NCBI GenBank assembly: GCA_903869265.1
Contig: CAIPYE010000015.1
Span: 62,001 to 126,000 of the forward strand
Direction of reading: 5' to 3'
DNA from: an uncultured delta proteobacterium
GTDB lineage: Bacteria > Desulfobacterota > Desulfobulbia > Desulfobulbales > Desulfurivibrionaceae
Length of the DNA: 64,000 nt
The position numbers and the translations under genes were made by a program. Shown here piece after piece: positions 1 to 64,000 of the stretch; the first letter of the stretch is position 1, and each line of letters begins with the position of its first letter. A model generated the notes under the pieces. The model made no database searches. It was not told where the DNA came from and saw only the letters and a list, made by a program, of their open reading frames with translations.

Positions 1-569
1 TTGCCGCCGGATACCGGCGCAACGGCAACACCATCTATGCCATGCGTTGCCCGGACTGTACGGCCTGTGTGCCCATCCGGCTTGCGATGGAAACCTTCCG
101 CCCCTCCCGGAATATGCGGCGTATCCGCCTGCGGAATCAGGATATCGAGATCAGCCTGGGGCCGCTTGAGGTGACGCCGGAAAAGCTTCAATTGCTGGAT
201 CGCTTTTTAAACAGCCGCTATCCTGGCCGGGCCAGCACGGCCCTGGACTATTACAGCGGTTTTTTTGTCAACTCCCTCGCCCCGAGCATGGAAATATCCT
301 TCCGAGTCTCTGGAAAGCTGGTGGGGGTGTCCATTGTCGATCTGGCCGAGCGCAGCCTGAGCGCGGTGTATTTTTATTTTGACCCGGCTTTTGAGAAAAG
401 AAGCCTGGGGACCTTCAATATTCTGTATCTGGCCGAGTTTGCCAGCCGCGAAGATTGCGACTATCTCTATCTTGGTTATTGGATTGAGCCGGTGGCTGCC
501 ATGACCTATAAGGCCCGTTTTCGGCCCCATTATCTCTTGATAAACGGCGAATGGGTGCAGGTGGATTGA
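1..569 (+). CDS. bpt: Aspartate/glutamate leucyltransferase (Bpt), 5' end outside the window
   Basis: The frame is open from base 3 through the stop at 569, so the gene begins before the window. It transfers an amino acid from aminoacyl-tRNA to the N-terminus of proteins bearing Asp or Glu, marking them for degradation by the N-end rule. The visible part has the family's cysteine motif (CPDCTACVPIR), followed by RPSRNMRR, then LSAVYFYFDP, RSLGTFNILY and the C-terminal YLYLGYWI...YKARFRP signature. An internal ATG at 42 is not the real start because the conserved region already runs upstream of it. The next gene follows 23 bases later in the same direction. Confidence 0.88.
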   Translation, partial: AAGYRRNGNTIYAMRCPDCTACVPIRLAMETFRPSRNMRRIRLRNQDIEISLGPLEVTPEKLQLLDRFLNSRYPGRASTALDYYSGFFVNSLAPSMEISFRVSGKLVGVSIVDLAERSLSAVYFYFDPAFEKRSLGTFNILYLAEFASREDCDYLYLGYWIEPVAAMTYKARFRPHYLLINGEWVQVD

Positions 570-592
570 TGCACAACACAAGGAGCAGGTAA

Positions 593-1357
593 ATGTTTGG
601 TTTTTTTCGATCAGCAAAAAGCAAGGGCGGCCAAACCGTTGGTTCGGAAGGGCTTGATCCCCAAACCCAGCACCAGCAGGAGCGGGAACAGTTTCAGGAG
701 GTGCTGGAATCCTTCAATGCCTCCCGCATCGAAGAGCGGTTGAAAGTGCTGGACATTTTTCTTTCCGTGGAAGAGCATCTGACCCTGACCGGGCTGGAGG
801 GGATCATCAGGGAAAAAAGACCGGAGTTGCTGGACCGGGAGTTTCTTAAGGAAACCATGGAGATGTTCTGCCAGTTCGGCTTTGCCCAGAAACAACTGTT
901 TGTAACCCAGGAACCGGTGTACGAACACCACCACCTCGGCATGCACCATGACCATTTCATCTGCACCCGCTGTGGCAAGATTCAGGAGTTTGCCAACCAC
1001 GATCTTGAAAGGCTCCAGCACGAAATAGCTCGGCAGTTCCAATTCCACCCGCTACAGCACAAGATGGAGATCTACGGCCTCTGCGCCTTATGTATGGCGC
1101 AACGGGAACCGGCCCTGTCCTTGCAGTATGCCGCCAACGGCGAACGGGTGCGGATCGTCACCATCTTGGGCGGCAGGGAGGTGCAGGCCCGGCTGAGCGA
1201 TATGGGCCTTGCGGTGGGGACATGCCTGGAGATCGTCAGCAATCATTCCGCCGGACCGCTCATCGTGGCAAGCAAGGGGACGCGCCTGGCCATCAATGCC
1301 GGTCTGGCCAAAAAGGTCATGGTGGCGCATGCTTGCCGACAGGCCGATGAATTGTAA
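593..1357 (+). CDS. Fur-family metalloregulator fused to a C-terminal FeoA domain
   Basis: This 254-residue protein joins two iron-related modules. Residues about 40-170 form a Fur-type winged helix and dimerisation region with metal-binding features: EHHH at 111-114, HHDHF, C124xxC127 and C164xxC167. Residues about 178-247 form a FeoA/SH3-like domain (GERVRIVTILGG...RLSDMGLAVGT...). The first 40 residues are polar and of unknown role. An AGGAG sits 7 bases before the ATG. Fur proteins repress or activate metal-uptake genes; FeoA domains normally accompany FeoB or sit at the end of DtxR-type regulators. No feoB is visible here. The metal sensed (iron, zinc or manganese) cannot be told from sequence alone. 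Confidence 0.85.
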   Translation: MFGFFRSAKSKGGQTVGSEGLDPQTQHQQEREQFQEVLESFNASRIEERLKVLDIFLSVEEHLTLTGLEGIIREKRPELLDREFLKETMEMFCQFGFAQKQLFVTQEPVYEHHHLGMHHDHFICTRCGKIQEFANHDLERLQHEIARQFQFHPLQHKMEIYGLCALCMAQREPALSLQYAANGERVRIVTILGGREVQARLSDMGLAVGTCLEIVSNHSAGPLIVASKGTRLAINAGLAKKVMVAHACRQADEL

Positions 1358-1383
1358 GGGTGTCATGCCTGTTGATTCAGTCC

Positions 1384-1413
1384 CTTGACATCTCCCCTGA
1401 ACGGTCCCATACT
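1384..1413 (+). promoter_or_regulatory. Promoter of the zinc-knuckle/Hsp20/Lon operon, possibly heat-shock type
   Basis: TTGACA at 1385-1390 and CATACT at 1408-1413 are separated by 17 bases, a good sigma-70 layout. The same stretch also reads CTTGACA-N15-CCCATAC, which resembles the sigma-32 pattern CTTGAA...CCCAT. It lies about 75 bases before the first gene of a proteostasis operon. Which sigma factor uses it is inference. Confidence 0.5.
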
Positions 1414-1488
1414 TTTCACATGGGGTGCGAAGCAATACGTCTCAGTCACGCTGGCGGGCTCTTCAATTTTTGGACGAGGAGGGGTGTT

Positions 1489-1671
1489 ATGAACGGTGCG
1501 GATAAAAAGGTGTGTCCTGAATGCAACGGCGAAAAGGTGATCCGGGGAACCTGCGAATGCAACAGTGAGTGGCGCGGGTCCAAGGTCGGCGATGACTGGA
1601 ACGATTGCCAGTGCGTGCCGCAGGTGACATGCCCCGTGTGCAAGGGGACCGGGTTTGTCGAACATCCTTAG
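1489..1671 (+). CDS. Mini zinc-knuckle protein with DnaJ-like CxxCxGxG motif
   Basis: This is a 60-residue protein. The ATG at 1489 is chosen because GGAGGGG lies just before it; a longer upstream reading frame covers promoter sequence. Cysteines are paired: C9xxC12, C22xC24, C40xC42 and C48xxC51 followed by KGTG. The last pair reads CPVCKGTGF, the form found in the zinc-binding repeats of DnaJ and related chaperones. There is no J domain. It lies 44 bases upstream of an Hsp20 gene and then Lon, so a role in protein quality control is plausible but unproven. Confidence 0.7.
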   Translation: MNGADKKVCPECNGEKVIRGTCECNSEWRGSKVGDDWNDCQCVPQVTCPVCKGTGFVEHP

Positions 1672-1715
1672 TCGGGGTTGTCTTCCGCAAAAAGCGAGGG
1701 AAAGGAAGAAAGGCC

Positions 1716-2138
1716 ATGGATCACTCCAGAAAAAAGCATTTCTTTGGCACAACGCTCAACGGATTTTCGCAGAGCATGACCCTGCGAGGCGTGGGCTTCA
1801 TGTTTCATGCCGGGAACTGGTTCCCTGCCGCGGATGTGTATGAGACCGCATCGGCGATCATCGTTTGCATTGATATCTCCGGCATGGAGCCGGAGAGCCT
1901 TGCCGTGATGGTCGAGGAGTCGCAGGTCACTGTTTCCGGAAGGCGGGGATATGAGCCGCAGGACCAGGTAGCGAATATTCATCAATTGGAGATTGAGCGG
2001 GGGTTTTTCGAGCGGTCCATCTCCTTGCCCAAAATGGTTGATGTTTCCAGGGTGGTTTCTGAAAGCAGGAACGGCTTTCTTCTGATTACCCTGCCTTTGC
2101 GGCGCAGCACTGGAAAAATCAGGATTACCGTGGGATAA
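1716..2138 (+). CDS. Hsp20/alpha-crystallin family small heat-shock protein
   Basis: This 140-residue protein is a probable ATP-independent chaperone that holds unfolded proteins. The start at 1716 follows a purine-rich AAGGAAGAAAGG; a longer frame reaches back into the preceding gene and is rejected. The alpha-crystallin domain spans about residues 33-138: PAADVYETASAIIVCIDISG, then the F-E-R-S-I-S-L-P strand, and a C-terminal LLITLPL followed by IRITV. The usual AGNGVLTI motif appears here as ESRNGFLLITLP. It sits between the zinc-knuckle gene and lon, probably in one operon. Confidence 0.85.
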   Translation: MDHSRKKHFFGTTLNGFSQSMTLRGVGFMFHAGNWFPAADVYETASAIIVCIDISGMEPESLAVMVEESQVTVSGRRGYEPQDQVANIHQLEIERGFFERSISLPKMVDVSRVVSESRNGFLLITLPLRRSTGKIRITVG

Positions 2139-2196
2139 GGCTGGAAATCGGCGGGTTTTCTTTTACCTGAACACAAAACGATGCAGGTTGAAAATC

Positions 2197-4587
2197 ATGG
2201 GCGAAGACGACAAGCAAAAAGAAACGGAAGCTTCGGAGCCAAAAACTGAACATCGCGGGAATCCCAGCGATTTGCCGGTGCCGGAGATTCTGCCGGTGCT
2301 GCCCCTGCACGGCTTTGTTTTTTTCCCTGGCATGGGTTTCCCGATGAATATCCTGCATCCGGCCTCCCAGAAGCTCATCGACGATGCGGTTCTGAAAGAC
2401 CGTTTGGTGGCCATTGTCAGCCACAGGGAGCCTGCCGAGGAAAAGCAGGAAAAGGTCGAGCCCCAGCACCTCTACAAGATAGGGGTGTTGGGCTACATCC
2501 ACAAACTGGTCAAGGTCAAGGAGGGCGGCGGCTATCAGGTTTTGATCAGCGCCATCAAAAAACTGGAGCTGGTCGAGTTTGTCCAGCAAGAACCCTACCT
2601 GACAGCCAAGGTTGCCGTTATCCCCATGGAGGTGGAAGAGGACAAGGAGGTTGAGGCGCTGGTGCTCAACCTACGCACCCAGTTTAAAAAACTGGCGGAG
2701 TTGTTGTCGCTGCCGGTTGAACTTGTCGCCACCATCGAATCTCTGTCCGATCCTTTTTATATCTCCTATCTGGTGATTTCCCAGCTCAACCTCACCCCGG
2801 TGGAGGAACAGGAAATCCTTGAGATTCAGCCGGGCAAGGGACTGATGCACCGGACCGCCCGCGAACTCAACAAGCGGCTGGAAACGGCCCAGATGAGCCA
2901 GGATATCCAGAAGAGCATCAAGGAGGATACGGATCAGAAGCAGCGGGATTTTTTTCTGCACCAGCAGCTCAATGCCATCCGCAAGGAGCTTGGCGAGGAT
3001 GAGGAAAATCTCGATCTCAAGGAGTTGCGGGAAAAATTTGCTCAGATCGAGTTGCCTTCGGAGGCCAAAAAGACTGCGGAAAAGGAACTTGACCGCTTGG
3101 CCCGCATCTCGCCGTCCTCGCCGGAATACACGGTTTCCCGGACCTATCTTGACTGGCTTCTTGATCTGCCCTGGCTGACATCCACCCACGATTCCCTGGA
3201 TATCGTCAAGGCCCAGCAGGTGATGGACGAAGACCATTACGGCCTGGCTGAGATCAAAAAGCGGATCATCGAGTTTCTCGCGGTGCGCAAGCTCAAGCAG
3301 GACATGCACGGGCCGATTCTCTGCTTTGTCGGCCCGCCGGGCGTGGGCAAGACCTCGCTCGGCCAATCCATCGCCCGGTCCATGGGCCGCAAGTTCATCC
3401 GCATTTCCCTGGGCGGAGTGCGGGACGAGGCGGAGATCCGCGGGCATCGGCGCACCTATATCGGCGCCCTGCCAGGCCGCATCATTCAGAGCCTGCGCAA
3501 GGCCGGGGCCAACAACCCGCTCTTCATGCTGGATGAGATTGACAAGCTGGGCATGGATTTTCGGGGCGATCCCTCTTCGGCCCTGCTGGAGGTGCTGGAC
3601 CCGGAGCAGAACTTCACCTTTGCCGATCACTACCTGGAGATACCCTTTGATCTCTCCAAGGTGATGTTCATCACCACGGCCAATCTCCTCGACAATATCC
3701 CCGGCCCTTTACGCGACCGGATGGAGGTCATCGAGCTGTCCGGCTATACCCAGGATGAAAAACTCAACATTGCCAAGCGCCACCTCCTGCCCAAGCAGTT
3801 GGAGGCCCATGCCATCAGCGGGGATGACCTGAAGATCGATGATCAGGCAATCCGCATGGTGATCCGCTCGTATACCCGAGAGGCTGGGGTCAGAAACCTG
3901 GAGCGCAAGCTTGCCGCGATCTGCCGGGGGGTTGCCAAGGAGATTGTCACCGGCAAGACCGGCGCCACCCTGATCAATGCGGCCAATCTTGTCACCTATC
4001 TCGGACCCATCCAGTTTTTCCCCGAGACCAAGGCCCGGTCTTGGGGGCCTGGGCTGGCCACCGGGCTGGCCTGGACTCCTGTGGGCGGCGAGCTGTTGTT
4101 CATCGAGGTGGCCAAGATGAAGGGCAAGGGCAATCTCACCATGACCGGCAAACTGGGGGATGTGATGAAGGAGTCGGCCACTGCCGCCCTGACCTATATC
4201 CGCTCCCATGCCAAGGAGCTGGGGGTTGACGAAGCAATCTTTGCCAAGATCGACCTGCACATCCATGTGCCGGAGGGCGCCATCCCCAAGGACGGGCCTT
4301 CAGCCGGGGTGGCCATGGTCACCGCCCTGACCTCGCTGCTCACCGGGCGAACGGTGAGCAAGGACATGGCCATGACCGGCGAGATCACCCTGCGCGGCGA
4401 TGTGCTGCCGGTGGGCGGGATCAAGGAAAAGGTTCTGGCCGCGGTGCGGGCCGGGATCAAGGAGATTGTTTTGCCTGCGCTTAATGAGAAGGATGTGGTG
4501 GAGATTCCGGATAATGTGAAAGAGGATGTCCGGTTCCATCTGGTGCAGGACATCAAGGAGGCCTTGGCTCTGACGTTGGAGGGGTAG
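2197..4587 (+). CDS. lon: ATP-dependent protease La (Lon)
   Basis: Lon is a cytosolic AAA+ serine-lysine protease that degrades misfolded and regulatory proteins. The 796-residue product has the N-terminal substrate-binding domain (about 30-230), a central AAA+ module with Walker A GPPGVGKT starting at residue 379, and a C-terminal peptidase domain. The catalytic Ser is in PKDGPSAG (S702) and the Lys in GGIKEK (about K745). I prefer ATG 2197 over a TTG at 2188 because CAGG is properly spaced from the ATG. It is the third gene of the Zn-knuckle/Hsp20/Lon cluster. Length is normal for the family. Confidence 0.96.
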   Translation: MGEDDKQKETEASEPKTEHRGNPSDLPVPEILPVLPLHGFVFFPGMGFPMNILHPASQKLIDDAVLKDRLVAIVSHREPAEEKQEKVEPQHLYKIGVLGYIHKLVKVKEGGGYQVLISAIKKLELVEFVQQEPYLTAKVAVIPMEVEEDKEVEALVLNLRTQFKKLAELLSLPVELVATIESLSDPFYISYLVISQLNLTPVEEQEILEIQPGKGLMHRTARELNKRLETAQMSQDIQKSIKEDTDQKQRDFFLHQQLNAIRKELGEDEENLDLKELREKFAQIELPSEAKKTAEKELDRLARISPSSPEYTVSRTYLDWLLDLPWLTSTHDSLDIVKAQQVMDEDHYGLAEIKKRIIEFLAVRKLKQDMHGPILCFVGPPGVGKTSLGQSIARSMGRKFIRISLGGVRDEAEIRGHRRTYIGALPGRIIQSLRKAGANNPLFMLDEIDKLGMDFRGDPSSALLEVLDPEQNFTFADHYLEIPFDLSKVMFITTANLLDNIPGPLRDRMEVIELSGYTQDEKLNIAKRHLLPKQLEAHAISGDDLKIDDQAIRMVIRSYTREAGVRNLERKLAAICRGVAKEIVTGKTGATLINAANLVTYLGPIQFFPETKARSWGPGLATGLAWTPVGGELLFIEVAKMKGKGNLTMTGKLGDVMKESATAALTYIRSHAKELGVDEAIFAKIDLHIHVPEGAIPKDGPSAGVAMVTALTSLLTGRTVSKDMAMTGEITLRGDVLPVGGIKEKVLAAVRAGIKEIVLPALNEKDVVEIPDNVKEDVRFHLVQDIKEALALTLEG

Positions 4588-4710
4588 GGGCATGGCCAAG
4601 AAATCCTTTCCCCTCTTCAAAAAGGCACCTCCATGTTCGCTGGCGAACGCATCAAGATGCGGTTTAAAGATGGCGTAGGGGCAAAATGCTTCTCCTGCTT
4701 GGAAAACCGT

Positions 4711-6660
4711 TCAGGACGAATTCTTTTTTTCTTCCCCCATTGCCTCTGCAACCTTTGTGGCAAGATCGTTCATGGTGAAGGGTTTCTGGATAAAATTCAC
4801 GCCCTCCTCAAGCACGCCATGTTGCCCGATGACGCTTGCAGTGTAACCGGACATGAAAAGCACCCGTACACCAGGCATGATTACCCGAATTTTTCCCCGC
4901 AGTTGTGCGCCGTTCATCTCCGGCATCACCACATCGGTCATCAGCAGAGTGATCTGTCGGGACTCCTCCTCGCAGAGAGCCAAGGCCATGGTGGGTGTTT
5001 CTGCAACCAGCACGGTGTGGCCTAGGGTTTTAAGCATTTGGGTGGTCATCTCCCGCACCATGGCATCGTCTTCGACCAAGAGGATGGTGGCTTGCTGAAC
5101 GCAAGAGGGGGGCGGAGCCGCAACCGAGTCTTTTTTTATTTGCTGTTCCCCCATATATCGCGGGAGGTAGATTTGGAAAGTACTCCCGGCACCGGGTTTG
5201 CTGGTGGCCCTGATTTGGCCGTTGTGCTGCTTGACGATTCCATAGACCGTGGCCAAACCGAGTCCGGTGCCCTGTCCTGTTCCCTTGGTGGTAAAAAAAG
5301 GTTCAAATATATGGGCCAGAATTTCCGGTTCTATGCCGGAGCCGTTGTCGCTGACCTCCAGAAGGACGTAGTTGCCGTGAGCGCAATCCGTCCAATACCG
5401 GCAGCTGTCCGAATCAAGTATGGTGTTGCGGAGTTCAATCGCTATCTTGCCGCAGCCAGGGCAGGCATCTCGTGCATTGACCACCAAGTTGATGAGAATC
5501 TGGTCCAACTGGGAGGGGTCGAATTTCACCGGCCAGAGATCATCAGTGCCCTGGAGGATGAGTTCGATGTCTTCCCCAATCAGGCGGAGCAGGGTCTTCT
5601 GCAGGGATTGAAGGTGGTCATTCAGGTTGATGGGGACGGGCATGATCGTTTGCTGCCGCGAAAAGGCAAGAAGTTGGCGGGCGATATCCCGGGAGCGAAG
5701 AGCCGCATTTTTGATCTGACCAACATTTTCGCGTATCGGGTCTGACTGCGATATTTTGACTTCCATCATCTCTGCATAACCAAGGATGACGCTCAGCATG
5801 TTGTTGAAGTCGTGGGCGACCCCTCCAGCGAGACGGCCGACGGATTCCATTTTCTGGGCTTGATGCAATTGGGCTTGCAACCGCTCCCGTTCCTTCTCCT
5901 CGCTCTTCTGGTCGGTTAGGTCGCGAACATAGGCGATAAAATACGCCTCATTCTCAAATTTGAGATAGTTGACAGTGATTTCCACCGGCAGGGTGTTGCC
6001 GTTCTTCCTTCGGTGAACCCCTTCGAATGCCTTGGGAGTTTCGATTTCGACGTAGTTCGCGGCGTGCCTTTGCCATCCTTCCTTGGTGAGGCCCGGATTA
6101 ATGTCGAACACGGTCATGGTGCAGAGTTCCTCGCGGGTATAGCCGAGATTCTTGCAGAGCTGTTCGTTGACGCTCTGGATACTGCCGTCCATGGCAATTC
6201 GCAGCATGGCGATCGAGGAATGATCGAGGCTGAATTGGATCAATTTCAGTTCTTTTTCAGACTTTTTGCGTTCGATGGTATCGCGGACAAAAACTACACG
6301 GAAGTCGGTGGATCCGAGGCTGATCTTTTTGGCTGAAACCTCTACAGGGATGAGTGTGCCGTCTTTATGGCGATGAAAGGTCTCGGTAAAGAGTTCGCAA
6401 AAGTGGTTCTTGTCCTGTGCTGGGCGTAGCCAAGCAGTGTACCACTGCTCCTGTGAATATCCCGGCTCTATCTCCCACGGATGCAGCTGTTTGAGCTCGT
6501 CGTGGCTATAGCCGAGCAACCTACAGGCCTGTTGGTTAACATAGGAAAAATTACCATCCTTGTTGACCCAGAAGACGGCATAAGGAGCCTGATCAAGGGA
6601 GAGGTACAGTAACTGCTGCAAAGGGACATCATGTCCGTTCTCGAGAGACAGTCCGATCAT
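4711..6660 (-). CDS. PAS-PAS hybrid sensor histidine kinase with receiver domain
   Basis: This soluble 649-residue hybrid kinase has no membrane segment. Its order is PAS (about 13-135), PAS (about 140-260), HisKA, ATPase and receiver. The phosphoacceptor His lies in VAHDFNN (H283). The ATPase domain shows NLVVNARDAC, DNGSGI and GTGLGLATVYG. The C-terminal receiver has the acidic pair LLVEDD and the acceptor LLMTDVVMPEM. HDFNN-type kinases usually autophosphorylate and pass phosphate to their own receiver, then to an HPt or a partner. No output regulator sits beside it. It lies 117 bases downstream of the DUF2156 gene on the same strand. Confidence 0.92.
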   Translation of the reverse strand: MIGLSLENGHDVPLQQLLYLSLDQAPYAVFWVNKDGNFSYVNQQACRLLGYSHDELKQLHPWEIEPGYSQEQWYTAWLRPAQDKNHFCELFTETFHRHKDGTLIPVEVSAKKISLGSTDFRVVFVRDTIERKKSEKELKLIQFSLDHSSIAMLRIAMDGSIQSVNEQLCKNLGYTREELCTMTVFDINPGLTKEGWQRHAANYVEIETPKAFEGVHRRKNGNTLPVEITVNYLKFENEAYFIAYVRDLTDQKSEEKERERLQAQLHQAQKMESVGRLAGGVAHDFNNMLSVILGYAEMMEVKISQSDPIRENVGQIKNAALRSRDIARQLLAFSRQQTIMPVPINLNDHLQSLQKTLLRLIGEDIELILQGTDDLWPVKFDPSQLDQILINLVVNARDACPGCGKIAIELRNTILDSDSCRYWTDCAHGNYVLLEVSDNGSGIEPEILAHIFEPFFTTKGTGQGTGLGLATVYGIVKQHNGQIRATSKPGAGSTFQIYLPRYMGEQQIKKDSVAAPPPSCVQQATILLVEDDAMVREMTTQMLKTLGHTVLVAETPTMALALCEEESRQITLLMTDVVMPEMNGAQLRGKIRVIMPGVRVLFMSGYTASVIGQHGVLEEGVNFIQKPFTMNDLATKVAEAMGEEKKNSS

Positions 6661-6777
6661 TGCGGGATATTATCTCCCCATGGTGTTGGATTGGACCCAG
6701 GTGAAAAGGGTTTCTTTCTCTCCCTACATAGAAAGCGTATCTGTTTCAGGGGTTGTCGTCAAGCGGGACTCATTCCG

Positions 6778-7644
6778 TCATCTTTTGGGAAGAACCGTAT
6801 ATTTCTCCACCAGATGGTCGGGAAAGTAGCTCTCCTTGGCCTGGCGCAGGCCTGGGATGCCGAGGTCCTGTTCCCTGTTCACATAGGTGAATCCGGTGAG
6901 GGCCTCTCGGGCGAACCAGTGGGTAATGAGCTGGCCGAGGCCAGAAATATTCGGCATCGCTTTTTCAAAATGCCATACCGCGGTGTCGAGGCTGAGTGGC
7001 TCGGCCACGGCATAGGCAGCGATCTTGCCATCCACCCGGATGGCGCCGCCAAGGCACTCGAATGCCTCGAAGTGTTCCAAGGTCTCACGGATCGACGCAT
7101 CCTCGCCCGCAAGATCTAGGTTGATTGCGCATTCGCGTATCTCGCACCAGTGGCTCTGCATGGCCAAACATTCGGCGAGGATTGGAGGCGAGAAAGGTTC
7201 GTACTCGCAGCGGTACTGCTCCAAGCAGCTCTTTATGTGGTTACGCTTCTTTGAATAGTTGCGGCCAGCAAGCTCGGCTAGATCTCGCACCCTGTAGACG
7301 TAATCGGCATTGTCCCGATCTGTTGCCACTACATAGCCGATTTGGCGCAATTGTTCCGCTTCAGGGGCGGGAATTCTCACCATCCGGGAGAAGGTGTACG
7401 TGGCCGCAACCTCTTCAATGGACAGGGGGCCGATTGGCGAGCCGAAGAGTACCGTGGGTTCGCGGCCCCCCTTCTCTGTCACCCAGAAGATCAGGGTGTC
7501 ATCCACCACATGGAACCATACTGGCCGGGTGTGTCGCCAGGCAAAGAGATTGGTGAAGGTCAGCTCTGAGATCGTAGGGGGAAATTTTTGGAGATATTCC
7601 GTAATGGATAGTCTGTCATCAAGGGTAAGTCGGCGCAGGTTCAT
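6778..7644 (-). CDS. DUF2156 protein (phosphatidylglycerol lysyltransferase C-terminal-like, GNAT fold)
   Basis: This 288-residue protein starts at the ATG whose upstream sequence is AGGAG with 5-base spacing; 25 extra upstream codons are rejected. The family has a double GNAT fold, as in the soluble half of lysyl-phosphatidylglycerol synthase MprF. Visible family features are FTNLFAWR near the start, NYSKKRNHIK in the middle, and the end FTYVNREQDLGIPGLRQAK, typical of the acyl/aminoacyl-donor site. There is no membrane domain, so it is not a complete MprF. It probably transfers an acyl or aminoacyl group, but the substrate is unknown. Confidence 0.8.
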   Translation of the reverse strand: MNLRRLTLDDRLSITEYLQKFPPTISELTFTNLFAWRHTRPVWFHVVDDTLIFWVTEKGGREPTVLFGSPIGPLSIEEVAATYTFSRMVRIPAPEAEQLRQIGYVVATDRDNADYVYRVRDLAELAGRNYSKKRNHIKSCLEQYRCEYEPFSPPILAECLAMQSHWCEIRECAINLDLAGEDASIRETLEHFEAFECLGGAIRVDGKIAAYAVAEPLSLDTAVWHFEKAMPNISGLGQLITHWFAREALTGFTYVNREQDLGIPGLRQAKESYFPDHLVEKYTVLPKR

Positions 7645-7792
7645 GGGGCTCCTGTGAAGGTGTGGGGTAGGATCAGTATAGAGGCGTCGCAGGATTCTCG
7701 CAATTGATTCCCTTGCCAAAGGTGCGTTGCTTTTCTTGCAAATACGGAGAAATCCGTATAGATTGTGCCTCTTGCAAAAAAACAGAAAAACG

Positions 7793-7894
7793 CCCTTCGA
7801 CAGGCTCAGGGCGAACGGTAGCTATCTTGCATTATAGTTTCTTCCGTTCATGCTGAGTCCTTCGACGTTGCTCAGGAGAGCCTTGTCGAAGCGC
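7793..7894. repeat. Dispersed palindromic repeat, copy 1
   Basis: A short arm (7793-7818, beginning CCCTTCGACAGGCTCAGG) faces a longer arm (7844-7894) across a spacer of about 25 bases. The outer ends read TTCGAC and GTCGAA, and the inner ends are GAACGG and CCGTTC. The long arm contains a second nested TTCGAC and CTCAGGAGAGCC. The same design recurs in opposite orientation at 55319-55414. It ends about 20 bases before ispH. It resembles REP/MITE-type elements with CCTTCGACAGGCTCAGG cores that occur in many proteobacterial genomes. Confidence 0.8.
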
Positions 7895-7914
7895 CATAGA
7901 AAAAAGGTGAACAG

Positions 7915-8763
7915 ATGGAAGTGGTGCTTGCCAAGAACGCAGGCTTTTGCATGGGGGTGCGGAGGGCGGTCGATACCACCCTCGGCATGGTCCAGAAGGG
8001 CGAAACCACCATTGCCACCTTTGGCCCGCTGATCCACAACCCGCAGGTTTTGAAACTGCTTGAGGAGCAGGGGGTGCGGATTCTCACCGAGATTCCGGTC
8101 CAGGCAACCGGGTCCATTATCATCCGGGCTCACGGCATTCCCCCTGATGAGAAAAAGAAACTGGAAGCCACCGGCGCCAGGGTGGAGGATGCCACCTGCC
8201 CGCGGGTGCTCAAGGTGCAGGCCATCATCGCCAGATACAAGAAAGAGGGCTTTGCCACGGTGATTATCGGCGACCGCGACCATGCCGAGGTGGAAGGGCT
8301 CATGGGCTATGCCGGCAACACCGGGCAGGTGGTGAACAGCGAGGCGGATGTCGCGGCCCTGCGGCTTGATGGCCCGTACATCATCGTCAGCCAGACCACC
8401 CAGGACGAGCATCTTTTTGAAAGGCTCAAAGAGTTGATCCTGCAAAAATATCCCAGGGGTGAAGTGTTCAACACCATCTGCGACTCCACCCATAAGCGGC
8501 AGGAGGAGGTCCGCCAGCTCTGCCAGGAGGTTGAAGCCCTGGTGGTTGTGGGTGGAAAGACCAGCGCCAACACCAAGCGACTGGGAGAGATTGCCGAAAG
8601 CCTGGGCTGTCCAGTGTTCATGGTAGAATCGGAAACGGATCTTGAGCCTCAGGCCTTGGCAGGCTATGGCCGGGTAGGGGTTACGGCCGGGGCCTCCACC
8701 CCGAACTGGGTGATCGGTCGGATTGTGGAAGTGTTGGAGAATATAACGGCGAAGACGCCTTGA
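7915..8763 (+). CDS. ispH: 4-hydroxy-3-methylbut-2-enyl diphosphate reductase (IspH/LytB)
   Basis: IspH performs the last step of the MEP isoprenoid pathway, reducing HMBPP to IPP and DMAPP with a [4Fe-4S] cluster. The 282-residue protein carries the three cluster cysteines C12 (NAGFCMGV), C95 (DATCPRV) and C189 (NTICDST), plus the substrate histidines in HNPQV and RAHG. AAGG lies 7 bases before the ATG. The gene heads a run in the order ispH, ftsY, djlA-like, with only 12 bases to ftsY. Confidence 0.96.
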   Translation: MEVVLAKNAGFCMGVRRAVDTTLGMVQKGETTIATFGPLIHNPQVLKLLEEQGVRILTEIPVQATGSIIIRAHGIPPDEKKKLEATGARVEDATCPRVLKVQAIIARYKKEGFATVIIGDRDHAEVEGLMGYAGNTGQVVNSEADVAALRLDGPYIIVSQTTQDEHLFERLKELILQKYPRGEVFNTICDSTHKRQEEVRQLCQEVEALVVVGGKTSANTKRLGEIAESLGCPVFMVESETDLEPQALAGYGRVGVTAGASTPNWVIGRIVEVLENITAKTP

Positions 8764-8775
8764 GAGGGATGAAGC

Positions 8776-9822
8776 ATGTTGAGTTGGTTTAAGAAGAAGA
8801 TCGGCGGCGCGCAAGCACTGCCGCCTGAACAGGGTGCAGGATCAGAGGTCGCTGCATCTGCCGCAGAAGCCTTAGCGCCACAGGAGAATGGGGCCAACTT
8901 CTTCCTGCGGCTTAAAGATGGTTTGTCACGAACCCGGAAAACCTTTGTCCGCCAGATCGATGCGCTTTTCCTTGGCAAGAGGCAGATCGACGCCGAGCTG
9001 CTTGAGGATCTTGAAGAGATTCTGATCATGGCCGATATCGGCGCCAACACCACCCAGGAACTCCTTGAGAAAACCCGGGAGCAGGTGCGGCGAAACGAAT
9101 TGGCGGATGGGCAGGCTCTCAAAAAAGCACTCAAGGAGATGATCCTCGGCTATCTGCGCAATGCGGACCACCCTGCGGATCTTGCCCTGCCTGCGCAAAC
9201 CCCCTTTGTCGTCATGGTGCTGGGGGTCAACGGTGTAGGCAAGACCACCACCATCGGCAAGCTGGCCTACAAGTTCACCCAAGCAGGGCAGAAGGTTCTG
9301 CTGGTGGCGGCTGATACCTTTCGGGCCGCGGCCAGCGAGCAGTTGCAGATATGGGCCAAACGGGTCGGGGTGGAGGTTGTGGCCCAGCAGGCCGGGGCTG
9401 ACCCATCCTCGGTGGTGTTCGATGCCCTGGATTATGCCAAGCCGCGCAATTTTGACGTGGTGCTGGTGGACACGGCAGGGAGGTTGCACACCAAGGTCAA
9501 TCTCATGGAAGAGCTGAAGAAGATCAAGCGGGTCATGGATAAAAAGATTCCCGGCGCGCCCCATGAAATTCTGTTGGTGCTTGACGCCACCACCGGGCAG
9601 AACGCCATTTCCCAGGCGCGGCTTTTCAACGAGGCCGTGGACGTCACCGGTCTGGCCCTGACCAAGCTGGACGGGACCGCCAAGGGCGGCATTGTGATCA
9701 ACATCTGTCACGAGTTCAATATCCCCATCCGTTTCATCGGCATCGGAGAACAGATGGAGGACCTGCGCGATTTCGAGCCAGGCGAGTTTGTCGAGGCCCT
9801 GTTTGCCGAGGGTGAGGCATGA
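8776..9822 (+). CDS. ftsY: Signal recognition particle receptor FtsY
   Basis: FtsY is the SRP receptor GTPase that docks ribosome-SRP complexes at the inner membrane. The product is 348 residues. A short variable N-terminal region (about 1-45) is followed by the NG domain. G1 is [10 protein letters not shown] (Lys near 156), with [16 protein letters not shown] and [10 protein letters not shown] following, and a C-terminal [22 protein letters not shown]. The acidic A domain seen in E. coli is almost absent, as in many other phyla. Its stop overlaps the next start by 4 bases (ATGA). Confidence 0.96.
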
Positions 9823-10655
9823 TCGTGTACCGTCAGCGTAAACCACCTGGCTGTGGCGGTTTTTTATTGGTTGTGGCCCTGATCCTGTTTGCCATGGGCG
9901 GCGCCCCGCTTATCCTTGATGTGCTGGGGTTTCTCTTTTTCACCGGGGTCTTTTTGGTCCTCATGGTCTTTGTTGGAATTTGGGGGTTTTCCCAGTATAT
10001 CCGGCGCATGGCGGTTCGCTATGAGCGATCGCAAACTGAAAGCCACAACCAGTTTGTCTTTCTGCTGATCAATATTCTGATCCGCATTGCCCAGGCGGAC
10101 GGGGTGGTCACCAAGGCAGAACTGGGTCCCATCGAGAATTTCTTCCGCGTGCATCTGCACTACAACCAGAGCCAGATGTACTGGGTGCGCGACCTGATCC
10201 AGGATGCGCTTGCCTCCCAGGCCTCGCTTGAAGCCATGCTGGCCGAGTTCAAAAATCATTTCGCCTACGAGCCCAGGTTGATCCTGGTGGAGCTTATCTA
10301 TCAGGTGCTCTACACCAATGCCCAGGTTTCCCCCCAGGAACTGGCCATGGTGCAGACCATTGCCGATTTCCTCGGGATTTCTGCCTATGACCACCATGCC
10401 ATCCGGAGCAAATATGTCGGCTCTAGCGGTGGTCGGGCCTTTCCCGGCCAGGGAAAGAGCGAGACCCAGTATTATGAAATCCTCGGGCTGGCGCCGGGGG
10501 CTTCGCCTGAACAGATCAAGAGCGCCTACCGGAAACTGAGCATGCAGTATCACCCGGATAAGGTGGCGCATCTGGGCGAGGAGTTTCGGCGGGTGGCAGA
10601 GGAGAAGATGAAGGAGCTGAACGAGGCGTACCAACATCTTAAGAAAACAGCCTGA
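9819..10655 (+). CDS. DjlA-like membrane protein: TerB-like domain plus C-terminal J domain
   Basis: This 278-residue co-chaperone-like protein has one or two hydrophobic segments at residues about 11-55. A TerB-like helical domain follows (about 80-190; [18 protein letters not shown]). The C-terminal J domain (about 218-278) includes YYEILGL and the HPD motif in QYHPDK, which stimulates DnaK ATPase. This matches the DjlA architecture, although E. coli DjlA has a single N-terminal anchor. It overlaps ftsY by 4 bases, so co-translation is likely, which suggests a role near membrane protein targeting. Confidence 0.85.
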
Positions 10656-10671
10656 GCAGGGCGGGGCAGGC

Positions 10672-11748
10672 ATGAACATTCTTGTCCTTGAACCCTATTA
10701 CGGCGGATCGCATAAGGCGTTTCTTGCCGGGCTGATCCACCATCTTCCCTATGCGTTTGATCTGTTGACCCTGCCAGCGCACAGCTGGAAATGGCGGATG
10801 CGTCTTGCGGCCCCGCATTTTGCCGGGGTTCTTGCCAGCGATCCGCGCTACAAAGTCAAGACCTTTGATCGGATTCTCTGTTCCTCCCTGGTCGATGTCG
10901 CTGCCCTGCGCGGCCTGTTGCCGCCGCACCTGCGCGGTATTCCGGTTCTGACCTATTTCCACGAAAACCAGTTTGCCTACCCGATGCAGGTGTCTGAGGC
11001 GCGGGATGTGCATTTTGGTCTGACCAATCTCACCACGGCCCTGGCTTCGGACAGGCTTGCCTTCAATTCACAATATAATCTGGATTCTTTCCTGGCGGGT
11101 TGCCGGGAGCTTTTGGCAAAGATGTCGGATATGTCCTTGAGTGGTTATGAGGAGGCGATCCGCGCCAAGGCGACCATCCTCAATCCGGGGTTGGATTTCA
11201 GCGGGATTGACGCTTGCGCGGGCGAGAGGCTTACGGGCAGACCGCCGGTTATTGTCTGGAACCATCGTTGGGAACACGACAAAAACCCGGAACTGTTCTT
11301 CAGCACCCTTTACGGATTCGCGGAGCAGGGGGTTTATTTTGGCTTGATCGTGCTGGGTGAATCCTTTAGAAATCAGCCGCCGATTTTTGCCCAGGCAGCC
11401 GAGAGGCTTGCCCCGCATATTGTTCATTTCGGCTATGCGGCAGATCGGCAGGAGTATCGCAGGTTGCTCTGTCAGGGGGATGTTGTCGTTTCCACGGCCA
11501 ACCACGAGTTTTATGGCATGGCGATGCTTGAGGCGGTGCGCTCCGGCTGTCGCCCCTTGGTGCCGGATCGGTTGTCGTATCGGGAGCTTTTTGCCCCTGT
11601 TTTCCGCTATGAGGATGTTGATTTTTCCCGGAAATTGATGGCGGCCATGGAGGCGGGAAGGCTTGCGACGCATGAGGCGCAGAGCCTGACCAGCCGGTTT
11701 TCCTGGCCGGAAATGGCCGACAGATTCAGGCAGTGGCTTGAATTGTAG
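10672..11748 (+). CDS. QTMAN-like glycosyltransferase (tRNA-queuosine mannosyltransferase family, DUF3524)
   Basis: The 358-residue protein begins with NILVLEPYYGGSHKAF, the hallmark of the GTDC1/QTMAN family. An N-terminal DUF3524 domain (about 1-165, including TLPAHSWKWRMR and TYFHENQ) is followed by a GT-B/GT4 donor domain ending in the E-x7-E region (NHEFYGMAMLEAVRSGCRPLVP). In animals the family mannosylates queuosine in tRNA-Asp; in bacteria the substrate is inferred, not shown. It begins 16 bases after the DjlA-like gene. Confidence 0.82.
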   Translation: MNILVLEPYYGGSHKAFLAGLIHHLPYAFDLLTLPAHSWKWRMRLAAPHFAGVLASDPRYKVKTFDRILCSSLVDVAALRGLLPPHLRGIPVLTYFHENQFAYPMQVSEARDVHFGLTNLTTALASDRLAFNSQYNLDSFLAGCRELLAKMSDMSLSGYEEAIRAKATILNPGLDFSGIDACAGERLTGRPPVIVWNHRWEHDKNPELFFSTLYGFAEQGVYFGLIVLGESFRNQPPIFAQAAERLAPHIVHFGYAADRQEYRRLLCQGDVVVSTANHEFYGMAMLEAVRSGCRPLVPDRLSYRELFAPVFRYEDVDFSRKLMAAMEAGRLATHEAQSLTSRFSWPEMADRFRQWLEL

Positions 11749-11769
11749 AAGAAACAGGGGGCAGGCGGG

Positions 11770-11961
11770 TCAGGGTGCGGATTCGCCAAAGTTTTTTGAG
11801 AGGAATTCACATTCCGCCGGAGAGAGATCGAAGCGGATCTCAGCGTCCTTAATGACCGTGTCCCGTTTTTTTTGCGGATGAGCGAGCAGTTCTTCGCTCA
11901 TCCAACGGATGGCTTTTTTCATCTTGTCGCTGCCGGTCGGCAGTTTGCTGTTGCAACCCAT
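11770..11961 (-). CDS. Small conserved-looking protein downstream of glgB, function unknown
   Basis: This 63-residue, charged, soluble protein is not one I recognise. A clear AGGAG lies 7 bases before its ATG, and it begins 13 bases after the glgB stop on the same strand, so it is probably cotranscribed. It contains KKAIRWMSEELLAHPQKKRD and a C-terminal LSPAECEFL segment, suggesting two or three helices. There is no signal peptide or metal motif. Any link to glycogen metabolism is inferred only from position. Confidence 0.65.
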   Translation of the reverse strand: MGCNSKLPTGSDKMKKAIRWMSEELLAHPQKKRDTVIKDAEIRFDLSPAECEFLSKNFGESAP

Positions 11962-11974
11962 CTGTGTTCTCCTT

Positions 11975-14170
11975 TTACACCGGTTTTACCATGATGCCGC
12001 CAAGGGGCGGAACCGAGACCAGGATATGGCACGGGGCCTCGCCGTAAGGCTCGGCAATGGCCTGCTTGTGGTCGGGATTATGTACGCCGCTGCCGCCGAA
12101 GTCGGTTCCATCCGTGGAGAGGATTTCCTGGTACCAGCCCGGTGCAGGCACCCCGAGTTTATAGTCGTGTAGAACCTGGGGGGTGAAATTGAGCAGGCAG
12201 ACCACATGATCCTTTTGTTTTTTGCCCTGGCGACAGAAGGCGATGATGCTGTTGTCCACGTCTTTGAAATCGATCCAGCGAAAGCCGTCGTAGGAAAAAT
12301 CAATCTCCCAGAGGGGTCGGGTATCCTTGTAGACCGCATTCAGCTGTTGGACGAATTTCTGTAGCTGCTGGTGCATGGTGTTTTGTTCGGTAAGGTGCCA
12401 GTCCAGGCTCACCTTGCAGTACCATTCGGAGATCTGGCCGAATTCACCGCCCATGAACAGGAGCTTCTTGCCCGGATGGGTCCAGAGGAAAAAGAAGAGC
12501 AACCGCAGATTGGCGAATTTCTGCCACATGTCGCCGGGCATCTTGAAGAGCAGGGAGCGCTTGCCGTGCACCACCTCGTCGTGGGACATGGGCAGGATGA
12601 AGTTCTCGGTGAATGCGTAGAGCAGCGAGAAGGTGAGGGCGTTGTGGTGGTATTTGCGGAAGATCGGCTCCTTGCTGAAATAGCCCAGGATGTCGTTCAT
12701 CCAGCCCATGTTCCACTTGTAGCCGAAGCCCAGGCCGCCCCAGTCCAGGGGCTTGGAAACCCCGTAGAAGCTGGTTGACTCCTCGGCGATCATCAGGGTG
12801 TCGGGGAAGCGGCTGTAGATGATGGCGTTCATGTGCTTGATGAACTCGATGGCGTCGATGTTTTCCCTGCCGCCGTAGATATTGGGCACCCAGTCCCCTT
12901 CATTGCGGGCATAGTCAAGGTAGAGCATGGAAGCCACTGCATCTACCCGTAACCCGTCGATGTGGAATTTGTCCATCCAGAAGAGGGCGTTGGCAATGAG
13001 GAAATTCTGGACCTCCTTGCGTCCGTAGTTGAAAACCAGGGTGCCCCACTCCTGATGTATGCCCTGCCTCGGGTCTTCGTGCTCGTAGAGCGCGGTGCCG
13101 TCAAAGCGGCTCAGGGCATGGCCGTCGGAGGGGAAATGCGACGGCACCCAGTCGAGGATCACGCCGATGCCGTGTTGATGGCACTGGTCCACGAAGTACA
13201 TGAAATCCTGGGGCGTGCCGTGGCGGCTGGTCACGGCAAAATACCCGGTGACCTGATACCCCCACGATTCGTCAAGGGGATGCTCCATGATGGGCATCAG
13301 CTCGATATGGGTAAAGCCCATCTCCTTGACATACGGGATCAGGGAGCCGGCCAGCTCCTGATAGGAAAGTATCCGCGAGGGGTCTGCCGGGTCGCGCCGC
13401 CAGGAGCCCAGATGGACCTCGTAGGTGGACATGGGGCGCTCATAGCTTCTTAGACTTTTTCGCTCCTTGAGCCAGGTTGCGTCATTCCAGGCATAGCCAT
13501 CTAGCTCCCAGACAATCGAGGCGGTTTTGGGCCGGATCTCCGAGAAAAACTGAAAAGGGTCGGCCTTTTCAAGCAAAGCGTCGGTTTGGGTTTTGACCTC
13601 GAATTTGTAGGGTTCGCCCTGGCCGATGTCCGGGATAAACAGCTCCCAGATGCCGGAGTTGCCTAAAACCCGCATCTGATGCACTCTGCCGTCCCAGTAA
13701 TTGAAGTTGCCCAAGATGCTGACCCTTTTGGCGCTTGGTGCCCAGACGCGGAAGATTGTTCCGAATACGCCGTCGATGGTTACAAGCTGTGCGCCAAGGG
13801 TGTTGTAGATTTCGTAGTTGGTGCCGTTGTTGAAGAGATAGCGATCGTATTCCGACATCTGTGGCAGGAATCGATATGGATCCTTGAAGACGTGGCGATT
13901 TTCATCGTAGTAGGCAGCTTCGAGTTCATAGGGGAAAGGCTCGGTGCAATTGGTGATGACAATCTCGAAAAAGCCTTCCGGCCTTGTCTTGTACATCTCC
14001 TTTTTTTCCCCGTTGGCTATCAGCCAGCAGGCGTTGGCGTTGGGCTGGAAGGTTCTGATAACCGAGGAGGCACCATCGTGGTCCAGAACGTGGAAGCCCA
14101 GAACCTGAAAAGGATCATGGTGTTCGGAGGCAATGATCCGGCTGATTTCGGAATTTATATCGGAGGTCAT
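11975..14170 (-). CDS. glgB: 1,4-alpha-glucan branching enzyme (GlgB)
   Basis: GlgB introduces alpha-1,6 branches into glycogen. The 731-residue protein has the N-terminal glucan-binding region, a CBM48 domain (about 110-210; GTIFRVWAPSAKRVSILGNFN), a GH13 catalytic barrel and a C-terminal beta domain. Catalytic signatures are DWVPSHFP, GLRVDAVASM (nucleophile about D410), IAEEST and MSHDEVVHGK. No Shine-Dalgarno is obvious before the ATG. Length is normal. It lies alone except for the small downstream gene; no glgA or glgC is in the window. Confidence 0.95.
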   Translation of the reverse strand: MTSDINSEISRIIASEHHDPFQVLGFHVLDHDGASSVIRTFQPNANACWLIANGEKKEMYKTRPEGFFEIVITNCTEPFPYELEAAYYDENRHVFKDPYRFLPQMSEYDRYLFNNGTNYEIYNTLGAQLVTIDGVFGTIFRVWAPSAKRVSILGNFNYWDGRVHQMRVLGNSGIWELFIPDIGQGEPYKFEVKTQTDALLEKADPFQFFSEIRPKTASIVWELDGYAWNDATWLKERKSLRSYERPMSTYEVHLGSWRRDPADPSRILSYQELAGSLIPYVKEMGFTHIELMPIMEHPLDESWGYQVTGYFAVTSRHGTPQDFMYFVDQCHQHGIGVILDWVPSHFPSDGHALSRFDGTALYEHEDPRQGIHQEWGTLVFNYGRKEVQNFLIANALFWMDKFHIDGLRVDAVASMLYLDYARNEGDWVPNIYGGRENIDAIEFIKHMNAIIYSRFPDTLMIAEESTSFYGVSKPLDWGGLGFGYKWNMGWMNDILGYFSKEPIFRKYHHNALTFSLLYAFTENFILPMSHDEVVHGKRSLLFKMPGDMWQKFANLRLLFFFLWTHPGKKLLFMGGEFGQISEWYCKVSLDWHLTEQNTMHQQLQKFVQQLNAVYKDTRPLWEIDFSYDGFRWIDFKDVDNSIIAFCRQGKKQKDHVVCLLNFTPQVLHDYKLGVPAPGWYQEILSTDGTDFGGSGVHNPDHKQAIAEPYGEAPCHILVSVPPLGGIMVKPV

Positions 14171-14368
14171 ATGGGCTTTTTGTCATCTTGTGTGGGTTGT
14201 TGGGGACTTTGCAGGTTGCTGCAAGATGTAAGTATGAAATTCTAGCACGGATCGGATGAAAAACTCCAACTCTTTTCCTGGGAGGGATTAAAATGTTGCC
14301 TTTGCATGATTTCTTGACTGACAGCCTGGACAAATGCTAAGTTGCAGGCGGATTTGTTTCGGTCGCCA

Positions 14369-14968
14369 ATGGCGATCAACGGCAGAAAACGCAAACATGG
14401 GGCCTCCTCCCGGATGATCGAAACCCTGCAAGGCTATTTCCTCATTGCCACCCCCCAGATGCCCGACCCCCGTTTTGCCGGAAAGGTGGTCTATCTCTGT
14501 GCCCACAACGACGAGGGGGCCATGGGGCTGGTGGTGAACGAGCCCATTGCCGATGTCAGCCTGGCGGATGTTTTCAAAAGCGCTGATATTCCGGTGCCCT
14601 CCGGGCTATTACCGACGGTGTATATGGGCGGACCGGTGGAGGTGGCAAACGCCTTTTTCCTATACAGCTCCGAGTACAGGACAGAGCATTTTCTTGCGGT
14701 GAGCAAGACCGTTCATCTGACCAGCGACCCGCGGTTGCTCTATGATCTTGCCTCGGGCCAAGGTCCGCAGAATCTGCTGGTGGCCCTGGGTTATTCCGGC
14801 TGGGGGCCAGGGCAACTGGAGGCCGAACTCACCGTGGACGGCTGGCTCACCCTGCCTGGGGATGACGACATCATTTTTCATACGCCGGACAGGTTGCGCT
14901 GGCAGAAGGCGGCGCAACGCCACGGCATCGATATCTCCCTGTTCGGGGACGTGGTGGGCACGGCCTGA
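14369..14968 (+). CDS. YqgE/AlgH family protein (UPF0301)
   Basis: The product is a 199-residue protein from ATG 14369; an alternative ATG at 14414 would give 184 residues, nearer the family's usual 185-190. Neither start has a clear ribosome site. Signatures are LQGYFLIATPQMPDPRF, HNDEGAMGLVVNEP, VYMGGPV and LVALGYSGWGPGQLEAEL. AlgH/YqgE proteins are widespread and linked to alginate or adhesin regulation in a few species, but their biochemical function is unresolved. It starts a plus-strand group with speB, a YkgJ-type gene and rlmH. Confidence 0.9.
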   Translation: MAINGRKRKHGASSRMIETLQGYFLIATPQMPDPRFAGKVVYLCAHNDEGAMGLVVNEPIADVSLADVFKSADIPVPSGLLPTVYMGGPVEVANAFFLYSSEYRTEHFLAVSKTVHLTSDPRLLYDLASGQGPQNLLVALGYSGWGPGQLEAELTVDGWLTLPGDDDIIFHTPDRLRWQKAAQRHGIDISLFGDVVGTA

Positions 14969-15005
14969 ATGGCCGGGAATTTGACCAAGGATTACTAAAA
15001 AGACA

Positions 15006-15884
15006 ATGACCCATATTTCACAATTTTTAGGGGAAGAAGCCAATCTTGGCCCGGAGAAGCGCATCGCCATCCTCTCGGCGCCGCTTGCCTCCTCGCTGAG
15101 CTGGATGGGCGGCACCGAGCTTGGGCCGCAGGCGATCATCGACGCCTCTCCGGCCCTGGAGGTGTTTGACGACGAGCTTTTATCCGAGACCGTGCGGCTC
15201 GGGATCGCCACCAGACCGGTGCCGAATTTTACGGCAATAACCGCAGCAGAGGCCTGCCGACAAATAGAAACCGCCGTGGCCGAGGAATTGGCCGGGGGGA
15301 TGTTTCCGGTTCTGCTGGGCGGAGAGCACACCGTGACCGTGCCTGCGGTTCAGGCTTGCCTGGCGGACTACCCGGACCTGCATGTGGTGCAGATCGACGC
15401 CCATCTTGACCTGCGTGACCAGTACGAAGACAACCCCAACAGCCATGCCTGCGTGATGCGGCGGCTCGATGATCTGGGTGTTCCTTTCACCCAGGTCGGT
15501 ATCCGCTCGTTTTCCGAGGAGGAATACGAACTTGTCCAGGCCAAGGGCTGGCGACCATTTTTCATGCACCGTATCCATGCCGAGACGGACTGGATCGAAC
15601 AGGTCTGCGCCGGAATCAAGGGGCCGGTCTACCTCACCTGCGACGTGGACGGGCTGGACCCGGCGATCATGCCAGCCACCGGCACTCCGGAACCGGATGG
15701 CCTGACCTGGCGTCAGACCATCGGCCTGTTGCGCGGGATTGCCCGGCGGCACCGCATTGTAGGCATGGATTTTGTCGAGTTTTCCCCGCGTCCTGGCGCG
15801 GAACATGCCGCCTTTACCGTGGCCAAGCTGATCTACCGAACCCTGGGCTATATCTTTCAGGGAAATACTGCTGCAAGGAAGTGA
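15006..15884 (+). CDS. speB: Agmatinase/ureohydrolase family protein
   Basis: Ureohydrolases split agmatine (or a related guanidino compound) into an amine and urea using two Mn ions. The 292-residue protein has all metal-ligand motifs: GGEHT, DAHLDLRD and DVDGLDPA, plus the end GMDFVEFSP. These are typical of bacterial SpeB, which makes putrescine. Formiminoglutamase or guanidinobutyrase activity cannot be excluded by motifs alone. The next gene begins a few bases after its stop. Confidence 0.88.
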   Translation: MTHISQFLGEEANLGPEKRIAILSAPLASSLSWMGGTELGPQAIIDASPALEVFDDELLSETVRLGIATRPVPNFTAITAAEACRQIETAVAEELAGGMFPVLLGGEHTVTVPAVQACLADYPDLHVVQIDAHLDLRDQYEDNPNSHACVMRRLDDLGVPFTQVGIRSFSEEEYELVQAKGWRPFFMHRIHAETDWIEQVCAGIKGPVYLTCDVDGLDPAIMPATGTPEPDGLTWRQTIGLLRGIARRHRIVGMDFVEFSPRPGAEHAAFTVAKLIYRTLGYIFQGNTAARK

Positions 15885-15889
15885 CGAGA

Positions 15890-16309
15890 ATGAACTACCA
15901 GTATGAAGATATTTACAATGAGCAACGGATATTCGACTGTCGCCAATGCGGCCATTGTTGCCATGGAGAAACCACGGTCTCTTTAACCCCGGATGACCTT
16001 GCGCGGTTGGTCGCCTATCTCCATCTGCCGGTTGAGCAGGTGAAGGAGCGGTATCTGCGGATCACCGGCGAGGTGGTGCAGATGAAAACCATGGACGGCC
16101 ATTGCATCTTTTTCAACGAAGGGTGCACAGTGCATCCCGGCAAGCCGTGGCGTTGCACGCAATGGCCCCTGCATCCGAGCATCCTTGAAGATCAGGCCAA
16201 TTTCGAGGCGATCAGGCAGTCCTGCCCAGGCATCAAGGGGGAGATGGGCTACGAGGAGTTCAGGGCCAGGCTTGCGGCTATCCTTGCCCGGAAGCAGGCA
16301 GGGCGGTGA
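15890..16309 (+). CDS. YkgJ-family cysteine cluster protein
   Basis: This 139-residue protein carries the YkgJ/CxxCxxCC motif near the N-terminus (CRQCGHCCHG, about residues 15-24) and more cysteines in CIFFNEGCTVHPGKPWRCTQWP. Such proteins are thought to bind zinc or an Fe-S cluster; no function is established. The ATG at 15890 follows GGAAG; a GTG nine bases upstream overlaps the speB stop and is less likely. The last bases overlap the GTG start of rlmH, indicating tight cotranscription. Confidence 0.85.
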   Translation: MNYQYEDIYNEQRIFDCRQCGHCCHGETTVSLTPDDLARLVAYLHLPVEQVKERYLRITGEVVQMKTMDGHCIFFNEGCTVHPGKPWRCTQWPLHPSILEDQANFEAIRQSCPGIKGEMGYEEFRARLAAILARKQAGR

Positions 16310-16776
16310 AGATCATCCTTCCGTTCCTGGGTAAGACCAAGGAACAGTACCTTGGTGCCGGAATTGATGATTATGCCGGGCGGCTCAGGCATTTTGCCCA
16401 GCTTGACCTGCCGGTCTTGAAAGAAAAGAAAAACGGGGCCAAGGAAGATACGGCGCGGCAGCAAACCGAGGAGGCACAGATACTTCTTGGCAGTGTGCCG
16501 CAGTCTGCAAAGGTAGTGGCCCTAGCACCCACAGGCCAACAGCTCAGCTCGGAGGATCTGGCTGATCTGCTCAGTCGCTGGGAGGATCAGGGGGTGCGGG
16601 AGATTGGATTTTTGATCGGCGGCCCCACCGGGCTTGCTCCGGAGCTGGTCCAGAAAGCGGATTATGTGCTGTCGCTCTCGCGGATGACCTTTACCCACGA
16701 GATGGCCCGTTTGCTGGTGCTTGAACAGTTGTACCGGGCGTTTTCCATCAAGGCCGGGACCGGGTATCACAAGTAG
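16306..16776 (+). CDS. rlmH: 23S rRNA (pseudouridine1915-N3)-methyltransferase RlmH
   Basis: RlmH is a SPOUT-class methyltransferase that methylates pseudouridine 1915 in helix 69 of 23S rRNA. The 156-residue protein shows the knot motifs FLIGGPTGL and SLSRMTFTHEMAR followed by LEQLYRAFSI. It ends in GTGYHK, close to the usual xxPYHK/R terminus. A GTG start overlaps the preceding stop by 4 bases. rlmH often neighbours rsfS in other genomes; here rsfS lies 430 bases further on beyond the oppositely oriented nfu gene. Confidence 0.94.
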   Translation: MKIILPFLGKTKEQYLGAGIDDYAGRLRHFAQLDLPVLKEKKNGAKEDTARQQTEEAQILLGSVPQSAKVVALAPTGQQLSSEDLADLLSRWEDQGVREIGFLIGGPTGLAPELVQKADYVLSLSRMTFTHEMARLLVLEQLYRAFSIKAGTGYHK

Positions 16777-16792
16777 CAACAACCCGTTCAGG

Positions 16793-17014
16793 TCAAACGG
16801 ACTCCACGGAACGCACCTCGGGAACCTCGCCTTTTAAGAATTTTTCAATCCCGTTTTTAAGGGTGTTCCTGGACATGGGACATTCCTTGCACGCGCCGGT
16901 CAGCTGGACCGTGACCACCCCATCCTCGCTCACATCAACCAGGGCCACATCGCCGCCGTCTGCCTGTAATGTAGGGCGAATCTTTGCCAGAGCCGCCAGA
17001 ATCCTATCGCGCAT
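16793..17014 (-). CDS. NifU C-terminal-like Fe-S scaffold protein (Nfu)
   Basis: This 73-residue protein consists solely of the NifU C-terminal domain, with ILAALAKIRPTLQADGGDV at the front and the cluster cysteines in GACKECPMS (CxxC). Nfu proteins carry or transfer [4Fe-4S] clusters. GAGGAA precedes the ATG. It is convergent with rlmH (16 bases apart) and divergent from rsfS. Confidence 0.92.
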   Translation of the reverse strand: MRDRILAALAKIRPTLQADGGDVALVDVSEDGVVTVQLTGACKECPMSRNTLKNGIEKFLKGEVPEVRSVESV

Positions 17015-17117
17015 GGTTGTTCCTCAAGCTGGAGTGTCGGGGGGGGGAAACGTAGACCAATCTAACACAGCTCGTCTTTGTCGACAACCTTTGCCGGCAC
17101 CCAAGGAACTAACCGAT

Positions 17118-17147
17118 TGCCAGATTGCCCGTTGTTGTAGTATTATA
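17118..17147 (+). promoter_or_regulatory. Candidate promoter of rsfS-gpmI
   Basis: TTGCCA at 17118-17123 and TATTAT at 17142-17147 are separated by 18 bases. The rsfS start lies about 55 bases downstream. Pattern match only. Confidence 0.4.
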
Positions 17148-17202
17148 GCGCTCCCGTTTTGTTCATGGCGAGCAACGGGTTTTATCCCAACAAGGAGTCA
17201 TA

Positions 17203-17586
17203 ATGAAAAAGGTCCATAAGGATTTTCAGGATGTGTCAAGTCTGGAGTTGGCTCGTTTTGCCGCCCTGGCAGCCCTGGATAAAAAAGCGGAGGATCTGGT
17301 CGTTCTTGATGTGCGGGGCCTGTCTTCATTCACCGATTTTTTTGTCATCATGAGCGGACGTTCCACCAGGCATGTGCAGGGTTTGGCCCAGGCGGTGGAT
17401 GCGGCCTTGCGGCATAAAAATGTCAAGGACGGCAACACCGAGGGCTTGGGCGAGGGTCATTGGGTTCTGCTCGATTATAACGATGTGATCGTGCATATTT
17501 TTTACAGCGAAGACCGCAGCTTTTACGACATTGAAGGTCTGTGGCACGACGCCCCCAGGGTGGAGATAGAGCCCGAAGCATCCTGA
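17203..17586 (+). CDS. rsfS: Ribosome silencing factor RsfS
   Basis: RsfS binds L14 on the 50S subunit and blocks subunit joining when nutrients are scarce. The 127-residue protein has the family core: VLDVRGLSSFTDFFVIMSG, STRHVQGLAQAV, EGLGEGHWVLLDYNDVIVHIF and FYDIEGLWHDAP. An AAGGAG precedes the ATG. It is followed 28 bases later by gpmI on the same strand. Confidence 0.94.
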   Translation: MKKVHKDFQDVSSLELARFAALAALDKKAEDLVVLDVRGLSSFTDFFVIMSGRSTRHVQGLAQAVDAALRHKNVKDGNTEGLGEGHWVLLDYNDVIVHIFYSEDRSFYDIEGLWHDAPRVEIEPEAS

Positions 17587-17614
17587 ACACGCTCTAAGAA
17601 GCCCAGGAGAAACG

Positions 17615-19180
17615 ATGAAGAAGATCACACCGGTATTGTTGGCCATTCTCGATGGTTGGGGGATTGGGGAGCCGTGGGAGGGCAACGCGATCTATCTTGC
17701 CAGAACGCTCAACATGGATCGCTGGCAGGCCAACCAACCCGCCACCACCCTGGTTGCCCATAATGGCGCGGTGGGGCTGCCGGAAGGGCAGATGGGCAAT
17801 TCCGAGGTGGGGCATCTCAATATCGGCGCCGGTCGCATAGTCTATCAGGATTTCACCCGGATCAACCGGGACATTGAAACCGGGGATTTTTTCAAAAATG
17901 AAGCGCTGGCCGGGGTTCTTGGCCGTGCCGCCGGGCAGGGGACAGCGGTGCATCTGTTGGGTCTTGTTTCCGATGGCGGGGTGCACAGCCATATCCGCCA
18001 TCTCATCGCCCTGCTGGAAATGGCTAAACAAATGGGCCTTGCCAAGGTGTATGTCCATGCCTTCATGGATGGTCGCGACACCCCGCCCCAGAGCGGGGCA
18101 GGGTACATGGCCGAGCTTGCCGAGGCCATTAAACGTATCGGCGTGGGCCGGATCGCTTCGGTCTGCGGTCGTTATTATGCCATGGACCGCGACAACCGCT
18201 GGGATCGGGTTTCCCTGGCCTGGCAGGCCATGGTGGATGGCCGGAGCCAGCATGTGGCCACCGATGCCAGCGAGGCTATGATTGCGGCCTATGGGCGCGG
18301 CGAAAACGATGAGTTTGTCAAGCCCACGGTTATCATGGATAGTGGGCAGCCGGAGGGTACCATCAACGATGGGGATTCGGTCATTTTTTTCAATTTTCGG
18401 GCCGACCGGTCCAGACAGATGACCCATGCCTTTATCGACCGGGAATTTACCGGTTTCCCCGTGGAGCACCGGCCACATCTGGCCGACTATCTTACCTTTA
18501 CCGTATATGAGAAGGATTTTGATCTGGTCGTGGCCTTTCCGCCGGTACCCCTCACCCATATCCTGGGGGAAGAGGTCAGCAGCCAGGATTTAAGGCAGCT
18601 CCGTATCGCTGAAACGGAAAAATACGCCCACGTCACCTACTTTTTTAATGGCGGCCGAGAAGCCCCGTACCCTCTGGAAGACAGGGCGTTGCTCCCATCC
18701 CCCCGCGAGGTGGCCACCTACGACAAAAAACCGGAGATGAGCGCGGATGCGGTGACCGAGGAGTTGCTGCGCCGTCTTGTGGACAATCCCTACAGCCTGG
18801 TGGTGCTCAATTTCGCCAACTGCGACATGGTGGGGCATAGCGGGATCATGGCCGCAGCTATCACCGCAGTGGAAACCGTGGACCGGTGCATCGGTCGGGT
18901 GGCGGAGCGTTTCACCGAACTCGGCGGAGTGGTGCTCATCACCGCAGACCACGGCAACGCCGAGGTCATGATCAACAAGAAAACCGGCGGCCCGGTGACG
19001 GCGCACTCCACCAACCCGGTGCCCCTGGTCATGTTGGGAGCCAAGCCCGGCTTTGGCCTTAAGGACGGCGGCACCCTGACCAACATCGCCCCCACCATCC
19101 TCGAGCTGATGGGGCTGCCCATTCCGGCGGAGATGGAAAGCGCCAGCCTGCTTGTACAGAATAAAGCTGTGAGCTGGTAG
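17615..19180 (+). CDS. gpmI: 2,3-bisphosphoglycerate-independent phosphoglycerate mutase
   Basis: This enzyme interconverts 3- and 2-phosphoglycerate using two Mn ions and a phosphoserine. The 521-residue protein has the alkaline-phosphatase-like fold: LDGWGIGE near the start, catalytic serine in GNSEVGH (S63), DGRDTPP, and C-terminal metal motifs NCDMVGHSG and TADHGNAE. AGGAG precedes the ATG. Length is normal. The neighbour thrC is 31 bases downstream. Confidence 0.96.
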   Translation: MKKITPVLLAILDGWGIGEPWEGNAIYLARTLNMDRWQANQPATTLVAHNGAVGLPEGQMGNSEVGHLNIGAGRIVYQDFTRINRDIETGDFFKNEALAGVLGRAAGQGTAVHLLGLVSDGGVHSHIRHLIALLEMAKQMGLAKVYVHAFMDGRDTPPQSGAGYMAELAEAIKRIGVGRIASVCGRYYAMDRDNRWDRVSLAWQAMVDGRSQHVATDASEAMIAAYGRGENDEFVKPTVIMDSGQPEGTINDGDSVIFFNFRADRSRQMTHAFIDREFTGFPVEHRPHLADYLTFTVYEKDFDLVVAFPPVPLTHILGEEVSSQDLRQLRIAETEKYAHVTYFFNGGREAPYPLEDRALLPSPREVATYDKKPEMSADAVTEELLRRLVDNPYSLVVLNFANCDMVGHSGIMAAAITAVETVDRCIGRVAERFTELGGVVLITADHGNAEVMINKKTGGPVTAHSTNPVPLVMLGAKPGFGLKDGGTLTNIAPTILELMGLPIPAEMESASLLVQNKAVSW

Positions 19181-19211
19181 CTGACAGCTGATAACCAAGG
19201 AATAATCTCTC

Positions 19212-20603
19212 ATGCAATACATCAGCACCAGGGGCGGCATTGCCCCCGTATCCTTCAAGCAGGCCGTGATGATGGGCCTTGCCACCGATGGTGGCCTGCT
19301 GCTGCCCACTTCAATTCCCGAGATTCCCGCCGAGACCGTGGCCCAGTGGCGGCAGCTCAGATATCCTGAGTTGGCTTCTGCTGTGCTCAGCCGCTTTATC
19401 GACGATATCCCTCTGGAGGATCTGCGCGACCTTGTCGAAAAATCGTATCGCACCTTCAACCACCCGGAGATCACCCCGTTGGTCAAGCAGGGCGACTGCT
19501 ATATCTTAGAGTTGTTCCACGGACCGACCCTGGCCTTCAAGGACGTGGCCCTGCAGTTTTTGGGCAATGTCTTTGAGTATCTGCTCAAGGAATCCGGCGG
19601 CAAGATGAACATCCTCGGCGCCACCTCCGGCGATACCGGGAGCGCAGCGATCTATGGGGTGCGGGGCAAGGAGCGGATCAACATCTTCATCCTCCACCCC
19701 CACAAGCGGGTAAGTCCCATCCAGGAATTGCAGATGACCACCGTCACCGACGCCAACGTTTTTAATTTGGCGGTGCGCGGCACCTTTGACGATGGGCAGG
19801 CAATAGTCAAGACCATATTCAACGATCTTGGTTTCAAGGAAAAGCATCAGTTGGGCGCGGTGAATTCCATCAACTGGGCGCGGATTGTGGCCCAGGTTGT
19901 TTACTATATCTATGGTGCGCTCAGAGTTACGGAAAGCGAAGGCGTGGACCAGGTGGATTTTTCAGTGCCCACCGGCAATTTCGGCGATATTTTTGCCGGG
20001 TATGTGGCTCGCCGCATGCTGCCTCAGCAAATCCGCAACCTGATTCTGGCCACCAACGAGAACAACCTGCTGACCCGTTTTGTCCTAAACGGCGATTATT
20101 CCCTGGGCGCGGTGGCGCAAACTTCAAGCCCTTCCATGGACATCCAGGTGGCCAGCAATTTCGAACGGTATCTCTACTACCTGAATGGCGAGGATGCCGA
20201 GCGGACCCGCCGGGACATGGACCGTTTTGGTGCCAGCGGCAGCCTCCAGTTTGATGAACTTGCCCAGGAACGGGTGCGGGCGGATTTTGCCTCGCGCAGC
20301 GTGAACGAAGCGGAAACCATCGCCACCATCCATGATTTTTACAAGCTGCATGGCTATGTCCTTGATCCGCATACTGCGGTGGGAGTCAAGGCCGGCCTCG
20401 CGGGCCGGGAACCGGGAGTGCCGATGATCTGTCTGGCCACCGCCCATCCAGCCAAGTTCGGCGCGGCGGTTAAGAGTGCCATAGGCCATGAGCCTGACCT
20501 GCCGGAAAGCCTTGCCGCGCTGGCTGGCAAGGAGACCCGCTGCGAGGTGGTGGCGGCCGAGGTCGGAGCGGTGCAAACGTTTGTCGAGCAGCACGCTCTA
20601 TAG
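19212..20603 (+). CDS. thrC: Threonine synthase
   Basis: Threonine synthase converts O-phosphohomoserine to threonine with PLP. The 463-residue protein belongs to the long E. coli/yeast-type class. Features include the start YISTRGG, the PLP lysine in GPTLAFKDVALQF, GATSGDTGSAA, the N-rich VPTGNFGDIFAGYVA and a C-terminal HPAKF. AAGGAA lies about 9 bases before the ATG. Confidence 0.95.
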   Translation: MQYISTRGGIAPVSFKQAVMMGLATDGGLLLPTSIPEIPAETVAQWRQLRYPELASAVLSRFIDDIPLEDLRDLVEKSYRTFNHPEITPLVKQGDCYILELFHGPTLAFKDVALQFLGNVFEYLLKESGGKMNILGATSGDTGSAAIYGVRGKERINIFILHPHKRVSPIQELQMTTVTDANVFNLAVRGTFDDGQAIVKTIFNDLGFKEKHQLGAVNSINWARIVAQVVYYIYGALRVTESEGVDQVDFSVPTGNFGDIFAGYVARRMLPQQIRNLILATNENNLLTRFVLNGDYSLGAVAQTSSPSMDIQVASNFERYLYYLNGEDAERTRRDMDRFGASGSLQFDELAQERVRADFASRSVNEAETIATIHDFYKLHGYVLDPHTAVGVKAGLAGREPGVPMICLATAHPAKFGAAVKSAIGHEPDLPESLAALAGKETRCEVVAAEVGAVQTFVEQHAL

Positions 20604-20651
20604 TTTCGGGGAGATATTCTTGCCTTAAAAACAGCGATCGGCGTATTTCTC

Positions 20652-20681
20652 TTGGGAGTACGCGGGGTTTTTTGCTATGCT
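20652..20681 (+). promoter_or_regulatory. Candidate promoter of the cNMP-domain kinase
   Basis: TTGGGA at 20652-20657 and TATGCT at 20676-20681, preceded by TGC, are 18 bases apart. This supports starting the kinase at 20745 rather than at a TTG inside the promoter. Confidence 0.4.
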
Positions 20682-20744
20682 ATAACATGTCGATGGAGTG
20701 GTCGCGGCAAGAAAGATTCTGGACGTCTGCTGAACGGGGCCTTA

Positions 20745-21815
20745 ATGAACCAAACTGAACTCCTGCAATTTCTGAGTACGATAGACCTGTTTCATTTCTT
20801 TTCCAGCAAAGAGCTTGCGGCTTTTTTGGAAAATGCTACGGAAGTTCAGCTCGCCAAGGGAGCTGTTCTTTTTCGCGAAGGCGACCCTGGCCAGGAGATG
20901 TATATCGTGTTGCGAGGAATGATCAAGATTCTGCGCGGCAGTCGGGTGATTGATATCGTCAAGCCCGGCGAATATTTCGGCGAAATGGCCATCATTGAGA
21001 ATCAGCCCCGCTCCGCAAGCGTGGCAGCCCTGGAAGACGCCGTTCTGCTTCAGGTTCCCCTCGCTGTCTTCTACGAGTATTTTTCCCGGCAGCCAAAATC
21101 GTTGGTTTCCATGATGCGAACCTTGAGCCAGCGGGTCCGGCGTGATCTTGAAATCCTTGGTAAGGAGTATGAGCAGATCAATATCATGGTCCATGATATG
21201 AAAAATCTGCTCACCCCCTTTCACCTGCTGGAGGTCATGGAGCGAACCGTGCCAGGGCTGGCCGGGAACCGATACCTCGCCTGTATGGTCAAGGCGCGGG
21301 GGGATCTTCTTGTTCTCATGGAAAACGCCCTGGCCCAGGCCAAACGGCTCCAGATAGCCCCCGCGATCCATACCGAATCCCTGGATCAACTGCTCGTTGA
21401 TCTGCAAGAATCGTCCTGGACGGTTCATTCGGAGATCGGCGGTCGGGGGGTCCGGGTAGAGGTTACAGGCAGTCTGCCGGATTTCCCTTTTTCGTCTCTC
21501 GGCCTTTGCCGGGTGCTTTCAAACCTGGTGCTCAATGCAGCCCAGGCCAGCGAAGCAGGAGGGCGCATTACCATTGCCCTTTCCCGCGAGGGCGACGCGG
21601 CGGTGGTCAAGGTCATTGACCAGGGACACGGCATCCCCGATGGGATGCGGGAGAAAATCTTCCAGCCCCATTTTACCACCAAGGCCGATGGAAACGGGAT
21701 CGGCCTCATCTCCTGCAAGCAGATCATTGAAGAAACCCATGGCGGGAGTCTCACCTTCGAGTCCACGCCCGGTCAGGGCACGACCTTTACCATCCGGATT
21801 CCCTTCTCTGCTTGA
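20745..21815 (+). CDS. Cyclic nucleotide-binding domain sensor kinase
   Basis: This is a soluble 356-residue protein. Residues about 15-125 form a CRP-like cyclic-nucleotide domain (FREGDPGQEMYIVLRG, GEYFGEMAIIENQPRSASV), matching the phosphate-binding cassette pattern GEMA...RSA. The kinase half has a short helical region with HDMKNLLTP as the candidate phosphoacceptor His. It is followed by an ATPase domain with NLVLNAAQAS, DQGHGIP and the glycine-rich GNGIGLISCKQI. There is no PAS domain, receiver or DNA-binding part. Its ligand could be cAMP, cGMP or something else. No partner regulator is adjacent. Confidence 0.87.
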   Translation: MNQTELLQFLSTIDLFHFFSSKELAAFLENATEVQLAKGAVLFREGDPGQEMYIVLRGMIKILRGSRVIDIVKPGEYFGEMAIIENQPRSASVAALEDAVLLQVPLAVFYEYFSRQPKSLVSMMRTLSQRVRRDLEILGKEYEQINIMVHDMKNLLTPFHLLEVMERTVPGLAGNRYLACMVKARGDLLVLMENALAQAKRLQIAPAIHTESLDQLLVDLQESSWTVHSEIGGRGVRVEVTGSLPDFPFSSLGLCRVLSNLVLNAAQASEAGGRITIALSREGDAAVVKVIDQGHGIPDGMREKIFQPHFTTKADGNGIGLISCKQIIEETHGGSLTFESTPGQGTTFTIRIPFSA

Positions 21816-21906
21816 ATCTGGTAAACAATTGCGAGCAAACGCGTTTGGCCATGGAGTGGAGGTCTGGCTTTTGCTCTAAGTCTAACGTTTCAATGAACCA
21901 GGGCGG

Positions 21907-22737
21907 ATGGTGATGGAAAGTTTTAAGCAGAGGGTTGCTGAGGCTGTCGTTTTTTTGCGGGATCGGATGGTGGAGGTGCCGGAGATTGTCCTGGTGCTTG
22001 GCACCGGCCTGAGTGGTTTGGCGGAGCGGATCGAATCGCCGGTTGTTCTGCCCTATGCGGAGATTCCCAACTTCCCGGAAGCAACCGTGGCCAGCCATGC
22101 CGGAAATCTTATCTTTGGCAGGCTCTGCGGCAGGCCGGTGGCGGTGTTGCAGGGCAGGTTCCATTATTATGAAGGCTATTCCTCCCGCGAGTTGACCATG
22201 CCGATAAGGGTTCTCGCCCTGCTCGGGGCGAAAATCCTTATCGTTTCCAACTCGGCAGGCGGCCTCAACCCGGCCTTTGCCCCTGGCACCTTGATGGTGT
22301 TGCGCGACCATCTGAACTTCATCCCGGACAATCCCCTGCGCGGTCCCAATGTCGAGGCTTGGGGCCCCCGTTTTCCCGATCTTTCCGCCCCCTATGACCG
22401 GCGTCTGATCGACACGACTCTGGCCTGCGTGGCCCGTCAGCAGATATCCCAGGTTGCCACCGGCGTCTATGTGGCCATTCCCGGCCCCAGCCTGGAAACT
22501 CCGGCAGAAACTAGGTATCTCCGGCAATGCGGCGCCGATGCCGTTGGCATGTCCACTGTGCCCGAGGTGATTGTGGCCATCCATGCTGGAATGCGGGTGC
22601 TGGGGTTGTCGGTGGTGGCAAACGTCAACGATCCAGACAATCTTAAACCCATCATCCTGGAAGAGATTATCGAGGAAACCAAAAGGGCGGAAGAGCGTCT
22701 GTCGCGGCTGCTCCTCGCCGTGCTGCCTGAGATTTAG
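21907..22737 (+). CDS. Purine nucleoside phosphorylase family (PNP / methylthioinosine phosphorylase)
   Basis: This 276-residue trimeric-type phosphorylase cleaves purine (or methylthio-) nucleosides with phosphate. Family motifs: LVLGTGLSGLAE, QGRFHYYEGY, SNSAGGLNP, PGPSLETPAETRYLRQCGADAVGMST, and VVANVND where the base-specific Asn sits. It is followed 11 bases later by an MTA/SAH deaminase, so it may act on methylthioinosine or inosine in a salvage path. Two in-frame start choices (21907, 21913) barely differ. Confidence 0.88.
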   Translation: MVMESFKQRVAEAVVFLRDRMVEVPEIVLVLGTGLSGLAERIESPVVLPYAEIPNFPEATVASHAGNLIFGRLCGRPVAVLQGRFHYYEGYSSRELTMPIRVLALLGAKILIVSNSAGGLNPAFAPGTLMVLRDHLNFIPDNPLRGPNVEAWGPRFPDLSAPYDRRLIDTTLACVARQQISQVATGVYVAIPGPSLETPAETRYLRQCGADAVGMSTVPEVIVAIHAGMRVLGLSVVANVNDPDNLKPIILEEIIEETKRAEERLSRLLLAVLPEI

Positions 22738-22748
22738 AAGAGGAAACC

Positions 22749-24080
22749 ATGAACGCCAATGCAACCCTGCTGGTCTGCGGCCAGATTCTGACTTTGGACC
22801 CCAACAACACCGTGATCGAAGACGGGGCCGTGGCCATTGCCGGAGATGCCATTGTCGAGGTGGGGGAGCGGGCTCTCCTGTTGTCCAAGTACCCCGGCGT
22901 GGAGCAGCTTATTAAGCCCCACGGCCTGGTCATGCCCGGTCTGGTCAATACCCATACCCATGCGGCCATGGCCTGCTTCCGGGGGCTGGCCGACGATCTG
23001 CCCCTGATGACCTGGCTCAGCGAATATATCTTTCCGGCGGAGGGTAATCTTAACCCCGAGATGGTGTATCAGTCCTCCCTGCTCTCCATGGCTGAGATGA
23101 TCAAGTCCGGCACCACCAGCTTCTGCGACATGTATCTCTTTGCCAAGGAGGTGGCCCGCGCCACAGCGGATTCCGGGATGCGCGGCTGGCTGGGGGAGGT
23201 GCTGTACGATTTTCCCTCGCCCAACTACGGCGCGCCGGAAAACGGCATCGCCTATCTGGAGGAGCTGATGGCCGAATACCGCAACCATCCGCTCATCTCC
23301 ATCACCGTTGATCCCCATGCCGTGTACACTTGCTCCCCGGATCTGCTCAAACGCCTCAAGGGCGTGGCGGAAAAACACGGGGTTGCCTATGTGATTCATC
23401 TCTCCGAAACCAGGGATGAGGTGGAGGGCTGTCGTGCCAAGTACGACCACACCCCGGTGATGCACCTTGATGGACTGGGGATTCTCGACAGCCAGGTGGT
23501 GGCCGACCATTGCGTGGTGCTGACCGAACCGGAGATCGCTTTGTTGGCCGAGCGGGGCGTTAAGGTGGCCCATTGCCCGGAAAGCAACATGAAGCTTGCC
23601 TCGGGCGTGGCTCCGGTGGTGGAGCTGCTGGCGGCCGGAGTCACGGTGGGGCTGGGCACCGACGGCGCGGCCAGCAACAACGATGTGGATATGTTCGGCG
23701 AGATGGACTCTGCTGCCAAACTGCACAAGGTGCATCGCCTCGACCCCACGGCGATGAGCGCCGAAACCACCCTGCGGATGGCCACTCTGGGCGGCGCGAA
23801 GCTGCTGGGGGCGGAGACCCGCATGGGCAGCCTGGAACCGGGGAAAAAGGGTGATCTCATCGTCTTGGATATGAACAAGCCGCATCTGACCCCGATGTAC
23901 AACATCCCCTCGCATCTGGTCTACGCGGCGACAGGTTCGGATGTGGTGCATTCGGTGATCAATGGCAGGGTGGTGATGCGGGATCGACGGCTGCTCACCA
24001 TGGATGAGGATGCGGTATTGGACAGGCTGCGCGAGATTGGCGCGCAGATTTCCGGGCTTGTCAGGCCGGGGCAGAGATGA
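22749..24080 (+). CDS. mtaD: 5-methylthioadenosine/S-adenosylhomocysteine deaminase
   Basis: This amidohydrolase-superfamily deaminase converts MTA, SAH or adenosine to the inosine form. The 443-residue protein carries NTHTHAAM (metal His pair), CFRGLADDLPLMTWL, HLSET, DHCV and GTDGAASNNDVDMF, the last with the catalytic Asp. GAGGAAA precedes the ATG. The gene probably shares a transcript with the upstream phosphorylase. Confidence 0.93.
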   Translation: MNANATLLVCGQILTLDPNNTVIEDGAVAIAGDAIVEVGERALLLSKYPGVEQLIKPHGLVMPGLVNTHTHAAMACFRGLADDLPLMTWLSEYIFPAEGNLNPEMVYQSSLLSMAEMIKSGTTSFCDMYLFAKEVARATADSGMRGWLGEVLYDFPSPNYGAPENGIAYLEELMAEYRNHPLISITVDPHAVYTCSPDLLKRLKGVAEKHGVAYVIHLSETRDEVEGCRAKYDHTPVMHLDGLGILDSQVVADHCVVLTEPEIALLAERGVKVAHCPESNMKLASGVAPVVELLAAGVTVGLGTDGAASNNDVDMFGEMDSAAKLHKVHRLDPTAMSAETTLRMATLGGAKLLGAETRMGSLEPGKKGDLIVLDMNKPHLTPMYNIPSHLVYAATGSDVVHSVINGRVVMRDRRLLTMDEDAVLDRLREIGAQISGLVRPGQR

Positions 24081-24184
24081 TCTCCGTCCGGAGAAATTGA
24101 GAGGGGTCAGTGGGCCTGTAAGAATTTTTTTCGGGTACAGGATGCGGGTTGAGCGTTTTCAATGGCGGTTTCGGCGAGTTGTGC

Positions 24185-24219
24185 AGCGAAGGGTGCTTTT
24201 CTAGAAAGCACCCTTCGCT
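24185..24219. terminator. Perfect 15-bp hairpin between convergent genes
   Basis: Arms at 24185-24199 and 24205-24219 are exactly complementary with a 5-base loop. It lies between the mtaD end and the cytochrome c gene end, so it may stop transcription from both sides. Neither side has a long T tract, so a terminator is likely rather than certain. Confidence 0.6.
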
Positions 24220-24224
24220 TCGCT

Positions 24225-24545
24225 TTAAAAAGTTTTCAGGATATATTCGGCGATCGCCTTTGCGTCAGCATCGGGCAGGAAATTGGCATCGAACTTCGAC
24301 ATGCCCGGACCGGGATTGCGCATCTTGCCGATGATTGCCTCAACGCTGTTAACCTTATTGGCCTCCCGGGCCGATTTCAGCAGAGTATCATGGGGCTCAA
24401 TAATGTTGCCGCCGTTCGGATGACAGGCGCTGCAGTGTTGGGTGAAAAGCTCTTTTCCGCTGGCAGCAGCCTGGGCGGTGTCCGTGGTTGATAGCCACAG
24501 GCAGGTGGCTGACAGGGTAAGCGCAAGGGTAACGATCTTTTTCAT
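24225..24545 (-). CDS. Small class I cytochrome c
   Basis: This 106-residue exported protein has a signal peptide (about 1-27) and one haem site C38xxCH42 (CSACH). The C-terminal region with a GMSKF Met is the likely second haem ligand. It resembles the c6/c553 family. The ATG at 24545 is chosen as it begins a canonical MKK signal peptide; an ATG five codons upstream is possible. It is the last gene after sorA and sorB and probably carries electrons from them. Confidence 0.88.
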   Translation of the reverse strand: MKKIVTLALTLSATCLWLSTTDTAQAAASGKELFTQHCSACHPNGGNIIEPHDTLLKSAREANKVNSVEAIIGKMRNPGPGMSKFDANFLPDADAKAIAEYILKTF

Positions 24546-24571
24546 TTTCAGGGGTCTCATTTCGTAAAGAT

Positions 24572-24916
24572 CTATTTTTTATCGGTGCCGTACTGGGCGG
24601 CAAGATAGCTGCTGATGGTCTTGGCATCCTCTTCGCTGATGGGGGCGCCAAACACCTTGATCATCTTCTGGACAAGGGCATCCCAGTTTTTTGCAGGCAA
24701 ATGGGGCTGCATGGAGATGTAATCAACGGAGTGGCAGATGGCGCAGAAGACCATCACCTTGTCTTTGCCTGCCCCCTCTTTCAAGTCGGGCGGAATCGTC
24801 GGCAGGGTGATGGTGTGAACCGTGGCCATTTCCTCGGCCTGCGATACCGGGGCAGGATGCTGCACAAAAAAAGCAACGGCTGCTGTCAGCATGGCGAACA
24901 CAATGATTTTTTTCAT
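24572..24916 (-). CDS. sorB: SorB-like monohaem cytochrome c subunit
   Basis: This 114-residue protein has a cleavable signal (about 1-27) and one haem motif C58AICH62 followed by SVDYISMQP, a pattern seen in the cytochrome subunit of sulfite dehydrogenase. AGGAGG lies upstream of its ATG at 24916. It starts just after sorA ends (the genes nearly abut), so the two are very likely one complex in the periplasm. Confidence 0.82.
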   Translation of the reverse strand: MKKIIVFAMLTAAVAFFVQHPAPVSQAEEMATVHTITLPTIPPDLKEGAGKDKVMVFCAICHSVDYISMQPHLPAKNWDALVQKMIKVFGAPISEEDAKTISSYLAAQYGTDKK

Positions 24917-24924
24917 ATCTCCTC

Positions 24925-26115
24925 CTATCCGACGGTGACGTCGACTTTTTCGATAGTATTGAGCATGTAGCCGGACGGGTTCCACAGATGGTCAAAGGGC
25001 TGGGACTCTCCGATGCTGTTGGTTGCGCGCGCCATCAGGGTGTATTGCCCTTTTTGCGTGGGCTTCCATGGCAGCGTAAACTGAATCCAGGAGTACTTGC
25101 CGAGATCCTTGCCCAGCTTGGCCTCCTTCCAGGTCTTGCCGCCATCCACCGAAACGATGACATCCTTGATGCCGTACCCGCCGGAGAAGGCGAGCCCGGA
25201 GATGGCCACCTCCTTGCCCATGGGCAACCGGTTGCCTTGGGAAGGTTCGATGATCAGGGAGCGGGTGTTCATCCGGTTGATCGGCACAGTCTTGCCAGGC
25301 TGCGTGCCGGGGGGGATGCAGGCACACGGGTTGTCCGGAATGCGATAGGCCGGCTTCATCCAGAATTCTTCCAGCGTCTTTGAGAGTACGGTCACATCGC
25401 TGATCGCCTTTACCCAGTATGTGCCATACCAGCCGGGGACCACCAACCGGGCGGGAAAGCCGTTGAGCATGGTCAGCGGTTTGCCGTTCATTTCGTAGGC
25501 AACGATGATATCTTCTTCCAGGGCCTTGTCCACCGGCAACGATTTGACAAAGTCCGGCACCGTGGGGAGCGGTCCGGAGTCCAGCCCGTTGAAGGCCACC
25601 TCCACCGAATCGCCCTTGACCCCTGCCTTGGCAAGAATATCTTTCAAGCGTGCGCCAGTCCAAGTGACATTGCCCATGGCCCCGTTGCCCCATTGCCCGC
25701 CGAAAACCCGCGGGTTAAACAGGCTGCGGCCGTTGCCGGCACATTGGAGAACGGCGGTGTCGCTGACCTTGGGGAGCCCTTTCAGGTCGTCCATGGAGAG
25801 TTCCAGAGGATGTTCGATGTTGCCGCCGATTTTGAGCCGCCAGGTCCGCAGGTCCACCGAGGTGGGGATGTTGGCGATATGCCAGCGGACAAAGAGCGCC
25901 TCATTCGGCGTGATCAGTTCTTTGAAAAAATGTTTGGGGGTTTCCAGCTGGGGCGGTCGTGAGGTGAGGAGGATCAGGTCCGTTTTTTCTGGGAAACGGA
26001 CCAGTTTTCCCTCGCTGGCAAAAAGATCGACCGGTATGCCTCCAAAAGCGGTCACCATACTGATGGTACTTGCGGTTTTCAGGAAATCCCGACGTGAAAA
26101 TACTCTGCTTTTCAT
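24925..26115 (-). CDS. sorA: SorA-like sulfite dehydrogenase molybdenum subunit
   Basis: This 396-residue oxidoreductase belongs to the sulfite oxidase family, with an N-terminal Tat signal (SRRDFLKTAS). The molybdenum-ligating cysteine is C125 in LQCAGNGR, and the C-terminal dimerisation domain (about 270-395) includes GLAFSGGYGIKDVIVSVDGG. It should oxidise sulfite to sulfate in the periplasm and pass electrons to SorB. A closely related alternative is a SoxC-like role, but no sox genes are present. GGAGGGG precedes the ATG. It is divergent from the SCO1/oxidase operon. Confidence 0.85.
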   Translation of the reverse strand: MKSRVFSRRDFLKTASTISMVTAFGGIPVDLFASEGKLVRFPEKTDLILLTSRPPQLETPKHFFKELITPNEALFVRWHIANIPTSVDLRTWRLKIGGNIEHPLELSMDDLKGLPKVSDTAVLQCAGNGRSLFNPRVFGGQWGNGAMGNVTWTGARLKDILAKAGVKGDSVEVAFNGLDSGPLPTVPDFVKSLPVDKALEEDIIVAYEMNGKPLTMLNGFPARLVVPGWYGTYWVKAISDVTVLSKTLEEFWMKPAYRIPDNPCACIPPGTQPGKTVPINRMNTRSLIIEPSQGNRLPMGKEVAISGLAFSGGYGIKDVIVSVDGGKTWKEAKLGKDLGKYSWIQFTLPWKPTQKGQYTLMARATNSIGESQPFDHLWNPSGYMLNTIEKVDVTVG

Positions 26116-26584
26116 GGACCCCTCCGACAGAATTGTTTGAAAGAAACTGACGCCTTCCTCACATGAAGAATAGCATGGGAACTAGGATGAGCTATTCGTC
26201 TGCATGCAAATAAGTATACTATAATGGATATCAAAATATTATTTTTTTTTGGTTAAATAATTCGGAGAGAGATACGGGAAAATACATGGATATTGTTAGG
26301 AAGGAGTGGGCGCCATATTTTAAAAATGTTGAAGAATCACGCGGTGTCGAGTCAAGGGGCTAGGACCATCGGCTCATGCGGAACGTACCTCCTATGACTT
26401 TCCTTTCCGCAGTCAATTCGATTGACAGCCTGATGGTTTGCCCCTAATCTGAAAAATATTGGTTTTAGGCCCCATTGTCAGTCGTTAGTTTTTCTTTTGT
26501 GCTTCTAAATTAGGGGAGAATGCTAAGGTTGGATGCCAACAGCGTGTACCCCCTTCTCCGCTCAAAAAAAACAAGGCGCTTGCC
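26116..26584. other. 469-bp AT-rich divergent intergenic region
   Basis: This gap lies between sorA (minus) and the SCO1/oxidase operon (plus). It is markedly richer in A and T than its surroundings, with a TATACTATAAT stretch near 26216 and a run of T near 26245. I see no open frame of note, no RNA gene and no strong hairpin. It probably holds the promoters of both operons, but I could not assign them with confidence. Confidence 0.5.
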
Positions 26585-27433
26585 ATGACTCAGCTCATTG
26601 TCCGAATCTTTAAAGTTGCCCTGCTGCTTTCCCTGTTGTCGGTCGGCACTTATGCTGCGGCTGAGCAATTGCCGGTGCATCACCATGCTGGTATGGCCCC
26701 GCCGACCGCGACAGTTGCTCAGATCGGTTTAACCGAGCGACTGGGAGAAAAAATTCCTCTCGACCTAATTTTTCGGGATGAAAACGATAAACCGGTCCGC
26801 CTTGGCGAACTGATCACAGGGCCGACCATTATCCTGCCTGTCTATTACAAATGCACCAATGTCTGCAATTTTCTCCAAGGCGGGCTGGCTGGCATTTTAC
26901 CGGCAGTGAAGCGCAAGCCGGCGGAGGAATACCGGGTGCTTTCGATAAGTTTCGATGAAACCGAGACCCCAGCCCTGGCCGCCAAATATAAACGGATATA
27001 TCTTGATGCCATAGGCGCCCCCTTCCCGGACGAGGGCTGGCGTTTCCTGACCGGCGACAAGGGCAATATCCACGGGCTGACCGATGCCATCGGCTACCGC
27101 TTTGTTCGTCAGGGCGAGGAATTCATCCATCCGGTGGCGAGCGTGGTTGTTGCCCGGGACGGCACGATCATCCGCTACTTCTACGGCACGACCTTTCTTC
27201 CCAAGGACATCGCCTTGGCCTTGTTGGAGGCGGGCGAGGGAAAAGTTGGCGCTTCCATCCGCACGGTGGTTGGGTATTGCTTCAGTTTTGATCCAACTGG
27301 CAAGACCTATGTCTTTAATCTGATGCGGGTCAGCGCCACGGTGGTGATTCTCTGCGTAGGAGCCTTTCTGCTCTATCTGATCTTGACCGGCAGAAAACGC
27401 AAACAGCCTTCGCCAGGAAATAAAAAACCATGA
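26585..27433 (+). CDS. SCO1/SenC family copper chaperone
   Basis: SCO proteins deliver copper to the CuA site of cytochrome oxidase subunit II. The 282-residue protein has a signal/anchor (about 8-26), the copper-binding CTNVC (CxxxC), a thioredoxin-like core, a distal His in FIHPVAS, and a C-terminal membrane helix (about 248-268). A C-terminal helix is unusual for plain SCO1 but occurs in oxidase operons. It overlaps ctaD by 4 bases. Confidence 0.87.
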   Translation: MTQLIVRIFKVALLLSLLSVGTYAAAEQLPVHHHAGMAPPTATVAQIGLTERLGEKIPLDLIFRDENDKPVRLGELITGPTIILPVYYKCTNVCNFLQGGLAGILPAVKRKPAEEYRVLSISFDETETPALAAKYKRIYLDAIGAPFPDEGWRFLTGDKGNIHGLTDAIGYRFVRQGEEFIHPVASVVVARDGTIIRYFYGTTFLPKDIALALLEAGEGKVGASIRTVVGYCFSFDPTGKTYVFNLMRVSATVVILCVGAFLLYLILTGRKRKQPSPGNKKP

Positions 27434-29052
27434 CGCCGATTGTTCGGCCCGTTACGGTTCCCAGCTTCTGGAACGACACCGGCAAAAGCGGAGTCGCGGC
27501 CTGGATTTTCTCGACCGACCACAAGCGGATCGGCCTGCTCTATTTATATTCGGTCCTCGCCTTTTTCCTCGTCGGCATGACCCTGGGAGGACTGCTGCGC
27601 ATTGAACTCATGGCGCCGGGGCGGACCATTGTCGGTCCGCAAACCTACAACGCCCTGTTCACCGTGCATGGAGTGGTGATGATCTTTTTGTTCATCATCC
27701 CGGCCTTTCCCGGAGCCTTCGGAAATATGGTAATGCCGATCCAGATCGGCGCCAGGGACGTAGCCTTTCCCCGGCTGAACCTGCTTTCCTGGTGGCTCTA
27801 TGTCCTCGGCGCAACGATTATCATTGTTTCGCTCTTTACCGGGGACGGCCCTCCTGACACCGGCTGGACCTTTTATCTGCCCTTCAGCGAACGGACAGGC
27901 ACCAATGTCTCGTTGGCGGTGTTCGGCGTTTTCATCGTCGGTTTTTCGTCGATTCTGACCGGGATCAATTTCGTGACCACCATCCACCAGTTGCGGGCCG
28001 AGGGCATGAGCTGGGGGCGGCTGCCGCTCTTTGTCTGGTCCCTCTATGCCACTGCCTGGGTGCAGATCCTGGCGACCCCCATCCTCGGCATCACCTTGGT
28101 TCTGATCATCGCCGAACGGCTCCTCGGCACCGGGTTGTTTGATCCCGGCCGCGGCGGTGATCCGCTCATGTACCAGCATCTCTTCTGGATCTATTCGCAC
28201 CCGGCGGTGTACATCATGATTTTGCCGGCAATGGGTGCAATCACCGAAATCATTCCGGTGTTTTCCCGCAAGCCGATCTTTGGCTACAAAATGATCGCTT
28301 TTTCCAGCATCGCCATCGCCTCCGCCGGCTCCCTGGTTTGGGGGCATCACATGTTCACCAGCGGCATGAGCGACCGGGCGATTTTGATTTTTTCCTTCCT
28401 CACTTTTGTGGTCGCCATTCCTTCGGCAATCAAGGTCTTCAACTGGGTTTCCACCCTGTACAAGGGGTCGATTTCGCTGGAGGCTCCCATGCTCTTTGCC
28501 CTTTCCTTTATCCTGCTCTTCTCCATCGGCGGGCTGACCGGTTTGATTCTCGGTGCGGCCGCCACCAATATCCATGTCCACGATACCCACTTCGTGGTCG
28601 GCCACTTCCACTACGTGATGTTCGGCGGCGCAGGCTTTGCCTTCTTTGGGGCCATGCACTACTGGCTGCCCAAATTCTATGGCCGGCGGTACGCCGAAAA
28701 ACCGGCATTGGCCGCCTGGGTGCTGATGTTCATCGGCTTTAACATCACCTATTTTTCCATGATGCTTCTGGGGGTAAAGGGCATGCCCCGCCGTTACTAC
28801 GATTATCTTCCGGAATTCGCCCCGCTCAATTTGGTTTCCACCGTTGGCAGTTGGATACTGATCAGCGGGGTCATCCTGCTGCTGATCAATCTCTTCCGCG
28901 GCCTCTGGAAGGGAGAGCCTATCGGAAACAACCCTTGGGGTGGGGCCACCTTGGAATGGACCATTCCCTCGCCTCCGCCCACGGAAAATTTCGACGCCGA
29001 TCCGGTCGTAACCCATGGCCCTTACGATTTCAGGAAGACAGGGATGCCATGA
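27430..29052 (+). CDS. ctaD: Cytochrome c oxidase subunit I, A2 type (CtaD)
   Basis: This is the catalytic subunit of a proton-pumping oxygen reductase, with about 12 membrane helices and 540 residues. Helix VI reads IYSHPAVYIMILP: the YSHP motif replaces the GHPE of A1 oxidases and marks the A2 class. Haem and CuB ligands are visible in the FTVHGV segment, WGHHMF and HFHYVMFG. It overlaps SCO1 upstream and subunit III downstream by 4 bases each. Confidence 0.96.
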   Translation: MTPIVRPVTVPSFWNDTGKSGVAAWIFSTDHKRIGLLYLYSVLAFFLVGMTLGGLLRIELMAPGRTIVGPQTYNALFTVHGVVMIFLFIIPAFPGAFGNMVMPIQIGARDVAFPRLNLLSWWLYVLGATIIIVSLFTGDGPPDTGWTFYLPFSERTGTNVSLAVFGVFIVGFSSILTGINFVTTIHQLRAEGMSWGRLPLFVWSLYATAWVQILATPILGITLVLIIAERLLGTGLFDPGRGGDPLMYQHLFWIYSHPAVYIMILPAMGAITEIIPVFSRKPIFGYKMIAFSSIAIASAGSLVWGHHMFTSGMSDRAILIFSFLTFVVAIPSAIKVFNWVSTLYKGSISLEAPMLFALSFILLFSIGGLTGLILGAAATNIHVHDTHFVVGHFHYVMFGGAGFAFFGAMHYWLPKFYGRRYAEKPALAAWVLMFIGFNITYFSMMLLGVKGMPRRYYDYLPEFAPLNLVSTVGSWILISGVILLLINLFRGLWKGEPIGNNPWGGATLEWTIPSPPPTENFDADPVVTHGPYDFRKTGMP

Positions 29053-29651
29053 CCGGGCCGCATCATCAGGACCACGCTGGAGCCAAACTCGGCATGTGGC
29101 TTTTTCTGGCCACCGAGGTGATCCTTTTTGGCGGGCTGTTTTTGCTCTATGCTGTGTATCTCGCGCGCTATCCGCACGAGTTCGCCACCGCCGGCCGGGA
29201 GATGCACCTGGTTTTCGGGACGGTCAACACGGTGATCCTCATTACCAGCAGCCTGCTGGCAGCCATGGCGGTCACCGCCATCCAGCGGGACGAAAGCAAA
29301 ACAGCGGTACGGTGTCTCGGAGGAACCGTTTTTTGCGGGGCGTTTTTTCTCTGCAATAAGTATTTCGAATGGAGCGCTGAGATCGGCCATGGCATTTATC
29401 CCAATTCCTCCCGGCTGGCAACAGGCTCTCCCGGTGAATCTGTTTTTTTCAGCCTCTACTACCTTACCCTTGGCCTTCACGGCCTGCATGTGCTGATCGG
29501 CACCGCGCTGCTGGCCGTTGTCGCAGTGCGGGTGCAGCAGCGTACCATCCATGCCAGCAACTATGCGCTGCTTGAAAACAGCGCCCTGTACTGGCATCTG
29601 GTTGATCTGATCTGGATTTTCATCTTTCCCTTGTACTATTTGCTGCTCTAG
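29049..29651 (+). CDS. ctaE: Cytochrome c oxidase subunit III (CtaE)
   Basis: This 200-residue membrane protein has five to six helices. Family features include KLGMWLFLATEVILFGGLF, the glutamate-containing NKYFEWSAEIGHGIYP and the end YWHLVDLIWIFIFPLYYL. The ATG at 29049 overlaps the ctaD stop; longer frames upstream are rejected. It is of the shorter, five-helix type, as in caa3 and bo3 oxidases. Confidence 0.94.
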   Translation: MTGPHHQDHAGAKLGMWLFLATEVILFGGLFLLYAVYLARYPHEFATAGREMHLVFGTVNTVILITSSLLAAMAVTAIQRDESKTAVRCLGGTVFCGAFFLCNKYFEWSAEIGHGIYPNSSRLATGSPGESVFFSLYYLTLGLHGLHVLIGTALLAVVAVRVQQRTIHASNYALLENSALYWHLVDLIWIFIFPLYYLLL

Positions 29652-29659
29652 GAGGCGTC

Positions 29660-29950
29660 ATGGCAGCGGAACAAAACGAACAGCATATCGTCAGCTACGG
29701 CAAACTGATCGCGGTCTGGGCAGTACTTCTGGCGCTGACCTCCCTCACGGTCTGGATATCCCGGCTTCACTTGGGGGTGAACCGGGTCTGGGGCTCGCTG
29801 GCTATTGCCTCGTGTAAGGGCGGGCTGGTCATCGCCTTTTTCATGCACATGCGTTACGAGGGACGCCTCTTGCGCTGGGTGCTGTTCGTCACCCTCGCCA
29901 CCCTGTCCATTTTTATCGGAGTTACCTTTTTTGATGTGCTCTACAGGTAG
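29660..29950 (+). CDS. Cytochrome c oxidase subunit IV (CyoD/CtaF-like)
   Basis: This 96-residue protein has three membrane helices: KLIAVWAVLLALTSLTVWI, SLAIASCKGGLVIAFFMHM (with the FFMHM motif typical of prokaryotic subunit IV) and WVLFVTLATLSIFIGV. An AGGAGG precedes the ATG. It probably stabilises the oxidase complex. Confidence 0.88.
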   Translation: MAAEQNEQHIVSYGKLIAVWAVLLALTSLTVWISRLHLGVNRVWGSLAIASCKGGLVIAFFMHMRYEGRLLRWVLFVTLATLSIFIGVTFFDVLYR

Positions 29951-29959
29951 GAACGCGAC

Positions 29960-31162
29960 GTGAATCCACTGCTCATTACCACAACGCAAGCGGTTGACCC
30001 GGTCTTCCTCTTCATTTTCTGGATATGTCTCGTGCTGCTGATCGGCATCACGGCGACCATGGTGTTTTTCGTTATCCGTTATCACCGTTCCCGGGCTCCG
30101 CAGCCGACTTCCCAGGCGGATGGCAATCTCTGGCTGGAGATCATCTGGACGGCGCTGCCCGCCGTGCTGGTGTTGGCGATGTTCTATTATGGCTGGTCAG
30201 GGTATCTGTCGCTGAGGGATGTTCCCAAAGACGCCATGCCAGTGACGGCCACTGCCCGCATGTGGTCCTGGAGCTTCACCTACGCCAACGGCAAAACCAG
30301 CCCCAAACTGTATGTCCCGGTGGGCAAGCCGATCCGGGTCGAGCTTGTTTCCCAGGATGTGTTGCACGGCTTTTATATTCCCGCCTTCCGGGTCAAGCGG
30401 GACGTGGTGCCTGGCATGAAGAACTATGCCTGGTTCGTGGCGACCCGGGCCGGTTCGTACGATCTCTTCTGCTCGCAATATTGCGGGGTCGGGCACTCGA
30501 AAATGATCACCACCGTTGAGGCGATCCCTCCGGCGGAATTTTCCGTCTGGCTCGACCAGGGCGGCAGCGGGGCAGGCGGCAAGAAGTTGCTCGAAAAATA
30601 CGGCTGCCTTGGCTGTCACTCTCTGGACGGAACCACCAAGGTAGGGCCGAGCCTAAAGGGAGTCTGGGGGCGAAAGGAGATTGTCGTAACCAATGGGGCA
30701 GAGCGCTCGATCACCGAGGGAGAACCCTATCTCCGGCAATCGATCCTCGACCCGAAGGCCGATGTGGTGAAAGGCTTTCCGCCGATCATGCCCGCTTTTG
30801 CCGGAACCATCACCCAGGAAGAGATTGCCGTGATCATCGACTTTTTCCGTTCCGACGCGGCGTCTGCATCGAAGCCGGATGGGGAGCAGCTGGCCAAGGA
30901 GAAGGGCTGTCTCGCCTGTCACTCCCTGGATGGGACACGGGGCGTTGGTCCAACTTTCAAAGGGCTTGCCGGGAGCAGGGTCACGGTGCTGAAGGATGGG
31001 GTGACGCGAACGGTCACTGCGGATGATGCCTATCTGCGGGAGTCGATTCGTATGCCAGCGGCCGAGGTCGTGGAAGGATTCCAGCCGATCATGCCGACCT
31101 TTCCGGAGTTGCAGGATGATCAGGTCGCTGCGTTGGTGGAATTTATCAAGGGGCATAAATGA
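29960..31162 (+). CDS. ctaC: Cytochrome c oxidase subunit II with two cytochrome c domains (CtaC)
   Basis: This 400-residue subunit has two N-terminal helices (about 15-40, 57-75) and a CuA domain with ligands in C171SQYC175GVGHSKM. Two C-terminal class I cytochrome c domains carry haem sites at 216-220 (CLGCH) and 317-321 (CLACH). Each has a Met ligand in an IMP motif (FPPIMPAF, FQPIMPTF). The CuA motif has Gln where Glu is common. A GTG start follows TAGGAA. A single fused cytochrome c is normal for caa3 oxidases; two are less common. Confidence 0.95.
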   Translation: MNPLLITTTQAVDPVFLFIFWICLVLLIGITATMVFFVIRYHRSRAPQPTSQADGNLWLEIIWTALPAVLVLAMFYYGWSGYLSLRDVPKDAMPVTATARMWSWSFTYANGKTSPKLYVPVGKPIRVELVSQDVLHGFYIPAFRVKRDVVPGMKNYAWFVATRAGSYDLFCSQYCGVGHSKMITTVEAIPPAEFSVWLDQGGSGAGGKKLLEKYGCLGCHSLDGTTKVGPSLKGVWGRKEIVVTNGAERSITEGEPYLRQSILDPKADVVKGFPPIMPAFAGTITQEEIAVIIDFFRSDAASASKPDGEQLAKEKGCLACHSLDGTRGVGPTFKGLAGSRVTVLKDGVTRTVTADDAYLRESIRMPAAEVVEGFQPIMPTFPELQDDQVAALVEFIKGHK

Positions 31163-31974
31163 GCAAAATTCTATGCCGCCTATTGCGCTGGCGTCTCTCT
31201 TTGTTGAACGGGATTGTCGCCTTGGGCGGTTTTGTCCTTTTTTCGAACGAACCGGCCAAGGTCCCGATGGTTGAGGTCTTGCTTGGGGTCACCCTGCTGG
31301 CCGCGGCAGGCTCGGCCTTCAATCAGGTCCAGGAGCGGGAGATAGATCGGCTCATGGACCGGACCTGTGATCGTCCCATCCCCTGCGGCGACCTGACACC
31401 GGCCACGGCATCTGCCATCGGTGGTGTTTGTCTGCTGGCCGGCCTGCTGGCGTTGGAACTTGGCGGAGGGCTGCTCCCAATGCTGTTGGGTATCGGTGCC
31501 CTGGCATGGTACCTCGGGGTCTATACGCCACTCAAGCGACGGACCCCCCTCGCCTTGGCTGTCGGTGGATTCTGCGGGGCGCTGCCGCCGATCATCGGTT
31601 GGGTCAGCGCCGGAGGCGAGCCCACCGATTATCGGGTCATGTTGCTTGCCGGTCTTTTGTATCTCTGGCAAGTTCCCCATTTCTGGCTGCTTCAGCATCG
31701 CCATGCCAAGGATTACCGTCGTGCCGGGCTACCGCTTTTCAACCCCCGCCTCAAGGGAATAAGCCCCTCTGGACTCTGGTATATTTGGATCATCGCGCTT
31801 GTTGCCTGCGCTCTCCTGTTTCCTGCCCTCGGCATCATAAGTTCGCCCATTGCTCCCTGGTATGCTGCGGTCATGCTCCTGCTTGGTCTGCTTGCCTTAA
31901 GCCGAAGCGAAACGCTCCGCTACGCTGGTCTGTATTGTTTCCCCTTACTGGTGACATTGGCTTTGTTTCTTTAG
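31159..31974 (+). CDS. ctaB: Protoheme IX farnesyltransferase (CtaB/CyoE)
   Basis: This UbiA-family membrane prenyltransferase makes haem O from haem B. The 271-residue protein has about seven to nine helices. The first motif is NQVQEREIDRLMDRTCDRPIP, in which Glu replaces the usual Asp of NxxxDRDID. The rest is typical: WQVPHFWLL, HAKDYRRAGLP. It overlaps ctaC by 4 bases. No ctaA (haem A synthase) is in the window, so whether the oxidase uses haem A or O is open. Confidence 0.9.
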   Translation: MSKILCRLLRWRLSLLNGIVALGGFVLFSNEPAKVPMVEVLLGVTLLAAAGSAFNQVQEREIDRLMDRTCDRPIPCGDLTPATASAIGGVCLLAGLLALELGGGLLPMLLGIGALAWYLGVYTPLKRRTPLALAVGGFCGALPPIIGWVSAGGEPTDYRVMLLAGLLYLWQVPHFWLLQHRHAKDYRRAGLPLFNPRLKGISPSGLWYIWIIALVACALLFPALGIISSPIAPWYAAVMLLLGLLALSRSETLRYAGLYCFPLLVTLALFL

Positions 31975-32096
31975 AACTGACAGCGAACACTTGGAGCAAA
32001 GGTGGTCAGCAACGGCTCCAGCGGGGATGTTCTGTCTTGTTTTGGAAATCTGTCAGAAAAGGGGACTTGGAGAGTTGTTCATCTGCGGAAAAAGGC

Positions 32097-32945
32097 TCAG
32101 TTTCTTCGGCTCTTGCGGAATTGTTGCAAGGCGGTGGCGGTCAGGTAGGCTAAGCCCGCGATTACAATGATGGTCGGGCCGCTGGGCAGATCGTTGTTGT
32201 AGCTGATTGCCAGGCCCGAACCGATAAAGGAGATGCAGAACAGGGTGGCCATCACCATCATCTGCCAGAGGCCCTTGGCAAAGTTGCTCGCCACCGCGGC
32301 GGGCAGGGTCAGCAGGGCAATGACCATCACAATTCCCACCACCCGGACCAGCAGCACCACGGTCAGGGCCGTCAGACAGAGCAGGAGCAGGTAGTACAGG
32401 TCGGTGCGGACCCCTCGCAGCCTGGCATACTCCTCGTCAAAACAGACGGCCAGAAATTTATGGTAAAACAGGGTGGCGGTTCCCACCACCAAGGTGTCCA
32501 GCACCAGCACCATCCAGAGATCAAACTTCGAGATCAGCAGAATATTGCCGAATAGGTAGCTCATCGGCTCGATGTAGCCCGGGGTTTTGGCGATGAACAG
32601 CAACCCGATGGCCATGCCGATGGCCCAGAGGGCGCCGATGGCCGTGTCTTCCCGCTGGTTGGCGTGAATGCTCACCAACCCGATGATGATCGCCGCCAAA
32701 AGCGCCGCGACGATGGCCCCGGAAAGAGGCCCGAACCAGGTGATCCCCAGCTTGTGCTCGCAGTAAAGCCCTGCTCCGATGCCGCCCAGCACGCAATGGG
32801 CGATGGCCCCGGCAATATAGGTGATGCGGCGGGCCACCACGTAGGTGCCGATGATGCCGAAGGCCAGGCTGGCCATGATGCCTGCGGCGAAGGCGTAGCG
32901 CAGAAAGGGGATGGCCGGGTCGGCCAGGGCGTTAAGAAATTCCAT
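32097..32945 (-). CDS. znuB: Zinc/manganese ABC transporter permease (ZnuB-like)
   Basis: This 282-residue ABC-3 family permease has about eight membrane helices. It shows AFAAGIMASLAFGIIGTYVVARRITYIAGAIAH at the front and the conserved GIVMVIALLTLPAAVA segment. It is the last gene of the RHH-znuA-znuC-znuB unit and overlaps znuC by 14 bases. Metal specificity (Zn or Mn) is inferred from ZnuA. Confidence 0.9.
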   Translation of the reverse strand: MEFLNALADPAIPFLRYAFAAGIMASLAFGIIGTYVVARRITYIAGAIAHCVLGGIGAGLYCEHKLGITWFGPLSGAIVAALLAAIIIGLVSIHANQREDTAIGALWAIGMAIGLLFIAKTPGYIEPMSYLFGNILLISKFDLWMVLVLDTLVVGTATLFYHKFLAVCFDEEYARLRGVRTDLYYLLLLCLTALTVVLLVRVVGIVMVIALLTLPAAVASNFAKGLWQMMVMATLFCISFIGSGLAISYNNDLPSGPTIIVIAGLAYLTATALQQFRKSRRN

Positions 32946-33726
32946 GGGTGCAGTGCCCCTCCGGCGAGCAGCGGTGATCGTGGCGGATCATGCGGATGTC
33001 GCCGCCGTACATGTTGCGGATCAGCTCGCCGGTTAGTTCGCTGGTGGGGTGGAGCACGACCTGGCGGTTGACGCAGACGATGCTTTTAAAGAACTTCGAG
33101 GCAAAGCCGACATCGTGGGTAACCAGCATGACGGTGAGCCGTTCGTTGAGTTTGCCCAGCACCTCAAAGAGATGCTCCTCCGAGGCGGCATCGATGTTGG
33201 CCGTGGGTTCGTCCAGGATCAGCAGCTCTCCTTCGGCGGCCAGTGCCCTGGCAATGAGAACCCGCTGTCTTTGTCCGCCGGAGATCTCGGCAAACAGACG
33301 GCCTGCCAGATCCGCCAGGTCCATTTCCGCAAGGGCTGCCATGGCGGCCTCATGATCTGGCTTGGCGTATGCTCCGCAAAAGATCCGGTCCAACCTACCC
33401 ATGAGCACCACATTGAGCACCGTCACCGGAAACTGGGGATCGTAGCGGGCATACTGCGGCACATAGCCGATGCGCAGACGGCTTTTCTCCGGCGTTTGCC
33501 CCAGTACTTCAATCTCGCCCCGGTTGGGTTTGAGCAACCCGAGGATGAGCTTGAGCAGGGTGGTTTTGCCGCCGCCGTTGGGCCCCACGATACAGAGGGA
33601 ATCGCGGGCCATGATCTCTAGGTTGACGCCTTCGAGAATGGGCGTGCCATTGTAGGCGAAATCAAGATCCCGGATGCGGATGGCTGTTTCCTGGGTGCTG
33701 GTGGCGGTCATTGCCTGTTCCTTCAC
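32932..33726 (-). CDS. znuC: Zinc ABC transporter ATP-binding protein (ZnuC-like)
   Basis: This 264-residue ATPase has Walker [10 protein letters not shown], signature [15 protein letters not shown] and Walker [10 protein letters not shown] followed by H-loop LVTHDVGF. The last 20 or so residues end in [16 protein letters not shown], a histidine/cysteine-rich tail that could bind metal. It overlaps znuA by 4 bases. Confidence 0.92.
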
Positions 33727-34613
33727 GGTTTCAGGGATTGTTCGATGGCGGTGGCGATGGTGGCGAGATTGCGCAGCACCTCCCGGTCCAGGGGGTCGAT
33801 GGGGACCACTGCCCCATTGATGGCCTGGGCCACGGTGTCGGCGCTCTTGCTGTCGAATTGCGGCTGGACAAAGATGGTTCGCACCCGATCCTCCCTGGCC
33901 TGGCGGATAAGGGCGGAAAGTTGCCTTGGGGTGGGGGATTTGCCGCTGATTTCCACAGCCTTTTGTCTCAGGCCGTAGGCGTTGGCAAAATAGCCAAAGG
34001 CCGGATGGAACACATAAAAGGTTTTGCCACGGTGCGGGGCCAGGGTGGCGCTCAACCGTGTGTCCAGGGCGCTGATTTCCTTTTGGAGGGAGGCGAGATT
34101 TTTGTGCAGGGCCTCTTTGCGCTCGGGCATCGCGGTGCTCAGGGCTGTTGCCATGTTGTCGGCCATGGTCCGCAGATTGTCCGGGGCCAGCCAGAGATGG
34201 GGGTCTGCCTCATTGCCGTGTGCTTCATGGTGGTCGGGTTCGGTAAGCGGCAGCCTGACGATACCCCTGGTGGAGTCCACAACCCGCAATCTACGATTGC
34301 TGGACGTGACCTTGGCCACCAGTTGTTTCTCAAAGGGGATATCCACGGTGAAAAACAGGCTGGCCCCGGCCAAGGCGGCTGCCTGGCGCGGGGTTGGCTC
34401 AAAGGTGTGCGGGTCTTGCCCTTTGCCCACCAGGGTGTGTACCTCCACCGCATCGCCGCCTATTCTTTCGGCAAGATATGCCTGGGGCGGCACAGTGACA
34501 AAGATTTGCGCCTTTGTCGCGGCTGTCGCAGCAAGGGTGGTGGCTGTCCAGCCGGTGATGACCAGAAAAAAGACAGCGGCGGGCAGAATTTTGGAAAACT
34601 TCAGTGTCGGCAT
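33723..34613 (-). CDS. znuA: Zinc-binding periplasmic lipoprotein/solute-binding protein (ZnuA-like)
   Basis: This 296-residue cluster A-I binding protein captures zinc in the periplasm. A signal peptide covers about 1-28. Histidine-containing zinc-ligand segments include [16 protein letters not shown] and a loop rich in His and Asp ([20 protein letters not shown]), then [11 protein letters not shown]. The ATG at 34613 follows AGGAAA; upstream codons in frame are rejected. It overlaps the regulator gene by 13 bases. Confidence 0.92.
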
Positions 34614-34876
34614 GGGGTTTCCTCGGTTCCGCAGACCAGATGCACGGCCTTGCACTCGTCGCATTTTTGCAGGGAATGGGTGTTGAGGAATTTTGCCCAG
34701 TGCCTGCGTTGCTCCGAGGTGAGGATGCCGGTGCCCTGGCAAAGCGGGCAGCCGTTTTCCAGGGCGTTCAGAATGGCGTTTCTGATGAATTCGGATTTGT
34801 TGGGCACCCTGAGCAGGGCTTGGGCCAGCGTTTCATCGGCCTTGAAGGTGATGGTTTCCGGTTTTTTGTTGCGCAT
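34601..34876 (-). CDS. Ribbon-helix-helix regulator with zinc-knuckle C-terminus
   Basis: This 91-residue protein heads the znu operon. Residues 7-41 fit a CopG/Arc ribbon-helix-helix: a beta strand (ETITFKA), then helices through [14 protein letters not shown]. The C-terminal half contains possible metal ligands: C43xxC46, H59, H67, C72xxC75, H79, C82, C89 and H91. This layout suggests a DNA-binding protein whose state depends on zinc. Two matching palindromes lie in its promoter. Function is inference from domain and position; I do not recognise a named family. Confidence 0.78.
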
Positions 34877-34893
34877 GGTTTTTCTCTGAATTG

Positions 34894-34939
34894 ATACATG
34901 GTATTCACTGATTGTAATACAAAGTATTACCTGTGTAAA
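34894..34939 (-). promoter_or_regulatory. znu promoter with two ATAC-N3-GTAT palindromes
   Basis: On the minus strand TTTACA (34934-34939) and TACAAT (34911-34916) are 17 bases apart. A perfect palindrome GTAATAC-AAA-GTATTAC (34914-34930) fills the spacer and overlaps the -10. A second, shorter copy, ATAC-ATG-GTAT, lies at 34894-34904, its centre 23 bases away (near the expected start of transcription). Both share ATAC-N3-GTAT. This fits an operator for the adjacent RHH protein. Confidence 0.7.
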
Positions 34940-34996
34940 CGGGAATTTTCTTCAGGGCGCATTCACAGGGGAGAATACCCCGGATAAAAATGAGGG

Positions 34997-35024
34997 TTGC
35001 TTCTTCGCTTCCGCGTGGTATATA
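34997..35024 (+). promoter_or_regulatory. Candidate tatA promoter
   Basis: TTGCTT (34997-35002) and TATATA (35019-35024) are 16 bases apart, about 75 bases before the first tatA start. Pattern match only. Confidence 0.4.
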
Positions 35025-35097
35025 TAAGCAATTGCTTTTTTTTGGCTGGCATTGTCGGGCCAAGCCATCTAAACGCCGTCACCTGAAAGAGGTTCTC

Positions 35098-35292
35098 ATG
35101 TTTGGACTAGGAATGCCGGAGCTTTTGGTTATTCTGGTGATCGTTGTCATCGTTTTCGGAGCTGGCAAGCTGCCGGAGATCGGCTCGGGAATCGGGCAGG
35201 GCATCAAGAACTTTAAAAAAGCCACCCGCGATGCTGACAAGCAGGGAAAAGTAGAAGAAAAAAACAAGGAAGAGGGCTCCGGCTCCGCCTGA
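35098..35292 (+). CDS. tatA: Twin-arginine translocase subunit TatA (first copy)
   Basis: This 64-residue protein has the TatA form: an N-terminal membrane helix ([13 protein letters not shown]), the [10 protein letters not shown] hinge, an amphipathic helix ([17 protein letters not shown]) and a charged tail. TatA forms the pore of the Tat export path for folded proteins such as SorA and the Rieske protein in this window. The ATG at 35098 is the only sensible start. A second tatA-like gene follows 49 bases later. Confidence 0.92.
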
Positions 35293-35341
35293 GAAGATAC
35301 TGCACGTTTGTTTGTAATGATTTCATAAAAGGAGAATGAAT

Positions 35342-35569
35342 ATGTTTGGCTTGGGTACTCCGGAATTGATTGTTATCTTGGGGATCGCCTTTCTGGTTTT
35401 TGGCGGGAAAAAGCTGCCGGAAATCGGCTCAGGCCTTGGGCAGGCCATATCTTCATTTAAAAAAGGATTGCGCGAGGCGGAAGAAACCGTGCCCGGCGTG
35501 AAAGAGGTCGCCTCTCTCAAGGAGGAAGTCAACAAGGTTAAGGATTTGGCCAACCCGTTGTCCAAATAA
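35342..35569 (+). CDS. Twin-arginine translocase TatA/TatB-like protein (second copy)
   Basis: This 75-residue paralogue has the same helix-hinge-amphipathic layout ([36 protein letters not shown]), then a longer, more acidic helix (VKEVASLKEEVNKVKD). The start at 35342 has AGGAG at proper distance, unlike the ATG six bases upstream. It is TatA-like rather than a typical long TatB. No tatC is in the window. Confidence 0.9.
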   Translation: MFGLGTPELIVILGIAFLVFGGKKLPEIGSGLGQAISSFKKGLREAEETVPGVKEVASLKEEVNKVKDLANPLSK

Positions 35570-35592
35570 GCGAAGACGATTGTTGCAGTCGC

Positions 35593-35631
35593 AAGGCAGG
35601 CGGATACCAGTGGTATCCGCCTGCCTTTTTT
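35593..35631 (+). terminator. Rho-independent terminator of the tatA pair
   Basis: A near-perfect palindrome with 17-base arms (35593-35609 and 35611-35627) is followed by a run of T (35626-35630). The stem contains GGCAGGCGGATACC. It ends the two-gene tat transcript and separates it from the convergent ppiB. Confidence 0.92.
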
Positions 35632-35668
35632 ATGTCCGGCGCTGAAAGCGCGCCAGCCGAGCTCTATC

Positions 35669-36202
35669 TTATTTTGCCTGGGGAAGAGTGGGAAACCGCA
35701 TGCTGATCGCGAGATTCCATGCCTTGAGCTGGTCCTTGGCTTTTTCAAACAGTTCGGTCACATCGCCATCGATGGTTACACTGGTGATGGTGTCGCCCTG
35801 TTTGATGCTGTCGATCACCTCCTGGTCGTTTTCCCCGGCGATTTCTCCGAAAACCGTGTGCTTGCCGTCCAGCCAGGGGCAGGGGACATGGGTGATGAAG
35901 AACTGGCTGCCGTTGGTGCCAGGTCCGGCATTGGCCATGGAAAGGATGCCCGGTTTGGTGTGCCCGAGGCTTGCATCGAATTCGTCTTCAAAGTCATAGC
36001 CGGGGCCGCTGGTGCCGGTGCCCTTGGGGCAGCCGCCCTGCACCATGAAATCCGGGATGACCCGGTGGAATTTGAGGCCGTTGTAGAAGCCGCGTTGGGC
36101 GAGATTGGCAAAGTTTGCCACGGTTAAGGGAGTTTTCTCGGCGAACAGCCTGAGGGTGATGGTGCCTTTGCTCGTTGTCATTGTGGCGGTCAAGTCGCTC
36201 AT
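35669..36202 (-). CDS. ppiB: Cyclophilin-type peptidyl-prolyl isomerase
   Basis: This 177-residue cytosolic cyclophilin catalyses proline cis-trans isomerisation. It has the core [23 protein letters not shown] (with the catalytic region) and [11 protein letters not shown]. The ATG at 36202 has AGAGGA upstream; a longer frame is rejected. A 30-residue C-terminal tail goes beyond the compact E. coli PpiB. It lies 70 bases after leuB on the same strand. Confidence 0.93.
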
Positions 36203-36272
36203 GATGATCCTCTGTAATGGTTTTTCGTAACATTTATCAGGCCAGAGTTGTTTGGCCTGGTTTTTCTCTATT

Positions 36273-37487
<1,215 letters not shown>

Positions 37488-37970
37488 TCAACTCAAAGGG
37501 TAGGCGATATGGACCCGGTTGGCGATCAATTGGGCAGGGTAGCTTGGCAGATTGCTTTTGGGCGGGCCAGACAACAGTTGGCCAGTGAGGGAAAAGGCCC
37601 CGCCGTGCCCGCTTGAACAGGTCAGTACCCCCTGTTCCGGCAGCAGAATTTCGTAACCGGCATGGGTGCATTGCGAGGAAAAGGCCGCGACCTGTGTTGC
37701 CGAGACCCTGGTGACGAGGAGCGGTTTTTCCTGCCGGGTAATCTCGATTTTCAGGCCGTTGCCAATGGTGTTGAGCGGTTGGTAGCGGCTCTCGTTCAGG
37801 TCAAGGACTATTCTGCCGTGTTCAATCGCAAGTTCACCGAGCCGATTTTCCCCTTCTTTTTTGCAGGCGCAGGCCAGGGCGCTGACGGAGGAGATCATGA
37901 CCAGCAGCCTTGCTGAGTCAAAGAGAAATTTTCGGCGATTCAGCAAGTCGTCAGGTATCACATTTTTCAT
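37488..37970 (-). CDS. Rieske-type [2Fe-2S] protein, Tat-exported and possibly lipid-anchored
   Basis: This 160-residue protein has an N-terminal twin-arginine signal (NRRKFLFDSARLL) and a cysteine pair C34/C36 that could serve as a lipobox. The Rieske fold is seen in AFSSQC101TH103AG and C118SSGH122GGAF. The second cluster motif reads CxxxH rather than CxxH, and the usual disulfide cysteine after CTHxG is Tyr here, so the site is atypical. No cytochrome b gene is adjacent, so its redox partner is unknown. Confidence 0.78.
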   Translation of the reverse strand: MKNVIPDDLLNRRKFLFDSARLLVMISSVSALACACKKEGENRLGELAIEHGRIVLDLNESRYQPLNTIGNGLKIEITRQEKPLLVTRVSATQVAAFSSQCTHAGYEILLPEQGVLTCSSGHGGAFSLTGQLLSGPPKSNLPSYPAQLIANRVHIAYPLS

Positions 37971-38156
37971 TTTTCCTTGACCTCCAAAGGACTATGGCGC
38001 GTTTTGCCCTTGACATCGGGGGGCTGATTGTATGCAATAAAAATGTCGATGCATGCATGCGTTCCACCCGGATTCCGTCTGTATCTTTTTTTGCGCAGAT
38101 CCTGGGGTGATTTTGCACGCACGGGCGGGCACCTCCTTGTTAATACAGAGAATACC

Positions 38157-41100
38157 ATGACCGAAACGCAGAAAAACAGAGAAAGTATCACCCTGCCGCT
38201 GATTTTTCCCTTGGCTATCGCCCTGTTACTCAGCCTTGCCGCCTCGTTGTATGGGATGCGTTGGGTGCAGCAACAGAACACCAATCGGCAGATCTATGAT
38301 GTGGCGCTCAGCGGACAGCAGTTGTTCCGTTCTCTGCTGGCGACGCAAGTGAGGCAGTTGCAGAAGCGGATCGAAATCCTTCAGGCGGATCCGGCCTTGC
38401 AAGAGGCTTTCTTGGCCAAAGACCGTTCGCGGCTTAGAAAGGCTCTTTCCCGCCCTGCTCCCATGGTGGTAGGCGCTTCCGGCATGGGACAGCTGTTCTT
38501 CGTGGATGCGGGGAGAAGGCTTGTTTTTTCTGCGGACAATCACGCGGTTGTGGGCGAGATGTTGGCACACCAGACTCTCAGGCAGGCTTCCAGGACGCAC
38601 GAGATGGCCCATGGTCTGGAACTTGAACGGGATGGCCGGTTTCTCCTGCGGGTGGTTGTTCCGTGGAGTATTGCAGGCGGTGACGCGGGCTACGTGGAGA
38701 TGAGTCATGATTTAGGCCTGTTGGCGCCTAAGCTGAAGGAGGTTCTTGGGTACGAAATCTTCATTACAGCGAAAAAAGCCGGGCTTGACCAGAAACAGTG
38801 GGCTGCGGAGGCGGAGGCAGGCCGCAGGGCCGGAAGCTGGCAGGAGCTGGCGGAGTGTGTGGTTCTGGCGCGGACCATGCCCGCTGTGCCAGGGAAGTTA
38901 TGCGCGGTTCTCATGGATGGGGGCGAATCCCCGCAGGGGTTTGTCAGAACCCTTGATTTCAGCATGGGGGAACGGCATTTTCGGGGCGGTTTTATCGATC
39001 TTCTCGATCCGGCGCAGCAGAATATCGGCGCCCTGGTGATGTTGCAGGACGTTACCCATGAGGTGGTTTCCCTCTGGGCCATGGCCTTCTATCTTGGCGG
39101 GGTGGGCCTTGCCATTGCGGTCTTGTTTTTCCTGTTTTTCTACTTTTACATTTCCAGGCTTGACCGCAGGTTGGCCAAGAATCAGGCAATTCTCCGGGAG
39201 ACCATTGACAGCAAAGATGTTGCCTTGTTCCACACCTCAACCCTGCTCCAGCAAGACATTACCCGGCGTGAAGAGGTGGAGCACGAGTTTCAACGGGCCT
39301 GCCGACGGAACCAGTTGATCCTCGACGCCATTGACGAGGGAGTCTTTGGTCTTGATTCCCTGGGCAATCACACCTTTGTTAACCCGCAGGCCCTGAAAAT
39401 GTTGGGATATGAGTCCGGAGAGCTTGTGGGCCAGCCAAGCCACACCATCTGGCACCACAGCCGTCAAGGCGGCTCCCATTTTCCGGATATCGAATGCCCG
39501 ATCTACCAGACCCTGACCGATGGCAAGATCCATCACGTTGAGGATGATTTTTTCTGGCGCAAGGATGGCACGGGCTTTCCCGTTGAATACACCAGCACTC
39601 CTATTTTGGAAGAGGGGCGGCTGGCCGGGGCCGTAGTCAGTTTCAAGGACATCTCCGACAAGAAAAAGGCCATGCGCGATTTTTTTTCCAGCGAAAACCG
39701 CTACCGAACCATCGCCAGCACGGCTCAGGACGCCATTATTCTCATGGACGATCATGGTCGGATTGCTTATTGGAATCCGGCTGCTGAGCGGATATTCGGC
39801 TACGCCGAAGGAGAGGCCCTGGGGTGTGATCTCCACGAACTGATCATGCCTGCGCGATTTGCTCTGGAGTTAAAAGATGGGCTGGCCCGGTTTTGGACCA
39901 GCGGCGAGGGAAAGGCCATTGGCCAGGTTATTGAAATGACCGCCCTGCGCAAGGGAGGCACGGAGTTTCCCGTGGAACTCGCTCTTTCCGGCCTGCGTCA
40001 GGATGGGGGGTGGTGGGCCGTTGGCATTGTCCGGGACATCTCGGAGCGGGTGCGGGAAAGAACAGAGCGGGAGGATTTGCAGGCCCAACTGCGCCACTCC
40101 CAGAAGATGGAGGCCATCGGCACCTTGGCTGGCGGGATTGCCCACGATTTCAACAATATCCTTGCCGCCATCATGGGCTACACCGAGCTGGCCCTGCTCG
40201 AGGTCGGGGAAGGAAGTCTTCGGTCTACTCTGGCCGAGGTGCGCAGGGCCAGCGGCAGGGCCAAGGATCTGGTCGCCCATATTCTTGCTTTCAGCAGGCA
40301 GGGAGAGATGACCAGGACTCCGGTCAATGTGGCGCCCATCATCAAGGAGACCCTTAAGATGCTGCGGGCCTCCTTGCCTGCGACCATTGAGATCAAACAG
40401 ACCATGGGCCAGGATCTTGGCAAGATCCTGGCCGACCCCACCCAGATTCATCAGGTGCTCATGAATCTTTGCACCAATGCGTCCCATGCCATGCGGGAGA
40501 ACGGGGGCGTGCTTGAGATCGGGCTTGCCCAGGTGCATCTAAAGGATGAGCCGGTTCTGCGCACCTTTGCCCTTGAGCCCGGCAACTATCTCAGGCTTAC
40601 GGTGCGTGACACCGGGCCAGGCATTGATCCTGCCATCCTTGACAAAATCTTTGACCCGTTTTTCACCACCAAGAACCGGGGCGAAGGCACCGGCCTGGGT
40701 CTGTCCGTGGTCCATGGCATTGTCACCAGCCATGGCGGAGCCATTGAGGTGCAGAGCGCGTTGGGGCAGGGGACGAGTTTTGCCCTCTATTTTCCAGTGC
40801 TGGAAAACGTTTCGGAAACTGTGGAGGCTGCGGTGGTTGATGCACCGCCAACCGGCAAGGAGCGGGTGTTGTTTGTTGATGACGAGATCGCCCTGATCGA
40901 GCTGGGGGCAAGGATTCTTGTCTATCTCGGCTATCAGGTGACCACCAGCACCAGCAGCGTCGAGGCGCTGGAGCTGTTCCGGGATCAGCCGGACAATTTT
41001 GATCTGGTTGTCACCGATTACACCATGCCCAACATGACCGGCGGCGAACTGGCCAAGCATATCCTTGCCATACGGCCGGAAATGCCCATTGTTCTCTGCA

Positions 41101-41231
41101 CGGGTTTCAGCGAGGTGTTCACCGAGGAGAAAGCCGGGGCTTTGGGGATTCAGGGCTATATAATGAAACCCATTTCCATCCATGATCTGGCCCACATCTG
41201 CCGCAGCGTGCTTGATCAGGCAAGGAAATAA
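38157..41231 (+). CDS. Large membrane hybrid sensor histidine kinase
   Basis: This 1024-residue kinase has an N-terminal helix (about 13-33), a periplasmic sensor region of about 270 residues, and a second helix (about 304-329). These are followed by two PAS domains (about 380-500, 515-640), HisKA with H663 in IAHDFNN, an ATPase domain with DTGPGI and GTGLGLSVVHG, and a C-terminal receiver (acceptor in LVVTDYTMPN, about D954). The ATG at 38157 is chosen because earlier codons lack any site. The periplasmic part looks like a double Cache fold by size and position only. Ligand unknown. Confidence 0.92.
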   Translation: MTETQKNRESITLPLIFPLAIALLLSLAASLYGMRWVQQQNTNRQIYDVALSGQQLFRSLLATQVRQLQKRIEILQADPALQEAFLAKDRSRLRKALSRPAPMVVGASGMGQLFFVDAGRRLVFSADNHAVVGEMLAHQTLRQASRTHEMAHGLELERDGRFLLRVVVPWSIAGGDAGYVEMSHDLGLLAPKLKEVLGYEIFITAKKAGLDQKQWAAEAEAGRRAGSWQELAECVVLARTMPAVPGKLCAVLMDGGESPQGFVRTLDFSMGERHFRGGFIDLLDPAQQNIGALVMLQDVTHEVVSLWAMAFYLGGVGLAIAVLFFLFFYFYISRLDRRLAKNQAILRETIDSKDVALFHTSTLLQQDITRREEVEHEFQRACRRNQLILDAIDEGVFGLDSLGNHTFVNPQALKMLGYESGELVGQPSHTIWHHSRQGGSHFPDIECPIYQTLTDGKIHHVEDDFFWRKDGTGFPVEYTSTPILEEGRLAGAVVSFKDISDKKKAMRDFFSSENRYRTIASTAQDAIILMDDHGRIAYWNPAAERIFGYAEGEALGCDLHELIMPARFALELKDGLARFWTSGEGKAIGQVIEMTALRKGGTEFPVELALSGLRQDGGWWAVGIVRDISERVRERTEREDLQAQLRHSQKMEAIGTLAGGIAHDFNNILAAIMGYTELALLEVGEGSLRSTLAEVRRASGRAKDLVAHILAFSRQGEMTRTPVNVAPIIKETLKMLRASLPATIEIKQTMGQDLGKILADPTQIHQVLMNLCTNASHAMRENGGVLEIGLAQVHLKDEPVLRTFALEPGNYLRLTVRDTGPGIDPAILDKIFDPFFTTKNRGEGTGLGLSVVHGIVTSHGGAIEVQSALGQGTSFALYFPVLENVSETVEAAVVDAPPTGKERVLFVDDEIALIELGARILVYLGYQVTTSTSSVEALELFRDQPDNFDLVVTDYTMPNMTGGELAKHILAIRPEMPIVLCTGFSEVFTEEKAGALGIQGYIMKPISIHDLAHICRSVLDQARK

Positions 41232-41245
41232 GCGCCGGATTCAGT

Positions 41246-41663
41246 TCATGGCCGGACCGGCAGATTTGTCAACCGTCCGCTGGCAGGATCCTTGTAGCGG
41301 ATCTCTCCGCTGATTCCTCCAGAAGGCAAGGGGAGTGGCAGATGCAGGCTCAAGTTATAGCTGCCCTGACTGACATGGGTCAGCAGCCATTTCACCTCGC
41401 CCTTGCCCGCATTGTACTGGTTGAACGCAGGCGAGGCGGATTCGATCACTGTGCCGGCCGGCAGATTCTGGATTACGATCAGGGTGGTGGGGGCTGGGCT
41501 GGCAACGGTGACCCGCAGTTGGATGTCCTGACCGGCTCCGCTCAGGTATTGGCCGCTGACCACCCCCCTCACCCGCTCGCAGATTTGCCGGCAGGGCGAG
41601 AAGCACAAGCAGCGTCAGCAACAGCAGGCCTGGCGCCTGAGCATGGATTTTATCAGCTGTCAT
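41246..41663 (-). pseudogene. Exported DUF11-like protein gene broken by a frameshift at a G6 tract
   Basis: Two adjoining minus-strand frames form one protein. From ATG 41663 (GAGGAGG upstream) the first frame gives a clear signal peptide (LLLLTLLVLLALPANLRA). The second frame, from about 41570 to 41246, gives the mature beta-rich part (QDIQLRVTVASPAPTTLIV, NLPAGTVIESASPAFN), much like DUF11/adhesion repeats. They join at a run of six C on the plus strand (41565-41570); five would restore one frame. It may be a true pseudogene, a phase-variable tract or a sequencing error. The mature domain resembles the outer part of the next gene. Confidence 0.72.
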
Positions 41664-41686
41664 TTTCTGTTCCTCCTCTTGGGTGA

Positions 41687-42733
41687 TCACTGGAGAATTT
41701 CATAGCTGCGCGTCTCCGGATTCCAGCGGTAGCCCTTGGCCGACCAGATTTCTTCGATCAGTTTTTTGCCGAAATGCAGCCCTTCAATCCCGCCGTAGAT
41801 TTCGTACACGGAAAGCAGCTCTTCATCGTCTATCCGGCCGTCGCTGTTGCGGTCCGCCCAATGAAAGGGGCTTGCTTGCAGGGAGTCGGTCCCGGACACC
41901 GGGATGCTGGGGTTGTCGTCCGAGCGGACCGTGACGCCCCCGGTAATTTGGTGGACGGTTTCCATCTTTGTCTCGGGCTTAAGCTTGGCGAGATAGCTGT
42001 ATACGGTATGCTCGCCGGTGATCTTGCCAATCCATTTGAGTGCAGGGGGATCGCTTTCCTGGTTGACAAACTGCGGCTTGCCCTGGGCCGGGATGCAGTC
42101 CGGGGGCAGGGTTTCCTTGAGGATCAGGGAAAAGGGCCTGGCGGCGCTGGTTGTCACTTCAATGACCACTGGAAAGGGGATGCCGGGGGTTGCGTGTGCG
42201 GGCAGGATTCTGGAGGCCGTCACCTGGCCTTCTCCATCGTTTCCAGTATACCACCAGATCAGGGCGAAACCGGCAAGGGCGAGCAGCAGAAAACTCCTGA
42301 ACAGGACGACCATGGTCCGTGGCGTAAGCCGGGAACCGAGGGTTGGGACTATGGGCGATGCGGCTGATTCTGGCACGGGCGGGGCAACCGGTTCGGCTGC
42401 ATCGGGGGCCGTATCTGGCTGCGCCGTCGGTTCTTCCTGGCTGGGGGGCTCACTGGGTTGGGCAGACGGTGGCTCTGGCGGGGGCGCGGGCTGGCCGTGA
42501 TCAATAATATCGGTCATCTGGATTTCCAGGGCCTCGGCTAGTTTGACACCGTTCTCTTTTTTGATGGTGGGATAGCGGCGGTTTTCCCAACGGGAAATGG
42601 TGTCGGTGGTGACTCCGACCACCGTGGCGACATAGAGCTGGGTCAACCCTTTTTCTTCCCTGATCCGGCGAATCTTGGCGCCGTCTATGTTGACCATGGG
42701 GATGCCGCCAGCCAGGGGCTTATCTGAATCCAT
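41687..42733 (-). CDS. Membrane-bound XRE-type regulator with extracytoplasmic EF-hand
   Basis: This 348-residue protein has an N-terminal helix-turn-helix of the XRE/Cro type (about 17-72; LTQLYVATVVGVTTDTISRWE), a Pro-rich linker (81-125) and one membrane helix (141-162). A beta-rich extracytoplasmic domain (about 170-285) follows, then a canonical EF-hand loop at 294-305 (DRNSDGRIDDEE). The order recalls RodZ, but the outer domain differs. The ATG at 42733 follows GCAGGA; longer frames are rejected. The neighbouring exported protein may be its partner. Target genes are unknown. Confidence 0.8.
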   Translation of the reverse strand: MDSDKPLAGGIPMVNIDGAKIRRIREEKGLTQLYVATVVGVTTDTISRWENRRYPTIKKENGVKLAEALEIQMTDIIDHGQPAPPPEPPSAQPSEPPSQEEPTAQPDTAPDAAEPVAPPVPESAASPIVPTLGSRLTPRTMVVLFRSFLLLALAGFALIWWYTGNDGEGQVTASRILPAHATPGIPFPVVIEVTTSAARPFSLILKETLPPDCIPAQGKPQFVNQESDPPALKWIGKITGEHTVYSYLAKLKPETKMETVHQITGGVTVRSDDNPSIPVSGTDSLQASPFHWADRNSDGRIDDEELLSVYEIYGGIEGLHFGKKLIEEIWSAKGYRWNPETRSYEILQ

Positions 42734-42761
42734 ACCGGGTGTCCTGCGGGTTGAATTTCTG

Positions 42762-42791
42762 GTACTATAATTACATGCTGATAGTACTAAA
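42762..42791 (-). promoter_or_regulatory. Promoter and inverted-repeat operator candidate of the XRE gene
   Basis: Perfect 7-base arms GTACTAT (42762-42768) and ATAGTAC (42781-42787) lie 12 bases apart, on the minus-strand promoter TTTAGT (42786-42791) / TATAGT (42764-42769) with 16-base spacing. Each arm overlaps one promoter element, as expected for autoregulation by the adjacent helix-turn-helix protein. Confidence 0.55.
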
Positions 42792-42971
42792 TCTGCTCGC
42801 CAAGGGAAAGCAATCTGTTTGTTGTCGGGCAAGTTGCCGAGCATGCCACTTCGATCATCTGCAAGGAACAGGGCACGGCTCTTGATTCCTGCTTTATACC
42901 ATATCGGGATTCGATTATAAGCCAGGTTGAATTTCAGTACTTTCGTTTTGTCCGCAAAAGGAGAAAAAGAC

Positions 42972-44858
42972 TTGGCCCACGAGAAAACAGGACACTTTCT
43001 CCCTGCCTCTGGGGCGGAGATGGCAGCCCGAGGCTGGAAATACGTTGATGTGGTCTTGGTCACCGGGGATGCCTACGTGGATCACCCCTCCTTTGGCGTG
43101 GCCCTGATCGGCCGGTTGCTGGAGGCCAACGGCTACCGGGTGGCCGTGCTCTCCCAGCCCCGCCACCATAATCCAGATGATTTCCTCCAGTTCGGCCAGC
43201 CGCGTCTTTTTTTCGGCATCACCGCAGGCAACCTGGACTCCATCGTGGCCAATTACAGCGGCAATGCCAAGGTTCGGGACCGCGACGACTATTCTCCCGG
43301 TGGCAATCCTTATTTCGGTGATCAGGCGGAAAAGAAGCTGCGGCGCAGGCCGGATCGGGCCACCATCCTCTACGCCAACCTTGCGCACGCGGCCTACCCT
43401 GCGACCCCGGTGGTCTTGGGCGGGTTGGAAGCGTCCTTGCGCCGGTTTGTGCATTATGATTATCAGCAGCAGCGGCTTCGGGGTTCGGTGTTGACCGATG
43501 CCAAGGCTGATCTGTTGATCTATGGCATGGGGGAAAGGGCAGTGCTGGAGACGGCGGCCCGGCTGGCCAAGGGCCAGGGCTTGGCCGGGATTCCCGGGAC
43601 CTGCGAACGGTTGACCGAAAAGGAGCTGGAGGCGCGGGGGATTTCCGCGCCCGTGGTTCTCCCTTCCTGGACGGAAATTCAGGCGGATCTGCCCCTGTTT
43701 TTGGAGGCCGAACTTACGGTGGACCGTCAGGCCAGGGGGTATGCCCCTGAGCCCTTGTTGCAGCGCCAGCAGGCCGCCTGGGTGGTGCAGCACCAGCCTG
43801 CCGCGCCGCTCAATACGGCGGAACTGGACGGGCTGTACAGCCTGCCCTTTACCCGCAAACCCCATCCAGCCTGTAACGATGTCCCGGCCTGCCGGATGAT
43901 CCGGGATTCCATCACCATTGTCCGCGGCTGTTGCGGCAATTGCTCCTTCTGCGCCATCTCCCGGCACCAGGGGCCAAAGATTATCAGCCGGAGCAGGGAT
44001 TCTGTGGTTCAGGAGGCGCAGCGCCTTGCCAAGCAGCAGGATTTCTCCGGCACCATCAGCGATTTGGGCGGCCCCACCGCCAACCTGTACGGCGCAGGCT
44101 GCGCCAGTCCGCAGCCCTGCAAGCGCCATGACTGCCTGTACCCAAAAATCTGTAAATTTTTCAAGATCGACGAGCAGGCCATGCTCGGCCTGCTGGACGC
44201 GGTGGCAGACTGTGACGGGGTAAAACATCTTTTTGTCTCCTCCGGGCTGCGGATGGAGCTGTTGATCAGAACTCCGCTGCTGCTGCGCAAACTCCTGCTG
44301 CACCATACTCCGGGGGCGATGAAGATTGCGCCGGAACATACCGAGGACAGGGTGCTGCACCTCATGCACAAGCCTGGGGTGGCTGTGCTGGAGGAATTTC
44401 TTACCCTGTGCCGGGAGATTGGCAAAACGGCGGGGAAGAATTTTCATTTCACCCCCTATCTGATTGCCTCGCACCCAGGCTGCACCCTGACGGACATGGA
44501 GAAGATGGCGGCGCGCCTCAGTAATTTGGGGCTTGCGGTCCGGCAGTTTCAGGATTTCACCCCCACGCCGGGGACGATCTCCACGGCCATGTATGTCACG
44601 GAATTGGATCGGGAGAAAAAAGAGCGGCTTTTCGTAGCCAAGAAGGATAACGAACGGCGCAGTCAGCGTCAGGCCTTGGATTTCGGAGATGTTGGCCCGG
44701 AAGCGGTCAGGCGGAAGAGCAAGGGGGTAAGCGCGGGCCGTGGGCAGAAAGAAGGAGCCGGTTGGATGCGCTCAGAGAAGGTGGGAGAGCAGCGGCAGGG
44801 TAATAAAGGAAAGCACGATGCCAAGGCCAATCAGGGCCGCGATAAGTTTCGGAGATAA
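42972..44858 (+). CDS. YgiQ family radical SAM protein
   Basis: This 628-residue protein has the YgiQ N-terminal domain (LPASGAEMAARGW, LVTGDAYVDHPSFG) and a radical SAM core with the cluster motif RGCCGNCSFC. Family segments ISRHQGPKIISRS and GLRMELL follow. Its reaction is unknown. A TTG start at 42972 is preferred: AGGAG lies 8 bases before it, and the family's conserved region begins shortly after. An earlier TTG (42927) lacks this. Its last 87 bases overlap the convergent transporter gene. Confidence 0.9.
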   Translation: MAHEKTGHFLPASGAEMAARGWKYVDVVLVTGDAYVDHPSFGVALIGRLLEANGYRVAVLSQPRHHNPDDFLQFGQPRLFFGITAGNLDSIVANYSGNAKVRDRDDYSPGGNPYFGDQAEKKLRRRPDRATILYANLAHAAYPATPVVLGGLEASLRRFVHYDYQQQRLRGSVLTDAKADLLIYGMGERAVLETAARLAKGQGLAGIPGTCERLTEKELEARGISAPVVLPSWTEIQADLPLFLEAELTVDRQARGYAPEPLLQRQQAAWVVQHQPAAPLNTAELDGLYSLPFTRKPHPACNDVPACRMIRDSITIVRGCCGNCSFCAISRHQGPKIISRSRDSVVQEAQRLAKQQDFSGTISDLGGPTANLYGAGCASPQPCKRHDCLYPKICKFFKIDEQAMLGLLDAVADCDGVKHLFVSSGLRMELLIRTPLLLRKLLLHHTPGAMKIAPEHTEDRVLHLMHKPGVAVLEEFLTLCREIGKTAGKNFHFTPYLIASHPGCTLTDMEKMAARLSNLGLAVRQFQDFTPTPGTISTAMYVTELDREKKERLFVAKKDNERRSQRQALDFGDVGPEAVRRKSKGVSAGRGQKEGAGWMRSEKVGEQRQGNKGKHDAKANQGRDKFRR

Positions 44859-45668
44859 TCCGGCCATGATGGCCAGGGCGCCTGCGGAAACCATGGGCGG
44901 CATTCCGGCCTCAAATATGGCCACCTGGGCGGCAAGGCTGCTAAGACCAAGGATACGACAGAAAACAAGAGCGAGCAACGGGGCAACGATGAGTTTGATG
45001 ATGAGTCCCGCGCCCAAAGGCCGCATGACTTCCGGGCTGAGGCGCAGGCTGAGCTGAAAACCAACCGCGACCATGACCACCGGGACAAGGGTCGCAGCCA
45101 GGGCATTGAGCAAGGCCAGCAGCGGCGCGGGAAAGGTCAGGGACCGGCAGGCAAGGGCCAGGATCAGCGCAATGAAGGGCGGAAAGCTGACAACCCGGGT
45201 GAGCACCGAGGCTGCGGCCGGTTTGGTCCCGCTGCCATACAGGGCTAGGACGACGGCCCCATAGGTGGCCAGGGCCAGGAACGAACCCAACTGGTCGTAG
45301 AGTACAGCATAGGGGATGCCGCTCTCTCCGAAAAAAGACTGGACCATGGGAATGCCGAAAAATGAGGTGTTGCCCAGGGGAATCAAGAGCAGCAGGACGC
45401 CGATGATCTCTTTTTCCCAGCCAAGAATCTTGCCCAGGATGATGATCATCAGGGCGGAAACCGCGAGCATGGCCCAGGCCATGACAACCGGCACAAGGAC
45501 GTCGGAGGAAAAGTGCAACTGCGGAACCTTGAGCAGAACCAGGGCCGGGAGGGAAAGGTATATGGCAAACAGGTTGAGCGCCTGCGAGGTTTCCTTGGGG
45601 AAATGTGACAGACGACGCAAGCCCGTGCCCATAAGAAGGAAGGAGATGGTGAGGATGAAATTTTCCAT
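44772..45668 (-). CDS. AEC family (auxin efflux carrier-like) transporter
   Basis: This 298-residue permease has about ten helices, the AEC fold. Recognisable segments are NLFAIYLSLPALVLLKVP, IPLGNTSFFGIPMVQSFFG and the end FEAGMPPMVSAGALAIMAGL. Bacterial members export or import small carboxylates; the substrate is unknown. The ATG at 45668 is taken over a TTG two codons upstream. Its C-terminal end overlaps ygiQ by 87 bases on the opposite strand. Confidence 0.88.
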   Translation of the reverse strand: MENFILTISFLLMGTGLRRLSHFPKETSQALNLFAIYLSLPALVLLKVPQLHFSSDVLVPVVMAWAMLAVSALMIIILGKILGWEKEIIGVLLLLIPLGNTSFFGIPMVQSFFGESGIPYAVLYDQLGSFLALATYGAVVLALYGSGTKPAAASVLTRVVSFPPFIALILALACRSLTFPAPLLALLNALAATLVPVVMVAVGFQLSLRLSPEVMRPLGAGLIIKLIVAPLLALVFCRILGLSSLAAQVAIFEAGMPPMVSAGALAIMAGLSPKLIAALIGLGIVLSFITLPLLSHLL

Positions 45669-45707
45669 GGCCAAGCATATTTTGAAAACTGACCGGTGTC
45701 AATTCCC

Positions 45708-46877
45708 ATGAAACAGGTAATCACCACAGAGAAACAACCGATCAAGCTCTGGCTCGACGATATGGATGCCGGGGCCTTTGCCCAAGCAAGAAATCTCGCC
45801 AATCTCCCCTTTGTCTTCCACCATGTGGCGGTGATGCCCGATGCCCACCAGGGCTACGGCATGCCCATCGGCGGGGTCATGGCCTCGGAAGAGGTGGTGA
45901 TTCCCAATGCGGTTGGCGTGGATATCGGCTGCGGTATGTGTGCGGTGAGAACATCCCTGACCACCATCTCCCAGGAAAAGCTGAAAGCGGTGCTCGCGGA
46001 GATCAGAAGAACCGTCCCCCTTGGTTTCAAACACCACCTGCACAAGCAAAAAACAAGCCTGATGCCGCAGACGGATCTCCCCTTGGCCGATCTCCCCATG
46101 GTTGCCAGGGAGTATCAAAGCGCCCTGACCCAGCTTGGCACTCTGGGGGGCGGGAATCATTTCATCGAGATCCAGAAGGGCAATGACGGCCATGTCTGGC
46201 TGATGGTCCATTCCGGCAGCCGCAATCTCGGCTTCAAGGTGGCCAATTATTATAACCGGTTGGCCATGGAGCTGAACAAGCGGTGGGGCTCAAAGATCCC
46301 CTCGAACTGGCAGCTGGCCTATCTGCCCATTGACAGCAAGGCTGGGCAGACCTACCTCCAGGAGATGCGCTACTGCGTCGACTTCGCCTATGCCAATCGG
46401 AAGATGATGATGGAGCGGATCAAGGATGCTGTCTTGGCCGTGGCGGGGCCGGTATTCTTTGAGCCGATGATCAACATTGCCCATAACTATGCGGCCATGG
46501 AAATGCATTTTGACAGAAATGTCATGGTTCATCGCAAGGGGGCAACCAGGGCTCAAGCAGGGGAGATCGGCATCATCCCCGGCTCCCAGGGGACTCCCAG
46601 CTATATCGTGCGGGGTTTGGGCAACAGGGAGAGTTTTGCCTCCTGCGCCCATGGGGCGGGCAGGAAGATGGGACGCAAGCAGGCCCAGCGGCAATTGAAC
46701 CTGGACCAGGAAAAAAAACGGCTGGATGACCAGGGAATCATCCACGCCATTCGTTCGGTGGGGGATCTGGAAGAGGCGGCCGGCGCCTACAAGGACATTG
46801 ATCAGGTGATCGACAACCAGCTGGATCTGGTGGAGGTGTTGGTGGAACTCCACCCCTTGGCGGTGATCAAGGGGTGA
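45708..46877 (+). CDS. rtcB: RtcB family RNA ligase
   Basis: RtcB joins RNA 3'-phosphate (or 2',3'-cyclic phosphate) ends to 5'-OH ends with GTP and Mn. The 389-residue protein has MPDAHQGYGMPIGGV, GVDIGCGM (metal Cys), GTLGGGNHFIEI (metal His), SGSRNLG and HRKGATRA (guanylylated His region). It is of the shorter RtcB type. No rtcA, RNA or archease gene is adjacent. No strong ribosome site is visible; a GTG four codons upstream is possible. Confidence 0.9.
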   Translation: MKQVITTEKQPIKLWLDDMDAGAFAQARNLANLPFVFHHVAVMPDAHQGYGMPIGGVMASEEVVIPNAVGVDIGCGMCAVRTSLTTISQEKLKAVLAEIRRTVPLGFKHHLHKQKTSLMPQTDLPLADLPMVAREYQSALTQLGTLGGGNHFIEIQKGNDGHVWLMVHSGSRNLGFKVANYYNRLAMELNKRWGSKIPSNWQLAYLPIDSKAGQTYLQEMRYCVDFAYANRKMMMERIKDAVLAVAGPVFFEPMINIAHNYAAMEMHFDRNVMVHRKGATRAQAGEIGIIPGSQGTPSYIVRGLGNRESFASCAHGAGRKMGRKQAQRQLNLDQEKKRLDDQGIIHAIRSVGDLEEAAGAYKDIDQVIDNQLDLVEVLVELHPLAVIKG

Positions 46878-46926
46878 GCTGCCAATCTTTTGGGCAAGGA
46901 TATTTTTTCGCTCGAGCCAAGAGTTC

Positions 46927-46955
46927 TTGACAATGGGCTTCGGGAATTTGATACT
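46927..46955 (+). promoter_or_regulatory. Promoter candidate of the P-II-like gene
   Basis: TTGACA (46927-46932) and GATACT (46950-46955) are 17 bases apart. The gene starts 55 bases downstream. Confidence 0.5.
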
Positions 46956-47009
46956 TTAAATGTTGTTACGGAAGAAAAGCATCGGCACTCCAGTTGAGAA
47001 GGGGGGTAT

Positions 47010-47327
47010 ATGGAAAATGTGAATCCGAACCTGATAACCTGCATCGTGCAGCGGGGTGAGGCAGACCGGGTGGTGGATGCGGCGATGCAGGCCGGCGCGG
47101 AAGGGGCCACGCTTTATTATGGGCGGGGGCGGGGCATCCGCGAAAAACTTGGCTTTGCCGGGATGTTCATCAAGCCGGAAAAAGAGATCATCCTGATCAT
47201 TACCAAGAATGAACAGACCGATGCGGTGTTTGACGCGGTGGTCAAGGCGGCTCGGCTTGAGAAAAAGGGGCAGGGGTTCGCTTTTCTCCATAAACTTGAC
47301 CGCGCCATCGGTTTCGTGAGCAAATGA
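47010..47327 (+). CDS. P-II-like signal protein
   Basis: This 105-residue ferredoxin-like protein resembles the P-II nitrogen regulators, with LITCIVQRGEADRVVDAAMQAGAEGATLYYGRG at the front and EKEIILIITKNEQTDAVFDAVVKAARL in the second repeat. The T-loop region is short and lacks the uridylylation Tyr of GlnB, so it is probably a P-II-like sensor for something else. A membrane protein follows 41 bases later and could be its partner. Confidence 0.82.
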   Translation: MENVNPNLITCIVQRGEADRVVDAAMQAGAEGATLYYGRGRGIREKLGFAGMFIKPEKEIILIITKNEQTDAVFDAVVKAARLEKKGQGFAFLHKLDRAIGFVSK

Positions 47328-47368
47328 CCACCCGGCGAACGGAATCTTTGTATATGGAATCTGTATAG

Positions 47369-47842
47369 ATGGGCCGATATCTTTTCTTCGCCGGCTGCGC
47401 GGTTGTGGCCTTCCATTTTGCCGGGTTTACCTCTGGGGAGGTGCTTGCCGCGGTGGTCGGCTTTCTTGCCGCCAACCGGACGGCGCTTCTGATTTCAGGC
47501 CTGGTCGGGGCCTTCGCCTTGGTCTGCGCTTCGCTGCTTTTTGGCGGGATTGGCTTTTTCAATATCCTCTATGTGATGGCCAAGGCGATTTATGAGCTGG
47601 TTCAACTCCTGCTCTGCGCCATGGTTCTGGCTGCCCTGGTTTTCTGGTTTGATCTCGGGGTTAATTTCTGGCTGGAGGGCGGACAAACCCTGGCGATTGT
47701 TTTGTACGCCTGGCTTTATGGCGCAGCTTTCAGCCTGCGGGTCTTTGATTTCAACTATCCGGTGCGGGATGCGTTGCTTGCCTACAGCGCTCTTCCTTTT
47801 GTCTGTATGGCGGTGATCTGGGGCAGCGGCCTGATTCGGTAG
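47369..47842 (+). CDS. Uncharacterised membrane protein next to P-II-like gene
   Basis: This 157-residue protein has about four helices (near 2-20, 38-60, 75-93 and 107-120, with a further hydrophobic C-terminus). I do not recognise the family. Its position right after a P-II-like gene suggests it may be the regulated membrane protein, in the way AmtB is by GlnK; there is no sequence similarity to AmtB. The ribosome site is weak. Confidence 0.68.
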   Translation: MGRYLFFAGCAVVAFHFAGFTSGEVLAAVVGFLAANRTALLISGLVGAFALVCASLLFGGIGFFNILYVMAKAIYELVQLLLCAMVLAALVFWFDLGVNFWLEGGQTLAIVLYAWLYGAAFSLRVFDFNYPVRDALLAYSALPFVCMAVIWGSGLIR

Positions 47843-47851
47843 GCGGTCTTT

Positions 47852-47887
47852 AAAAAAAACGCCGCCGGTCACCAGACCAGCGGCGGC
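47852..47887 (-). terminator. Terminator of the class II aldolase gene
   Basis: Read on the minus strand, a GC-rich stem (47860-47887, core GCCGCC/GGCGGC with GGTC/GACC and one bulge) is followed by eight T (A at 47852-47859). It stands just after the aldolase stop. Confidence 0.88.
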
Positions 47888-47923
47888 AAGTGGAATAAAG
47901 ATGGTTTTGTCCGGGGCAAGCCG

Positions 47924-49207
47924 TCAATCGTCAAAATCACCTGCCGAGCCTTTGTCGCTGCCGAGGCTGGCAGCCCTTCGGGCGATCTTTTCTCCGGTCC
48001 ACTGGGCCGGATCCTCAATGCGGCCAACCTTGGGCCCCATGTCGTAGGAATTCTTCTCCAGGATGGCTTTGATCCCTAAGGGCGCGCTGTCCTGGGCGTT
48101 GAACACCGTGACCAGCAGATTGTAGACAAAATCCTCCACCCGTTTCACCATCCGTTCCCGGATCGCTTTGGGCTGTCCCATCAGTTTCGGTTCAAAGGGC
48201 AGGTTCAGGCTCTTGTAGTTGCCTTTTTTCCAGCCGTTTGCCTCGGCATATGCCACCATCTGCTGCCACATGTTTTCGGTGACTCCGGCATCCTTCACCT
48301 TGATGAAGTTGCCGTCTGCATCCAGGATGGCGTTGCCGTAGTCGTTCACCTGCAAGCCCCAGGAAATCATCTGCAGGGCCGTGGCCACATTGGCCTTGGT
48401 GGTGGAGGTTTGGGCGGCGATCTCCCGCAGCCGCTCCGAGCTGTTGCCCGAGGTGCCGTGCTGGGCGCCGGAAACATGGTATCGCGCCAGGCCGGCGTGG
48501 ACTTCGGCGGTGAGTCCCACCTGGATGCCCTGGCCGCTTTCTTCAATGCCGTGGGTGGTGCCGTTGTTCAAGGCGATCCAGTCGGGGAAGATGTTGTGGG
48601 CGTTGAGGCCCTGGATCAGGAAAAGGGCCTCCGCCGGGGTGGAAAGCCCCTGGTCGCCCTTGATCTCGCCGATCTCCGTTTCCAGCCCGGCCCAGGCGGG
48701 GACCAACTGGGTCAGGGCCAGGTTGGTTAGAAGATTCTTGTCGTCCGGCAGATGGGAGGCGTCGATGGCGATGGAGGTGATACCCGCCTCGAAGATGGTG
48801 GGAATCTCCACCTTGGCGAAATCAAGATCGGATTCCTTCTTGATCCCGTAATGGTCGGCATGGATGGCCACCGGCACGGTGATGCCCAGCTCGTTCATGG
48901 CCTGATCCACCTGCATGGCCATGTTCCAGTAATTTGTCGGGCAATAGGCGCTTGCCCCGCCTTCGGAGCGGGCGATCTCGATGATGATCGCGGCATTGGC
49001 CCGTTGCGCGGCCAGCAGAGCCCCGCGGATGATGAAGTTGTTGCGGCCGTTGGCGGCGATGGTCATACCCTTGCCTTTGGCCCGCAAGGCCCGGTCAATC
49101 ACCTTGCCGCTGACGATCAGGGCGCGGGAGTTGGGGAATAGCTTAACGATATTGGGCGGCCGGCCCACGGCGAGAGCCTTTTTGAAATCTGCCTGGGAGA
49201 CAGACAT
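47924..49207 (-). CDS. fba: Class II fructose-bisphosphate aldolase
   Basis: This zinc-dependent aldolase cleaves or forms fructose 1,6-bisphosphate. The 427-residue protein has the zinc histidines in VAIHADHYG, IFEAGITSIAIDASHLP, ALNNGTTHG and HVSGAQHGTSGN. It is longer than E. coli FbaA (about 359 residues). AGGAGG precedes the ATG, and a rho-independent terminator follows. Confidence 0.9.
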   Translation of the reverse strand: MSVSQADFKKALAVGRPPNIVKLFPNSRALIVSGKVIDRALRAKGKGMTIAANGRNNFIIRGALLAAQRANAAIIIEIARSEGGASAYCPTNYWNMAMQVDQAMNELGITVPVAIHADHYGIKKESDLDFAKVEIPTIFEAGITSIAIDASHLPDDKNLLTNLALTQLVPAWAGLETEIGEIKGDQGLSTPAEALFLIQGLNAHNIFPDWIALNNGTTHGIEESGQGIQVGLTAEVHAGLARYHVSGAQHGTSGNSSERLREIAAQTSTTKANVATALQMISWGLQVNDYGNAILDADGNFIKVKDAGVTENMWQQMVAYAEANGWKKGNYKSLNLPFEPKLMGQPKAIRERMVKRVEDFVYNLLVTVFNAQDSAPLGIKAILEKNSYDMGPKVGRIEDPAQWTGEKIARRAASLGSDKGSAGDFDD

Positions 49208-49478
49208 AATGGAACCTCCTTGGTATGCGGGTAGTCTGTTGGGTTGCCTGCCGCTATTATAGTGGAAACAGGGAATGCGTCATCAAAAAAAACAAGAAGG
49301 GTCGATTGGGAAAGAAAATAGGGTAGCAGGCATTTTTTGTTGAAAAATTGAGGGTTCAGGCGGGCACGTTGCTGACGGTTCGTCGATGTTTTTTTTCGCC
49401 AGCGGCAAACCAGCCCTGAATTCCCTTTCGCATTGCTTCAACGCCGGTTGTATTGGGGATGGGCGCGGCGCGGCGGCC

Positions 49479-49853
49479 TTACAGCAGAACCTTTAGCCGT
49501 TCGATGGTGGCCTGGGTGATGGGCTTGGGGATGACCGTTTCCACCGATGGCCTGCCGGACACCTCAAGGAGTTTGCCTGGATCGTCAAAGCTGGTGATGA
49601 CGATGACCTTCGGTTCTTTCTTAAGGAAACCCTTTTGGAAAGCATCCTCAATGATGTTGAGAAAGGTTTCTCCATCCACCACCGGCATGATAAGATCGAG
49701 GAGAACGACATCCGGCTGGTATTTCAGGTAGCGGAAAATAGCCTCGGTGCCGTTTGCCGCCTCAAAGAGTTCGCATCCCGGCACATTGTTCGTGAGATGG
49801 TTTTTGAGAATGGTTCGGGCTGTTAGTTCATCATCGACAATGAGTATCTTCAT
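49479..49853 (-). CDS. Stand-alone response regulator receiver
   Basis: This 124-residue protein is a receiver domain only, CheY-like: acidic pair in LIVDDE, acceptor D53 (VLLDLIMPV), Thr in VIVITSF and Lys in VIPKPI. AAGGAA precedes the ATG. No output domain. It is the third of three receiver-type genes in tandem. Confidence 0.9.
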   Translation of the reverse strand: MKILIVDDELTARTILKNHLTNNVPGCELFEAANGTEAIFRYLKYQPDVVLLDLIMPVVDGETFLNIIEDAFQKGFLKKEPKVIVITSFDDPGKLLEVSGRPSVETVIPKPITQATIERLKVLL

Positions 49854-49957
49854 TCATTTTCCTTCAGGGGCGTTATGATCACTGGTGCGAAAGCGGTAAC
49901 CGGAACTGTTTCATCTGGCACTATAATACATATCGGCAGATTTTTAAATGAACTGTG

Positions 49958-50383
49958 TTATTTTTGTTGATGAGATAAATGGCTAGCCAGTTCCGGAAAC
50001 CAGGCGCTGATGATGTCTGTCTGGGTCCAGTTTTCCCTGAGCCTGGTTTTGGGAATAATCGGGATATCCAGCCCGGTCTTGGTCAACGCCGCTGTGATCT
50101 TTGCCAGGGGGGTGCCGCTGAACAGGACAAAACGGAGATCCCGGCGCTGCTCCGCAATGAGGAGTTTGGCTGCAAGCGCTATTCCATCCATAACCTCCAT
50201 CTCATAATCGCATAGGATGTTGGGTATCCCTTTGGCGACCAGCAGATCGTAGGCCTCCTGCCCGTTTTCCGCCTCGTGGATATTTTTGGGCACCACTCCG
50301 GCTCCCTCCAAACGCAAGCGGACAACCATGCGGATAAATTCCGCATTATCGACAATCAGAATGGTTGAGTAGTCAGGAGGCAT
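49958..50383 (-). CDS. Divergent stand-alone receiver protein
   Basis: This 141-residue receiver-like protein has acceptor D59 (ILCDYEMEVMDG) and Lys in IIPKTRL. The acidic pair reads VDN, with Asn for the second Asp, so Mg binding may be weaker. A short C-terminal extension follows. No Shine-Dalgarno is evident. Confidence 0.8.
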   Translation of the reverse strand: MPPDYSTILIVDNAEFIRMVVRLRLEGAGVVPKNIHEAENGQEAYDLLVAKGIPNILCDYEMEVMDGIALAAKLLIAEQRRDLRFVLFSGTPLAKITAALTKTGLDIPIIPKTRLRENWTQTDIISAWFPELASHLSHQQK

Positions 50384-50463
50384 ACATGCTTTTAGTATTC
50401 TTCCATGGCGGGAAGCAAAAAAATATCGGTTGAAAATTGGGGCTGGCGCTCGGCCTGTTCGTT

Positions 50464-51255
50464 TTACAGCGAGAGGTTGAGTCGGCTTGTCACAGACCCG
50501 CGCAGTGATTCATGGGCGGCCAGCACTCTGTGCCAGGCTGCCTCGGCCTTATTTTTTTCCCCCTGGCGGATACAGGTATCCAGCTCTTGTGCCTCCATGC
50601 CCAATTTTTTGGCGGTGAAAATCGCGGACGAACCCCGGAGGCCGTGGCAACAGGCCAGTATTCCTGCCTGATCGCCTGCGGCCAATGCTTTGCCAAGCAG
50701 GATGATCTGTTTGTCGGTATCGGCAAAGAAGGCCTTGGCTATCCGGCAGAGGGTCTCCTCGTTGGTGTAGGTGGCGAGCAGGGCCTTGAAATCCAGATCT
50801 AAATGCTCCGCAGTGTCCGTCACGGTTGGCCCCGCTTCGTGCCGAGTTCTGTCGGCGGGGGAAAGATGTTTTTCAATCGCGGCAAACAGCTGGTCCGGGT
50901 CGAAATTTTTCTCCGCATACCCGTCAAGGCCCGCAGCTAAAAGACGTTCTTGTTCTGCTGTGGTCTCGGCGGTAAGGGCGATGATAGGTATGGCGCGACA
51001 CGCCGGGTTTTCCTTGACCTTGCGTGTGGTTTCCACACCGTCAATACCGGGCAGGCCGATATCCATCAGGATGAGTTGGAAATCCGTATCTCGGGCAAGG
51101 ATATCCAGCGCTGCTTCGCCGCTGGTGGCGGTAACGGCCTGCCAGCCTCGTTCGGCAAGGATGGAGGTGAGGATCGCGAGGTTGAAATCCACATCCTCGA
51201 CCACCATGATTCTCATAGTTTTTTGGGAAACATCGTTTGCAACAGTGGAAACCAT
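50464..51255 (-). CDS. Receiver-HPt protein
   Basis: This 263-residue protein pairs a receiver (about 14-130, acceptor D65 in LILMDIGLPG) with a C-terminal histidine phosphotransfer domain (about 150-250, His204 in CCHGLRGSSA). Such a protein can move phosphate between hybrid kinases and the nearby receivers. The ATG at 51255 follows GGAGGGAGGG; a longer frame overlaps the CoA-transferase gene and is rejected. It starts about 50 bases after that gene on the same strand. Confidence 0.88.
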   Translation of the reverse strand: MVSTVANDVSQKTMRIMVVEDVDFNLAILTSILAERGWQAVTATSGEAALDILARDTDFQLILMDIGLPGIDGVETTRKVKENPACRAIPIIALTAETTAEQERLLAAGLDGYAEKNFDPDQLFAAIEKHLSPADRTRHEAGPTVTDTAEHLDLDFKALLATYTNEETLCRIAKAFFADTDKQIILLGKALAAGDQAGILACCHGLRGSSAIFTAKKLGMEAQELDTCIRQGEKNKAEAAWHRVLAAHESLRGSVTSRLNLSL

Positions 51256-51304
51256 CCCTCCCTCCGTGGCCTGAAATTTTAATCCCCACGGAGAGGATAG
51301 CAGA

Positions 51305-53176
51305 TTAAAAATCAATCTGGAAGCTGTAAACGTCTTCCTCCAGGCTGCTCTTCACGGTGAAGCCGCAATGGAGGAAGATGGCCTGCATGCGTTTGTTCTC
51401 CCGTAGCACCTCGGCGGAAAAACCTCCAATGCCGTTTTTCTTGGCGATGGTGACCAGATGTTTGAAAAGAAAAGTGCCGATTCGTTTGTTTTGCCATTCG
51501 TCCCGGACGATAAAAGCCACCTCGGCCCGGTTGGTTTTTTCGTCCAGATAGTAGCGGCCGATGGCGATGATCTCCTCGCCATGCGCCTCCGGCAAGGTGC
51601 CGACAATGGCTGCGTCCTTGCGGTGGTCGATGTAGACAAAGTTCTGGATCTGCTTATGGCCGAAGCGCTGGCTGTGGGTCATGAAGCGGTAATAGAGGGT
51701 TTCCTGGGAAAGGGCGTAGAGAATATCCCGCATCCGGGGCTCATCGGTGAGATGCACCGGCCGGAAATTGATCTGGGTGCCGTCTTCCAGGAGCATGGTG
51801 GTGTTCATCTCCTTGGAGGCGATCATGAAGCGGCCCTCCACATCGCCGAGATCCTGGCGGAGATACTTGGCCTCGATGGCTTCCTTGAACAGCTGTTCCC
51901 GGAACTTGGGATGGGCGATGCTGATCAGGGCCAGGGCCCGTTCCTGCACGCTTTTCCCGTGCAGATACGCAACGCCGTACTCGGTGGTTACGTAATGCAC
52001 CTCGCCCCTGGTGGTGACCACTCCGGCCCCAGGGGTCAGACGGGTGACGATGCGGGAAATGGTTTTGTCTTTGGCCGTTGATTCCATGGCGATGATTGCT
52101 TTGCCCCCGATGGAGCGGGCAGCGCCCCGGTTGAAATCCACCTGGCCGCCGATGCCGGAATAGAAGAGGGAGCCTAGGGAATCGGCGCAGACCTGCCCGG
52201 TGAGATCGATCTCGAGAGCCATGTTGATGGCCACCATCTTGTGCTGCCTGCCGATGATGTGGGTGTCGTTTACGTATTCCGTGGGCCGGAAGCAGAACAG
52301 GGGGTTGTTGTCGATGTAGTCGTAGAGCCGCTGGGTGCCCATGCAGAAGCTGGCCGTGATCCTTCCTTTGTCCGTGGTTTTCCGCTGGCCGGTCACCGCG
52401 CCCGATTCAATGAGGTCGATGATGGAGTCGGTGAGCATCTCCGTGTGGATGCCAAGATCCTTTTTGTGGTGCAGGAATTCCACCAGGGCGTGGGGGATGC
52501 GGCCGATGCCGAATTCGATGGTCGAGCCGTCTTCGATCAGGGCGGCGATGTGCTCTCCGATGCGGCGGGTATCCGCGGACACCGGCGTGGATTCCCGTTC
52601 GATGATGGGGCTTGCCGCCGGGACCAGAATGTCGAGATCGTAGATGTCAAGAAAGCTGTCGCCCAGGGTCTTGGGCATCATGGGGTTTACCTGGGCGATC
52701 ACCAGCGAGGCGTTTTCTGCCGCACTTTTCACGATGTCCACCGAAACGCCAAGGCTCACCTTGCCGCGCTCGTCCGGCGGCGTCACCTGGATGAGGGCGA
52801 CATCGATGGGAAGCTGGCCGGAGTTGAACAGCATGGGGATGTCGGAGAGCAGGGTGGGGGTGTAGTTGCCCAGTCCCTGCTGGATATGCTCTCGGATGTT
52901 GGCGCCGATGAAAAAGCTGTTCACCGAGAAGCAGTCAACCAGGCTGATGCTGGCGTAAGGAGCGTCGCCCTTGGTAAGCAGCTGGATGATCTCCACATCG
53001 GCCAGTTCGCGGGCCCGTTCGGTCAGGGCCTTGACCAGCAGCACCGGCTCGGCGCAGGCCGTGCCGATGAAGACCCGCTGGCCCGGCTTGATTTTGGCCG
53101 CAGCCTGATACGGCGTGGCGATCATGTCGCTGTATTTTTCCTGCCAGTCGGGATCAAAGGTATTCGGGCTGCTCAT
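51305..53176 (-). CDS. CoA-transferase/acetyl-CoA hydrolase fused to a GNAT acetyltransferase
   Basis: This 623-residue protein has an N-terminal Cat1/acetyl-CoA hydrolase-type CoA-transferase (about 15-460: GTACAEP, GIGRIPHALVEF, EYGVAYLHGKS) and a C-terminal GNAT domain (about 465-620: FRPVHLTDEPRMRDILYALS, IGTFLFKHLVTIAKKNGI). The front likely moves CoA between acids such as acetate, succinate or butyrate. The back could acetylate a protein lysine. The start overlaps the upstream synthetase by 4 bases. This fusion is known in some Proteobacteria; its biological role is unsettled. Confidence 0.88.
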   Translation of the reverse strand: MSSPNTFDPDWQEKYSDMIATPYQAAAKIKPGQRVFIGTACAEPVLLVKALTERARELADVEIIQLLTKGDAPYASISLVDCFSVNSFFIGANIREHIQQGLGNYTPTLLSDIPMLFNSGQLPIDVALIQVTPPDERGKVSLGVSVDIVKSAAENASLVIAQVNPMMPKTLGDSFLDIYDLDILVPAASPIIERESTPVSADTRRIGEHIAALIEDGSTIEFGIGRIPHALVEFLHHKKDLGIHTEMLTDSIIDLIESGAVTGQRKTTDKGRITASFCMGTQRLYDYIDNNPLFCFRPTEYVNDTHIIGRQHKMVAINMALEIDLTGQVCADSLGSLFYSGIGGQVDFNRGAARSIGGKAIIAMESTAKDKTISRIVTRLTPGAGVVTTRGEVHYVTTEYGVAYLHGKSVQERALALISIAHPKFREQLFKEAIEAKYLRQDLGDVEGRFMIASKEMNTTMLLEDGTQINFRPVHLTDEPRMRDILYALSQETLYYRFMTHSQRFGHKQIQNFVYIDHRKDAAIVGTLPEAHGEEIIAIGRYYLDEKTNRAEVAFIVRDEWQNKRIGTFLFKHLVTIAKKNGIGGFSAEVLRENKRMQAIFLHCGFTVKSSLEEDVYSFQIDF

Positions 53177-55278
53177 CGTGCCACCCCCGTGATCTGCAAG
53201 GTCATTCTCGCGTCCGCCACCACCGGCTCGGTGCCTGTTTCCCCAACAATGAAGGGGTTGATGTCCAGCTCGCCGATTTGCGGAAAATCGGTGGTCAGCT
53301 GGCTGATCCGCTGCAACCCGTTGGCAATGCCCGCCAGATCGACGCCCTTGTGCCCCCGTTTTCCTTTGAGGATTTCGTAGGAGCGAGTGGACATCAGCAT
53401 CTGGACAGCCTCGTCGTTGGTGATGGGTGCCAGGTAGAAGGTGACATCTTTCATGACCTCGACAAAGATGCCTCCCAGGCCGAACATCAGCATGGGACCG
53501 AACTGCGGGTCGCGGCTCATGCCGATGATCACCTCCAGGCCGCGGGAGAGCATTTTCTCCACGTAGATTCCTTCAATCCAGGCCTCCGGCGCTCGCTGGG
53601 CAATGCGGAGCATCATGAGATCGTAGGCGTCCTCCACGGCCTCGCCACTGGTCACGTTGAGCCGCACCCCGCCGAGATCGGACTTGTGGATGATGTCCGG
53701 GGAGACGATCTTCATGGCCACGGGATAGCCGATGCGTTCGGCGATTTCCACCGCCTCGCCGACATTGGTGGCCAGATACCCTTGGGGAATCTGGAAACCG
53801 TAGGCCTGCAAGATGCTCTTTGCCTTGACCTCGCCGATTTGCAACCGGTTGGTCCGCAACCGTCTGGTGATGATGCGCTCAACCCGGCGGCGGTTCACCG
53901 GGAAACGGGCCACCATCCGGGGCGGGCGCTTGCGCCAGGCCGCGTATTCCACCATGGCCTTGAGTGCGGCCACGGCTCGTTCCGGGGATGGGTAATCGGG
54001 CAGACCCGCGTCCACCAGCTCCTCTCGGCCCGGCATAACATCGGCCCCGCCCATGAAAGCGACAACCACGGGCTTTTCCCCCTTGTTGCAGGCGGCAATG
54101 GCTCGGGCGGTTTCCGCCGGCCTGGTCATGGCTTGCGGGGTGAGGATGATGACCACCGCGTCCACGGATTCGTCTTCCTGGGCCGCTTCCAAGGCGGCCA
54201 CATAGCGGGCCGGTTCGGCATCGCCCAGCACGTCGATGGGATTGCCGATGCTGGCCGCACGGGGGAGTTTTTGGCGCAGGGCCGAGGCGGTGTTGCGGTC
54301 CAGAGTGGCCACAATCATCCCGGATTTTTCCACGGCATCGGCGGCCATGGTGCCAGGCCCCCCGGCGTTGGTGATGATCAGCACCCGTTTGCCTTTGGGC
54401 AGCGGCTGCATGGAAAAGAGGGCGGCATAGTCGGCCAGGGCCTCGAAGTTGTCGGCCCGGATGACCCCCGAGCGCATGAAGGCCGCGCCGTAGGCGATCT
54501 CCGCTCCGGCCAAGACCCCGGTGTGTGAGGAGGCTGCCTTCTGCCCGGCCACGGTGGTGCCGGACTTGAGGATGATCACCGGTTTTTTGCTCGAGGCCTC
54601 GGTGGCGGCCTTAACAAACTCGTCCCCGCAAGCGATGTCTTCCAGATAGGCGACAATCACCTTGGTCTGTGCGTCACCGGCCAGGGCGACCAACAAATCG
54701 CCCTCGTTGAGGTCTGCCTTGTTGCCCATGCTCACCATTTTGGCGATGCCGGTGTGGCGGGCGGCGGCCAGGTCCAGGAGGGCGGTGCAGATGGCCCCGG
54801 ACTGGGAGATCACCGAGATGCAGCCCGGTTGCGGCATGTGGCTGGCAAAGGAACCGTTCATCCGGTGTTCGGTGTTGATAAGCCCCAGGCAGTTGGGGCC
54901 AAGGAGAGGCACCTTGTGACTCTGGCAGAGCTCGGCGATTCGGTGTTCTATTTCCGCGCCTTCCTTTCCTGTTTCCTTGAAGCCGGAGCTGATAACAATG
55001 ATAGCCTTGGTCTGGGCTTCGAGACAATCCCGCACCGCCTCCAGAACCAAACCGCTGGGAAGGGCGATGATGCAGAGATCGATTTTTCCTTTTGTCTTTT
55101 TGATCTCGGTCAGGCAGGGCAACCCCAGTACCTCCGGGGTTGCTGGATTCACCGGAATGATTCGCCCACCATAGCCGCTGCTCAGCAGGTTGGCGACAAT
55201 ATCGTGGCCGACCTTGCCGGGCGTGCGGGAAGCGCCGAGCACGGCAATGGATTCCGGGAAAAAAAGCGGTGTGAGCAT
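53173..55278 (-). CDS. ADP-forming acetate-CoA ligase (alpha-beta fusion)
   Basis: This 701-residue ADP-forming acyl-CoA synthetase has the CoA-binding domain first (VLGASRTPGKVG), two ligase-CoA domains, then an ATP-grasp half. The phosphorylated His is H252 (ASSHTGVLAG). The reaction is acetyl-CoA + ADP + Pi to acetate + ATP, or the reverse. GNAT-fused relatives (Pat type) carry the acetyltransferase on this protein; here it is on the neighbour. Substrate could be other short acids. Confidence 0.9.
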   Translation of the reverse strand: MLTPLFFPESIAVLGASRTPGKVGHDIVANLLSSGYGGRIIPVNPATPEVLGLPCLTEIKKTKGKIDLCIIALPSGLVLEAVRDCLEAQTKAIIVISSGFKETGKEGAEIEHRIAELCQSHKVPLLGPNCLGLINTEHRMNGSFASHMPQPGCISVISQSGAICTALLDLAAARHTGIAKMVSMGNKADLNEGDLLVALAGDAQTKVIVAYLEDIACGDEFVKAATEASSKKPVIILKSGTTVAGQKAASSHTGVLAGAEIAYGAAFMRSGVIRADNFEALADYAALFSMQPLPKGKRVLIITNAGGPGTMAADAVEKSGMIVATLDRNTASALRQKLPRAASIGNPIDVLGDAEPARYVAALEAAQEDESVDAVVIILTPQAMTRPAETARAIAACNKGEKPVVVAFMGGADVMPGREELVDAGLPDYPSPERAVAALKAMVEYAAWRKRPPRMVARFPVNRRRVERIITRRLRTNRLQIGEVKAKSILQAYGFQIPQGYLATNVGEAVEIAERIGYPVAMKIVSPDIIHKSDLGGVRLNVTSGEAVEDAYDLMMLRIAQRAPEAWIEGIYVEKMLSRGLEVIIGMSRDPQFGPMLMFGLGGIFVEVMKDVTFYLAPITNDEAVQMLMSTRSYEILKGKRGHKGVDLAGIANGLQRISQLTTDFPQIGELDINPFIVGETGTEPVVADARMTLQITGVAR

Positions 55279-55304
55279 GGCGTTTTCCTATAAGGGTTGA
55301 ATGA

Positions 55305-55448
55305 CTTGTAACAACTGGCCTTCGACAGGGCTCTCCTGAGCTTGCCGAAGGGCTCAGGCCGAACGAATATTGTCTTAACGTATTGATATTCCGTTCGTGC
55401 GGAGCCTGTCGAAGCACTTGTTTGAAGCAAATTCCGAGTTGTTACGAG
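55305..55448. repeat. Dispersed palindromic repeat, copy 2, with an outer inverted repeat
   Basis: The core (55319-55414) has a long arm (55319-55366, starting CCTTCGACAGGGCTCTCC) and a short arm (55391-55414, ending GCCTGTCGAAG) across a spacer of about 24 bases. It matches copy 1 near 7.8 kb, in inverted orientation; the spacers differ. Outside lie 12-base arms CTTGTAACAACT (55305-55316) and AGTTGTTACGAG (55437-55448), complementary at 11 positions. It sits between the acuB-like gene and the synthetase gene. Confidence 0.8.
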
Positions 55449-55461
55449 TTTACCAGGTCTG

Positions 55462-56127
55462 CTACCCAAAAATTTCGGGAAGTTCCGGCAGAACAAGGGC
55501 AAAGCCTGCCTCCTTGAGGGCCTGGTGTACGGCGCTGATATTGTAGGTGTTGACCCGCAGATAGATGCGTTCCGGCATAGCTTCTTCCGCCTCGGTGCGG
55601 ATGAGCCGGGTGAAACGGATGTTGTGTTCTTCGAGCACCTTGGCGATGCGGGAAAGCGGTTTGCGCTTGCCGTCATGTTCCACCACGATCATGGCGCTTC
55701 CTCGTTCGCCAAGGCCGAAAAGGCGACGGTAGGCACCCATGAGATCGCGCATGGAAAACATGCCGATGACCCGTTGCTCTTCGTCCACCACGGGCAGAGC
55801 CCCGATTTTTTCCCTGTCGAGGAGGATCAGGGCGTCATCCAGAGTGGATATGGGGTTTAGGGTGAAAAAGGCGCGGCTCATGATGGCGCTGACCGGGGTC
55901 TGGTCAAGTTCCGAAAGACAAGCCTTGATCCGTTCTTCGGAGAGCACCGAGGAAGGGGAGGCTGAGCGCAGGTCCCGGTCGGTGACAATGCCGACCAGGT
56001 GGTTTTCCCCATCTACCACCGGCAGGTGGCGGAATTTGCCGCTTTTTAGAATTTCCCGTACTGCGGGGAGCAGGGTTTCCGGGGAAACGGTCACCGGGTT
56101 TCTGGTCATGTGTTGGGTGATGAACAT
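55462..56127 (-). CDS. acuB: AcuB-like CBS-pair and ACT domain protein
   Basis: This 221-residue cytosolic protein has two CBS domains (about 7-55: MTRNPVTVSPE, HLPVVDGENHLVGIVTDRD; and 80-130: GALPVVDEEQRVIGMFSMRD) and a C-terminal ACT domain (about 140-215). Bacillus AcuB has the same layout. CBS pairs bind adenosine compounds and may sense energy state. It starts 2 bases after the acuC-like gene ends. Confidence 0.88.
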   Translation of the reverse strand: MFITQHMTRNPVTVSPETLLPAVREILKSGKFRHLPVVDGENHLVGIVTDRDLRSASPSSVLSEERIKACLSELDQTPVSAIMSRAFFTLNPISTLDDALILLDREKIGALPVVDEEQRVIGMFSMRDLMGAYRRLFGLGERGSAMIVVEHDGKRKPLSRIAKVLEEHNIRFTRLIRTEAEEAMPERIYLRVNTYNISAVHQALKEAGFALVLPELPEIFG

Positions 56128-56129
56128 GG

Positions 56130-57101
56130 TTATTCCTCTGTACTATGGTTGCTTAAGGCGGTGAGATAGGTGGCCGCGCTGTCACCCAGGCTTTCCAGAT
56201 GGTAGCCGCCCTCAAGAATGGATAACAGCTTGCCGTGGCAGAATCTTTCCGCCCAGGCAGCCAGGTATTGGCCAAACTTGCCGTAGAGTTCCGTGGAATA
56301 GGCAAGCCCGGACATGTCGTCATCGCGGTGTCCGTCAAAGCCTGCGGCGACGATGATCCGTTCCGGGGCGAAGGTTACAAGAGCCGGTTCAACCCTTTTG
56401 CTCAAGGCATTGAGCACTATCTGGTCGTCCGCCCCGGGCGGCAAGGGGATATTCAGGGTGGCCCCGCGGCCTGGGCCGGTGCCGGTCTCTTCCGCATAGC
56501 CGCTGCCTGGGAAGCTGAAGGTGGGATGCTCATGCAGGCTAAGATAAAAGACCTCCGGGTCTTCCTCAAAGGCGCTCTGGATGCCGTTGCCGTGATGGGC
56601 GTCAAAATCGATGATCAAAATCTTTTGGCGGCCATACTGCTGCTGCCAGTAGCGGGCAGCCAGCACGCAGTTGTTTAAAAAACAAAAACCCAGGGCCAGA
56701 TTGCTTTCAGCGTGATGTCCAGGCGGCCGCACCGCGCAGAAAACCAGATTTTCGTTGCCTTCCAGCAGATCGATGCCGGTGAGCCCTGCGCCCGCGGAAA
56801 GCAGGGCTGCTTCGTAGGAATCAAAGCAGAGCTGGTTGTCCGGATGGTCAAGATAGGTTTTCCCTGAAAGGGCGCATTCTTCCAGGCGGAAGAGGTAATG
56901 CTCGTCATGAAAGGTTGTCAGCCAGCGCCGTTCCGCTTTGCGGGGTTCAAACGTGGTGATCTGGTCCCTGAGCGAAGAACCATGCAGTTTTGCCAGCAAC
57001 GAGGTGAGACGGCTTGGCGCTTCCGGATGTTCACCGCCGCCGGTGTCGTGGGCAAGATACAGGGGATGGGTGACAATGGCTATTTGGCGGGAGACAGGCA
57101 C
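56130..57101 (-). CDS. acuC: AcuC-like histone deacetylase family protein
   Basis: This 323-residue zinc deacetylase has RPPGHHAESNLALGFCFLNN, DFDAHHGNG (zinc ligands) and AAGFDGHRDD. Bacillus AcuC deacetylates acetyl-CoA synthetase. A polyamine or acetoin-linked deacetylase is another possibility. A GTG start follows AAGGA. It is the first gene of the acuC-acuB-repeat-synthetase-CoA-transferase series. Confidence 0.88.
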   Translation of the reverse strand: MPVSRQIAIVTHPLYLAHDTGGGEHPEAPSRLTSLLAKLHGSSLRDQITTFEPRKAERRWLTTFHDEHYLFRLEECALSGKTYLDHPDNQLCFDSYEAALLSAGAGLTGIDLLEGNENLVFCAVRPPGHHAESNLALGFCFLNNCVLAARYWQQQYGRQKILIIDFDAHHGNGIQSAFEEDPEVFYLSLHEHPTFSFPGSGYAEETGTGPGRGATLNIPLPPGADDQIVLNALSKRVEPALVTFAPERIIVAAGFDGHRDDDMSGLAYSTELYGKFGQYLAAWAERFCHGKLLSILEGGYHLESLGDSAATYLTALSNHSTEE

Positions 57102-57316
57102 CGGGCATCCTTATCAGGGAGAAGATTGCAGAGTATCCGTTAGACTTCTGTCTAGGTATTGTTACCTAATTATTTGAAAATCGCACGGGGAAAATGATAC
57201 AGTGAGCTTGGCAGGGTGATTCTTGCCAAAATACGACAAAGCATTGTATGGATGGGATTGCTGGGATATACTTTATTTTTGCGTCACCCACTATATTATC
57301 ACCGGACCATAACGCC

Positions 57317-58486
57317 ATGCGCCATGCGACCACTCCCCATTTGCTTGCCTTGAAAGACCAGCTGGAAGCCCTTGAGGCAGAGCGTTTGTCGCCGCTTGCC
57401 AGCTTAAGCAGGGAGGGAGTCAGGCGGCGGCTTGAGGACGGGCATGACGAGGATCACCGTCAGTCTTTTGCCGTGGATGGCGACAGGATACTGCATTCGC
57501 GGGCCTATACGCGGTACATCGATAAAACCCAGGTGTTTTACATGGTCAAGAACGACCATATCACCCATCGGGTTTTGCATGTGCAGTTGGTCTCAAAGAT
57601 CGCCCGGACCATCGGGCGCTATCTGCGCTTGAACGAGGATCTCATCGAGGCCATCGCCCTGGGCCATGATATCGGGCATCCGCCCTTTGGCCACGACGGG
57701 GAGAAGGTTCTGGACGCACTCTGTCGCGGGTATGGGCTGCCCTCGTTTCAGCATAACCTGCAAAGTGTCCGGTTTCTGGAAGGCATCGAACGGCAGGGGA
57801 GGGGTTGGAATCTGACCCTGCAAACCCTGGATGGCATCATGTGCCATGACGGGGAGATCCACAATCGCAGCCTCGCGCCCCTGGGCGGCAAGACCTTTGC
57901 CGACTTTGACCGTGAGACTCAGGCCAAGGGGGTTGACCATCGTCTGGAGCTGGTTCCCATGACCATGGAGGGTTGCGTTGTCCGTTTTGCCGACACCATT
58001 GCCTATATCGGCAGGGACATTGAAGATGCCATTGAGCTGAAGCTCATCGGTCGGGATGATATCCCTGCTCGCTGCCAGGAGCTGTTTGGCAGAACCAATG
58101 GCAGCATGGTGTACCGCCTGGTAACGGACCTGATTGCCAACGGCTTGGAAGATGGGGGTATCGCCTTCAGCGAGGAGGTCTCAGCGGGACTGAAAGAGCT
58201 GAAGGCGTTCAACTACGAACGAATTTATCTGAACCCGGCCATCAAGCAGGGGCTCGCCAAGATCACCGATTGTTACCGGGTGCTGTTCGCCTCCTGCCTT
58301 GACCAGTTCGCCAAACAGGAGCGTCAGGCGGAAATGTATGCGAATTTTTTAAATGAACAAGGGCAGGAGTATGTCACGGGCCAGCAACCGGCTGAAATGG
58401 CCCGTAATTTTATTGCCGGGATGACCGATGCGTATTTTCTGCGACAGGCAAGGCTATTGGGCTGCGAGACCCCGCAAAAGATATGA
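57317..58486 (+). CDS. Deoxyguanosinetriphosphate triphosphohydrolase-like protein
   Basis: This 389-residue HD-domain enzyme likely hydrolyses dNTPs to nucleosides and triphosphate. Metal motifs are HRVLHVQLVSKIARTI and ALGHDIGHPPFGHDGE. Other family parts are LTLQTLDGIMCHDGEI and FADTIAYIGRDIEDAI. The ATG at 57317 is chosen over one at 57248; neither has a clear site. It overlaps the ClC gene by 4 bases. Confidence 0.9.
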   Translation: MRHATTPHLLALKDQLEALEAERLSPLASLSREGVRRRLEDGHDEDHRQSFAVDGDRILHSRAYTRYIDKTQVFYMVKNDHITHRVLHVQLVSKIARTIGRYLRLNEDLIEAIALGHDIGHPPFGHDGEKVLDALCRGYGLPSFQHNLQSVRFLEGIERQGRGWNLTLQTLDGIMCHDGEIHNRSLAPLGGKTFADFDRETQAKGVDHRLELVPMTMEGCVVRFADTIAYIGRDIEDAIELKLIGRDDIPARCQELFGRTNGSMVYRLVTDLIANGLEDGGIAFSEEVSAGLKELKAFNYERIYLNPAIKQGLAKITDCYRVLFASCLDQFAKQERQAEMYANFLNEQGQEYVTGQQPAEMARNFIAGMTDAYFLRQARLLGCETPQKI

Positions 58487-60270
58487 AGACAAAGATCAGA
58501 AGAATCCTGCCAGGCGAGAATTTCCGGGTGACCGCCATTGCCGCCTGTATCGGGTTGATGGCCGGAGCGACCAATATCCTCTTTCGTACCACCGTCTCTC
58601 TGGTTCATGATACTATCTTTGTCGGCGGCTCTGCGCTGCTCGGTCTGGAAAAAGGAGGATTGCACCTTCTGCTCCTGCCCCTGATCCCCATTTGCGGCAT
58701 GGTGCTGCTCATCCCCCTTTCCCTGCTTTTTCCCGGCGAGATCAACGGCTACGGCTTCCCGAAATTTTTACGCCAGGTCAATCTGGAAGGCGGTATCGTC
58801 CGGTTTCGGACCATCATCCTCAAGATCCTTTCCTGCGCCCTGACCATCGGCACCGGCGGCTCTGCCGGGGTAGAAGGGCCCATTGCCCAGGTGGGCGGGG
58901 CTGTGGGCTCGCAGGTCGGACAGTTTTTCCGGGTTTCCGGCAGCAGGATGAAGATTTTCATCGCCGCCGGGTGCGCCGGCGGGGTGGCGGCCATGTTCAA
59001 CGCCCCCATTGCCGGGGTCTTTTTTGCCGCCGAGATCGTCCTGCTGGGCACCTATGAAATCGGGTCCTTTGCCGCCCTGGTCATCTCCTCGGCCATGGCC
59101 ACCGTTGTCTCCCGCGGCTACTATGGCGTTTCTCCGGCCTTTCCTATCCCAGCCTATGAGATTGTCAATTCCTTCGTCGAGATTCCGCTCTATTCGCTGA
59201 TGGGCGTGCTCGTGGGCTTGATCGCAGTGCTGCATATCGACGTATTTTATAAAATCCGGGACCGCTTTGGTGCCTTCGGCTTGCATACGCAACTCAAGCC
59301 CCTGCTTGGCGCCCTGGTTCTTGGCGTGCTGGCCATGGGTTTCCCTCAGATCATGGGGGACGGCTATCATTATCTGGGAGAGGTGCTGGCCGGGCGCGGC
59401 GTGCTCTGGGTGATGGCAGCGCTGGTTTTTCTCAAGATAGCGGCAACCGCCCTGACTCTTGGCTCCGGCGGAGCGGGCGGGGTGTTTGCCCCGGCCCTTT
59501 TCATCGGCGCCGTGACCGGTGGGGCATTCGGCGACCTGGCCCATACCCTGTTGCCCAGGTATACCGCCAATTCAAGCGCCTATGCCGCAGTGGGCATCGG
59601 CGCCTTTCTTGCTGCTTCCACCCATGCGCCGCTTACTGCCATCTTTCTTCTTTTTGAGATGACCGGAAACTATCGCATTATCATCCCCATCATGCTTTCA
59701 AGCATCATCGGCACGGTGGTGGCTGCCCATTTGAATCCGGATTCCATCGACACCGTGGATTTCAGCCGGGACGGCATTGACCTCCATGAAGGTCGGGAAA
59801 TTTCGGTGATGAAGTCCATCAAGGTCGGCAGGGTTATCAGCGAGGATGTGGATTTTATCAGCGAGCAGGCCAATGTGGACCAGTTGCTGACCATCTTCAG
59901 CATGGCCAGGGACAGCTTTTATTTCCCGGTGGTGGATGAAAGCGGCAGGATGACCGGGATTGTCTCGCTGCAGGACGTAAAAAGCATCCTCCACGACGAG
60001 GAACTCCGACTTTCTGCCCGGGTTGGCAACATCTGCACCCGCAAGGTTGTGGTGCTCACCCCGGAAGACAACCTCTACACTGCCATGGCCCTTTTCGATG
60101 CCAAAGGTCTGGAGCAGATTCCGGTGGTGGAGGACACCAACGATCGTTGGGTGGTGGGAATGCTCAAACGCGGAGATGCCATCGCCGCATACAACAAGGA
60201 GGTGATCAGGCGGGGGATCTGCGAGAGGAGCGAAGGCGCCCCATTTTGCTCTATTTCCGGGGAGCAGTGA
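58483..60270 (+). CDS. clcA: ClC-type chloride channel/antiporter with CBS pair
   Basis: This 595-residue membrane protein has the ClC fold. Ion-path motifs are GTGGSAGVEGPI (gating Glu kept, the usual Arg is Val), GVFAPALFIGA and the selectivity parts around them. Two C-terminal CBS domains (about 445-585) could bind adenine nucleotides and control the channel. It may exchange chloride and protons. Confidence 0.92.
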   Translation: MKTKIRRILPGENFRVTAIAACIGLMAGATNILFRTTVSLVHDTIFVGGSALLGLEKGGLHLLLLPLIPICGMVLLIPLSLLFPGEINGYGFPKFLRQVNLEGGIVRFRTIILKILSCALTIGTGGSAGVEGPIAQVGGAVGSQVGQFFRVSGSRMKIFIAAGCAGGVAAMFNAPIAGVFFAAEIVLLGTYEIGSFAALVISSAMATVVSRGYYGVSPAFPIPAYEIVNSFVEIPLYSLMGVLVGLIAVLHIDVFYKIRDRFGAFGLHTQLKPLLGALVLGVLAMGFPQIMGDGYHYLGEVLAGRGVLWVMAALVFLKIAATALTLGSGGAGGVFAPALFIGAVTGGAFGDLAHTLLPRYTANSSAYAAVGIGAFLAASTHAPLTAIFLLFEMTGNYRIIIPIMLSSIIGTVVAAHLNPDSIDTVDFSRDGIDLHEGREISVMKSIKVGRVISEDVDFISEQANVDQLLTIFSMARDSFYFPVVDESGRMTGIVSLQDVKSILHDEELRLSARVGNICTRKVVVLTPEDNLYTAMALFDAKGLEQIPVVEDTNDRWVVGMLKRGDAIAAYNKEVIRRGICERSEGAPFCSISGEQ

Positions 60271-60297
60271 TGTCTGGTGATGCGTTTTTTTTTAGGT

Positions 60298-60325
60298 TTG
60301 ACTTTCGGGAGACTTAAACTATAAG
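60298..60325 (+). promoter_or_regulatory. Promoter candidate of the kinase/receiver pair
   Basis: TTGACT (60298-60303) and TATAAG (60320-60325) with 16-base spacing lie 75 bases before the kinase start. Confidence 0.5.
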
Positions 60326-60399
60326 AGAAGTCTTCATCCTCTTACTTTATCCAAAGAGGGAAGGCCGTTCTCGGTGTTTGTCACAGGAGGGAGGTGCCC

Positions 60400-62463
60400 G
60401 TGCCAAAAAAAATCCTGGTGGTGGACAATCATCCCCTTATCCTCGAGCTTATCTCCAGCTTCCTGGAAAAAGAGGGGCATGAAGTGCGCGTTGCTCAGGA
60501 TGGCCTTTCGGCCCTTGATGTCCTTGAGGGATTTGTCCCGGATATCATGTTTGTCGACTTGGTCATGCCCAATATCAGCGGGGACAAGCTCTGCCGCATT
60601 GTCCGCAGCATGCCCCACCTGCACGGGGTGTTTATTGTAATCCTTTCCGCCATTGTCAGCGAAGGCGAAAATGATTTTCTTTCCTACGGCGCCGACGCCT
60701 GCATTGCCAAAGGCTCATTCAAGAATATCTTTCTCCATGTCCAAGAGCTTATCGCGGATTCCGACAAACGGGGAGCACGCGGGTGGCAGCCTCGTACCCT
60801 CGGGCTCGAAGGTATCTGTCAGCGTGAAATCACCAAAGAGTTGTTGCACTCGCAAAGGCATCTTGAGCTGGTGCTTGACCATATGTCCGAAGGGGTGGTC
60901 CGTTTTACCCGCGAGCAGAAGATTATTTATGTGAATGCCAGCGCCATCGCCTTGTTCGGCCAGCCTGAGGAGAAACTTCTTGGCGCGGGTTTTTTCGGCC
61001 TCTTTGAGGAACCGTACGCCTCGGCGCTGCGTCCTCTTGCCGAAGCGGTCAGCCAGCACCCCGTGCATGTTGGGGAGGATGAGGGGATTTTTCTTGGCGA
61101 GAAGCGATTGCTGCTCAATTTTTTGTCCATTCCTGAAGACGAAAGCGGCACGATCCTTGCCCTGGTTTGCGATATCACCAAGCGCAAGGAGGATGAGCTT
61201 CGAGAGCGCGAGTATGGCGAGCATCTCTCCAAGCTGGTCGAGGAGCGAACCATTAGCCTGACCCAGGCAAACCGGCAGCTGCACAAGGAGATTGCCGAAC
61301 GGGCCAAGATTGAAAAGAGTCTGGCCAGGGCGCACCGACGTCTGCTCACCGTGCTCGACAGCCTTGACGCGATTATTTATGTGGTCAACATGGCCAACTA
61401 TGAGCTTCTCTTTATGAACCGTCATGCCCGGGAGGTTTTTGGGGAAGGCATCGGCCGGAAATGCTGGACAGTCATGCAGTGCGGGCAGGAGGGTCCTTGT
61501 GCTTTTTGCACCAACGATGCGGTGAGGGAGCTCAACAGCGTCAAGCGAGGCCAGGGCAGCGTGTATGTCTGGGAAAATCATAACACGGTGAACGGGTGTT
61601 GGTATGAGCACCATGAGCGGTCCATCAAATGGATGGGAGAAGTTCGGGCCAAGCTCAGCATCGCCACGGACATCACCGAGCGGAAAAATGACGAGGCCCG
61701 CGAGCGGGAAGCGCGGGAGTTTCTGGAGCAGCGGGTCAATGAGCGCACCGTGGAATTGGAAAAGATCCACCGGCAGTTGCTGCATGCCGGGAAATTGAGC
61801 GCGGTCGGCAAGCTGGCCGCCTCCATTGCCCATGAATTCAACAATCCGATCTGCGGCATCCGCAATGTGTTGGATGGGCTGAAGCGGCGGGCCATTTTCG
61901 GGGGAGAGGATCTCCAGATGGTCGAGCTTGCCATTCGGGAGTGCGAGCGCATTGCCAGGCTTACCAAGGATCTGCAAAGTTTTAATCGTCCGACCACAGG
62001 AAAAGAAACGCAGGTTGACGTGCATGTTGCCCTGGAAGATATTCTGCTGCTTTGCCGAAAGAATCTGAAGAACAAAAATATCTCCCTGGTCAAAGAATTC
62101 GCTCCCTCATTGCCAGTGATCCAAGCGGTGGAGGATCAGCTCAAACAGGTTTTTCTCAATCTTCTCACCAACGCCGAGGAGGCGATCACTGCGGAGACCG
62201 GCGTGATAAGCATAAGGACGGAGTTGAGGCAGGGCTATGTCGCGGTGCAGTTTCAGGACAACGGCCAGGGGATTGTTCCGGAAAATAAGGAACGAATTTT
62301 TGAGCCCTTTTTCTCCACAAAGTCAGCGGCCAAGGGCACGGGTCTTGGCTTGGCGGTAAGCTACGGCATCGTGACCAGGCATGGCGGCACAATCGAGGTG
62401 GAGAGCACCCCCGGCATCGGCTCTACCGTTACGGTTCTTTTGCCGGTGGAGGGGCGGGTATGA
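60400..62463 (+). CDS. Receiver-PAS-PAS sensor histidine kinase
   Basis: This soluble 687-residue kinase begins with a receiver (about 1-120, acceptor in IMFVDLVMPN). Next come two PAS domains (about 148-260 and 310-420, the second holding CWTVMQCGQEGPCAFC), a HisKA domain with H478 in IAHEFNNP and an ATPase with NLLTNAEEAI and GTGLGLAVSYG. A GTG start at 60400 has AGGAGG 9 bases before it. Cysteines in the second PAS may bind metal or sense redox. It overlaps the receiver gene downstream. Confidence 0.88.
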   Translation: MPKKILVVDNHPLILELISSFLEKEGHEVRVAQDGLSALDVLEGFVPDIMFVDLVMPNISGDKLCRIVRSMPHLHGVFIVILSAIVSEGENDFLSYGADACIAKGSFKNIFLHVQELIADSDKRGARGWQPRTLGLEGICQREITKELLHSQRHLELVLDHMSEGVVRFTREQKIIYVNASAIALFGQPEEKLLGAGFFGLFEEPYASALRPLAEAVSQHPVHVGEDEGIFLGEKRLLLNFLSIPEDESGTILALVCDITKRKEDELREREYGEHLSKLVEERTISLTQANRQLHKEIAERAKIEKSLARAHRRLLTVLDSLDAIIYVVNMANYELLFMNRHAREVFGEGIGRKCWTVMQCGQEGPCAFCTNDAVRELNSVKRGQGSVYVWENHNTVNGCWYEHHERSIKWMGEVRAKLSIATDITERKNDEAREREAREFLEQRVNERTVELEKIHRQLLHAGKLSAVGKLAASIAHEFNNPICGIRNVLDGLKRRAIFGGEDLQMVELAIRECERIARLTKDLQSFNRPTTGKETQVDVHVALEDILLLCRKNLKNKNISLVKEFAPSLPVIQAVEDQLKQVFLNLLTNAEEAITAETGVISIRTELRQGYVAVQFQDNGQGIVPENKERIFEPFFSTKSAAKGTGLGLAVSYGIVTRHGGTIEVESTPGIGSTVTVLLPVEGRV

Positions 62464-63071
62464 TGGCAGAAGCGGGCCGGTGGCGCAAAAGCATCCTTGT
62501 GGTCGACGATGAAGAGATCATCCGCCGCACCCTGCTCCGGGATATCGAGGAAATGGGGTATGGCGCCACCGCTGTTGGCGATGGGGAAACAGCGCTTGCC
62601 GTCTTGCAGGAGCATTATTACGATCTGGTGTTGACGGATCTGCGCATGGAGGGGATTTCGGGGTTGGAAGTGCTGAAGGGGGCAAAGGCGAGGAGCCCGG
62701 AAATCGGGGTGATCATCCTCACGGGGTTTGGCGACATCTCTTCCGCCATCGAGGCCTTGCGCAGCGGCGCCGATGATTATCTGCTCAAACCCTATGTCTA
62801 TGAAGATCTGGCCTTGCGTCTTGGGAATTGTCTTGAAAAGCAGGAGATGAAAAAACGGCTGAAGGTCTATGAAGATATTCTCTCCATCTGTTCGGTCTGC
62901 AAAAAAATCAGAAACGACACAGGGCAAGAGCCTGGCAGCGGGGATTGGGTGAGTATTGATGAATATATGCGCAGAGCGGCAGGGTTGCGCATGTCGCATG
63001 GCTATTGTCCGGTCTGCTATGAGAAATTCATGCGGGACATGGAAACGTTCACCCCTGTTTGTAAGGAGTAG
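62460..63071 (+). CDS. Response regulator with C-terminal cysteine domain
   Basis: This 203-residue protein has a receiver (about 10-125, acceptor D60 in LVLTDLRMEG) and a helical linker. It ends in a cysteine domain: ICSVCKKIRNDTG, then DWVSIDEYMRR and SHGYCPVCYEK. The same CxxCKKIR...SHGxCPxC unit ends many PAS kinases and receivers in this phylum; its function is unknown. It overlaps the upstream kinase by 4 bases, so they are a pair. Confidence 0.88.
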   Translation: MMAEAGRWRKSILVVDDEEIIRRTLLRDIEEMGYGATAVGDGETALAVLQEHYYDLVLTDLRMEGISGLEVLKGAKARSPEIGVIILTGFGDISSAIEALRSGADDYLLKPYVYEDLALRLGNCLEKQEMKKRLKVYEDILSICSVCKKIRNDTGQEPGSGDWVSIDEYMRRAAGLRMSHGYCPVCYEKFMRDMETFTPVCKE

Positions 63072-63167
63072 ACCGCACGAACCCAGTATTTTTTCCGTAT
63101 TGTATGTTGTGCCTGTTACATGATAGGGTTGGTTCCTTTACCATCTTCATGCGGCAGGAAAAACTCA

Positions 63168-63392
63168 ATGATTGTCAAGAAGAACATCCTGGCCCCGCTA
63201 TGCAAAAAAGCTTACGCCTGCCGCGAGGCGCATACCTATTGCCGACCGGCTTTTCCCATTGATGGGGATTATTTTTATTTCGTTAGCCTGGATCAGGTGG
63301 ATAGAGATTGTCCCTACATGAAAGAATACGGCAGTCTGCACACCTGTGATTGTCCGGTCCGCCTGGAAATTTATCAGCGTTATAAAATCTGA
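63168..63392 (+). CDS. Small cysteine-rich protein, unknown
   Basis: This 74-residue protein has an AGGAA upstream of its ATG. It carries six cysteines: three in the front half (LCKKAYACREAHTYC), one in RDCPY, and a CDC near the end. There is no signal peptide, so metal binding in the cytosol is plausible. I do not recognise it. The gap to the preceding receiver gene is about 96 bases. Confidence 0.6.
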   Translation: MIVKKNILAPLCKKAYACREAHTYCRPAFPIDGDYFYFVSLDQVDRDCPYMKEYGSLHTCDCPVRLEIYQRYKI

Positions 63393-63965
63393 ACGCCTTC
63401 CCCGTCGAATCCTGCTTTGTTTCCTCGTGAACGCAACTAAAAATTTCCTGTAATCCTCGCGGGGTGGGGAGTTGCGCGCTTATGGATCCTTTCTGTGGTC
63501 CAGGCAGCAACAGACATCCTCCTGCCAGTGTTCGATCTGCTCCCGGTAAGGTTCCACTGGAGATTCTTGTCCGCACGCCGTGCAGAGCACTTTGGCGTTG
63601 TGTCAGCGCCCGGAAAGGATCGCTTCGCCCCCGCAGAAGAGGCAGGCAAGATGAAATTCAGGGCAATTGGCGGCGGCGCTGTTCGATCGGTTGGTTGGAG
63701 GCATGGCTTTCGTGTGGCCGGTTTTTTGTGGGGGTGCAGGCATGATGATGGAATATGGAACTTTCTCGACGGATCGTCAACCCCCAAAGTCTGCCAAATG
63801 GTTTTTCCACGAGGTTCAGGGGAGGGATGTTCTTCACTTGCCCTGGCTTTGAAGAAAAAAATCGATTTGCAAGGTGGCGGGGAGCGTGCTAGGTTGGCGT
63901 GATCATTTTAGGGAAGAGATTCCCGCAGCCTCCGACCCCAACATTTTTTGGAATATTTTTTTGCC
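63393..63965. other. Gene-poor stretch near the window end
   Basis: No long intact gene fits this span. It holds the UGA-interrupted zinc-ribbon frame on the minus strand (63480-63704) and a candidate promoter (TTGCAA 63867-63872, TAGGTT 63890-63895, 17-base spacing) for the gene starting at 63966. Other frames look like chance. Confidence 0.5.
63480..63704 (-). pseudogene. Zinc-ribbon reading frame interrupted by in-frame UGA
   Basis: From ATG 63704 the frame gives 33 codons ending in ACLFCGGEAILSGR, then UGA (63603-63605), then 40 more codons in the same frame (HNAKVLCTACGQESPVEPY...) to UAA at 63480. Two CxxC knuckles, one before and one after the UGA, fit one zinc ribbon. The UGA could be a mutation, a sequencing error or, less likely, selenocysteine. 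No clear ribosome site. Confidence 0.45.
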
Positions 63966-64000
63966 ATGTCCGATAACGCCCCGCCAAAGCCCCGCGTCTA
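63966..64000 (+). CDS. Start of an unidentified gene, cut by the window end
   Basis: An ATG at 63966 opens a frame (MSDNAPPKPRV) that runs off the window. A weak promoter lies 70 bases upstream; the ribosome site is weak (TTGGAA). Too short to identify. Confidence 0.35.
   Translation, partial: MSDNAPPKPRV

Follow-up and report, generated by a model that had tools for sequence, protein, structure and literature searches.

A ribbon-helix-helix (RHH) protein of 91 residues, encoded at the head of a znuACB operon, is likely to be a metal-sensing repressor that controls high-affinity zinc import, and its own gene, from GTAWTAC boxes. With a little less assurance, we regard it as representing a zinc-sensor class not described before, in which an RHH repressor with a Cys/His zinc domain and the operator GTAWTAC-N3-GTAWTAC replaces Zur or AdcR in several phyla, the predicted targets being znuACB, stand-alone znuA and, in some genomes, a TonB-receptor operon. 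Put simply, a small Cys-bearing DNA-binding protein and a conserved site are found at zinc-import genes in several phyla and probably shut import down when zinc is plentiful, a task for which other bacteria use the unrelated Zur. Relatives of the protein span Desulfobacterota, Spirochaetota, Planctomycetota, Bacillota and other phyla.

The first-pass annotation of the window, i.e. the whole 64,000-nucleotide stretch of DNA analysed, had proposed that a possibly undescribed RHH protein regulates znu at a palindrome in place of Zur. Co-occurrence with znu, conservation of the predicted operator and predicted sites at unlinked znuA genes give the proposal strong support. That the regulator is possibly undescribed agrees with the absence of a curated family and with a literature search, covering few subscription journals, in which no published description of an RHH/CopG protein with znuA, zinc or Zur was found. 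One match to CopG and zinc, in Paracoccus, was merely an entry in an expression table and was discarded.

The regulator and the znu operon

The genes concerned are as follows.
34601..34876, minus strand: RHH regulator gene, 91 aa (RHH part about 6-42, Cys/His part 43-82)
33723..34613, minus strand: znuA, zinc ABC transporter substrate-binding protein (PF01297, E 1.7e-69)
32932..33711, minus strand: znuC, ABC transporter ATPase (domain match)
32097..32945, minus strand: znuB, ABC-3 family permease (PF00950)

The annotated arrangement, in which the RHH gene heads znuACB, was confirmed. The gene order is regulator, znuA, ABC ATPase and ABC-3 permease, and the stop of the regulator gene and the start of znuA share 13 bp. 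Two tandem TatA/MttA-like small genes, 34990-35569 (+), adjoin the znu promoter on its upstream side and are read from the other strand.

The sequence evidence assigns the protein to the ribbon-helix-helix (MetJ/Arc/CopG) superfamily, with an added C-terminal Cys/His domain. RHH dimers read DNA by a two-stranded sheet placed in the major groove. The N-terminal half matched the RHH family aCcr1 in all 79 diverse relatives aligned, with a best E of 3e-7 that is below the curated cut-off, and the RHH match of the single window sequence was likewise below the curated cut-offs of Pfam and NCBIfam. No curated family in Pfam or NCBIfam accounts for the window protein, the best NCBIfam score being 20.3 bits against a cut-off of 60, and neither database gave a Fur-family match for the regulator. 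The AlphaFold model contains helices at 15-22 and 27-41 with pLDDT of about 90; the RHH topology of a strand and two helices was judged from both helices, the strand forming only in the dimer. The top VIA-align match was the RHH domain of NikR (2hza; rmsd 1.8 over 37 residues, 30% identity), and its weak score (Z 2.5) agrees with the sequence evidence for an RHH fold.

The C-terminal half contains the two CxxC pairs and the extra His and Cys residues that had been pointed out in the annotation, namely C43-P-L-C46, C72-D-E-C75, H59, H67, C82, C88 and H91. The strictly conserved metal-ligand residues of the regulator lie mostly in this half: C43, C46, H67, C72, C75 and C82 are invariant in the alignment (79/79), where every relative has the pattern CPxC...H...CxxC...C, and H59, W60 and F63 are near-invariant. 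The closest profile relatives of this half are the CxxCxGxG zinc modules of anti-TRAP (E 7e-4) and DnaJ. A sequence search of solved structures gave nothing beyond these weak matches, and Foldseek and VIA-align searches with the isolated C-terminal domain gave no convincing match, which does not make the fold new. The NikR_C domain of Pfam was matched neither by the window protein nor by any of 15 set-A1 members at E up to 1.

The predicted operator

The elements found upstream of the regulator gene are as follows.
34934..34939, minus strand: -35-like hexamer TTTACA, register conserved in relatives
34911..34916, minus strand: -10-like hexamer TACAAT, 3 bp of which are shared with the operator, register conserved in relatives
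34914..34930, minus strand: predicted operator GTAATAC-TTT-GTATTAC, two GTAWTAC boxes with centres 10 bp apart
34894..34904, minus strand: second ATAC-N3-GTAT copy, not conserved, probably chance

The letters of the annotated promoter, TTTACA-17-TACAAT with a palindrome over the -10, were confirmed at 34911-34939 (-). The hexamers are separated by a 17-bp spacer, and GTAATACTTTGTATTAC (34914-34930) fills most of this spacer and half of the -10. It is the sole match to GTAWTACN3GTAWTAC at 0 or 1 mismatch in the 2.8-Mb genome; by comparison, just 2 of 1200 random 160-bp control windows matched with up to 3 mismatches. No larger regulon was found in the host genome, which has 7 sites at 2 mismatches versus 19 for a reversed-pattern control, all strands being counted alike.

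The annotation had staked its proposal on conservation of the palindrome upstream of orthologous znu operons. This comparison was run and the idea survived: in a 94-locus set, GTAWTAC-N3-GTAWTAC with at most 2 mismatches was found within 200 bp upstream in 76 of the 78 znu-linked loci versus 10 of 4700 shuffles. The 3-bp spacing between the boxes is the only one enriched, with 82 loci, and the other spacings from 0 to 19 gave between 0 and 11. This includes N13, the spacing of NikR-like half-sites two turns apart, with 9 loci. Within the boxes the central bases vary independently (AA 27, TA 23, AT 18 and TT 12 of 83), and the unit is therefore a pair of near-palindromic boxes. The operator is thus predicted to consist of two near-palindromic GTAWTAC boxes one helical turn apart. 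The palindrome originally proposed as operator is conserved upstream of znu, but the unit appears to be a pair of autonomous boxes 10 bp apart, and the perfect palindrome in the window happens to be an incidental outcome of the two.

In 54 of 104 loci the operator is preceded by a TTGACA-like hexamer whose end lies 3-6 bp away, and in the commonest register, which is also that of the window, the -10 is found at operator position +14. As the boxes overlap the spacer and the -10 in this register, repression by occlusion would fit.

The second copy of ATAC-N3-GTAT is present as annotated, reading ATAC-CAT-GTAT with its centre 23 bp downstream of that of the main site, but its role as a twin operator did not stand. 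It has 4 mismatches in 14 positions to the consensus, a level that chance gives in about 5% of random windows, and none of the 15 other promoters examined in the genus contains it; for these reasons it is probably a chance occurrence, and twin operators about two turns apart are not conserved here. Genuine second copies at 22-24 bp do occur in a few Bacillota (L038, L042 and L053).

Relatives, unlinked sites and Fur-family proteins

Among 297 genomes sampled evenly from the Desulfobacterota, 22 gave a match, of which 21, the host included, are true carriers; the remaining match (L023) was spurious and was dropped. The suggestion that homologues would co-occur with znu and with the sites is borne out by the operator counts given above and by these carriers, in which the regulator heads znuA(C)(B) or znuCB in 21/21. 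From GTDB contigs 80 loci were recovered, and the names of their records include Desulfobacterota families, Spirochaetes, Planctomycetes, Bacillota, Zixibacteria, Hydrogenedentes and others. When every locus with 600 bp or more downstream is counted, a znu gene lies within 400 bp on the same strand in 103 of 115. In an independent sample from the phylum of a spirochaete carrier, 21 of 296 genomes carry the gene and 15 of the 21 are znu-linked; a site with no more than 1 mismatch accompanies each of the 15 linked loci, and in two of these it lies some 190 bp upstream. No relatives were found in viral contigs or plasmids.

Neither an adjoining znu gene nor a recognisable site was found at L033 and L039, nor at the spirochaete loci L087, L098, L101, L206-L208, L214 and L215. 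Such carriers, notably the spirochaete group, count against the repressor model. The unlinked spirochaete carriers retain all of the Cys and His ligands.

The predicted operator sits at promoters of zinc-import genes whether or not these are linked to the regulator. Five genomes have the regulator at the head of a znuCB pair that lacks znuA, and the stand-alone znuA then has a site immediately upstream in all five cases: G102 (L145/L156), G196 (L181), G282 (L182), G053 (L180) and G346 (L197). Where the regulator faces znuACB (L055 and L073) it has no site of its own and an exact site is found at the znuA promoter (2/2), and where it is the last gene (L065 and L076) the site is in front of znuA. 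An exact site also precedes the genes for a small, apparently membrane-located protein rich in His and Cys and for a TonB-dependent receptor in G053, G196 and G172, and in G358 such a site precedes a similar small protein. By way of comparison, 11 non-carrier genomes of the same order contained no exact site, and allowing up to 2 mismatches brought out none at 22 non-carrier znuA loci of that order in the 3-4 kb examined.

The small His/Cys-rich protein (LHPWLHxHG...CxxCxF), for which there was no Pfam match, recurs immediately behind the operator in unrelated carriers, at L153 (4475-4999), L154 (5390-5779), L155 (6063-6500) and L195 (1525-1929), and is probably an unnamed zinc-import accessory. 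At a planctomycete locus (L059, 4995-5967) a 1-mismatch site is followed not by znu but by a 217-aa His-containing apparent membrane protein, again with no Pfam match. In G057 (L157, 5902; 6786-7883) the operator has the regulator-znuA genes on one side and a divergent FecCD-type permease gene on the other, and it may serve both directions. Sites found with a relaxed pattern in L183, L184 and L185 look like chance and were set aside.

The host genome encodes three Fur-family proteins, two of which best match PerR families while one is a Fur-FeoA-like fusion; none of the three reaches a Zur cut-off, which suggests that Zur is absent. In one carrier, G157, no Fur-family protein was matched, yet the operator is present. 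As a general test for replacement of Zur, Fur-family content proved uninformative because nearly all genomes have a Fur-family protein and Zur cannot be separated from PerR or Fur in this way. Within the window, 593-1357 (+) encodes a 254-aa protein in which an apparent FeoA-type domain comes after a Fur-like part, possibly an iron regulator fused to FeoA, and 1360-1671 (+), immediately after it, encodes a small Cys-rich protein (CPECNG...CPVCKGTG).

Proposed mechanism and comparison with known systems

From these features we infer a mechanism in which RHH dimers bind both GTAWTAC boxes, one dimer to each near-palindromic box. The two dimers would sit on one face of the DNA, separated by one helical turn, and, covering the promoter spacer and the -10, would block RNA polymerase. 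The Cys/His domain would bind zinc, with C43, C46, C72 and C75 as the likeliest structural site and H59, H67 and C82 as candidate regulatory ligands. The zinc-loaded regulator would repress, and scarcity of zinc would lead to its release and to expression of the regulator-znuACB operon. DNA binding, repression, the stoichiometry, zinc as co-repressor and the sensing residues are all predictions of this model, and it is the target genes that point to zinc as the metal.

An unlikely alternative would keep the regulation of znu at the boxes while giving the Cys/His domain purely structural zinc, or having it sense redox state or another metal (Ni, Mn or Cd) and not zinc levels. Structural zinc sites and redox-active centres are both common among CxxC pairs, and anti-TRAP and DnaJ, the closest profile relatives, use the CxxCxGxG module structurally. 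However, the invariant H67 and C82 and the near-invariant H59, found beside four CxxC cysteines, exceed the needs of one structural site, and the known targets are all zinc-import components. That the protein is an activator or dual regulator, binding under zinc starvation to switch znu on, seems very improbable. The operator never lies far from the promoter, and there are RHH proteins that both activate and repress, AmrZ being described as such in PMC3325190, but boxes that occupy the spacer and reach into the -10, as they do in the commonest register, would place the bound protein where it blocks RNA polymerase.

Many small RHH proteins are antitoxins binding to the promoters of their own genes, and this one could in principle be antitoxin-like, or purely autoregulatory, and merely adjoin znu. 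We find this scarcely credible: znu is the partner across many phyla, a regulator gene that does not come first has no site of its own, and the sites at znuA promoters unlinked to the regulator gene appear largely to have refuted it already. The reading preferred here remains that of a metal-sensing repressor of zinc import.

A comparative study published in 2004 (PMC545781) reported that every delta-proteobacterium examined had znuABC, but that Zur and its sites were both missing from G. metallireducens, Desulfuromonas and Desulfotalea psychrophila; it suggested that zinc regulation in these species is absent or uses another mechanism. The regulator family and its operator are a candidate for the control of znu in such Zur-less species. 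If confirmed, the control of zinc uptake would have arisen on one more DNA-binding scaffold, the third, and the nickel sensor NikR would have a zinc-sensing counterpart within the RHH fold. Because the operator is short and the protein has fewer than 100 residues, the idea is directly testable and usable for regulon annotation in many uncultured lineages.

In the same study delta-proteobacterial Zur operators were predicted as ATGCAACNNNGTTGCAT or TAAATCGTAATNATTACGATTTA and the NikR site as GTGTTAC-N13-GTAACAC. NikR is like the regulator in having an RHH domain fused to a metal-binding C-terminal domain, in controlling a metal-import ABC system and in its predicted half-site, GTGTTAC, which resembles GTAWTAC. 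It differs in that a 50-residue Cys/His module replaces its C-terminal domain in the regulator, the boxes of which are 10 bp apart instead of 20, i.e. one turn shorter, and the targets are znu instead of nik. Zur and AdcR regulate zinc import on other scaffolds. Zur, of the Fur family, and AdcR, of the MarR family, share with the regulator the control of znu/adc-type zinc import, presumably with zinc as co-repressor in the case of the regulator, whereas DNA-binding scaffold, operator and size are unrelated. With MetJ and Arc, adjacent short near-palindromic boxes are read by separate dimers. The regulator resembles these and other tandem-dimer RHH repressors in the arrangement of its boxes but differs in box sequence, 10-bp spacing, the added Cys/His domain and the zinc-import targets. 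Finally, the CPxCxGxG zinc-binding turn is shared with the CxxCxGxG modules of anti-TRAP (RtpA) and DnaJ, but the regulator has a single CxxCxGxG paired with a plain CxxC and fused to an RHH domain, and is neither an inhibitor of an RNA-binding protein nor a chaperone.
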